A stretch of DNA of 24,468 nucleotides from a virus. Both the position numbers and the translations under genes were made by a program. Each line of letters opens with the position of its first letter. Positions within the stretch are counted from its first letter, which is position 1. The notes beneath the pieces are model-generated. The model saw nothing but the letters and a program-made list of their open reading frames with translations, had not been told where the DNA came from and searched no databases. Below, in pieces: positions 1 through 24,468 of the stretch. The stretch is taken from IMG/VR virus record IMGVR_UViG_3300044765_000056, positions 1 to 24,468 of that record; one strand, written 5' to 3'.

Positions 1-460
1 AAAGCTCGATAGCCTTCTTGTTGTACGCGTGGGCCGCCTCGTCGATGGTTTCATATGTGCCGAGGTTCATCTGCTTCTTCTGGTACTTGATGTTTGCCTG
101 ATACTTGCCCTTCATGATGCGCACGCCGCGACACTGAACGGCATTTGTGCGTTTCGTGTTGGCCTGGTTCAAGCTAGTATTTGCCAATCGCAGGTTGTCG
201 ATGCGGTTGTTGGTCTTGTCCTGGTCGCGGTGATCGATTTCCGCTGGCGGCCATTCACCGTAATGCATCGCCCACGCGACCTGATGAGCTGGAATATTCT
301 TGCCATCGACGGAGACTCGCCAATAGCCTTGATGATCCCAGCCGATTGGCTTGCTCGCGTCGAAACCGGTGCGATCAGATGCCTTGAGGTACAGATTTCC
401 GCTATCGGCGTCGTAACGCAGGACTTCACGCAGACGCTCAATAGTTGGGCGGGCCTTCAT
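1..460 (-). CDS. HNH endonuclease with AP2 domain (3' end cut by window)
   Basis: Read from the ATG at 460 towards position 1, the frame stays open for 153 codons and leaves the window. The N-terminal part reads like a phage HNH protein: a GWDHQGYWRVSV stretch, then IPAHQVAWAMHYGEWPP, then EIDHRDQDKTNNRIDNLR, which is the HNH core with the metal-binding DH and the N residues. After about residue 110 comes RGVRIMKGKYQANIKY...LGTYETIDEAAHAYNKKAIE, typical of an AP2 DNA-binding domain. HNH-AP2 proteins are usually free-standing homing endonucleases that nick DNA near their own gene. The start overlaps the stop of the upstream gene as ATGA. The family call is firm; a homing role is inferred. Confidence 0.9.
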   Translation of the reverse strand, partial: MKARPTIERLREVLRYDADSGNLYLKASDRTGFDASKPIGWDHQGYWRVSVDGKNIPAHQVAWAMHYGEWPPAEIDHRDQDKTNNRIDNLRLANTSLNQANTKRTNAVQCRGVRIMKGKYQANIKYQKKQMNLGTYETIDEAAHAYNKKAIEL

Positions 461-1899
461 GCCGCACCGCCTTGACCAGCCGTGCCCACAGCGGCTGCTC
501 TCGCTGCGATTTCCGTGTCAATCGCGTGGTCCAGGCACTCGCCGAACAGCATCGTGTCGCCGTCGGCAACTGCGTCCAGATTGTTCTCGCGGGCGCGCAG
601 CCAGCGGTAGCGGGCGGCGTCCTTCGCGTCCTGACCAGCCGTGTCCGCAGCGGGTGTTCTGTCGTTCAGGATGTCGCGCAGCAGGCGGAACATCAGGGCC
701 GGCAGCGAAATGTCGTAAGGCTTCGGTTCACTGACGAAACAGCCGCCCCATTTCGGGCTTTTCAGACGGATCGTGCCCGGCGCGCTGTATGCGTCCCACT
801 CCACGGTCCAGTCGCCCGGCAGACTGCCTGCGTTGGCAGCGGCAGGTCTGGCCTGCACAGGCTTACACCTGGTGGCCGACCATCCGTAAGCCTTCCCATC
901 CACCTGGACATCCAGCGCGCCATTGGAATGCACGCAGGTGATGACGCCACGCGCCGCCCAGGACGTGCCAGCGTCTTGCTCGACGGTGGCACCGACAACG
1001 TAGCCCTGCGCTGCCCAGTCGGGTGCACTAGCGGGCGCGCTTTGCGATTTGCTACCCTCGCCATCCTTGCGGCTTGCCGCCATTGCCGAGTCGATGGCTG
1101 CGTCGGCCTCGTCGCCGTGAAGCCATGCCGCACCGAATCGACTATTCTTGCAATCGCGTGCAATGTAAGGAGCGAGGTGCGCGTTATTGCATTCCTCGTC
1201 GCGCAGGAATCGATACCGCTCCGCATCCTTCGCGTCTGCTGCGCTGGTGGCCTTCAGGCGGTCCGGCGCGTGTTGCTCCAGGTATTTGACGCCCAACAGT
1301 GCCATCGCCTGCGCATCGTCTGCGTTGGTCGGCAACGCAACACGGCCTGCTGCGCTGGTGGCGGAATTCTCGGCGTCGGTCTTGCGGTATAGGACCGTTG
1401 CGCGCGGGTCATCGCTGCTGGTCGCAACCCATGCGCCAGCTTCTCGGACGAAGTAGCCAACTTTCGCGAGGTCATCAGCTTTCCCCGTCGCGTCGGAAGG
1501 CGCTACAGCGGCAGGGTTTGCGGCAAGGAATGCCCGCACCACGGCGCCGTCATAGCGCAGGTAGTCGACCCAACCGTCTTCTTCCTTGAAATCGTCGGGG
1601 CTTACAGCAAAGCACGCCTCCGCCACCTTTTCATCAGTCGGCGCCGGTTGGCCGGCATCTTCGCCGTTCGAGAATTGCGAAAGCCCGGCATGGCGGTTCG
1701 CGTATTCGGCCATCGCGTCGAAGTCGCCACCGCATACGATGATCTCGCCAGATCCGCGCATCACGTAGCTGATCTCGGCTTCGCGTGCAGCTTCGGACAG
1801 GTCGGGCCGCTTGAATACGGCGCGCATCAGGTCTTCGCCGGTGAGAGGCTTGTCCAGGTCGATGCCTGCCGGTGCGGCGATGTTTTCGTGTTTGGTCAT
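457..1899 (-). CDS. Hypothetical phage protein with two RYRxLR modules
   Basis: A 480-residue protein of unknown function. Two related segments stand out: KDAERYRFLRDEE (about residues 224-236) followed by DAAIDSAMAAS, and KDAARYRWLRARE (about 425-437) followed by LDHAIDTEIAAR. This RYRxLR plus acidic-helix module is common at the C-terminus of phage early proteins of unknown role; here it occurs twice in one chain. Between them lies a WAAQGYVVGATVEQDAG...WSATRCKPV stretch that looks like a small beta-rich domain. The start has AAGGA upstream, and the stop overlaps the next gene as ATGA. The mosaic look suggests fusion of several short phage ORFs. No enzymatic motif is seen. Confidence 0.75.
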   Translation of the reverse strand: MTKHENIAAPAGIDLDKPLTGEDLMRAVFKRPDLSEAAREAEISYVMRGSGEIIVCGGDFDAMAEYANRHAGLSQFSNGEDAGQPAPTDEKVAEACFAVSPDDFKEEDGWVDYLRYDGAVVRAFLAANPAAVAPSDATGKADDLAKVGYFVREAGAWVATSSDDPRATVLYRKTDAENSATSAAGRVALPTNADDAQAMALLGVKYLEQHAPDRLKATSAADAKDAERYRFLRDEECNNAHLAPYIARDCKNSRFGAAWLHGDEADAAIDSAMAASRKDGEGSKSQSAPASAPDWAAQGYVVGATVEQDAGTSWAARGVITCVHSNGALDVQVDGKAYGWSATRCKPVQARPAAANAGSLPGDWTVEWDAYSAPGTIRLKSPKWGGCFVSEPKPYDISLPALMFRLLRDILNDRTPAADTAGQDAKDAARYRWLRARENNLDAVADGDTMLFGECLDHAIDTEIAARAAAVGTAGQGGAA

Positions 1900-1914
1900 G
1901 TCTCGGTCCTTGTT

Positions 1915-2238
1915 TTAGTAGCCGCGGTTCCAGCTGCGCTCCGGCGCTGCATCCCAGTAGCAGAATTGGATGAAAGAGTCGAAGCCGTCGCCGTATTCCA
2001 GATAGCGCTCGTATCGTGCTGCGTGTCGGCTGGGCTTGCGCACGGCGCCCATCTCGCCGTATTCCACGTCGCTCGTCGGGTGGCAGTTGAGGATCACGCC
2101 GGGCTTGTCCGCATCGAAGTTCACGCCAATGTAATGGCCGCGATCAGCCGCTATGACACCTGGCTTGCCGCTGACTACGACGCGGCGCCCGATTTCGGCA
2201 GGAACGCCGTAGTAATCGCGCACGTATTCGCAGCTCAC
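1915..2238 (-). CDS. Hypothetical phage protein, 107 aa
   Basis: Starts with GTG at 2238, overlapping the upstream stop as GTGA. The protein (MSCEYVRDYYGVPAEIGRRV...) has a middle segment GKPGVIAADRGHYIGVNFDADKPG, which looks like a small SH3-like or KOW-like beta barrel of the kind seen in many phage early proteins, then an aromatic tail. I recognise similar proteins as conserved unknowns in betaproteobacterial prophages but know no function for them. It sits in the recombination operon, 15 nt before the next gene. The barrel idea is only inference. Confidence 0.75.
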   Translation of the reverse strand: MSCEYVRDYYGVPAEIGRRVVVSGKPGVIAADRGHYIGVNFDADKPGVILNCHPTSDVEYGEMGAVRKPSRHAARYERYLEYGDGFDSFIQFCYWDAAPERSWNRGY

Positions 2239-2618
2239 GCTTCGCTCCCACGTTGGCCGTTCTCATTGCTGGTTGCGAACATATCCAGCGTATGCTCGTC
2301 CTTGATCGGGATCGGCTGGCCAGCGGGCACGAACGCGGTGCAGCAGGGCTGGCCGTCCTTCCCGTATTGCCATTCGCTCGGATAGTCGGGATGGTCGACG
2401 GCCAGCATGTACGTCTTGCCGATCAGTTCGCAAATCTGGTTGTCGTCGCATTCTTCCAGTGGCAGACCGGCCATCATTCCGTGGTCACGTTCGCACTGCG
2501 CGCAATAGGCATCGATGAATACAGCGCCCTCGGTGCCGTTGCTCGGTCGGTACTTCTGGCCGGCGCGTTCCTTGTTCATTTCGGCCCAGCTGTCCGGGTA
2601 GATGGCGATCGTTTTCAC
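2235..2618 (-). CDS. Hypothetical phage protein, 127 aa
   Basis: Starts with GTG at 2618, preceded by GGAGA on the minus strand, and overlaps the upstream DUF551 gene as GTGA. Five cysteines are present; one pair is CAQC followed by ERDHG (about residues 39-46), which could bind a metal, and CC occurs near residues 91-92. No known domain is recognised. Acidic and soluble, with no membrane segment. Its position inside an unbroken chain of 4-nt overlaps argues that it is a real gene. Function unknown. Confidence 0.7.
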   Translation of the reverse strand: MKTIAIYPDSWAEMNKERAGQKYRPSNGTEGAVFIDAYCAQCERDHGMMAGLPLEECDDNQICELIGKTYMLAVDHPDYPSEWQYGKDGQPCCTAFVPAGQPIPIKDEHTLDMFATSNENGQRGSEA

Positions 2619-3193
2619 GATGCGTCTCCTTCCTTGCTGGCGGCCGGGGCTGCGGCCGGGAGTGCAGGCAACGGCATCCAGTACGTCACTTCATTCATCG
2701 CGGCCCACCCGTTTTCGCGCGACTCGAACGTTTGCGAATCGGCCATCCACTGCGCGGGCCACATGCCGGGCTCAGGATCCGGGCAGAAGACCAGAACCAG
2801 TTGCGTGTCTTCCGGCCGGCGTTCACTCATGCTGATCCACTGCGCCTTGTCGCGAACATCGGAGCTACCGGCGCGGAGTTCGCGCTCGATCGATCGGGCG
2901 AATGAGCGGTAGTCCTCAACGCCACCCATGCCGGCATACGGTTTGGCGATGGCGTCGATCCGCTTGTCGGTCAGTACGGCCGGTGCCTGTACTGCTGGCG
3001 CGGCGTCGACACTCGGCAGCAACTTCGCGATCATCCACAGCGTGCCTGTGGCTACGTACTGCTGCGGGTTGGTGTCCGGGATAGCTGCCAGCGCGCTTGC
3101 CGCCAGCGGGTCAAATTCCAGTGCAGCGCGGCCAGCTTCGGCCAACTTCATCAGAAGCTTGGTGCGCGTCTCGTTGATTTCGCGGTTGTTCAT
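2615..3193 (-). CDS. DUF551 domain phage protein
   Basis: A 192-aa protein whose C-terminal part (about residues 119-178) matches the DUF551 pattern: WISMSERRPEDTQLVLVF, then WPAQWMADSQTF, ending with VTYWMPLPALP. DUF551 is frequent in early regions of lambdoid and related phages and has no settled function. The N-terminal part is a helical region with an alanine-rich linker. The frame is open further upstream to 3274, but the ATG at 3193 is preferred because GAAGAGGAC lies just before it; the longer form would also overlap the neighbouring gene by 71 nt. The stop overlaps the next start as GTGA. Confidence 0.8.
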   Translation of the reverse strand: MNNREINETRTKLLMKLAEAGRAALEFDPLAASALAAIPDTNPQQYVATGTLWMIAKLLPSVDAAPAVQAPAVLTDKRIDAIAKPYAGMGGVEDYRSFARSIERELRAGSSDVRDKAQWISMSERRPEDTQLVLVFCPDPEPGMWPAQWMADSQTFESRENGWAAMNEVTYWMPLPALPAAAPAASKEGDAS

Positions 3194-3203
3194 GTCGTCC
3201 TCT

Positions 3204-3548
3204 TCACAGGGTTTTGGCTTCGATGCGGCGGTTCGCTTCGATGGTCCGCCATACATCGATCTTTGCTTGCGCACCGACGATCAGCCAGCGCAGGGATTCT
3301 TCTTGTTCGACTGCTGCCTTCAGACCTTCCAGGAGGGCCATGTAGTCGGCGTGGGCGTAGGCTTCGCGCTCCTGAGCCACGGCCGATTTGTGACCGTTGA
3401 TCTCGGCTTCCTGCATGAGCATCGCTTTCTTCGACTTGCGAAACTCTTCCAGGTAGACACGCTCCGACTTGGCCTTGGCGTACTTGGGCGCGTTGTCGCG
3501 GATGAAGTCCAGCGCCTTGAAGATGCTGATCTCGGTATCCACGTTCAT
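3204..3548 (-). CDS. Hypothetical helical protein next to the YqaJ nuclease
   Basis: A 114-aa, strongly charged and helical protein (FIRDNAPKYAKAKSERVYLEEFRKSKKAMLMQ...), probably a helical bundle or coiled coil. It starts with ATG at 3548, overlapping the stop of the YqaJ-type nuclease as ATGA, so the two are translationally coupled. Proteins of this type are often found directly behind YqaJ in phage recombination cassettes, and a role in the same recombination process is likely by context only. No catalytic motif is seen. Confidence 0.75.
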   Translation of the reverse strand: MNVDTEISIFKALDFIRDNAPKYAKAKSERVYLEEFRKSKKAMLMQEAEINGHKSAVAQEREAYAHADYMALLEGLKAAVEQEESLRWLIVGAQAKIDVWRTIEANRRIEAKTL

Positions 3549-4219
3549 GCTGCTTCCCGCTCGTCCGAACGTACAGCGCGACGTAGCACAGCTTCGTACT
3601 TGCTTACCAGCTTGTCGAACTCGGCCAACTTCTCGACCATAGCGTCGATGAACGAGTCGTCGCGGAACACGCGCTTCACGAACAGGTCTTTACCGACGGG
3701 CGCAAGGTCCGGCACGTACATGATGAAGTCGCACCACTTACGGCCGGTGACCCACATGCCGCCCTGCATTTGGTGGTCATACTCGGACGTGTCACCGGTC
3801 TGCCACATGGCCACGATCTTGTTGCTGTCGATTGGAGCCTTGATCTCGATGAGGCCTTCATCGTCAACGAGGCCGTCGGTGCTGTAACCGAACACACCAT
3901 CGTCCGTCAGGCAGATGCCGGCCTCCGTGACGAATGAGCGCGTACGGGCCTCGTAAAGCATGCGCGCTGCAGCTTCCATCTCATGGCCGCGCTCGAGAAT
4001 CCAGGCCTTGGGCGGCTCACCATGCGGCTGGCCGCTGACACGCTCGATCGCCAAGTCTGCGGCGTAACGCTCCGCTACCGCCGTCGGGTCGCCGACACTA
4101 CGCGTCCCAGACTTCTTTTGGCAGCGGCTGATGGCTTCGGCGAAGCAACTGGCGGTGATCTTTCCGGCTCGGGCGGCGTGCCACTCGGGGGTACCTTGCG
4201 GGCATTCGATGAACTTCAT
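3545..4219 (-). CDS. YqaJ/lambda-exonuclease family recombinase
   Basis: A 224-aa phage exonuclease of the PD-(D/E)XK fold, close to the 226-aa length of lambda Exo. The N-terminus QGTPEWHAARAGKITAS (about residues 8-24) is the family signature. The catalytic set is visible as STDG with D115, and EIK with E125 and K127, matching lambda Exo D109, E129 and K131 in order. H148/Q149/Q151 in YDHQMQGGMWVTG form the later conserved helix. The expected reaction is 5'-3' resection of double-stranded ends to give single strands for the annealing protein encoded immediately upstream. Coupled to both neighbours by ATGA overlaps. Confidence 0.93.
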   Translation of the reverse strand: MKFIECPQGTPEWHAARAGKITASCFAEAISRCQKKSGTRSVGDPTAVAERYAADLAIERVSGQPHGEPPKAWILERGHEMEAAARMLYEARTRSFVTEAGICLTDDGVFGYSTDGLVDDEGLIEIKAPIDSNKIVAMWQTGDTSEYDHQMQGGMWVTGRKWCDFIMYVPDLAPVGKDLFVKRVFRDDSFIDAMVEKLAEFDKLVSKYEAVLRRAVRSDEREAA

Positions 4220-5007
4220 GGTTCGACTCCTGCCAGTTCGGCGCGGCGCGCGGCCACTGCTGCCTTAAATTCGCGGTATGCGTGCTGGTCCTTGGCCTTC
4301 TCGATGGCGACGATACCAAGCTCCCAAACCTTGACGACATCGGCATCCGTGGGCGCCGCATTAACTCGGGCGATCCAGTTGTCCGCAAGAGTTGTATCAA
4401 GCTCAGCCTTGGCGCCATCGTCATCCTGCTCTTTGGTGGCCAGCCCGGTTGCCGCCAGCAGCGTATAACGTTGCAGGTACGTGACCGTCGACGCCATCTG
4501 CTGGATGTTGTTCTTCTTGCCCGAATCGTCCTTCGCAGCCGTCAGCGTGGTGCGTTCGCTGTGGCCCATGCGGTGCGTCAGGATGCATGTCACTACGACG
4601 TTGTTGCCCTGCTGTTCGGTGTCCCAGCGGTGGCTGAAGCCATGCTTCGCTAGGCCCTCCACGATAGCGCTCGTGACGTTCCCCAGCGATGCGTGTGAGT
4701 ACCCAACGAATCCGTCTTTCCCGGTATAGCCTACCTGCTTATCCTTGATGATCTCAGGCGGATTGCGCTTGAACTCGGCCATATCCGCCACGTAAGCCTT
4801 GCGTGCCTCGTTTTCCTCATAGCGCTGCTGGAGATCCATCAAACGTTCCAGACGGTCCAGATCGGCGCCGCTGTCCAGCGCACGACGTAGCAGATCCACC
4901 GGAGTGACAGCGACAGCCGCGGCTGTCTCGCGCTGCTGCGCAACCGCATACTGCTGCGGCTTCGCCTCGACTGGCTCCAGCGTCATTTCGATAGTTTCGC
5001 TTTTCAC
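4216..5007 (-). CDS. ERF family single-strand annealing protein
   Basis: A 263-aa single-strand DNA annealing protein of the ERF superfamily (P22 Erf type). The core runs from about residue 60 to 198: LQQRYEENEARKAYVADMAEFKRNPP, then VGYSHASLGNVTSAI, GFSHRWDTEQQGNNVVVTCILTHRMGHSE, and the conserved end YLQRYTLLAATGLATKEQDDDG. ERF proteins form rings on single-stranded DNA and promote annealing, working with an exonuclease; the partner is the adjacent YqaJ protein. The start is GTG at 5007 with GGAG 8 nt upstream, and it overlaps the preceding stop as GTGA. The C-terminal helical tail is variable. Confidence 0.92.
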   Translation of the reverse strand: MKSETIEMTLEPVEAKPQQYAVAQQRETAAAVAVTPVDLLRRALDSGADLDRLERLMDLQQRYEENEARKAYVADMAEFKRNPPEIIKDKQVGYTGKDGFVGYSHASLGNVTSAIVEGLAKHGFSHRWDTEQQGNNVVVTCILTHRMGHSERTTLTAAKDDSGKKNNIQQMASTVTYLQRYTLLAATGLATKEQDDDGAKAELDTTLADNWIARVNAAPTDADVVKVWELGIVAIEKAKDQHAYREFKAAVAARRAELAGVEP

Positions 5008-5177
5008 TTCATCATCTCCACATGAAAATCATCTTTCGGCTGTTCGCGCATCTCGTGGTGTAGTGGCCGCGCCGCCCACTCGTCGAACCACTTGCGCGTT
5101 TCCTCTGCGTCGTCGTCCGGCTGCTGGTCACGCGCCCTGTTCGCTGCGCGCATGGCTTCGCGGTATTTGCGTTTCAC
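5004..5177 (-). CDS. Small hypothetical protein, 57 aa
   Basis: A charged small protein (VKRKYREAMRAANRARDQQPDDDAEE...). Two GTG starts are possible, at 5189 and 5177. The one at 5177 is preferred because GGAG lies 6 nt upstream and the codon overlaps the preceding stop as GTGA, the same arrangement as almost every neighbour. The acidic stretch DDDAEE is flanked by basic helices. No family is recognised. It directly precedes the ERF gene, with which it is coupled. Confidence 0.6.
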   Translation of the reverse strand: MKRKYREAMRAANRARDQQPDDDAEETRKWFDEWAARPLHHEMREQPKDDFHVEMMK

Positions 5178-5290
5178 GATGGTCTCCACATAGCAGCGGG
5201 TTGGTTCATCTCGTCCAGCTCCTGCACTTCGGCTACGATGAACAGGAAGGCGACGAGAAATACGAGGGCTCGGGCGAAGTCGCGGATCAA
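5174..5290 (-). CDS. Very small membrane protein, 38 aa
   Basis: Starting with TTG at 5290, which overlaps the preceding stop as TTGA, the frame encodes LIRDFARALVFLVAFLFIVA followed by EVQELDEMNQPAAMWRPS. The first half is one clear transmembrane helix; the second half is polar and probably cytoplasmic or periplasmic. Together with the next upstream ORF it makes a pair of tiny membrane proteins inside the recombination operon. Short single-helix proteins in the left operon of phages sometimes affect host membrane functions or superinfection, but nothing here shows which. The start is chosen by coupling, not by an obvious ribosome binding site. Confidence 0.5.
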   Translation of the reverse strand: MIRDFARALVFLVAFLFIVAEVQELDEMNQPAAMWRPS

Positions 5291-5436
5291 GGCAGCAACC
5301 CTTCCATCACGCCGCAGACGATCACGGTCAGTGCCAGCCCAACGACGCCGAACCACGGGTTCGCGTCCGTCCACGCCATACCGTCCAGGAACAGGCGGTC
5401 CATCAGGCTGCGGCGGGTGATGCGGGCGGCGATCAT
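5287..5436 (-). CDS. Very small membrane protein, 49 aa
   Basis: Starts with ATG at 5436, overlapping the stop of the upstream gene as ATGA, and ends with TGA at 5287. The protein begins MIAARITRRSLMDRLFLDGM and has a hydrophobic C-terminal helix WFGVVGLALTVIVCGVMEGLL. The basic N-terminus followed by a single helix suggests an inner-membrane protein. The ORF is short, but exact 4-nt overlaps at both ends make it credible. No family is recognised. Confidence 0.55.
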   Translation of the reverse strand: MIAARITRRSLMDRLFLDGMAWTDANPWFGVVGLALTVIVCGVMEGLLP

Positions 5437-5750
5437 GCGGCGCGCCCGGTAGCCTTGGCTATGGCTGCGCGGGCCGCGTCAATGCGCGCTTGCGTGTCCG
5501 GGCCGCCAATGTGATTTCCGATTGCGTCAGGCAAGATCGCTTGCAAGGCTTCCAGCAGGTCCGGCGCCGCGGCGATCAGGTTGACGTTGTTCGCGCCGAT
5601 GATGTCGTCATTGCTTCGATAGTGGACTTCGCAAATCCTCGGGCAGTGGCCAGCCACAACATCTGGATTGTCTTTCCATGGCACAACCACATCAAACCAA
5701 TAGCCGTTGTCCACGACGTGCCAAGGCCCTGGCGTATGCTTCGCTTCCAT
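5433..5750 (-). CDS. Conserved phage protein with HTPGPW motif
   Basis: A 105-aa protein with the layout seen in many phage and prophage unknowns: an N-terminal HTPGPWHVVDNGYWFDV, a middle ANNVNLIAAAPDLLEALQAIL and a C-terminal ARIDAARAAIAKATG. The AAPDLLEAL segment and the final helix are the usual hallmarks. Its function is not known. AGGAG sits 5 nt before the ATG on the minus strand. The stop overlaps the next small membrane protein as ATGA. This type is usually found in early operons next to recombination genes, as here. Confidence 0.85.
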   Translation of the reverse strand: MEAKHTPGPWHVVDNGYWFDVVVPWKDNPDVVAGHCPRICEVHYRSNDDIIGANNVNLIAAAPDLLEALQAILPDAIGNHIGGPDTQARIDAARAAIAKATGRAA

Positions 5751-5958
5751 CGTTGCTCCTCGTTCTGGCCGGCGCCGCCGGCGGTTGGTTTATTGGTGTG
5801 GTGGCCGGTGCTGATCTCCGGCTTTCCGGCTTCACGGTTCCGAGGGCGGGGTTCGTGGCTCCTGTCCACCCGCTTTCTGCTGGGCATGCTCGGCTTTCGC
5901 CAGAGCCGCATGCACGTGCATTTGCCGCGTTGCGCATCAGCCTGCGCATTCACCACAC

Positions 5959-6124
5959 AGGGGCTGCCTGGAATCGAACCAGGGCTCGCAGGATCGTTCC
6001 TGCCGCTCTATCCGGGTCATGACTCCCGAATCCGGACTGGTCTCCGCGCCGTGCTTGGACATGGGTTCCGGACCCCGCGCCAAACCGTGCGCTTCAACTA
6101 CACCGGCCACTGAGCTACAGCCTT
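5959..6124 (-). other. tRNA-like ends 166 nt apart (degenerate or interrupted tRNA)
   Basis: Within the 489-base gap between two minus-strand genes (5751-6239), the minus strand starts like a tRNA at 6124 with AAGGCTG, then TAGCTCAGTGG (6117-6107). It ends like one, with a perfect T arm CCTGG-TTCGATT-CCAGG (5983-5967) followed by CAGCCCC (5966-5960). GGCTG pairs with CAGCC, giving five acceptor pairs plus two A-C mismatches. The inside does not fold as one tRNA: there is a second GGATAGAGC D-arm-like piece, and a hairpin GCAGG-AACGAT-CCTGC with a 6-nt loop instead of 7. Two tRNA remnants, or one tRNA with an insertion, are both possible. The rest of the gap holds only a 29-codon ORF on the minus strand (ATG near 5914, MHVHAALAKAEHAQQKAGG), which I do not call as a gene. 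Confidence 0.35.
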
Positions 6125-6239
6125 TGTGTGGTGCCTGTCTGTTCCAGGCTGCCAGGGCATTCGAGATCCCACTCCCTCAATTTGCTGACCCGAGTGCAGG
6201 GCAAGCCGCGCGTTGTGAGGGGCGCGGCGCTCCTATTCG

Positions 6240-6587
6240 TTACGCTCGCCCCGCAGGGAAGATGTGCTGCCACACGCGGCGCTCGATGCGCGCCTCACGC
6301 TCGGACTCGGCACGACGGCGCTCCATCGCCTCGACCTGCGAAATCGCGACGACCTCGGCTTCAGCCTCCATCACCTTGTCGCGGATCTGTTCGAACGTGA
6401 CCTTGCCAAGCACGAGGTCGTGCAGGTCGTCGTAGGCCGTGGCGAGGTAATCGGTCACCGAATCGCCAACCTCATGCGCCGTTTTCAAGTCGCCAGCTGC
6501 CAGCAGCGCCTTGCGGTACGCGAACTCCTTCGCGGTCAGGTCGCGGATTTGAAGCTCGCGGGCTTCGTCGTTTGAGAGACGATCCAT
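6240..6587 (-). CDS. Hypothetical helical phage protein, 115 aa
   Basis: A soluble, almost wholly helical protein: MDRLSNDEARELQIRDLTAKEFAYRKALLAAG, then VTDYLATAYDDLHDLVLGKVTFEQIRDKVMEAEAEVVAI, and a highly charged ERRRAESEREARIERR stretch that is probably coiled coil. No family is recognised. It is the second gene of the leftward operon, 11 nt after the first, and is followed by the tRNA-like gap. Function unknown. Confidence 0.7.
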   Translation of the reverse strand: MDRLSNDEARELQIRDLTAKEFAYRKALLAAGDLKTAHEVGDSVTDYLATAYDDLHDLVLGKVTFEQIRDKVMEAEAEVVAISQVEAMERRRAESEREARIERRVWQHIFPAGRA

Positions 6588-6598
6588 GTCGCACTCCG

Positions 6599-6760
6599 TC
6601 AGAAGTTCCAGGCCTTGGCGGCGGCAGCCTTCGCTGCTGCCTTCGCCTCAACCTTGCTGTCGTAAAGCGTCTCGGACACGATTCCTTCGGAGATCGACGG
6701 GCCGGTAGACAAGATCAGGCGGACTTTCTTGCCAGCTGCGCGGTAGATGTGTGCGTACAT
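6599..6760 (-). CDS. First gene of the leftward operon, 53 aa, unknown
   Basis: The ATG at 6760 has AGGAG 7 nt upstream on the minus strand, so it is chosen over an in-frame ATG at 6850, which lies upstream of the predicted transcription start. The protein starts MYAHIYRAAGKKVRLILSTG and ends with an alanine/lysine-rich helix KVEAKAAAKAAAAKAWNF. As the first gene behind PL it holds the position of lambda N, but it lacks an obvious arginine-rich N-terminal RNA-binding motif. An antitermination role is not supported. Function unknown. Confidence 0.6.
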   Translation of the reverse strand: MYAHIYRAAGKKVRLILSTGPSISEGIVSETLYDSKVEAKAAAKAAAAKAWNF

Positions 6761-6818
6761 GCTGCTGCTCCTATCGGTTGCCGCTTGGCTCTTGCCTGCG
6801 GTTGGTTGCGATGGAGAC

Positions 6819-6847
6819 ATTATCACGAATGTGTTTGACGTTGTCAA
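6819..6847 (-). promoter_or_regulatory. Leftward early promoter (PL)
   Basis: On the minus strand, TTGACA (6847-6842) is followed by exactly 17 nt and GATAAT (6824-6819), a perfect -35 and a five-of-six -10. It points into the leftward recombination operon. One operator copy covers the spacer and touches the -10; the other touches the -35, so repressor binding would block RNA polymerase. Confidence 0.85.
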
Positions 6848-6859
6848 CACGAACGTGAT
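6822..6859. promoter_or_regulatory. Left operator pair (OL1, OL2)
   Basis: Two 14-bp sites: ATCACGAATGTGTT at 6822-6835 and AACACGAACGTGAT at 6846-6859 (the reverse complement is ATCACGTTCGTGTT). Each is an imperfect palindrome with ACG/CGT half-sites. They lie 24 nt apart centre to centre and match three sites in front of cro. Binding by the repressor and Cro encoded nearby is inferred from the shared sequence and placement. I see no third copy here. Confidence 0.75.
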
Positions 6860-6931
6860 GATTGAAGTGAAAATTTTTATGCGAAAAAGTGTGCCGCAGC
6901 GCGGCCCCTCTTGAGATGCTGAGTCGGGGCG

Positions 6932-6956
6932 AAAAAAAGCCCGCTCTAAGCGGGCT
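6932..6956 (-). terminator. Intrinsic terminator after the 182-aa gene
   Basis: On the minus strand, AGCCCGC-TTAGA-GCGGGCT is followed by a T run (A run 6932-6938 on the plus strand). It ends transcription of the gene at 6976-7524 before PL and so insulates that gene from the early operon. Confidence 0.85.
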
Positions 6957-6975
6957 CTATGTAGACTAAGGTGAA

Positions 6976-7524
6976 TTACTTGTTACCTGCCGCAGCGTTA
7001 CGCTCGGCCTCGCAAGGCTTGCATTCTGACTCCCAGTCAAAGGAGCCGTTCTTTTCAACAATTTTCGGGAAGCCCCACTTCGAACGTGTTACCGGACAAT
7101 TGGGCCATTTTGCTAAGAACACATGATTGATTAGATTGTTGGCGGGGAGAAATTTGTCCCAGAACGACGCGCCACCCTGTTGTTCAATTAAGTCGATTGC
7201 AAGAGTGTCCACGCCACTCAGAGGGATATCCGAGTAGTTGCTAGGGCACGACTCAACCACCTCTTTCAGCGCCGGAGTCACCGCATTATCTGGGTTGCCG
7301 CTGAATATGAACCCCTTGTCAAAGAGCGCTTTCCTGGCGACATATTCGCACTTGCCCCAAGCTGCAGCCTCATCCGCTGACTTAGGCCCATCCTTACTAT
7401 GCTTTGCTGACCAGCAAGTGTCGTACCATTGTTTGCCAGTCTGATAAAAAATACCGTTATATGCAAGTGCCGCCAATACCGCGGCGCCAATTATCCATAG
7501 GCTAAATGATGGCCCGTCTTTCAA
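6976..7524 (-). CDS. Membrane-anchored protein of unknown function (accessory gene)
   Basis: A 182-aa protein with an N-terminal hydrophobic segment (about residues 8-27, FSLWIIGAAVLAALAYNGIF) and a cysteine-containing remainder (C37, C58, C93, C142, C168, C171), compatible with an exported or periplasmic domain with disulfides. The start is TTG at 7524 with AAGGAGG 8 nt upstream. Codon use and base composition are clearly more AT-rich than in neighbouring genes, and the gene has its own terminator, so it looks like a later insertion (a moron) between PL and the repressor gene. It may be expressed in the lysogen or under SOS control, since a LexA-type box lies about 100 nt upstream. No family is recognised. 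Confidence 0.75.
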   Translation of the reverse strand: MKDGPSFSLWIIGAAVLAALAYNGIFYQTGKQWYDTCWSAKHSKDGPKSADEAAAWGKCEYVARKALFDKGFIFSGNPDNAVTPALKEVVESCPSNYSDIPLSGVDTLAIDLIEQQGGASFWDKFLPANNLINHVFLAKWPNCPVTRSKWGFPKIVEKNGSFDWESECKPCEAERNAAAGNK

Positions 7525-7620
7525 GTCCTGCCCCTCCTTGTTTGAATAAGACGCCGCTGCGTTCGCTTCAATTGTTAAAATCCGGACTGCCTTACGAAAC
7601 CAATATTCCCTAGCGTAAAC

Positions 7621-7640
7621 TACTGTATGGGTGTACAGTA
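7621..7640. promoter_or_regulatory. LexA-type SOS box between divergent genes
   Basis: TACTGTATGGGTGTACAGTA is a CTGT-N8-ACAG palindrome that matches the classical LexA consensus at 16 of 20 positions, with all outer bases correct. The symmetry extends outward (TAAAC on the left, TTTTA on the right). It abuts a possible rightward -10, TAAACT at 7616-7621 (with TTACGA at 7592-7597, 18-nt spacer), and a possible leftward -10, TAAAAT at 7645-7640. The box sits in the 228-nt gap between the leftward 182-aa gene and the rightward small gene. LexA binding is inferred. Confidence 0.65.
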
Positions 7641-7752
7641 TTTTAGCGTTCTGAACTATGGGACTCGGAAAATTCTGCAGTGCTCTACTTCAGTTTCGCC
7701 TATCAAATTCATCAAATATAGGTAGGGATAAGCCTACAGACTGGAGGCGATG

Positions 7753-7956
7753 ATGCATCGGAAAGATAAGCTGAACATGATGTTTGAGGCCATCGATGAC
7801 GAAGGCAAGGACGTGGTGTTAGACATCCTTACAGGCGAGTATGAGCGTGTACGAGCGTCACGACGCGCGAGACTTCGCCTCGTCAGCTGCACGCATCCGG
7901 CGCCGAATGTTCCTCACCAGCCGCTCAATCCGACTTCGATCAGCCGGGCTCGATAA
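7753..7956 (+). CDS. Small protein convergent with the repressor gene
   Basis: A 67-aa ORF with GGAGG 5 nt before the ATG at 7753 (another ATG at 7750 is possible). The protein begins MHRKDKLNMMFEAIDDEGKDVVLDILTGEYERVRASRRARLRLV; the first half resembles the short C-terminal helical segments of XRE-type phage repressors (MF..I..E....VLDIL). The last third overlaps the 3' end of the repressor gene on the opposite strand by 99 nt. It lies downstream of the LexA box. An antirepressor or modulator role is a hypothesis from position only; it could also be a minor uncharacterised protein. Confidence 0.5.
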   Translation: MHRKDKLNMMFEAIDDEGKDVVLDILTGEYERVRASRRARLRLVSCTHPAPNVPHQPLNPTSISRAR

Positions 7957-8277
7957 CCGGTAAATTTCGATCATCTCAACGATGGTGCCAAGGATGTCCT
8001 CCGGCTGCGCTGGGGTCGCACTTTCGCTCCCGGAGGGCTGAACTTCCGTCTTACCGCCATCCTGCTCGTCCATAGGAGAGCCCTGTCCATTTGCCAGCCA
8101 GACCGGATCTACATCGAGAGCGGCCGCGATGTCCACGATTCTCCTGGCTGTCTGGCGAATGCCTGCCTCTAAATTCCCGATAGTGCTCTGCGATACGCCT
8201 CCTAGTTTGGCCAAGGCTTCCTGAGTAAGCCCCTTACGTTCGCGGGCCCATGTGAGCCGTTTCCCCAAAGTATCCAT
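7858..8277 (-). CDS. XRE family phage repressor (CI-like, no peptidase domain)
   Basis: A 139-aa protein with an HTH_3/XRE domain at about residues 5-62: RLTWARERKGLTQEALAKLGGVSQSTIGNLEAG, recognition helix around QSTIGNLE. After a polar linker, the C-terminal part (DILGTIVEMIEIYRLSSPADRSRIERLVRNIRRRM) is helical and likely for dimerisation. There is no S24/LexA-type serine-lysine peptidase domain, so RecA-driven self-cleavage is not expected. The ATG at 8277 is chosen because upstream in-frame sequence runs through the operator region and cro. No Shine-Dalgarno is seen before it; its mRNA may be leaderless. It faces cro across three operators, which makes it the lysogeny repressor. Confidence 0.85.
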   Translation of the reverse strand: MDTLGKRLTWARERKGLTQEALAKLGGVSQSTIGNLEAGIRQTARRIVDIAAALDVDPVWLANGQGSPMDEQDGGKTEVQPSGSESATPAQPEDILGTIVEMIEIYRLSSPADRSRIERLVRNIRRRMRAADEAKSRAS

Positions 8278-8338
8278 ATCACGAATGTAATACAGATCTT
8301 CATCACGTTGGTGTTGACGCCCTAAACACGAACGTGAT
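8278..8338. promoter_or_regulatory. Right operator triplet (OR)
   Basis: Three 14-bp sites lie between the divergent repressor and cro genes: ATCACGAATGTAAT (8278-8291), ATCACGTTGGTGTT (8302-8315) and AACACGAACGTGAT (8325-8338, inverted). Centre-to-centre distances are 24 and 23 nt, as in lambda OR. The site nearest cro is identical to one OL copy. The first site touches the repressor start codon, so it would control repressor synthesis, while the other two overlap the cro promoter. Confidence 0.8.
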
Positions 8339-8341
8339 ACT
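8314..8341 (+). promoter_or_regulatory. Rightward early promoter (PR)
   Basis: TTGACG at 8314-8319 and GATACT at 8336-8341 with a 16-nt spacer, overlapping two operator copies. The predicted transcription start is about 7 nt after the -10, within a base or two of the cro ATG at 8350, so the cro message would have almost no leader. Confidence 0.7.
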
Positions 8342-8349
8342 GTAGACGC

Positions 8350-8583
8350 ATGGATACCCAAAATATCACCTCCGATTTGATTAAGTCCGGCCTCACTCAG
8401 CAGCAGTTGGCCGATTTGGTTCCGTGTAGCCAATCGCTTATTGCGGCGTACTTGGCCGGCAAGCGCGGCGCGCGACCATCCAAGCAAATCGGCGACCGAC
8501 TTGAGCAACTTCATGCTGAGCGGTGCCGCCCCCTTACCCGAACCCCTCGACGACGTCGCATTAGCGACTCCCAGCCGCAGTAA
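8350..8583 (+). CDS. cro: Cro-like repressor
   Basis: A 77-aa basic DNA-binding protein with a helix-turn-helix: SDLIKSGLTQQQLADLVPCSQSLIAAYLAGKRGARPSKQIGDRLEQL (about residues 8-54), recognition helix around SQSLIAAYL. The arginine-rich tail (RTPRRRRIS) may add nonspecific DNA contacts. The family, size and position opposite the repressor make it the Cro counterpart, expected to bind the same 14-bp operators and turn off repressor synthesis during lytic growth. It is the first gene of the rightward operon. No Shine-Dalgarno precedes the ATG. A TTG at 8377 is a less likely alternative start. Confidence 0.82.
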   Translation: MDTQNITSDLIKSGLTQQQLADLVPCSQSLIAAYLAGKRGARPSKQIGDRLEQLHAERCRPLTRTPRRRRISDSQPQ

Positions 8584-8598
8584 CCCCTGCGGTTTTTC

Positions 8599-8640
8599 GT
8601 TGCCTAAAAAGTTGCAGTTAGGAAAAAGCTTATAGGCAAC
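8599..8640. repeat. Inverted repeat between cro and the next gene
   Basis: GTTGCCTA at 8599-8606 and TAGGCAAC at 8633-8640 form 8-bp inverted arms 26 nt apart, with a smaller CCTAA/TTAGG pair inside. No T run follows, so it is not a standard terminator. It could be a protein-binding site or an RNA processing or antitermination element of the right operon. Confidence 0.4.
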
Positions 8641-8700
8641 AGCAGCACCCGCCAGCCGCAAGGCTGACCCACGTAACCCGCAACACCAAGGAGAAACACC

Positions 8701-8955
8701 ATGTTTTACAACCCTGAAGCCCGTATCGACACGATTGAGGTCTGCGTGAACGAGGCCGAGAAGAACGCTGCGAAGGCGCTCTGCAAGGCTCTCGGAATCG
8801 GAGTCTCGACGTGGTACCGGAACCTCGGAAATGCCGAGTTGCAACGCCATGGTATGCCCCCGGGCAAGCCGAAAGAATCCGGAGGTTGCCGGGGTGTTGG
8901 GCGCCCGGCCAGTCGTGCGGGTGGTGCGAAGGGGGCAATGCGGAGACACCTTTAA
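8701..8955 (+). CDS. Small putative DNA-binding protein, 84 aa
   Basis: Preceded by AAGGAG 7 nt before the ATG. The first part reads RIDTIEVCVNEAEKNAAKALCKALGIGVSTWYRNLGNAEL: a beta-strand-like TIEVCVN, then two helices, the layout of ribbon-helix-helix regulators. This is judged by eye only. The rest is glycine- and arginine-rich and looks disordered. It occupies the place of lambda cII, directly behind cro, so a regulatory role is plausible. It has none of the strong similarity to CII that I would expect to recognise. Confidence 0.6.
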   Translation: MFYNPEARIDTIEVCVNEAEKNAAKALCKALGIGVSTWYRNLGNAELQRHGMPPGKPKESGGCRGVGRPASRAGGAKGAMRRHL

Positions 8956-8991
8956 GGGGTTTCGCCTGCGCCACGAGGTGGCAAAAAAATA

Positions 8992-9011
8992 GCCCGGAGG
9001 GAGAGCCGGGC
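8992..9011 (+). other. Hairpin upstream of the 65-aa gene
   Basis: GCCCGG (8992-8997) and CCGGGC (9006-9011) form a 6-bp GC stem without a following T run, just before the GAGGAAATAACA-ATG initiation site at 9028. It could protect the mRNA end or adjust translation; it is not a terminator by its sequence. Confidence 0.4.
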
Positions 9012-9027
9012 CATAGAGGAAATAACA

Positions 9028-9225
9028 ATGGACAAATTATCACATGAAAGTAAGGCTGCGACGAAGGTAATCGCGAAAGCGTGCACCTGGGCCGATCGCC
9101 GCAAATCGATGCAGTCTGCTTCTGAAGACCAAATCGCACGAGAGTCCGGCCGCTACCGCGTCAGCATCAACGAGTTGGCGGAAGCGGTCGAGCACTACCG
9201 CAAGGCCGAGAAAGCGGGGAAATGA
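9028..9225 (+). CDS. Small hypothetical early protein, 65 aa
   Basis: GAGG lies 8 nt before the ATG. The soluble charged protein (MDKLSHESKAATKVIAKACTWADRRKSMQSASEDQIARESGRYRVSINELAEAVEHYRKAEKAG) is helical, and the second half, RVSINELAEAVEHYRKAEK, could be a short helix pair. No family is recognised. Its stop overlaps the next start as ATGA. Confidence 0.65.
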   Translation: MDKLSHESKAATKVIAKACTWADRRKSMQSASEDQIARESGRYRVSINELAEAVEHYRKAEKAGK

Positions 9226-9434
9226 TGGATACCAGCATTTCCCCCGTCACACCTGAAATTATGCGCCAACGCGGCGCAGACGCCTTTGACAACGGTCACG
9301 GCATCGACGATCACAACATGAATCCGTGGTCGCCGGCTGTTGCCGACTGGCGTAAGGGCTGGCAGCAACGTCAGGCCGAGGTCGGCGCCCTTCGTGTTCT
9401 GGCCGCAGCCATGTCGATGGGAGCACCGACATGA
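9222..9434 (+). CDS. Rmf/CrpP-like small protein
   Basis: A 70-aa protein whose core, QRGADAFDNGHGIDDHNMNPWSPAVADWRKGWQQRQ (about residues 16-51), has the spacing of ribosome modulation factor and CrpP proteins: an RG..A...G helix, a turn with NP in place of CPY, then a W..GW helix. Rmf binds 30S ribosomes and promotes 100S dimers in stationary phase; the phage and plasmid members (Rmf/CrpP family) have less certain roles. The similarity is by pattern and needs a profile search to prove. Coupled on both sides by ATGA overlaps. Confidence 0.6.
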   Translation: MMDTSISPVTPEIMRQRGADAFDNGHGIDDHNMNPWSPAVADWRKGWQQRQAEVGALRVLAAAMSMGAPT

Positions 9435-9754
9435 CGAAGCTCTCAGTCAAAGCCGATCAAGTCTCTTCCGCGATCCTGCGGAAGATCGCATCAGCTGGCG
9501 AAGCAGGTACGACCGTATCCAAGCTCGTGTCCGAGCTGAAGCTAGGTCGTAGCTGCATACGCAAGCACCTCGTTGCCCTCGAGGATTCTGGCCACATCTG
9601 CCACGTGCGCCGTGTCCGTCCAGTTGGTGGCGGCGCATACCTCACCTATCACCCTGGATCGTCTCAGCCAACGCCAGTCAAGCGCGAAGCGCCTGCGCGC
9701 CGTGACTGGCTCGTTGAGGCGTTCTTCGGGCCTGCGCGCAGGGAGGCCGCATGA
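9431..9754 (+). CDS. Winged-helix DNA-binding protein
   Basis: A 107-aa protein with a winged helix-turn-helix at about residues 10-72: VSSAILRKIASAGEAGTTVSKLVSELKLGRSCIRKHLVALEDSGHICHVRR...GAYLTYHP, with the recognition helix around SCIRKHLVAL and the wing after it. The rest is a basic proline-containing linker and a short amphipathic end. It is probably a transcription regulator of the early region or a replication accessory factor. ATGA overlaps couple it to both neighbours. Confidence 0.75.
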   Translation: MTKLSVKADQVSSAILRKIASAGEAGTTVSKLVSELKLGRSCIRKHLVALEDSGHICHVRRVRPVGGGAYLTYHPGSSQPTPVKREAPARRDWLVEAFFGPARREAA

Positions 9755-9969
9755 TCGCCTACGAAGCCATCGGCCCCAATGCGAACGGCGATTTCATCAT
9801 CGCCTACCCGACACCGGGCGCCCCACACATCATGACCGCAGCTGGCGTCTGCTCCGACCTGCGCCTGGCACAGGACGAATGCGCACGCCTGAACGAAGCA
9901 CAGGTTGTCGACCGCCGAGCCGCGATGGTCCGCGCTCGCAACATGATCATTCGCGACAAGGAGAACTGA
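9751..9969 (+). CDS. Small hypothetical early protein, 72 aa
   Basis: The protein starts MIAYEAIGPNANGDFIIAYPTPGAP and continues with a helix LRLAQDECARLNEAQVVDRRAAMVRARNMIIRD. The N-terminal half is beta-like, the second half helical. It lies in front of the replication genes, coupled to the winged-helix gene by ATGA. No family is recognised. Confidence 0.7.
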   Translation: MIAYEAIGPNANGDFIIAYPTPGAPHIMTAAGVCSDLRLAQDECARLNEAQVVDRRAAMVRARNMIIRDKEN

Positions 9970-9970
9970 C

Positions 9971-10771
9971 GTGGCCGGCGAATGGATCAAGGTGCGCACG
10001 AACCTGTGGGACGACCCACGAATCGGCCAGCTGTGCGAACTGACGGACCAGGGCGAAGCCGCGGTCATCGGTGGCCTGTACTGGCTCTGGGCGACTGCTG
10101 ACGAACACTCTGCCGACGGCCTGCTGCATGGCATGACGACCCGCACCATTGACCGCAAGACGGGCGTCCCTGGACTCGGCAAGGCGCTGGTAACGATCGG
10201 CTGGCTCACGGAAAGCGATGGCGGCGTTACCGTAGAACGCTTTGATGAGCACAACGGCGCTTCTGCGAAACAGCGCGCACTCACTGCGAAGCGTGTTTCG
10301 AACCACAAGGCTAACGCAAAGGTAACGCAGCCAGCGTTACCAAAACAGGATGATGCCGTTACTGGTGCGTTACCTAGAGAAGATAAGAAAGAAGATAACC
10401 CCCCCCATACCCCCCAAGGGGGGCAACCCGGCGAGCAAGACGAAAGCCCGAAACGCAAAACGGCCGTCTCCCTGCAGACCTTCCTTGCCGAGTGCAAGAA
10501 GGCCGGCGAGAAGCCGATTCCTGACGGCGATCCGGTGTTCGCCTATGCCGACAAGGTCGGACTGCCGCACGAGTTCCTTGGCCTGCACTGGCGCGAGTTC
10601 AAGGACCGCTACCAGGCGCCAGATTCCAAGCGCTACAAGGCGTGGCGCACCGTGTTCCTGAAGTCAGTGAAATGCAATTGGCTCAAGCTCTGGTACCTCA
10701 ACGGCGACGGGCAGTACGTCCTGACGACCGCCGGCCAGCAGGCCCAGCGCGCCCACAGGGAGGCCGCATGA
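9971..10771 (+). CDS. Phage replisome organiser (replication initiator)
   Basis: A 266-aa protein starting with GTG at 9971, with AAGGAG just before and overlapping the previous stop. The N-terminal region (about residues 3-100), GEWIKVRTNLWDDPRIGQLCELTDQGEAAVIGGLYWLWATADEHSADG, is the helical DNA-binding type found in phage replication proteins equivalent to lambda O. A charged linker with a repeated PP/TPQGGQ region follows, then a C-terminal domain (about 163-250) including HEFLGLHWREFKDRY, probably for contacting the helicase. It lies directly before a DnaB-type helicase, coupled by ATGA, so it likely loads that helicase at the phage origin. An origin inside this gene, as in lambda O, is possible: the linker DNA has a C-run/G-run palindrome near 10400-10423. 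Confidence 0.8.
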   Translation: MAGEWIKVRTNLWDDPRIGQLCELTDQGEAAVIGGLYWLWATADEHSADGLLHGMTTRTIDRKTGVPGLGKALVTIGWLTESDGGVTVERFDEHNGASAKQRALTAKRVSNHKANAKVTQPALPKQDDAVTGALPREDKKEDNPPHTPQGGQPGEQDESPKRKTAVSLQTFLAECKKAGEKPIPDGDPVFAYADKVGLPHEFLGLHWREFKDRYQAPDSKRYKAWRTVFLKSVKCNWLKLWYLNGDGQYVLTTAGQQAQRAHREAA

Positions 10772-12099
10772 GCGAGCAATTCAACATCGAGGCGGAACAG
10801 GCCGTAATCGGCGCCCTGTTGCGCGACAACGACGCATTCGATCGCATCCCGGCGCTGGACGCTGCTCACTTCTTCCGCGGCGACCACCGCAACGTGTTCG
10901 CGGAGATCGCCAAGCAACTGGCGGCAGGTAAGCGCGTCGACGCCGTGACGCTGGCCGAGCGCCTGGATCCGGAGATGCTGCCGTACCTCGCCAGTCTGCA
11001 CTCGTCGGCCGCCAGCGCCGCGAAGATCGAGTACCACGCAAGCATCGTGATCGAGAAGGCAACGCGTCGCGCGCTGTCCGCTCTGGCGATCGACCTTGCT
11101 GCCGATGCTGAATCGGGCAAGGACAGCGCCGAGACCATAGCCGACGCCGCCGCCAAGCTGGACGCCATGGCCCAGCGCAAGACGACCCGCGACCCGCGCC
11201 GCCTGGATGAAACGCTGACCGAGTATTTGACCCTACTGCAGCAGCGCCTGGACGGCAAGGTTCGTCCGATCCCGACCGGTTATCGGCACCTGGACGAGAT
11301 GCTCGACGGTGGCCTGGAGCGCGGCACGTTGACGGTGATCGCCGGCCGCCCCGGCACTGGCAAGACCGCCGCGGGCCTCGGCATCTGCCGCAACGCTGCG
11401 CGCGACTACTCTGCCCTGTTCCTGTCGATGGAGATGTCGACGAATCAGGTCAACGACCGCAACATCTCCGCGCTGGCCAAGGTCGACATGTCGTGGCTGC
11501 GAAAGCCGGGCGAAGGCCGCGATGACACCGAGCGCTGGAACGCTATCACGAACGCCACGATCAACTCGCGCCGGCTGAACCTGTTCATCGACGACCAGAC
11601 TGGCCTGAGCCTACCCGAGATCCGCGCCAAGGCCCGCAAGATCAAGCGGCAGCACGGCTGCGACATCATCTGCATCGACCAGTTGTCGTTCATCACCGGC
11701 GCCAAGTCCGACAAGCTGCACGAGGCGATGGGCGAGTACACGCGCGGCCTGATCGCCTTGGGCAAGGAGCTCGACGCCGCAATCATCCTGCTGGCCCAAC
11801 TGAACCGGGAATGCGAGAAGCGTAACGACAAGCGCCCGATCATGTCCGACCTGGGCGTGTCCGGATACATCGAGCAGGACGCCGCCAACATCATCTTCCT
11901 GTACCGCGACGAACTCTGGAACCCGGAGTCCGAAGACCGCGGCATCTGCGAGTGGATCAGCGCGAAGCAGCGGCAAGGCCAGCCCGGCGTCGTCGGCCTG
12001 GCGTACATCGGCGCGCAAACCCGGTTCGAGGATCTGCCCTACCGCTGGCATCGTCGGGCACCGGTGAAGAAGGCATCGAGCCGCGGGGGATTTGAATGA
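10768..12099 (+). CDS. dnaB: DnaB-type replicative helicase
   Basis: A 443-aa helicase close to the usual 450-470 residues of DnaB. Residues 1-100 form the N-terminal DnaB domain (FNIEAEQAVIGALL...FFRGDHRNVFAEI). The RecA-like domain has Walker A GRPGTGKT (193-200), Walker B ICID (301-304) and the conserved AQLNRECEKR...SDLGVSGYIEQDA segment (about 343-372). It unwinds DNA ahead of the fork using ATP. The ATG at 10768 is chosen over longer forms because it overlaps the initiator stop as ATGA and gives the proper DnaB N-terminus. Having its own helicase makes the phage less dependent on host DnaB. Confidence 0.95.
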   Translation: MSEQFNIEAEQAVIGALLRDNDAFDRIPALDAAHFFRGDHRNVFAEIAKQLAAGKRVDAVTLAERLDPEMLPYLASLHSSAASAAKIEYHASIVIEKATRRALSALAIDLAADAESGKDSAETIADAAAKLDAMAQRKTTRDPRRLDETLTEYLTLLQQRLDGKVRPIPTGYRHLDEMLDGGLERGTLTVIAGRPGTGKTAAGLGICRNAARDYSALFLSMEMSTNQVNDRNISALAKVDMSWLRKPGEGRDDTERWNAITNATINSRRLNLFIDDQTGLSLPEIRAKARKIKRQHGCDIICIDQLSFITGAKSDKLHEAMGEYTRGLIALGKELDAAIILLAQLNRECEKRNDKRPIMSDLGVSGYIEQDAANIIFLYRDELWNPESEDRGICEWISAKQRQGQPGVVGLAYIGAQTRFEDLPYRWHRRAPVKKASSRGGFE

Positions 12100-12302
12100 C
12101 GCACCGCCCGCCCCAGCCCTGCGTCCTGTGCTCCCGCTTCCACCGCCATGCCGACGCACCTCCAGCCCACGGCTACTGCGAAGGCTACGAGAGGTTCCAG
12201 CGCCACGACGACACGAACGAGGCATGCCCGCTGTGGAAGGAAGCAAGCGACAAGGGCCAGCGCAGGGCATGGGCGGAACAACAACAGAGGGAGACAACGT
12301 GA
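12096..12302 (+). CDS. Small cysteine-rich protein, possible zinc binding
   Basis: A 68-aa protein with four cysteines, C9, C12, C28 and C44, spaced as CVLC...GYCEG...ACPLW, which may bind one zinc ion or an iron-sulfur cluster. It is coupled to the helicase (ATGA) and to the methyltransferase (GTGA). The tail is charged ([16 protein letters not shown]). Small proteins of this kind are common in phage early operons; function unknown. Confidence 0.65.
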   Translation: MTHRPPQPCVLCSRFHRHADAPPAHGYCEGYERFQRHDDTNEACPLWKEASDKGQRRAWAEQQQRETT

Positions 12303-13168
12303 CCGCCTACTACAACGAGATTGACGAATACGCGGCCCAGTGGCTGCGCAACCTGATCGCCGCAGGCCACATCGCGCCCGGCGAAGTCGACACAAGGAGC
12401 ATCGAGGATGTACACCCCGCCGACCTGGAGGACTTCACGCAATGCCACTTCTTCGCCGGCATCGGCGTCTGGTCCCTCGCGCTTCGCCGCGCCGGCTGGC
12501 CAGACGATCGATCTGTTTGGACTGGTTCCTGTCCGTGCCAACCTTTCAGCGCGGCAGGCAAAGGAGCTGGGTTTGCTGACGAGCGGCACCTATGGCCGCA
12601 CTTCCACTGGCTCATCGGTGAGCGTCGCCCTTCAGTCGTCCTTGGAGAGCAAGTTGCGAGCAAGGACGCAGATCCTTGGGTCGACCTTGTACACGCTGAC
12701 CTGGAGGGGCTGGGTTACGCCTTCGGGTGTGTCCCGTTCCCGTCTGCGGGCATCGGCGCCCCGCACATCCGAGACCGGAATTATTGGGTGGCCCACGCCA
12801 CGCAGCGCGGACGGAGAGAAGAACGTGCGCACTCTGGAAGGTACGTTGGCGGAAATCGCCCGCAAGGGTTCGCCACAGGATCTGTGTCAGGCGGCGATGT
12901 TGGCGGGCTGGCACACGCCCGTGGTTCGCGACTGCAGGAACTCGGCGGGGGATGGGTCGAATCCTCGGGACTTGCCACGGCAGGTTTCTGGCGTGATGCC
13001 GATTGGCTGCCATGCCTCGATGGCCGGCGCCGTCCAGTTGAACCCGGCTCATTCCCGCTGGTTAATGGCACTCCCGCCCGAGTGGGACGCCTGCGCGCCT
13101 ACGGCAACGCGATCAACGCCGAAGCGGCGCGCGTCTTCATCGAATGCGTAATGGAGTGCCAACCATGA
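12299..13168 (+). CDS. DNA (cytosine-5) methyltransferase
   Basis: A 289-aa C5-cytosine methyltransferase starting with GTG at 12299 in a GTGA overlap. Motifs in order: I FAGIG (52-56), IV PCQPFS with catalytic C80 (79-84), VI as GEQV (116-119, a variant of ENV with the glutamate kept), VIII HIRDR (156-160), and X as [10 protein letters not shown] near the end. The expected reaction is SAM-dependent methylation of cytosine, for protection from host restriction. The region between VIII and X, where the target recognition domain should be, is short and glycine/arginine-rich. The codon third positions here have unusually low GC, and a second long ORF runs in another frame. The enzyme is small for the family and may be of weak or unusual specificity. 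Confidence 0.85.
12408..13151 (+). CDS. Alternate-frame gene inside the methyltransferase gene
   Basis: A 247-codon ORF lies wholly within the methyltransferase gene in another frame. Its ATG at 12408 has a strong AAGGAG (12394-12399) 8 nt upstream. From about residue 33 it reads like a real protein: [82 protein letters not shown] and near the end [21 protein letters not shown] recall similar sequences annotated as unknown phage proteins at methyltransferase loci. In the first 62 codons from 12503/12504, GC at the third position is about 71 percent in this frame and about 55 percent in the methyltransferase frame, by hand count. Residues 1-32 look like shadow sequence. Function unknown. Confidence 0.5.
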
Positions 13169-13257
13169 CCCAACAGCAAATCTACGAGCGCATCGCCGCC
13201 CTGCACTTCGCCATGCTGATGATGCGGCTCGGCGTGGGGATGAGGCAGCAGGCTTAG
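13165..13257 (+). CDS. Very small protein, 30 aa
   Basis: The ATG at 13165 overlaps the methyltransferase stop as ATGA, with GGAG 8 nt upstream, and the frame ends with TAG at 13257. The peptide is [20 protein letters not shown] followed by RLGVGMRQQA, a single amphipathic or weakly hydrophobic helix with several methionines. Coupling is the main reason to call it. No family is recognised. Confidence 0.45.
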   Translation: MTQQQIYERIAALHFAMLMMRLGVGMRQQA

Positions 13258-13305
13258 AGACCATTTCGCGCGCGAGCGCATTCGCAGTCCAACTAGGAGA
13301 AAACT

Positions 13306-13692
13306 ATGTTCTGGCCGTTCAACATCCCTGCTAAGCGCCGCGAGCGCGAAGCCCAGCAGCGCCGTGAGCAGGCAAAGCGCACGCTGACGATTCATCGTCC
13401 GAATCCATACCTTTCGTCCGTGAGCTCCAATCGCCCCAGCAACTCCTACGACGATCCGCTCTATCCGATGAACCCGCTGTCGCCGCTGAACACGAGCGTC
13501 TTCTACCAGCAATCCGCGCTGGCACCGGCAGAGGAACCGCGCCACACGTCCAGCCACTGCGACACGTCGAGCAGCCATGCGTCGCACTCGAGCAGCGACT
13601 ACGGCTCGAGCTATAGCCACAGCAGCCACGATCACTCGTGCTCGAGCAGCAGCTATGACAGCGGCTCGTCGTCCAACTCGAGCGACTGGTAA
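13306..13692 (+). CDS. Serine-rich low-complexity protein
   Basis: AGGAG lies 7 nt before the ATG. The 128-aa protein begins MFWPFNIPAKRREREAQQRR, has a middle NPLSPLNTSVFYQQSALAP, and ends in about 45 residues that are mostly Ser, His, Asp and Tyr (for example SSSDYGSSYSHSSHDHSCSS). The His/Cys/Asp content could bind metal, but such serine-rich tails are simply disordered in most cases. Similar proteins with Ser/Asp/Tyr-rich tails occur in phages and integrated elements. No signal peptide is evident. Function unknown. A GC hairpin without T run (13701-13720) follows the stop. Confidence 0.7.
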   Translation: MFWPFNIPAKRREREAQQRREQAKRTLTIHRPNPYLSSVSSNRPSNSYDDPLYPMNPLSPLNTSVFYQQSALAPAEEPRHTSSHCDTSSSHASHSSSDYGSSYSHSSHDHSCSSSSYDSGSSSNSSDW

Positions 13693-13725
13693 CACCACCC
13701 CGCCCGGCCAGTCCCGGGCGCACGA

Positions 13726-13745
13726 CAACAACGGGAGAACCTGAA
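13726..13745 (+). repeat. 20-nt direct repeat, copy 1 (translation start region)
   Basis: CAACAACGGGAGAACCTGAA occurs here, directly in front of the 43-aa gene, and again at 13887-13906. It contains the Shine-Dalgarno GGGAG. It looks like a duplicated ribosome binding site module. Confidence 0.85.
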
Positions 13746-13876
13746 TGAAGGCATGGCAATTCTTCTCGATCATGAGCGCGATCTACCTCGCGCCACACAA
13801 GCCGGGCGCGGTCAACGTCGGCATCTCGCTCGCGTTTGGCGTGGTCGCCACCCTCATGGCGGTGCTGGACAAATGA
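13745..13876 (+). CDS. Small membrane protein, 43 aa
   Basis: GGGAG lies 8 nt before the ATG at 13745. The protein MKAWQFFSIMSAIYLAPHKPG then AVNVGISLAFGVVATLMAVLDK has two hydrophobic segments around a short polar loop with HKPG, so it may span the membrane twice. Its size and hydrophobicity recall small holin-like or regulatory membrane peptides, but it lies far from any lysis gene. Function unknown. Confidence 0.6.
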   Translation: MKAWQFFSIMSAIYLAPHKPGAVNVGISLAFGVVATLMAVLDK

Positions 13877-13886
13877 CCGCCCTCAC

Positions 13887-13906
13887 CAACAACGGGAGAA
13901 CCTGAA
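13887..13906 (+). repeat. 20-nt direct repeat, copy 2 (translation start region)
   Basis: Second exact copy of the 20-nt element at 13726-13745, here in front of the 174-aa gene. Its GGGAG would direct the start at 13909. Confidence 0.85.
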
Positions 13907-13908
13907 CG

Positions 13909-14433
13909 ATGATGATCTTGGAAAGCATGAAGCACTCGCCGGTGCGCAACTACGGCGGTATCCCGGGCCTGACGAGCTGGCTCATCGGCGAGCCGAGCGC
14001 CCGCGGCCTGGTGCGGCTGCTCGAATGCTCGCGCACGCACTTCGAACCGATCGTGCCGCACTCGCACCGCTTCGACTTCGAATGCCGCGTGCTCCGTGGG
14101 AAGGTGCGGAACATCGTCTGGGAGCGCGACCCGTTGGGCGACGAGTATCAGGCCACGACGCTGCGCTACGCCGGCTCGCCGGGCAAATACGAGAAGTCGT
14201 TCGCCGGCCGCGAGCGCTGGAAATTCCGCACGGACACGTACGTCGAAGAGCACACGTACGGGATGGACGCGGCCGAGGTGCATTCGATCTTTTTCGAACG
14301 CGGCACCGCTGTCCTGTTCTTCGAGGGTCCGCAGGTCACGGGCGATTCGATCATCCTCGAACCCGTCGTCGACGGCGTGAACATCCCCACGTTCCGTGTC
14401 GAGCCGTGGATGTTCCAGGCGGAGGCGGCATGA
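13909..14433 (+). CDS. Cupin-like phage protein
   Basis: A 174-aa protein with a possible cupin (jelly-roll) fold: PHSHRFDFECRVLRG (about residues 50-64) fits cupin motif 1, with H51, H53, E58 and G64 (one residue shorter than usual between E and G), and EVHSIFFERGTAVLFFEGP (about 124-142) could be the second motif. If so, it might bind a metal or a small ligand. The fold call is by eye and uncertain; related phage proteins are usually called unknown. The stop overlaps NinG as ATGA. ATG codons at 13909 and 13912 are both usable. Confidence 0.6.
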   Translation: MMILESMKHSPVRNYGGIPGLTSWLIGEPSARGLVRLLECSRTHFEPIVPHSHRFDFECRVLRGKVRNIVWERDPLGDEYQATTLRYAGSPGKYEKSFAGRERWKFRTDTYVEEHTYGMDAAEVHSIFFERGTAVLFFEGPQVTGDSIILEPVVDGVNIPTFRVEPWMFQAEAA

Positions 14434-15074
14434 CCACCCTCACCCGCTCCACCGCTCTGCGCCGGACGCCATTCAAGCGCAAGCCGCTCGGCCAACGCGA
14501 CCCGATTCTGACTTCGACCACGCCGCGGCGCCGCAAGTGCGCAGTCTGCGCCGAGGTGTTCAAGCCGCAGCGCATGGGGCAGAAGGTGTGCGGACCGGCC
14601 TGTGCGATTGTCCAAGGCGCAAAGGAGACGGCCAAGCAGGACCGCAAGAACACGCGTGAGCGCAAAGCCAAGCTCAAGACGCGCAGCCAGCACATCGCCG
14701 AGACGCAGGCCGCATTCAACGCGCTCGTGCGCTTCCGTGACCGCGACGAGACGTGCATCAGTTGCCCGACGGTGTTATCCACGCTGGCCGAGCAGCCGGG
14801 CGGCGGCTACGACTGCGGCCACTACCGCAGCCGCGGCAGCGCGCCACATCTGCGCTTCGACTTCCGCAACGCGCACGGCCAGTGCAAGAAGTGCAACCGC
14901 TACCGCGCCGGCAACGCAGCCGACTACCGCATCGGCCTGATCAGCCGCATCGGCCTGGAAGCTGTCGAGGAGCTTGAAGCTGATCAGACCGGCGGTGGCT
15001 GGACCATCGCCGGCCTGGAAGCCATGAAGGCTGATTTCAAGGCGCAGCTGCGCGCTCTGAAGGAGAAGGCATGA
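14430..15074 (+). CDS. ninG: NinG/Rap recombination nuclease
   Basis: A 214-aa NinG family protein. Basic N-terminus (LRRTPFKRKPL), first zinc-finger-like cluster CAVC...CGPAC (C37, C40, C54, C58), a charged coiled-coil region, then a second cluster CISC...YDCGHYRSRGS...NAHGQCKKCNRYRAGN (C109, C112, C129, H131, C152, C155) with the GHYRSRG signature. Lambda Rap (NinG) is a structure-specific endonuclease that cuts D-loops and Holliday junctions and assists Red recombination; it fits the ERF/YqaJ pair on the left arm. The start at 14430 is fixed by an ATGA overlap, not the much longer open frame upstream. Confidence 0.9.
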   Translation: MTTLTRSTALRRTPFKRKPLGQRDPILTSTTPRRRKCAVCAEVFKPQRMGQKVCGPACAIVQGAKETAKQDRKNTRERKAKLKTRSQHIAETQAAFNALVRFRDRDETCISCPTVLSTLAEQPGGGYDCGHYRSRGSAPHLRFDFRNAHGQCKKCNRYRAGNAADYRIGLISRIGLEAVEELEADQTGGGWTIAGLEAMKADFKAQLRALKEKA

Positions 15075-15298
15075 CCATCTACGGCTGCTACAACAAGCCG
15101 CGTCCTATTGCCGGTTCGCCTGTCATCGCGCAGGACGGCTACAAGGGCGCTTGGGATCCGCGTTATGCGTCCATCACCCGCAGTAGGAATTGGATCACGG
15201 TCCCATACGCGATGTCGACCGAATGCCAATACACCAAACAGCACGCCGCCGACCCGCATTGCTCGGGCTGCGTGCACCGCGCGAGGAAGACCCCATGA
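15071..15298 (+). CDS. Small hypothetical protein, 75 aa
   Basis: The protein begins MTIYGCYNKPRPIAGSPVIAQDGYKGAWDPRYASITRSRNWI and ends with a CQYTKQHAADPHCSGCVHRARK cluster (C52, C64, C67 with H58, H63 and H69), which may bind zinc. It is coupled to NinG and to the next small membrane gene by ATGA overlaps. In phage nin-like regions such small zinc-binding proteins are common. No family is recognised. Confidence 0.7.
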   Translation: MTIYGCYNKPRPIAGSPVIAQDGYKGAWDPRYASITRSRNWITVPYAMSTECQYTKQHAADPHCSGCVHRARKTP

Positions 15299-15405
15299 CC
15301 GCCCTCCTTCTCTGGCTCCCCCTATCACTAATCGTAGGCATAGCCGTAGGCCGTTGCATCCGCGCTGGCATGGTGGATCGTCCGCGCAAGGAGACTAACC
15401 CTTGA
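15295..15405 (+). CDS. Very small membrane protein, 36 aa
   Basis: The ATG at 15295 overlaps the upstream stop (ATGA), and the TGA at 15405 overlaps the next TTG start (TTGA). The peptide has one hydrophobic helix, LLLWLPLSLIVGIAVGRCI, then a basic tail AGMVDRPRKETNP. Likely a single-pass inner membrane peptide. Function unknown. Confidence 0.55.
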   Translation: MTALLLWLPLSLIVGIAVGRCIRAGMVDRPRKETNP

Positions 15406-15776
15406 CACAAAACCGTGACATCAATTGGCGTCTTCAGAATTGGGCTGATTGGCTTCGGTCCATGGAGCGCAACCGCGGCACATGCATCACGGGCATCATC
15501 TGCGCCAACATGCGCGAGGCCGCACTGGGCAACGTCTGGAGCGGCCACGACATACGAGAGCCCGTCGACACGGCCGACGCCCAGCTAATCGAGCGGGCCA
15601 TGCGCACGCTGATCAAGCCTAAGCGCGACGCCCTGAAGCTGCACTACGTCGAGGGCGCACGCTGGCAAATCATCTGCCGTCGTGCCCACGTGAGGGTGTC
15701 TCGTGAGCACTTCGACATGGTCATGCGACAGGCCCGCGAGACGATAGAATGGCAGGTCAACAAGGAGACACGATGA
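15402..15776 (+). CDS. Q-like antitermination protein
   Basis: A 124-aa protein starting with TTG at 15402 (AAGGAG 8 nt upstream, TTGA overlap). Features match the phage antitermination Q (AntQ) type: an N-terminal WRLQNWADWLRSM, a middle DTADAQLIERAMRTLIKPKRDALKLHYVEG, and a C-terminal helix-turn-helix-like WQIICRRAHVRVSREHFDMVMRQARETIEW. Such proteins bind at the late promoter and load on RNA polymerase so that it reads through terminators. Its gene lies just before a strong promoter followed by two terminators, exactly the expected target arrangement. Position and pattern agree; no homology search was done. Confidence 0.75.
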   Translation: MTQNRDINWRLQNWADWLRSMERNRGTCITGIICANMREAALGNVWSGHDIREPVDTADAQLIERAMRTLIKPKRDALKLHYVEGARWQIICRRAHVRVSREHFDMVMRQARETIEWQVNKETR

Positions 15777-16231
15777 GCACGGACGACAACACTTTCCGCC
15801 GCGTCGACTGGTCCGACGACGGGCCGCTACTGAGCGATGATGACGACGCCAATGGCATGCCGCTGCTGCTTCCGCGCGGGGCCGGCCTGTCCGACGCCGA
15901 CCTGGAGCTGCTGACGCTCGCCGCGCGAGCACTCGGCGCCACGGTCGAGGTCGTCGAGGGTGAGCAATGGGTAGTCCTACACTTCGCTGACGGCGCGATC
16001 CAGCACGGCTGGAACTCGTTGCGGCACGGCGACGACGCGCTCTACCTCGCCGTCGACCTCGGCCTGCAGGTAATCCCGGCCGCGCGAACGATGAGCGGCG
16101 AGGCATGCGTCGCTGTCGCAGGTCCAGCAGGAGGCCGTCTCGCTGAAGAGCCTTCGACTCCAGATGCGCGCGCCGCCACCCGAATTGTGGTCACCCGCGC
16201 TGCTGCTGAGATCGGGAAGGCAATGCCATGA
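15773..16231 (+). CDS. Phage ABA-sandwich-like protein
   Basis: A 152-aa protein from the ATG at 15773 (ATGA overlap). The body, SDADLELLTLAARALGATVEVVEGEQWVVLHFADGAIQHGWNSLRHGDDALYLAVDLGLQV (about residues 39-99), followed by RAATRIVVTRAAAEIGKAMP, matches the layout of the phage ABA sandwich family: helix, two strands, W-N-P/S-L...GDALRLAV, and a final helix. This family is common in phage genomes and of unknown function. The N-terminus is acidic (DDDDAN). Confidence 0.7.
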   Translation: MSTDDNTFRRVDWSDDGPLLSDDDDANGMPLLLPRGAGLSDADLELLTLAARALGATVEVVEGEQWVVLHFADGAIQHGWNSLRHGDDALYLAVDLGLQVIPAARTMSGEACVAVAGPAGGRLAEEPSTPDARAATRIVVTRAAAEIGKAMP

Positions 16232-16386
16232 TGCTCGGCCTGATGCTTCTCGTCGTGCTATTCGAGCAATGGCGAGCCCGACGCCGGCTCAAGAAGCACA
16301 TCGAAGCCACCGCCGGTGCACAGGCCCGCGCTGCTGAGATGGCGATGCAAATTCAGCGAGAGGAATTCCTGCGCGAAATCTCTTGA
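16228..16386 (+). CDS. Small membrane-anchored protein, 52 aa
   Basis: The ATG at 16228 overlaps the previous stop as ATGA. The first 12 residues, MMLGLMLLVVLF, form a short hydrophobic anchor, followed by a charged helix EQWRARRRLKKHIEATAGAQARAAEMAMQIQREEFLREIS, probably coiled coil. Last gene of the right operon; its stop codon lies within the late promoter -35. Function unknown. Confidence 0.6.
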   Translation: MMLGLMLLVVLFEQWRARRRLKKHIEATAGAQARAAEMAMQIQREEFLREIS

Positions 16387-16411
16387 CAGTTGGAAAGCTC
16401 AGCAGTAAATT
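16383..16411 (+). promoter_or_regulatory. Late promoter (PR'-like)
   Basis: A perfect -35 TTGACA at 16383-16388, a 17-nt spacer and TAAATT at 16406-16411. It overlaps the end of the 52-aa gene and lies about 610 nt behind the Q-like gene. Initiation near 16418 would give short RNAs ending at the two following terminators unless antiterminated. By analogy with lambda PR' this is the late gene promoter. Confidence 0.75.
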
Positions 16412-16452
16412 CCAAGCAACAACTAATTTCCGTCGCTCAAGACGTGTCGATT

Positions 16453-16472
16453 GCTCCCACGCGGGAGCTTTT
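16453..16472 (+). terminator. Intrinsic terminator 1 of the late leader (tR'-like)
   Basis: GCTCCC-ACGC-GGGAGC (16453-16468) followed by TTTT. About 50 nt behind the predicted start of the late promoter. Confidence 0.65.
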
Positions 16473-16489
16473 GGCCGCCTAGAGAAAGA

Positions 16490-16520
16490 AAGCCCGCCCC
16501 GAAAGGTCAGCGGGCTTTTT
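16490..16520 (+). terminator. Intrinsic terminator 2 of the late leader (tR'-like)
   Basis: An 8-bp stem AAGCCCGC (16490-16497) and GCGGGCTT (16510-16517), followed by a T run to 16520. Strong factor-independent terminator about 100 nt into the late transcript. Confidence 0.85.
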
Positions 16521-16537
16521 GCATTGGTTCGCGCAAA

Positions 16538-16613
16538 TGTGGTGTAGCTCAGGCGGTAGAGCAGCGGATTGTTAATCCGTTGGTCGCTGGTTCGAACCCA
16601 GCCATCACAGCCA
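16538..16613 (+). tRNA. tRNA-Asn (anticodon GTT)
   Basis: A complete 76-nt cloverleaf. Acceptor TGTGGTG pairs with CATCACA (one G-U), D arm GCTC/GAGC, anticodon arm GCGGA-TTGTTAA-TCCGT with anticodon GTT, T arm GCTGG-TTCGAAC-CCAGC, discriminator G and encoded CCA (16611-16613). It lies between two terminators in the late leader, so it would be made mainly when the late promoter is antiterminated. An integration site at a host tRNA-Asn is an alternative reading, but no attachment repeat or integrase is visible here. Confidence 0.95.
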
Positions 16614-16656
16614 GTTTCCCCGTCGTTGTCTCCTGTCCCTCGTCCGCGAGGTTAAA

Positions 16657-16693
16657 GGCCCGGTCGCCCGAAAGAGCGCCGGGCCATTTTTTT
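16657..16693 (+). terminator. Intrinsic terminator after tRNA-Asn
   Basis: GGCCCGG (16657-16663) and CCGGGCC (16679-16685) form a 7-bp GC stem, followed by a 7-T run (16687-16693). It stands between the tRNA and the GroES-like gene, so late genes need read-through or another promoter. Confidence 0.85.
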
Positions 16694-16704
16694 GACCAAA
16701 CACC

Positions 16705-17043
16705 ATGCTCAAGCCCACAGGCAACCGAATCGTCGTCCGCCTGGACGAGAACCTTCCCACCGCAATCGAAGGCTTCGTTCTTCCACCGAAGACTGACGCA
16801 TGGCGCGCGAAGGACGGCTCCGTCGAGGGTATGAATCGAGGCACGGTCGTTGCCGTCGGCCCGGGCGCGCGGCACCCGAAGACGGACAAGCTGATCCCCA
16901 TGGCCACGCAGGCTGGGGACGTCGTGCGCTTCTCCGAATTGGAGTACCACAGCTGGACCGAGGACGGCCACAAGTACGTGCTCATCTCGGAAATGGACAT
17001 CCTCGGCGTCGAGATGCCACACCCATTGGAGGTCGCGGCATGA
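16705..17043 (+). CDS. GroES-like co-chaperonin
   Basis: A 112-aa protein of the GroES (Cpn10) family, near the usual 97-105 residues. Signatures in order: LKPTGNRIVVRLDE at the start, the mobile-loop region with GFVLPP (residues 23-28, the counterpart of the GroES IVL tripeptide that binds GroEL), RGTVVAVGPGARH (45-57), AGDVVRFSELEY (70-81), and YVLISEMDILGVE (91-103). Phage versions such as T4 gp31 replace host GroES when the major coat protein is folded in GroEL. No GroEL gene is seen, so the host one would be used. There is no clear ribosome binding site before the ATG, which follows a terminator by 11 nt. Confidence 0.88.
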   Translation: MLKPTGNRIVVRLDENLPTAIEGFVLPPKTDAWRAKDGSVEGMNRGTVVAVGPGARHPKTDKLIPMATQAGDVVRFSELEYHSWTEDGHKYVLISEMDILGVEMPHPLEVAA

Positions 17044-17273
17044 ACGTCGCTTTCATCCGGCCAGGGGAGCGCGTTCCATATGGCGTCAGCAAGCATTCGA
17101 CCGGGCATCGCATCAAGTTCCCGTTGTGGATCTGCCATCGGTCTGGTTGGGATCCTGTCCGGGATGAGGTTGTAAAGGGCAGATGGACCTTTGAGGTGTG
17201 CGTCCGTACAGAACTAGCAGGCTTCGCCGTCCACTGGGGATGGAATCTGATCGAGGAAAAAGACAATGGCTGA
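17040..17273 (+). CDS. Small hypothetical protein, 77 aa
   Basis: The ATG at 17040 overlaps the GroES-like stop as ATGA. The protein (MNVAFIRPGERVPYGVSKHSTGHRIKFPLWICHRSGWDPVRDEVVKGRWTFEVCVRTELAGFAVHWGWNLIEEKDNG) is probably a small beta-rich domain with many aromatics. No family is recognised. The next gene starts 8 nt before its end. Confidence 0.65.
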   Translation: MNVAFIRPGERVPYGVSKHSTGHRIKFPLWICHRSGWDPVRDEVVKGRWTFEVCVRTELAGFAVHWGWNLIEEKDNG

Positions 17274-17478
17274 CCTGAAAGCAAAGACCCGCAACGCGCT
17301 TCCCAAATCCGACTTCGGCATGCCCGGTGAGCGCAAATATCCCATGCCAGACCGCAGCCACGCCGCCAATGCCAAGGCACGTGCCAGCCAGATGGAGAAG
17401 GCCGGCAAGATCAGCGAGAGCACCAAGGCGCGCATCGATGCGAAGGCTGACCGCGTGCTGGGGAAAGGCAAGAAGTGA
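17266..17478 (+). CDS. Small basic conserved protein, 70 aa
   Basis: The protein KTRNALPKSDFGMPGERKYPMPDRSHAANAKARASQMEKAGKIS follows a pattern seen in small phage and bacterial proteins (LP.S.F..P..R.YPI.D..HA..A..R), of unknown function; these are often found near phage head genes. The lysine-rich tail ends GKGKK. The ATG at 17266 overlaps the preceding gene by 8 nt. Confidence 0.75.
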   Translation: MADLKAKTRNALPKSDFGMPGERKYPMPDRSHAANAKARASQMEKAGKISESTKARIDAKADRVLGKGKK

Positions 17479-17482
17479 TTGT

Positions 17483-17875
17483 ATGAGCCGTCCGTCTGAA
17501 TACGATCCGGCCTACTGCGATAAGGTCGTCCAATGGGGAAAGGCCGGTAAATCGAAGGCATGGATCGCAGCTCAACTGGACGTTACGCGCCAAACGCTTG
17601 AGAACTGGAGTCAGGCCCACCCAGAGTTTTTAGACGCCATTACACGCGCAATGCTGCACTCGCAAGCGTGGTGGGAAGACATGGGCCAGGCGAACATCGT
17701 CAGCATTACTGGCCAGTCGCTGAACGCAGGCGTCTACAGTCGCTCGATGGCTGCTCGCTTCCCCGAGGACTGGCGCGAGAAGACCACGACCGAACACACC
17801 GGCGCCGACGGAGGCCCGGTCCAAATCGAGAAGATCGAACGTGTCATCGTCCGTCCTGCAAATCCAGACGCCTGA
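17483..17875 (+). CDS. Terminase small subunit (putative)
   Basis: A 130-aa protein with a helix-turn-helix in the N-terminal half: AYCDKVVQWGKAGKSKAWIAAQLDVTRQTLENWSQAHPEFLDAI (about residues 10-53), expected to bind pac or cos DNA. The second half (GQSLNAGVYSRSMAARFPEDWREK) is typical of small terminase subunits found next to this large subunit type. The ATG at 17483 is taken as the start; longer open frame upstream overlaps the previous gene. It overlaps the large subunit by 35 nt. DNA packaging at the portal is the role. Confidence 0.8.
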   Translation: MSRPSEYDPAYCDKVVQWGKAGKSKAWIAAQLDVTRQTLENWSQAHPEFLDAITRAMLHSQAWWEDMGQANIVSITGQSLNAGVYSRSMAARFPEDWREKTTTEHTGADGGPVQIEKIERVIVRPANPDA

Positions 17876-19082
17876 AGTATTTCTGCCGCTGCTGGATCCT
17901 GCCCGTTACAAGGGCGTGCACGGTGGGCGCGGCTCGGGCAAGTCGCACTTCTTCGGCGAGATGCTCATTGAGCGTTCGATCATGCAGAAGACCGACGCTG
18001 TGTGCATCCGCGAGAACCAGAAATCCCTCGACCAGTCGGTGAAGAAGCTGCTGGAGAACAAAATCGAGGCTCTAAACGCCGGAGCGTATTTCGAGGTGCA
18101 GGACAAGAAGATCCGCGCACGCAACGGCGGACTGATCATCTTTCAGGGCATGCAGAACCACACGGCGGAGTCGATTAAGTCGCTTGAGGGCTACGACATC
18201 GCGTGGGTAGAGGAAGCGCAAACGCTGTCCCAGCGCTCGCTGGACATGCTACGCCCGACGATCCGGAAGCCAGGCTCTGAAATCTGGTTCAGCTGGAACC
18301 CGCGCCTTGAGACTGACCCAGTCGACGTGCTGCTCCGCGGGGAAATGCCACCGCCGGACGCCATCGTCATCGAGGCGAACTACGCAGACAACCCGTGGTT
18401 CCCGGACGTGCTCCGCGACGAGATGGAATACGACCGTCGGCGCGACGTCGACAAGTACATGCACATCTGGCTCGGTCAGTACCAGCGCAACAGCGAGTCT
18501 CGTGTGTTCAAGAACTGGACGGTCGAGGAGTTCGAAGTCGACCCGACGCAGATCATTCGCCAGGGCGCCGACTGGGGCTTTGCGAGCGACCCGACAGTTC
18601 TGGTTCAGTGCTACATCGTCGGCCGCACGCTGTACGTGCCGCACGAGGCGTACCGCGTTGGCTGCGACATCATCGACACGCCCGCGCTGTTCATGACGGT
18701 GCCGGACAGCGAGAAGTGGCCGATCACCGCCGACAACGCCCGCCCGGAGACGATCAGCCATATGCGCAAGCACGGCTTCCCGAAAATCATGCCTGCCGTG
18801 AAGGGCGCCAAGTCGCTCGAGGAAGGCGTCGAGTTCTTGAAGTCGTTCGACATCGTCGTCCACCCGCGCTGCAAGCACCTGATCGACGAATTGACCCTCT
18901 ACAAGTACAAGGAAGACCCTCTGACCGGCGCCATTCTTCCTGTGCTGGACGACAAGGACAACCACGTCATTGACGCGCTGCGTTACGCCTGCGAAGGCGC
19001 CCGGCGTGCGCAGAAGCCGCAAGCGGTCCGCCGTGTGATCGCGCCGCCGCAAGTTTTTCACTCTGAAGGATGGATGTCGTGA
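17841..19082 (+). CDS. Terminase large subunit (PBSX/Terminase_3 type)
   Basis: A 413-aa packaging motor. ATPase domain with Walker A GGRGSGKS (28-35) and Walker B IAWVEEA (120-126), then the coupling motif WFSWNP (149-154). Nuclease domain with acidic residues D244 (GADWGFASDP), D298 (ITADNA) and D378 (HVIDALRY). The enzyme cuts concatemeric DNA and pumps it into the prohead. The start is GTG at 17841, inside the small subunit gene; no ATG is available nearer the family N-terminus. The length is at the lower end of the family. Its stop overlaps the portal start as GTGA. Confidence 0.95.
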   Translation: MSSSVLQIQTPEVFLPLLDPARYKGVHGGRGSGKSHFFGEMLIERSIMQKTDAVCIRENQKSLDQSVKKLLENKIEALNAGAYFEVQDKKIRARNGGLIIFQGMQNHTAESIKSLEGYDIAWVEEAQTLSQRSLDMLRPTIRKPGSEIWFSWNPRLETDPVDVLLRGEMPPPDAIVIEANYADNPWFPDVLRDEMEYDRRRDVDKYMHIWLGQYQRNSESRVFKNWTVEEFEVDPTQIIRQGADWGFASDPTVLVQCYIVGRTLYVPHEAYRVGCDIIDTPALFMTVPDSEKWPITADNARPETISHMRKHGFPKIMPAVKGAKSLEEGVEFLKSFDIVVHPRCKHLIDELTLYKYKEDPLTGAILPVLDDKDNHVIDALRYACEGARRAQKPQAVRRVIAPPQVFHSEGWMS

Positions 19083-21193
19083 GCGAAGTCACCCAAGAAA
19101 TGCGCCGCCGCCTGCATCTGGCGCGCGAAGCCGAAGGTGCGAACCGCGCGGCACAGTTGGAAGACAACCGTTTCCGGTTCGGCGAGCAATGGCCGGCGGC
19201 GATGAAGATCGCCCGGCAGATCGACAAGCGCCCTGCTCTCACGATCAACAAGACCGACACGTTCGTGCGCTCGGTCGTGAACAACATGCGCGCACAGCGG
19301 CCGCGCATTCGTGTGCATCCGGTGGCTGATGGGGCCGATATGAAAAAGGCCGACGTCATCGAGGGCTTGATTCGCCACATCGAGGTGAACAGCAACGCCG
19401 ACCTGGCTTACGACACCGCGGGCGATTTCCAAGTGTCGATTGGTGAGGGCTATTGGCGCATCTGCTCTCGTTACGTGGCCGAGGACAGCTTCGACCAAGA
19501 GCTATACATCGACCGCATCCGCAACCCGTTCACGGTCTACATGGACCCATCGGCCGCGATGCCGGATGGCTCAGACGCGGAATGGTGCATCCTCACGTCT
19601 TCGATGAAGAAGTCCGCCTTCCGCAAGAAGTACCCGCACGCGAAGGTCGCCGACGTTAATGATCTCGGGCCGGGGGACGACAAGGCTGTGTGGGCGAGCG
19701 CCGAGGAAGTGATAATCGCCGAGTATTACCGCTTCGAGGAGCGCGAAGATGAGCTTTGGCTGCTCTCCAATGGGCAGAAAGTACTCAAGAGCCGCGCGCC
19801 GATGAACGAGCATGAACTGCTCGTGACGTACAACATCCGCATCGTTCACCGTCGCAAGACGACGTCGCGTCAGTTGAAATGGTCGCTGTGCTCTGCCGTC
19901 GAAGAGCTCGAAGAGCGCGATCTGCCGGGAAAATACATCCCAGTCGTGCGCGTGATCGGCGCCGAGATGATCGACGCAGGCAAGATCATCCGCTTCGGCA
20001 TGGTCCGCCAGCTCAAAGATCCGCAGCGCATGTACAACTACTGGCGCACGCAGGAGACTGAGTTTGTCGCTCTCGCCCCGTTGGCACCGTGGTTGATCGC
20101 CGAGGGCCAGGACGAAGGCCACGAGGACGAATGGCAGAACGCCAACCGCAAGTCGTACTCGCGCCTGACGTACAAGCCTGTCCATGATGAGCAGGGCAAT
20201 TTGCTGCCGCCGCCACAGCGCCTGACCCCGCAGCAAATACCAGCCGCGAGCGTGAACGCTGCGATGTCTGCTAGCGAGGATCTGAAGGCTGTCGCCGGCA
20301 TGTTCGACCCGGCGTTGGGTGCGCCTGGGCAGGAAACGTCTGGACGAATGGTCACTGCGCGACAGGGCCAGTCGGACATGTCGAACTTCCACTTCTACGA
20401 CAATCTGACACGCTCAATCTGCTATACCGGCGTGATTCTGCTTGACCTGATTCCGTACTACTACGATACCCAGCGCGTCATCCGCATCTTGGGTATCGAT
20501 GGCGTGCCACAGACGACCACGATTAACGAAAAGGTGCGAGACGAACTGGGTGCGATCCGCGAGGTTCTGAACGATATCACCGTCGGTACGTACGACGTTG
20601 TGATGGACACCGGCCCCGGCTATCAGACGAAGCGCCAAGAGAACAGCGAAATGCTCCTCGGGCTGCTCAAGACTATGCCGCAGGTTGCGCAGGCCGCCGG
20701 CGATCTGGTTGTGCGTCAGATGGACTTCGAGGCCGCGCAGGACGTGGCCGACCGTCTCGCCGCGGCAAATCCGTTGGCTATGGCCGAGAAGGAACTGCCG
20801 AAAGACCTGCCGGACGACGTCAAGGCGTTCATTGCACACCTCATGGGAACCGTGCAGCAGCAACAGCAGGCGCTGCAACAGGCTGAACTCGAGAAGAAAT
20901 ATCGCATGGGCGTCGAGCAGCTTCGCCAGCAAGGCAAGCTCGCATCCGATCAACTGTGGGCCGAACACGAAATGCGCCACGAGCATGTGCGCCAGGACGG
21001 AGAAAACCGCCGCCTGCTCGCAAAAGAGCACGCCCAAAACCTGCGCGAAGAAGTCAAGTCGCGTACGAAGCTCGAAGACACGCAGATGCGCAACGACGAG
21101 TCTTGGCGCGAAGCGCAGCTGGACGCCGCGACCGACCTGAAGCTCAGCCAAGACCGTGGCCCGAACAACGAATTCCACCGCGAGCACGCGTAG
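19079..21193 (+). CDS. Portal protein (P22 type)
   Basis: A 704-aa protein, close to the 725 residues of P22 gp1. The N-terminus has RFRFGEQW...IDKRPALTINKTDTFVRSVVNNMRAQRPRIRVHPV, typical of P22-like portals, followed by a long mixed region and a glutamine-rich helical barrel-like C-terminus (QQQQALQQAELEKKYRMGVEQLRQQGK). The dodecameric ring sits at one head vertex and is the DNA channel to which terminase docks. GTG at 19079 is preferred: it overlaps the terminase stop as GTGA and has GAAGG 9 nt upstream; ATG at 19070 is an alternative but too close to that site. Confidence 0.92.
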   Translation: MSEVTQEMRRRLHLAREAEGANRAAQLEDNRFRFGEQWPAAMKIARQIDKRPALTINKTDTFVRSVVNNMRAQRPRIRVHPVADGADMKKADVIEGLIRHIEVNSNADLAYDTAGDFQVSIGEGYWRICSRYVAEDSFDQELYIDRIRNPFTVYMDPSAAMPDGSDAEWCILTSSMKKSAFRKKYPHAKVADVNDLGPGDDKAVWASAEEVIIAEYYRFEEREDELWLLSNGQKVLKSRAPMNEHELLVTYNIRIVHRRKTTSRQLKWSLCSAVEELEERDLPGKYIPVVRVIGAEMIDAGKIIRFGMVRQLKDPQRMYNYWRTQETEFVALAPLAPWLIAEGQDEGHEDEWQNANRKSYSRLTYKPVHDEQGNLLPPPQRLTPQQIPAASVNAAMSASEDLKAVAGMFDPALGAPGQETSGRMVTARQGQSDMSNFHFYDNLTRSICYTGVILLDLIPYYYDTQRVIRILGIDGVPQTTTINEKVRDELGAIREVLNDITVGTYDVVMDTGPGYQTKRQENSEMLLGLLKTMPQVAQAAGDLVVRQMDFEAAQDVADRLAAANPLAMAEKELPKDLPDDVKAFIAHLMGTVQQQQQALQQAELEKKYRMGVEQLRQQGKLASDQLWAEHEMRHEHVRQDGENRRLLAKEHAQNLREEVKSRTKLEDTQMRNDESWREAQLDAATDLKLSQDRGPNNEFHREHA

Positions 21194-21243
21194 TGCACCA
21201 TGCCTACCGATGGGCTGTCATCGGGTCCAATCCGTGAGAAATC

Positions 21244-22134
21244 ATGTCCAGTGAGCAAGACAATTCGACGACCGCACGTCAAGCGGAGCGCGTCCAGCCC
21301 AACGTTGTGACGAGCGAAACCATCGCAGCCATGTATTCCGGTGCTCCCCCGAAAGAGGAGTCGCCCAAGGATGAGCCGAAAGAGGCTCCCAAGGACGAAA
21401 TCCATGCCGATGGTGAGAAGGGAGAGAAGCGAGCCAAGAAGCCATTCTCGGAGCGTATTTCCGAACTCGTTGAGAAGCGTCGTGAAGCTGAATCGAAGGC
21501 TGAGCGCGCAGAACGCGAGCGCGATGAGATGCGTGCACGGCTGGAGGCGATGTCAGCCCAGGCCGCGCCAGTGACCGAAGCGCAGCGCCCTGATCGCTCC
21601 AAGTTCGAATCGGACGAGGACTACATCGAGGCCATCGCCGAATGGAAAGCCGATCAGCGACTGGCCAAGCGCGAGCGCGAACAGGCAGAAGCGCGCGCCG
21701 CAGCTGAACGCGAGCAACTGGTGAAAGGCTGGCAGAAGGCGCAGCAGCGTGCTCGTGCCGAGATCGAGGATTACGACGACGTGATCAAGGGATCGGATGT
21801 GCAACTGCCGGGCCATTTGCATCAGGCGATTCTGGAAAGCGACGTCGGCCCGCACCTGGCCTATTACTTCGCCAAGCACCCGGACGAGGCCAAGCGCTAT
21901 GGCGCCATGACCCCGACCAGGGCGCTCCGTGAACTTGGGCGCCTTGAGGACCGCCTGGTCGAAGATCCTGATGACGCCCCACCGGCCGCGAAGCAATCTC
22001 CCAAAGCTGAAATCGAAACGTCCAAGGCGCCACCGCCTACCACTCGCGTGAAGGACGCACGCGCGGTTGATCCCGGCCCTGCACAGAGCTTCGAGGAATA
22101 CCGCGCGCGCCGCCGCGCTGAGATGAAGCGGTAA
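21244..22134 (+). CDS. Scaffold-like protein
   Basis: A 296-aa, very charged protein between portal and coat genes, the place of the scaffold gene in P22-type phages (P22 gp8 is 303 aa). A disordered Pro/Lys/Glu-rich region (residues 33-65) precedes a long coiled coil RISELVEKRREAESKAERAERERDEMRARLEAM, more helices with YIEAIAEWKADQRLAKREREQAEARAAAEREQLVKGW, a middle domain, and a basic end SFEEYRARRRAEMKR that could bind the coat protein. Scaffold proteins direct procapsid assembly and leave before packaging. Sequence similarity of scaffolds is weak, so context carries the call. A terminator follows. Confidence 0.75.
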   Translation: MSSEQDNSTTARQAERVQPNVVTSETIAAMYSGAPPKEESPKDEPKEAPKDEIHADGEKGEKRAKKPFSERISELVEKRREAESKAERAERERDEMRARLEAMSAQAAPVTEAQRPDRSKFESDEDYIEAIAEWKADQRLAKREREQAEARAAAEREQLVKGWQKAQQRARAEIEDYDDVIKGSDVQLPGHLHQAILESDVGPHLAYYFAKHPDEAKRYGAMTPTRALRELGRLEDRLVEDPDDAPPAAKQSPKAEIETSKAPPPTTRVKDARAVDPGPAQSFEEYRARRRAEMKR

Positions 22135-22153
22135 CGCGCTAACCCACCACCGA

Positions 22154-22179
22154 AAGCCCGCCATGAGCGGGCTTTTTTT
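22154..22179 (+). terminator. Intrinsic terminator between scaffold and coat genes
   Basis: AAGCCCGC-CATGA-GCGGGCTT followed by T residues to 22179. The coat gene starts 12 nt later, so its expression needs read-through or RNA processing. Confidence 0.85.
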
Positions 22180-22190
22180 ATGGAGTGAAC

Positions 22191-23504
22191 ATGTCCAATA
22201 CCTTGCTTACCATTAGCGATATCACCAACGAATCGTTGATGATCCTCGAGAATGAACTTGTCCTGGCAGACAAAGTAAATCGCGAGTACGACGACCGTTT
22301 CGGCGTCGACGGCGCGAAGATCGGCTACACCATCAACGTGCGTCGTCCGGCCCGCTTCAAGGGTACTGCGGGCCCCGCACTGAACGTGGAAGATTTCACC
22401 GAAGGCAGCGTGCCGGTCTCCCTGACCACGCAGTTCCACGTCGACACGCAGTTCATTACAAGCGACTTGCTGCTGTCGATGGACTTCTTCTCGAAGCGCG
22501 TTCTGAAACCGAAGATCGCAACCATCGCCAACCGCGTGGACTACGACCTGTCGGTTGCGATGCGCAACAACTTCTTCAACATCACTGGCACGCCGGGCAC
22601 TCTGCCGACCACGATTGCCCCGTTCCTCCAGGCCGGCGCATGGCTGGACTCGGAAGCCGTGCCGCGCGATGGTGATCGCTACACCGTAACCGACCAATGG
22701 ACGCAAGCCTCGATGGTCGGCGCCCTGTCCGGCCTGTTCAACCCGCAGACCCAAATCGGCGAGCAGTACAAGAAGGGCCTGGTTTCGCGCCAGACCCTAG
22801 GCTCCGATTGGTACATGGACCAGAACATCGTCGCGAAGTCGTTCGGCGCCCTGGGCGGCACGCCGCAGTTCGACAGCTCGCAAACGTCGTCCGCCGTCAT
22901 CTCGACCGGCTGGGTTTCGTCGGGCACCTTCGGCACCAAGGGGTGGACCAACTCCACTGCAGTAGTGAAGGTCGGCGACGTGTTCTCGTGCGCGAACGTC
23001 AACGCGGTCAACCCGCAAAACCGCCAGAGCGTCGGCAAGCCCCGCTTCTTCGTCGTGCTGCCGCCTGTGGGTACGCCATCGAACGGTACGTACGCGCCGA
23101 ACTACGACCCGGTCACTGGCGTGGACATGGGCGGCACGTACACGTCTGACGGATCGGGCAAGCTGCAACTGACCGTGGCGAACGCCTGCATTACCGGCGG
23201 TGCCTTCCAATCGGTCGACGCAGCTCCGGTCAACAGCGCAGCGCTCACGTTCGCCGCTGGCTCGGGTGTCTCTGGTCCGCAGAACCTGATGTTCCACCGC
23301 GACGCGTTCACTCTGGTATCGGCCGACCTGCCGCTGCCGGGCGGCGTCGACATGGCCGCACGGGCCGCGCACAAAGACATCGGCATGTCCATCCGCGTTG
23401 TTCGCCAGTACACAATCAACAACGATGCCCTTCCGACCCGTCTGGACGTTCTGTACGGCTATGCCCCGCTCTATCGCGAGATGGGCGCCCGCATTTCCGG
23501 CTGA
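22191..23504 (+). CDS. Major coat protein (P22 gp5 type)
   Basis: A 437-aa protein, near the 430 residues of the P22 coat. It starts MSNTLLTISDITNESLMILENELVLADKVNREYDDRF, then GAKIGYTINVRRPARFKG and VPVSLTTQFHVDTQFITSDLLLSMDFFSKRVLKPKIATIANRVDYDL, all typical for the P22 coat family with the HK97 fold. The end (FTLVSADLPLPGGVDMAARAAHKDIGMSIRVVRQYTINNDALPTRLDVLYGYAPLYREMGARI) is the usual C-terminal signature. The ATG at 22191 follows GGAG by 5 nt. It forms the head shell; the GroES-like protein upstream may help its folding. Confidence 0.93.
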   Translation: MSNTLLTISDITNESLMILENELVLADKVNREYDDRFGVDGAKIGYTINVRRPARFKGTAGPALNVEDFTEGSVPVSLTTQFHVDTQFITSDLLLSMDFFSKRVLKPKIATIANRVDYDLSVAMRNNFFNITGTPGTLPTTIAPFLQAGAWLDSEAVPRDGDRYTVTDQWTQASMVGALSGLFNPQTQIGEQYKKGLVSRQTLGSDWYMDQNIVAKSFGALGGTPQFDSSQTSSAVISTGWVSSGTFGTKGWTNSTAVVKVGDVFSCANVNAVNPQNRQSVGKPRFFVVLPPVGTPSNGTYAPNYDPVTGVDMGGTYTSDGSGKLQLTVANACITGGAFQSVDAAPVNSAALTFAAGSGVSGPQNLMFHRDAFTLVSADLPLPGGVDMAARAAHKDIGMSIRVVRQYTINNDALPTRLDVLYGYAPLYREMGARISG

Positions 23505-23511
23505 TGAATAG

Positions 23512-23537
23512 CCCCGCTTCGGCGGGGTTTCCTTTTT
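23512..23537 (+). terminator. Terminator with UUCG loop after coat gene
   Basis: CCCCGC-TTCG-GCGGGG stem-loop (23512-23527) followed by TTTCCTTTTT. The very stable cUUCGg tetraloop closes the stem. It separates coat from the next small gene. Confidence 0.85.
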
Positions 23538-23547
23538 GGAGAATCCT

Positions 23548-23928
23548 ATGTCCAACACCAATCCGGGACCGTCGATCACTTCGAATGGCCCTACCGCGCA
23601 GGCATTCGGCAATGCGCAGCAGATCGCACTTCTGAGCGTCACGCTTTCGCCCGCCCAGGTCGCAGCAAATACCACGGCGGAGCAGACCTTCACCGTCAAC
23701 GGACTGCTGGTCGGTGATTTCGTCGAAGTGAACAAGCCAACCAGTCAAGCTGGCCTGGGTCTTGCGAACTTCCGCGTCTCCGCGGCGAACACGCTGGCTA
23801 TCACGTTCTCGAACAACACCGGTGCCGGCATCACGCCGACGGCAAGCGAGAGCTACCAGATCCTCGTTGTTCGTCCCCTGGCAAGCGCCCTGGCTGCAGG
23901 CCTGCCGTCGACCCTTCCACTGCCGTAA
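23548..23928 (+). CDS. Small structural protein candidate, 126 aa
   Basis: TGGAG lies 7 nt before the ATG at 23548. The protein is rich in Thr, Ala and Asn with beta-strand patterns (LLSVTLSPAQVAANTTAEQTFTVNGLLVGDFVEVNKPTSQAGLGLANFRVSAANTLAITFSNNTGAGITPTASESYQILVVRP). Such immunoglobulin-like or beta-sandwich small proteins commonly decorate heads or join fibres. It lies between the coat and the fibre-like gene, each separated by a terminator. Function inferred from composition and position. Confidence 0.7.
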   Translation: MSNTNPGPSITSNGPTAQAFGNAQQIALLSVTLSPAQVAANTTAEQTFTVNGLLVGDFVEVNKPTSQAGLGLANFRVSAANTLAITFSNNTGAGITPTASESYQILVVRPLASALAAGLPSTLPLP

Positions 23929-23946
23929 TCGCATCCTGACGCCTTG

Positions 23947-23975
23947 GGCCTCCTTCGGGAGGCCTTTTCTTTTTG
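23947..23975 (+). terminator. Terminator with UUCG loop before the fibre-like gene
   Basis: GGCCTCC-TTCG-GGAGGCC stem-loop (23947-23964) followed by TTTTCTTTTT. Same design as the terminator after the coat gene. Confidence 0.87.
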
Positions 23976-23984
23976 GAGCCAAGT

Positions 23985-24468
23985 ATGAGCAGCGGGAATT
24001 TTGGACCGTCGAGTGCCGTCACTGCGAATCTCGTTCCGGTCCTTTATAACATTGCGACAGGACAGTTCAACTACGGTACGAACTTCAATCCGGCCAATGT
24101 CGGCATCTCCGGCGGGGCGATCGATGGAACCACCATCGGGGGAACCACGCCAGCCGCAGGTACGTTCACTACTCTGACGAGTTCTGCTGTCGCGTTCACC
24201 GGCGGCGCGATTGATGGCACCCCCATCGGCCAGTCTACGCCGGCTGCGGGGGCCTTCCTTGGCCTAAACGCCACGAGCGCAAGCATCCTTGGTGCTTTGT
24301 CTGCGCAGGGCGTCAACTCGACTGCTAACGGCCAAGTTGCAAGCATCACGAACACCGGCACGGCAATGTCGTCGACCTTCGCGGCGATCACGTATTTCGA
24401 TGCGGCGCGTACTGCGAACAACAAGACCGCTGATTTCCTGTGGACGGGCGGTACGTTCTCGGCCCGGT
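23985..24468 (+). CDS. Tail fibre- or spike-like protein (5' part, cut by window)
   Basis: The ATG at 23985 follows TGGAG by 8 nt, and the frame stays open to the window end for 161 codons. The N-terminus MSSGNFGPSSAVTANL is followed by a repeated module GGAIDGTTIGGTTPAAGTFTTL (about residue 43) and GGAIDGTPIGQSTPAAGAFLGL (about 73), a 30-residue period. The pattern IDGTxIGxxTPAAGxF is well known in phage tail fibres and structural proteins, where it forms beta-rich fibre segments. The later part (TGTAMSSTFAAITYFDAARTANNKTADFLWTGGTF) may begin a new domain. The exact role, fibre or head fibre, is open. Confidence 0.75.
   Translation, partial: MSSGNFGPSSAVTANLVPVLYNIATGQFNYGTNFNPANVGISGGAIDGTTIGGTTPAAGTFTTLTSSAVAFTGGAIDGTPIGQSTPAAGAFLGLNATSASILGALSAQGVNSTANGQVASITNTGTAMSSTFAAITYFDAARTANNKTADFLWTGGTFSAR

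Follow-up and report, generated by a model that had tools for sequence, protein, structure and literature searches.

A putative LexA-controlled antirepressor gene overlapping a short, non-cleavable repressor gene in Burkholderiales phages

The window analysed here is the whole of a 24,468-base IMG/VR virus record (IMGVR_UViG_3300044765_000056), probably a fragment of a virus genome. Its immunity region carries a small rightward gene placed between a perfect LexA (SOS) box and a short repressor gene, whose 3' end it overlaps. The explanation that best accounts for the features described below, and which is considered probable without being secure, is that this gene encodes a LexA-controlled putative antirepressor acting on the C-terminal hairpin of the repressor. 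The triad formed by a LexA box, a small gene and a convergent short repressor recurs across diverse Burkholderiales phages.

The immunity region and its LexA box

Besides a P22-like portal protein, a terminase and recombination proteins of the ERF and YqaJ types, the window encodes an immunity region whose DNA (6300-9300) gave no match when compared with phages. This region includes a rightward Cro-like HTH gene (8350-8583, 77 aa; phrog_6831, E 8e-16), the leftward repressor gene (7858-8277), the rightward small gene (7750-7956) and a leftward gene (6976-7524), which has a TTG start with a good Shine-Dalgarno sequence and whose 182-aa product has several cysteines and a hydrophobic stretch near its N-terminus. 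By eye, a hairpin followed by a T-run can be seen after the stop of this last gene, near 6930-6960; it does not appear in the scan output. Copies of an ATCACG..CGTG motif are found at 6822-6860 and at 8278-8338 (ATCACGAATGT, ATCACGTTGGTGT, AACACGAACGTGAT). The former lie over a promoter-like site (6847-6819, minus strand) and the latter adjoin another (8314-8341). Since motif copies and promoter-like sites are as expected for operators, both clusters are taken as putative left and right operators. Neither these clusters nor the recurrence of the arrangement in relatives figured in the earlier note on this DNA.

The repressor is an XRE protein of 139 aa. The Pfam scan gives HTH_3 (E 8e-15) and no Peptidase_S24, and the AlphaFold2 model comprises an HTH (residues 4-63), a disordered linker (71-89) and a C-terminal two-helix hairpin (92-108 and 111-138). 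The long Foldseek matches of this model include SinR (1b0n_A) and chains of the arbitrium antirepressor entry 9iaq.

The earlier note had pointed to a near-consensus LexA box lying between the leftward 182-aa gene and a small rightward gene that converges on a repressor of only 139 aa without S24 domain, and the coordinates and the Pfam scan bear out each of these elements. The box (TACTGTATGGGTGTACAGTA, 7621-7640) is in fact exact, is also conserved in relatives and is the sole perfect CTGTN8ACAG of the whole window. Since TACTGTN8ACAGTA would be expected by chance only 4.3e-4 times in the window (6e-5 times in 6976-8277), the box is not a chance occurrence. In each of seven related host genomes, Massilia included, the lexA locus also has boxes of the CTGTN8ACAG type close to the gene (7 of 7), which suggests that the LexA of the probable host should read the box of the window.

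Toward the small gene, a putative promoter (7592-7621, plus strand) would consist of a -10 element TAAACT (7616-7621) fused to the box and of a weak -35 element TTACGA (7592-7597), separated by an 18-nt spacer; it is not among the matches of a consensus promoter scan. The TAAAC directly 5' of the box, which gives the -10 element, is found in the window, in L004 and in 8 of the 11 Burkholderia/Pandoraea-type loci compared. The distance from the box to the small gene is 109 nt in the window, with nothing in between, and 19-38 nt in L005, L006, L031 and L251. L007 and L009, where it reaches about 560 nt, are exceptions; in these two loci, the box is also seen 5 nt before a 270-aa repressor-like ORF located beyond the short repressor (near locus 5230). 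The predicted site, together with the motif present in hosts, points to a putative control of the small gene by LexA.

The small gene and its protein family

The small gene has two possible starts, an ATG at 7750 (68 aa) and a second one at 7753 (67 aa), with GGAGG at 7743-7747, and it overlaps convergently the last 99 nt of the repressor gene (7858-7956). Its product was aligned over the whole length with two close relatives from viral contigs and with a third one from L006, a locus whose counterpart is a prophage (L064) of Massilia sp. PDC64. In codons 1-35, the part that precedes the overlap with the repressor gene, the window and L002 differ by 13 synonymous versus 4 non-synonymous changes (dS 1.3, dN 0.05), and the window and L003 by 15 versus 1 (dS 2.2, dN 0.01). 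The two shifted frames of the same codons do not display such an excess of dS over dN. These comparisons indicate that the small gene is real and that its protein is under strong purifying selection. The C-terminal third of the protein, which overlaps the repressor gene, displays no conservation.

The AlphaFold2 model of the small protein is a two-helix hairpin (helices 4-14 and 17-38) with a variable, disordered end; pLDDT averages 77.7 and is at least 90 in blocks 1-30. The protein also has an RLRLV motif. Neither this protein nor two relatives match any of 50,697 phage records, and with E values up to 10 allowed, Pfam returned no family for it, whether SinI or an HTH family. In the same way, Foldseek found no relative of the model and VIA no usable match. 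Matches of the small-protein profile in the PDB (pentatricopeptide designs, coiled coils) were set aside as noise.

Small genes are present at the same spot in ten divergent groups of short repressors, and their products share the motif LxxxFRAM ... P-x-LRLV. Fourteen small gene/repressor pairs were tabulated, the small ORFs being picked by eye from their position, start codon and ribosome site. The two genes overlap convergently in 13 of these pairs (L059 has no overlap), and the shortest overlap is 9 nt. With leave-group-out profiles, 13 of the 14 small proteins score above 95% of 500 shuffles, while L020 fails (70 of 500).

As these first ORFs had been chosen by position, members were also searched by profile alone. 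Among 399 Burkholderiales genomes, 16 have a match at E 0.01, only two of which are below 1e-4, namely the Massilia locus of the model itself and L236. In L236, a LexA box lies 8 nt before the small ORF, which overlaps the end of a 142-aa repressor carrying a different HTH. Among 392 Oxalobacteraceae genomes, 34 have a match at E 0.001. Twenty loci from this latter search were examined (23 further matches lie outside the count), and the small gene converges on a short repressor and overlaps it in at least 8 of them. This number is a minimum because the purpose-built HTH profile, the only one applied to L261, L264, L265 and L267, misses some HTH types. A strong LexA box is found in three of these eight convergent loci (five are without) and in none of the 12 others. 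Five convergent loci are new by profile alone (L251/L236, L253, L259, L263 and L269), two of them with LexA boxes (L251, L253).

Several of the 12 other loci, all devoid of the box, are presumed early operons or tandem arrays. Tandems of two or three hairpin-family genes were seen in L257 (1304-1710), L262 (1196-2050), L264 and L266 (1289-2064), in presumed prophage early operons of Oxalobacteraceae and away from recognised repressors. Because many members are boxless and distant from repressors, action on a neighbouring repressor may not be the role of the family, or not its only one. In three loci without LexA box (L255, L259, L269), a similar motif, TGACAATTNGTTAGT with few changes at most, was observed within 80 nt 5' of the small gene; it is perhaps another input or a strong promoter.

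Searches of Pfam, PHROGs and NCBIfam gave no name to the family. One of 13 members matches the NCBIfam DicA model at E 0.064, and the DicA tail, when scored with the small-protein profile, beats 499 of 500 shuffles but has E 1.7 among 5999 ORFs; both are hints only. A different protein of about 105-125 aa with an RCKPGDLA motif, which matches no known family, was noticed in many of the Burkholderia and Pandoraea loci (L026-L058, L071, L074-L078) in the same slot, i.e., with a LexA box and convergent on a short repressor. It is possibly a non-homologous antirepressor.

Short repressors and their C-terminal tails

A search with the repressor led to 60 related viral loci and 18 genome loci, where the box is again found shortly past the repressor gene. 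Close repressors were merged into clusters, and a box was counted if it had a perfect core, at most three outer mismatches and a position within 900 nt of the repressor stop. Repressors of at least 190 aa with the motif of the S24 serine were classed as long; in the sample checked with Pfam, all 16 long repressors had S24 and none of the 20 short ones did. L063, L080 and L081 (weak matches), L233 (too short) and L091-L197 (mostly the same contigs again) were left out. Such a box is located downstream of the repressor in 20 of 42 short-repressor clusters versus 0 of 23 long-repressor clusters (Fisher p 3.4e-5), and it is absent from the control kilobase upstream of the repressor in all 65 clusters. 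Many of the 22 short-repressor clusters without such a box stem from genome searches and are more distant, and these may not represent phage repressors.

The small protein is moreover coupled to one part of the repressor. Over 15 loci, one per close group (the near-duplicates L004, L005, L007 and L020 being left out), similarity between small proteins tracks similarity between repressor tails (Spearman 0.37, permutation p 0.0004), whereas it shows no positive covariation with similarity between HTH domains (rho -0.32). The correlation persists after removal of all overlapping codons (rho 0.39, p 0.0002), addition of L059 (rho 0.40, p 0.0005), removal of the four closest partners (rho 0.42, p 0.0015) or omission of any single locus (rho 0.31-0.46), as well as when shuffle-normalised scores are used and overlap length and HTH similarity are corrected for (rho 0.36, p 0.0007). 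For example, L209 and L259 share the same tail and small protein but differ in their HTH, and so do L017 and L253. The natural reading, although unproved, is that the small protein binds the repressor tail. Because the tail and the small gene are adjacent and overlapping, the covariation could also stem from linkage alone. It points in any case to a cassette, the two parts of which may simply be swapped jointly, on a single DNA segment.

A helical stretch like the tail of XRE repressors had been attributed to the small protein in the earlier note. Hairpins are indeed predicted in both partners, but likeness in sequence to the protein's own tail was not found. Direct alignment of each small protein with the tail of its own repressor gives a mean z of 0.16 over 14 pairs, and 0 of 11 own pairs exceed z 3, so that a sequence mimic of the own tail was rejected. 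Across groups, a weak resemblance is seen, with 11 of 110 pairs exceeding z 3. With leave-group-out profiles, the small-protein profile places 10 of 14 tails above 95% of their shuffles, and the tail profile does so for 8 of 14 small proteins. As the small proteins are unlike their own tails, plain sequence mimicry is unsupported and the claim is limited to a common helical hairpin and to covariation; the 'tail mimic' detail is weakly supported. Independently of these pairs, a free-standing 55-aa ORF of L217 (461-628, minus strand) matches the repressor-tail profile at E 8e-8 and resembles a tail without HTH.

A binding of the small protein to the tail would not by itself make it an antirepressor. 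It could act as a co-repressor, a stabiliser or a timing device, comparable to MOR and Lxc, which PMC11323111 presents as small partners able to support lysogeny. Alternatively, the family could consist of general early phage proteins directed at another target, some of which were recruited beside repressors, and the boxless relatives in presumed early operons and tandem arrays are consistent with this. Such readings are rather unlikely, since a box that stands beside short repressors and never beside long ones of the S24 type fits an inducer and not a helper of lysogeny.

A broader reading, tentative but somewhat more plausible than these, also builds on the antirepressor. The small protein would belong to a large family, as yet undescribed, whose members are free-standing partners of repressor tails, and the tail and its hairpin partner would form a cassette spliced onto unrelated DNA-binding domains. 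The promoter of the partner would be swapped between inputs, LexA in some phages and TGACAATTNGTTAGT in others, and the tandem hairpin arrays of early operons could be directed at other prophages of the cell, whose repressors they would disarm.

The proposed switch and its relation to known systems

The antirepressor reading, built on sequence comparisons and models, can be laid out as follows. In the lysogen, the 139-aa repressor would silence two early promoters from the operators at 6822-6860 and 8278-8338, while host LexA bound to 7621-7640 would keep the small gene off. Because the repressor lacks an S24 peptidase, RecA cannot trigger its cleavage. DNA damage would instead remove LexA and allow the 68-aa hairpin protein to be made. 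This protein would bind the repressor through the C-terminal helical hairpin of the latter, its probable dimerisation part, and the repressor dimers would fall apart or leave the DNA, which would lead to the expression of lytic genes. The switch suggested in the earlier note is thus strengthened by the motif at all seven host lexA loci, the absence of S24, the association of the box with short repressors (20/42 versus 0/23), the selection on the small protein, the predicted hairpins and the coupling to the tail. Two of its elements are weakened, as the antisense idea is not needed and the leftward gene is probably a passenger.

It could be argued that the box controls this leftward 182-aa gene, which would encode an SOS-linked accessory membrane protein, the small gene being expressed otherwise. 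The box lies 96 nt from the TTG start of the 182-aa gene, and one box could control both sides. Yet the gene found beyond the box varies from locus to locus (the 182-aa protein in the window, lipoproteins in L005 and L006, Arc-like proteins, recognised by eye, in L017, L020 and L044) whereas the small gene is kept, hence its probable status of passenger. Furthermore, the TAAAC element is oriented toward the small gene, which begins only 19-38 nt after the box in the four loci cited above, and searches of viral contigs and phage records gave no relatives of the 182-aa protein. Control of the leftward gene instead of the small one is therefore improbable. The same holds for an SOS-induced transcript that would act in place of the protein, lowering repressor synthesis by interference or RNA pairing: the small-gene mRNA is indeed antisense to the repressor 3' end, as the earlier note remarked, over 99 nt in the window and with overlaps in 13 of the 14 tabulated pairs, but this action is not needed and was rejected as the main reading because selection acts on the protein, most strongly in codons 1-35, outside the overlap, whereas the overlap can be just 9 nt, homologues exist away from repressors and repressor already made would persist.

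The mode of action proposed for the antirepressor resembles that of SinI in Bacillus subtilis, a small helical protein that acts on the helical C-terminal part of the HTH regulator SinR. SinI/SinR is a biofilm switch and is not known to be LexA-controlled; the PDB entry 1b0n is, by its title, the complex of both proteins. The match of SinR to the repressor model in Foldseek agrees with this likeness, but the window protein has no Pfam match to SinI and the VIA alignment of the repressor model with SinR covers the HTH part only.

The regulatory logic is known from other phages. PMC3121763 mentions, as LexA-controlled antirepressors of non-cleavable repressors, Tum of coliphage 186, AntC of N15 and the Gifsy proteins. 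As in the Tum, GfoA/GftA and AntC systems, the window repressor has no cleavable S24 domain according to Pfam; the S24 peptidase of lambda-type, RecA-cleaved repressors was not found in it. The comparison with Tum, already drawn in the earlier note, holds for the logic only: Tum has 146 aa and a DinI-like half, whereas the window protein has 68 aa and a predicted hairpin, and its gene is placed inside the immunity region. In the Gifsy pairs (antirepressors GfoA/GftA/GfhA, repressors GfoR/GftR/GfhR), as set out in PMC3121763, a short uncleaved repressor (136 aa in Gifsy-1/-2) is inactivated by a small LexA-controlled protein. However, the Gifsy antirepressor genes follow a dinI homologue and are not part of the immunity region, whereas the gene of the window belongs to this region and overlaps that of the repressor. 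Rem of E. coli (Qin), found through its relation to GfoA/FsoA according to PMC10448788, does not match the small-protein family profile, and no relation to it was found.

Other small-protein systems share some of these features. In the TF-smORF lysis modules (Silpe et al. 2023), as described in PMC10432266, homologue-less small proteins inactivate the phage's own repressor, but these modules are driven by phage transcription factors, independently of SOS. The arbitrium-linked system of PDB 9iaq includes a small antirepressor, as far as its entry title goes, and its HTH chains align with the repressor model over 107-113 columns in Foldseek, but its signal is a different one. MOR of TP901-1, in the account of PMC11323111 cited above, is a small protein with a helix-turn-helix motif, whereas the window protein has no HTH family match and a two-helix model.

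Searches of the CC-licensed PMC literature brought up no paper recognisable as a description of the small-protein family or of the convergent LexA-box arrangement. The window would combine a known logic (Tum/GftA) with a protein family that is unrelated, as far as tested, and with a different location of the gene, within the immunity region and in overlap with that of the repressor. Beyond the earlier note, the analysis adds the family itself, its link to repressor tails and the boxless members that have another common motif instead.

In many temperate phages, the repressor cannot be induced by RecA to cleave itself, and how DNA damage is sensed is known for few of them. The signature made up of a LexA box and a small convergent gene overlapping a short repressor gene is a searchable candidate answer for a group of Burkholderiales phages. 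Ordinary annotation misses this family because its genes are tiny and overlap others. Finally, the covariation with the repressor tail offers a direct way to test the binding site of such antirepressors.

Follow-up and report, generated by a model that had tools for sequence, protein, structure and literature searches.

An Overprinted +1 Frame in a Phage C5-Cytosine Methyltransferase Gene Probably Encodes a Second Subunit of the Enzyme

Introduction

We analyzed a whole 24,468-nt stretch of viral DNA (IMGVR_UViG_3300044765_000056, hereafter the window), in which a C5-cytosine DNA methyltransferase gene (frame A) contains a long +1-shifted ORF (frame B). The question raised by this locus is whether frame B is a gene kept by selection or a shadow of the methyltransferase and, if it is a gene, what its product contributes. 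The literature searched, mostly papers outside subscription, contained no account of this overlap.

Locus and Start Signal of Frame B

The genes surrounding the methyltransferase in the window were of phage type: replication initiation protein, DnaB-like helicase, terminase, portal, scaffold, and major head protein. The helicase stop and the methyltransferase start are both overlapped by an intervening small ORF of 68 aa with Cys/His motifs (12096–12302, plus strand). Frame A matched PF00145 (E 3e-12) and phrog_363 (E 5e-89); the Pfam match plus the motif X sequence characterize it as a chain with motifs I–VIII and X. The coordinates of frame B and the spacing of its Shine–Dalgarno sequence were as described in the first-pass annotation (Table 1), and the protein-like motifs cited there for B were found in the sequence. 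The third-position GC counts given from position 12503 were reproduced exactly (44 of 62 codons in B versus 34 of 62 in A); over the whole overlap, they amounted to 180 of 247 versus 161 of 247.

Table 1. Features of the methyltransferase locus in the window.
Feature	Coordinates	Strand	Basis
Frame A, C5-cytosine DNA methyltransferase, 289 aa, GTG start	12299..13168	+	PF00145, phrog_363
Frame B, overprinted 247-aa ORF, ATG start, proposed recognition/motif-IX subunit	12408..13151	+	phrog_1008, stops, rates
Shine–Dalgarno AAGGAG of frame B, 8 nt before ATG 12408	12394..12399	+	Sequence
B N-terminal part, over A motifs I–VIII	12408..12784	+	Rates constrained in both frames; AlphaFold2
B recognition cassettes (proposed); A here Gly/Arg-rich, near-neutral	12786..12985	+	Rates, cassette order
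Cassette start in B, GWPTP	12786..12800	+	
Cassette start in B, GWHTP	12906..12920	+	
B motif-IX-like segment	13038..13085	+	Ungapped alignment to L282/L284, register by eye; actinophage L180
A motif, PCQ	12533..12541	+	
A motif VIII-like, GAPHIRDR	12755..12778	+	
A motif X, YGNAI	13100..13114	+	

The start codon of B was ATG in 137 of 149 relatives. The Asp codon of A that forms this start was GAT in 139 of 147 cases versus 38% GAT among the Asp codons of these genes, and the Arg codon holding the Shine–Dalgarno sequence was AGG in 84 of 148 (57%) versus 8% among all Arg codons there. Many Firmicute relatives had their own Shine–Dalgarno/start pair near the beginning of B. The conservation of both signals argues for independent initiation over frameshifting, and B is probably translated from them.

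Openness of Frame B among Relatives

The length of B by itself is weak evidence because the window is GC-rich and longer shadow ORFs are present in it, e.g., one of 480 aa on the minus strand (457–1899). Synonymous shuffling of this one gene gave P = 0.01 for zero stops in B. The comparison set consisted of 80 loci from viral contigs, retrieved with A as the sole query, and the window (81 sequences); expected stops were obtained by shuffling the synonymous codons of A. Frame B contained 5 stops versus 241 expected and was fully open in 76 of the 81 sequences; the +2 frame had no stop deficit (1100 observed versus 892 expected). Three of the five stops in B were located at codon 2, right after the first Met and with the next ATG just downstream, one preceded the usual end by two codons, and another (L073) was internal; only one of the five truly interrupts B. 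The frame was open in relatives of 39–59% GC, mostly with P ≤ 0.003, and in those of 39–50% GC it was longer than nearly all shuffled versions. The free occurrence of alternate-frame stops in homologues, by which the first-pass annotation would have recognized a shadow, was not observed; the frame is open beyond chance (5 versus 241).

Selection on Both Frames

Two-frame rates were calculated from 57 independent pairs in which no sequence appeared more than once and which took in loci retrieved with B in addition to those retrieved with A. Each single-base change was classified by its consequence for each of the two frames; the rates are counts, with transitions given a fixed weight of 2 and local identity filtered at 60%. 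The dN/dS-like ratios were NN/SN for A and NN/NS for B or the +1 frame. Upstream of B, the ratio was 0.07 for A and 3.78 for the +1 frame, with 46 stop-making changes. Over motifs I–VIII, A had 0.08 (0.07–0.09) and B 0.28 (0.22–0.34), with 2 stop-making changes; in the cassette region, A had 0.88 (0.60–1.33) and B 0.09 (0.07–0.12), with none; in the tail, the values were 0.12 and 0.29, respectively. Changes synonymous in A and nonsynonymous in B were found at 422 of ~1042 sites before B versus 35 of ~1208 in the cassettes. The flanks of B within the same gene served as the main control since neighboring genes gave just 6 pairs (+1 NN/NS 0.59, 0.29–1.15).

Frame B is under constraint along its whole length; both frames are constrained over motifs I–VIII and in the tail, and between motif VIII and the tail only B is. 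Near-neutral dN/dS in the alternate frame, which according to the first-pass annotation would mark a shadow, was not observed: the protein of this frame is under purifying selection in all three regions (0.28, 0.09, and 0.29; flank 3.78) and in the Firmicute set described below. Since A is near neutral where B is strongly constrained, it is the Gly/Arg-rich "recognition region" of A that is a shadow, and the real variable region, consisting of the cassettes and the motif-IX-like segment, is in B. The suggestion that the overlap could explain the odd composition of this region therefore holds in a stronger form than proposed. Over the cassettes, A contained 0 stops in 71 loci versus 121 expected when the codons of B were shuffled; the need of A to stay open here fits its having to reach motif X.

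A second set, composed mostly of Lactobacillus phages (Firmicute), gave B ratios of 0.32 over motifs I–VIII and 0.06 after them, and the frame was unconstrained before B. Relative to the comparison rate, stop-making changes amounted to 0.57 before B and 0.00 in B over motifs I–VIII, and the constraint stopped at the boundaries of B. In the Firmicute relatives, A kept some constraint after motif VIII (0.21), so it may still contribute there. The earlier claim of long-term selection on both frames is borne out by the stop deficit, the two-frame rates, and this independent set.

Sequence and Predicted Structure of Protein B

Protein B matched the profiles phrog_1008 (E 3.1e-29, residues 7–179) and phrog_31772 (E 6.5e-19), both labelled "DNA methyltransferase"; searches of Pfam and NCBIfam with B, as well as a PDB sequence search with its alignment, gave no match. 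The protein contained one to four units of ~36 residues starting with W-P-T-P-xxx-D, and a given unit was found at different places and in different order among phages (the cassette parser covered ~63 of 150 proteins). B closes with LNPxxxxWLMGxPxxW; the pattern NPxxxxWLMGxP was in the +1 frame of 187 loci, compared with 4 for frame 0 and none for the +2 frame. This segment was aligned, ungapped and in a register chosen by eye, with motif IX (RRLTPxECERLMGFP) of the single-frame enzymes of loci L282 and L284; Pfam HMM and PDB sequence searches did not detect motif IX in B. The segment is therefore a candidate motif IX, assigned by its position and by this hand-chosen alignment, and is termed motif-IX-like.

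The AlphaFold2 model of B had a mean pLDDT of 59; its most confident part was the N-terminal segment (pLDDT ~80–92), with a helix at B 70–90 and a beta hairpin at B 96–116. Foldseek comparison of the model with the PDB gave no usable match. In the AlphaFold2 model of a single-frame actinophage relative, the catalytic part matched M.HhaI, and the cassette region was of low confidence. Alignment of B with actinophage methyltransferases by hhalign covered only the 27-column WLMGxPxxW segment (probability 34, E 4e-4). On the profile evidence, phrog_1008 is the stronger link: this family was common to B of the window, gp61 of Gordonia phage Float294, and the C-terminal half of all 24 proteins of the actinophage set, and B is thereby homologous to in-frame recognition regions. 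B thus appears not to be an unrelated unknown protein but to contain the homologue of the recognition region and motif IX of this class of enzymes. The first-pass annotation, which had likened B to unknown proteins at phage methyltransferase loci, was right about selection and has to be revised in this respect.

Other Gene Arrangements and Distribution

In actinophage IrishSherpFalk, gp71 contained the units and NPAFPEWMMGWPTGW in frame between motifs VIII and X, as an ordinary single-chain methyltransferase, and in actinophage L180 the motif-IX-like segment was in frame with motif X. In Float294, the cassettes, WMMG, and motif X were all carried by gp61, an ORF of its own in the +1 frame that shares 14 nt with the catalytic ORF. 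Where the recognition region is in frame with A (L188–L217, mostly actinophages), the N-terminal part of the +1 ORF was still stop-free and under constraint, with NN/NS of 0.28 versus 0.75 and 1.00 in the flanks. An intein-like insert was found in EBPR siphovirus 2 (L186, 636–3131); it splits frame A between CPC and CQPF and also interrupts frame B, which is intact again downstream, so that the start of B in this phage would have to be located within the DNA encoding the intein. In a distant branch of C5 methyltransferases, +1 ORFs were present in L268 (2694–3143), L282 (2772–3155), and L284 (2790–3173); they shared the motif LSxKACEGILRRAxRRGKxLP, had a weak match to phrog_16143 ("DNA methyltransferase"), and possibly represent a second overprinted methyltransferase partner.

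Matches to frame B were found in phages of Escherichia, Klebsiella, Salmonella, Edwardsiella, Pseudomonas, Burkholderia, Xanthomonas, Rhodobacter, and Vibrio, among others; direct reading of the sequences showed the overlap of B with A in phages of Lacticaseibacillus and Paenibacillus and in a cyanophage. The family was present in 5 genomes of a 274-genome sample. The overlapping ORF is annotated as "putative Mte8-like protein" in K1ind2; both frames are annotated as methyltransferase in PhiXhv-18 and Paenibacillus phage Tadhana, and only B is annotated in Pseudomonas phage PMG1. The phrog_1008/"Mte8-like" phage proteins, which B of the window resembles (E 3e-29), were encountered as annotations only, the papers searched mentioning neither selection nor a subunit role nor the overlap.

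Comparison with Known Systems

The gene of the small subunit of M.EcoHK31I overlaps that of the large subunit in another frame. This enzyme (YGGCCR) consists of two polypeptides, the larger with motifs I–VIII and X and the smaller with motif IX (PMC3404938). Compared by motif layout, A and B would have the same split between chains; however, the recognition domain of M.EcoHK31I was predicted in the large subunit, whereas here selection places recognition in the small overprinted chain, with exchangeable cassettes. In M.AquI, the catalytic motifs are in one chain, and the distal variable region and motif IX are in the other (PMC3404938). A and B would resemble this separation too, but motif X is in the small subunit of M.AquI and stays in A in the window; gp62/gp61 of Float294 are closer to the M.AquI layout. 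In multispecific phage C5 methyltransferases such as SPR, the stretch from motif VIII to motif IX contains a series of contiguous recognition units. The consecutive units of the window are similarly placed; those of SPR-type enzymes are in frame with the catalytic domain, whereas those of the window are in the overlapping frame. Multispecific phage enzymes are touched on in PMC2413257.

Discussion

A has motifs I–VIII and X with a near-neutral variable region, and B has the constrained region and the motif-IX-like segment, which suggests one enzyme in two chains. We consider it quite probable that A and B form a two-subunit C5-cytosine methyltransferase encoded by +1-shifted overlapping genes of the same strand, B most likely supplying the DNA-recognition half. 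Frame A would encode the catalytic subunit, with motifs I–VIII and X; frame B, which has its own ribosome-binding site, would be initiated separately from the internal ATG, yielding a subunit composed of an N-terminal scaffold, a variable array of ~36-residue cassettes for target recognition, and the motif-IX-like segment. The two polypeptides would assemble into a single active enzyme, cassette swaps in B would change the methylated sequence, and the methylation would probably protect phage DNA against host restriction.

The alternatives differ in what they make of B. A mere shadow ORF, conserved only through the methyltransferase, could be suspected from the window, where long ORFs are frequent owing to the high GC content and a stop-free B has P = 0.01; among relatives, however, it is contradicted by 5 stops against 241 expected, by the drop of A-synonymous/B-nonsynonymous changes from 422 of ~1042 sites to 35 of ~1208, by B being open at 39–50% GC, and by a constraint that ends at the boundaries of B. 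This reading was rejected on the stop counts, the two-frame rates, and the Firmicute set and is extremely improbable.

The recognition part of B might instead be reached by programmed +1 frameshifting from A, giving a fusion of A (motifs I–VIII) and B (recognition) and no free B. The recognition segment is indeed in frame with the catalytic half in actinophages, and the most constrained part of B begins right at motif VIII; yet openness and constraint of B extend from its ATG across motifs I–VIII, where frameshifting requires neither, its ATG and Shine–Dalgarno sequence are conserved, and B ends without motif X, so the fusion would lack this motif. We regard such a fusion as unlikely. Only slightly less unlikely is the reading that B functions apart from the methyltransferase (e.g., as an anti-defence or regulatory protein) and merely arose in its frame. 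B has no solved relative or PDB fold match, and homologues of its N-terminal part are known only from this arrangement, as such an origin would allow; against it, the C-terminal half of B shares a published family with the in-frame recognition region plus motif X of actinophage methyltransferases, and A is unconstrained in exactly the recognition region of B.

If B is the recognition subunit, as the two-subunit reading proposes, the annotated recognition region of very many such genes is in the wrong frame, and the enzyme cloned from a recoded frame A would be dead or unspecific; hundreds of phage enzymes with single-frame annotation would appear to lack a subunit. The pair is an unusually clear case of overprinting, ~250 codons long and kept from Proteobacteria to Firmicute phages, and since the textbook frame is the shadow in one region, it is a good test bed for the origin and maintenance of overlapping genes. 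More tentatively, and with a slight leaning against so broad a generalization, phages of several phyla may hold the recognition unit in an overlapping frame, as exchangeable cassettes each reading its own DNA sequence, with the in-frame region reduced to a near-neutral linker; specificity could then be re-shuffled without touching the catalytic subunit.
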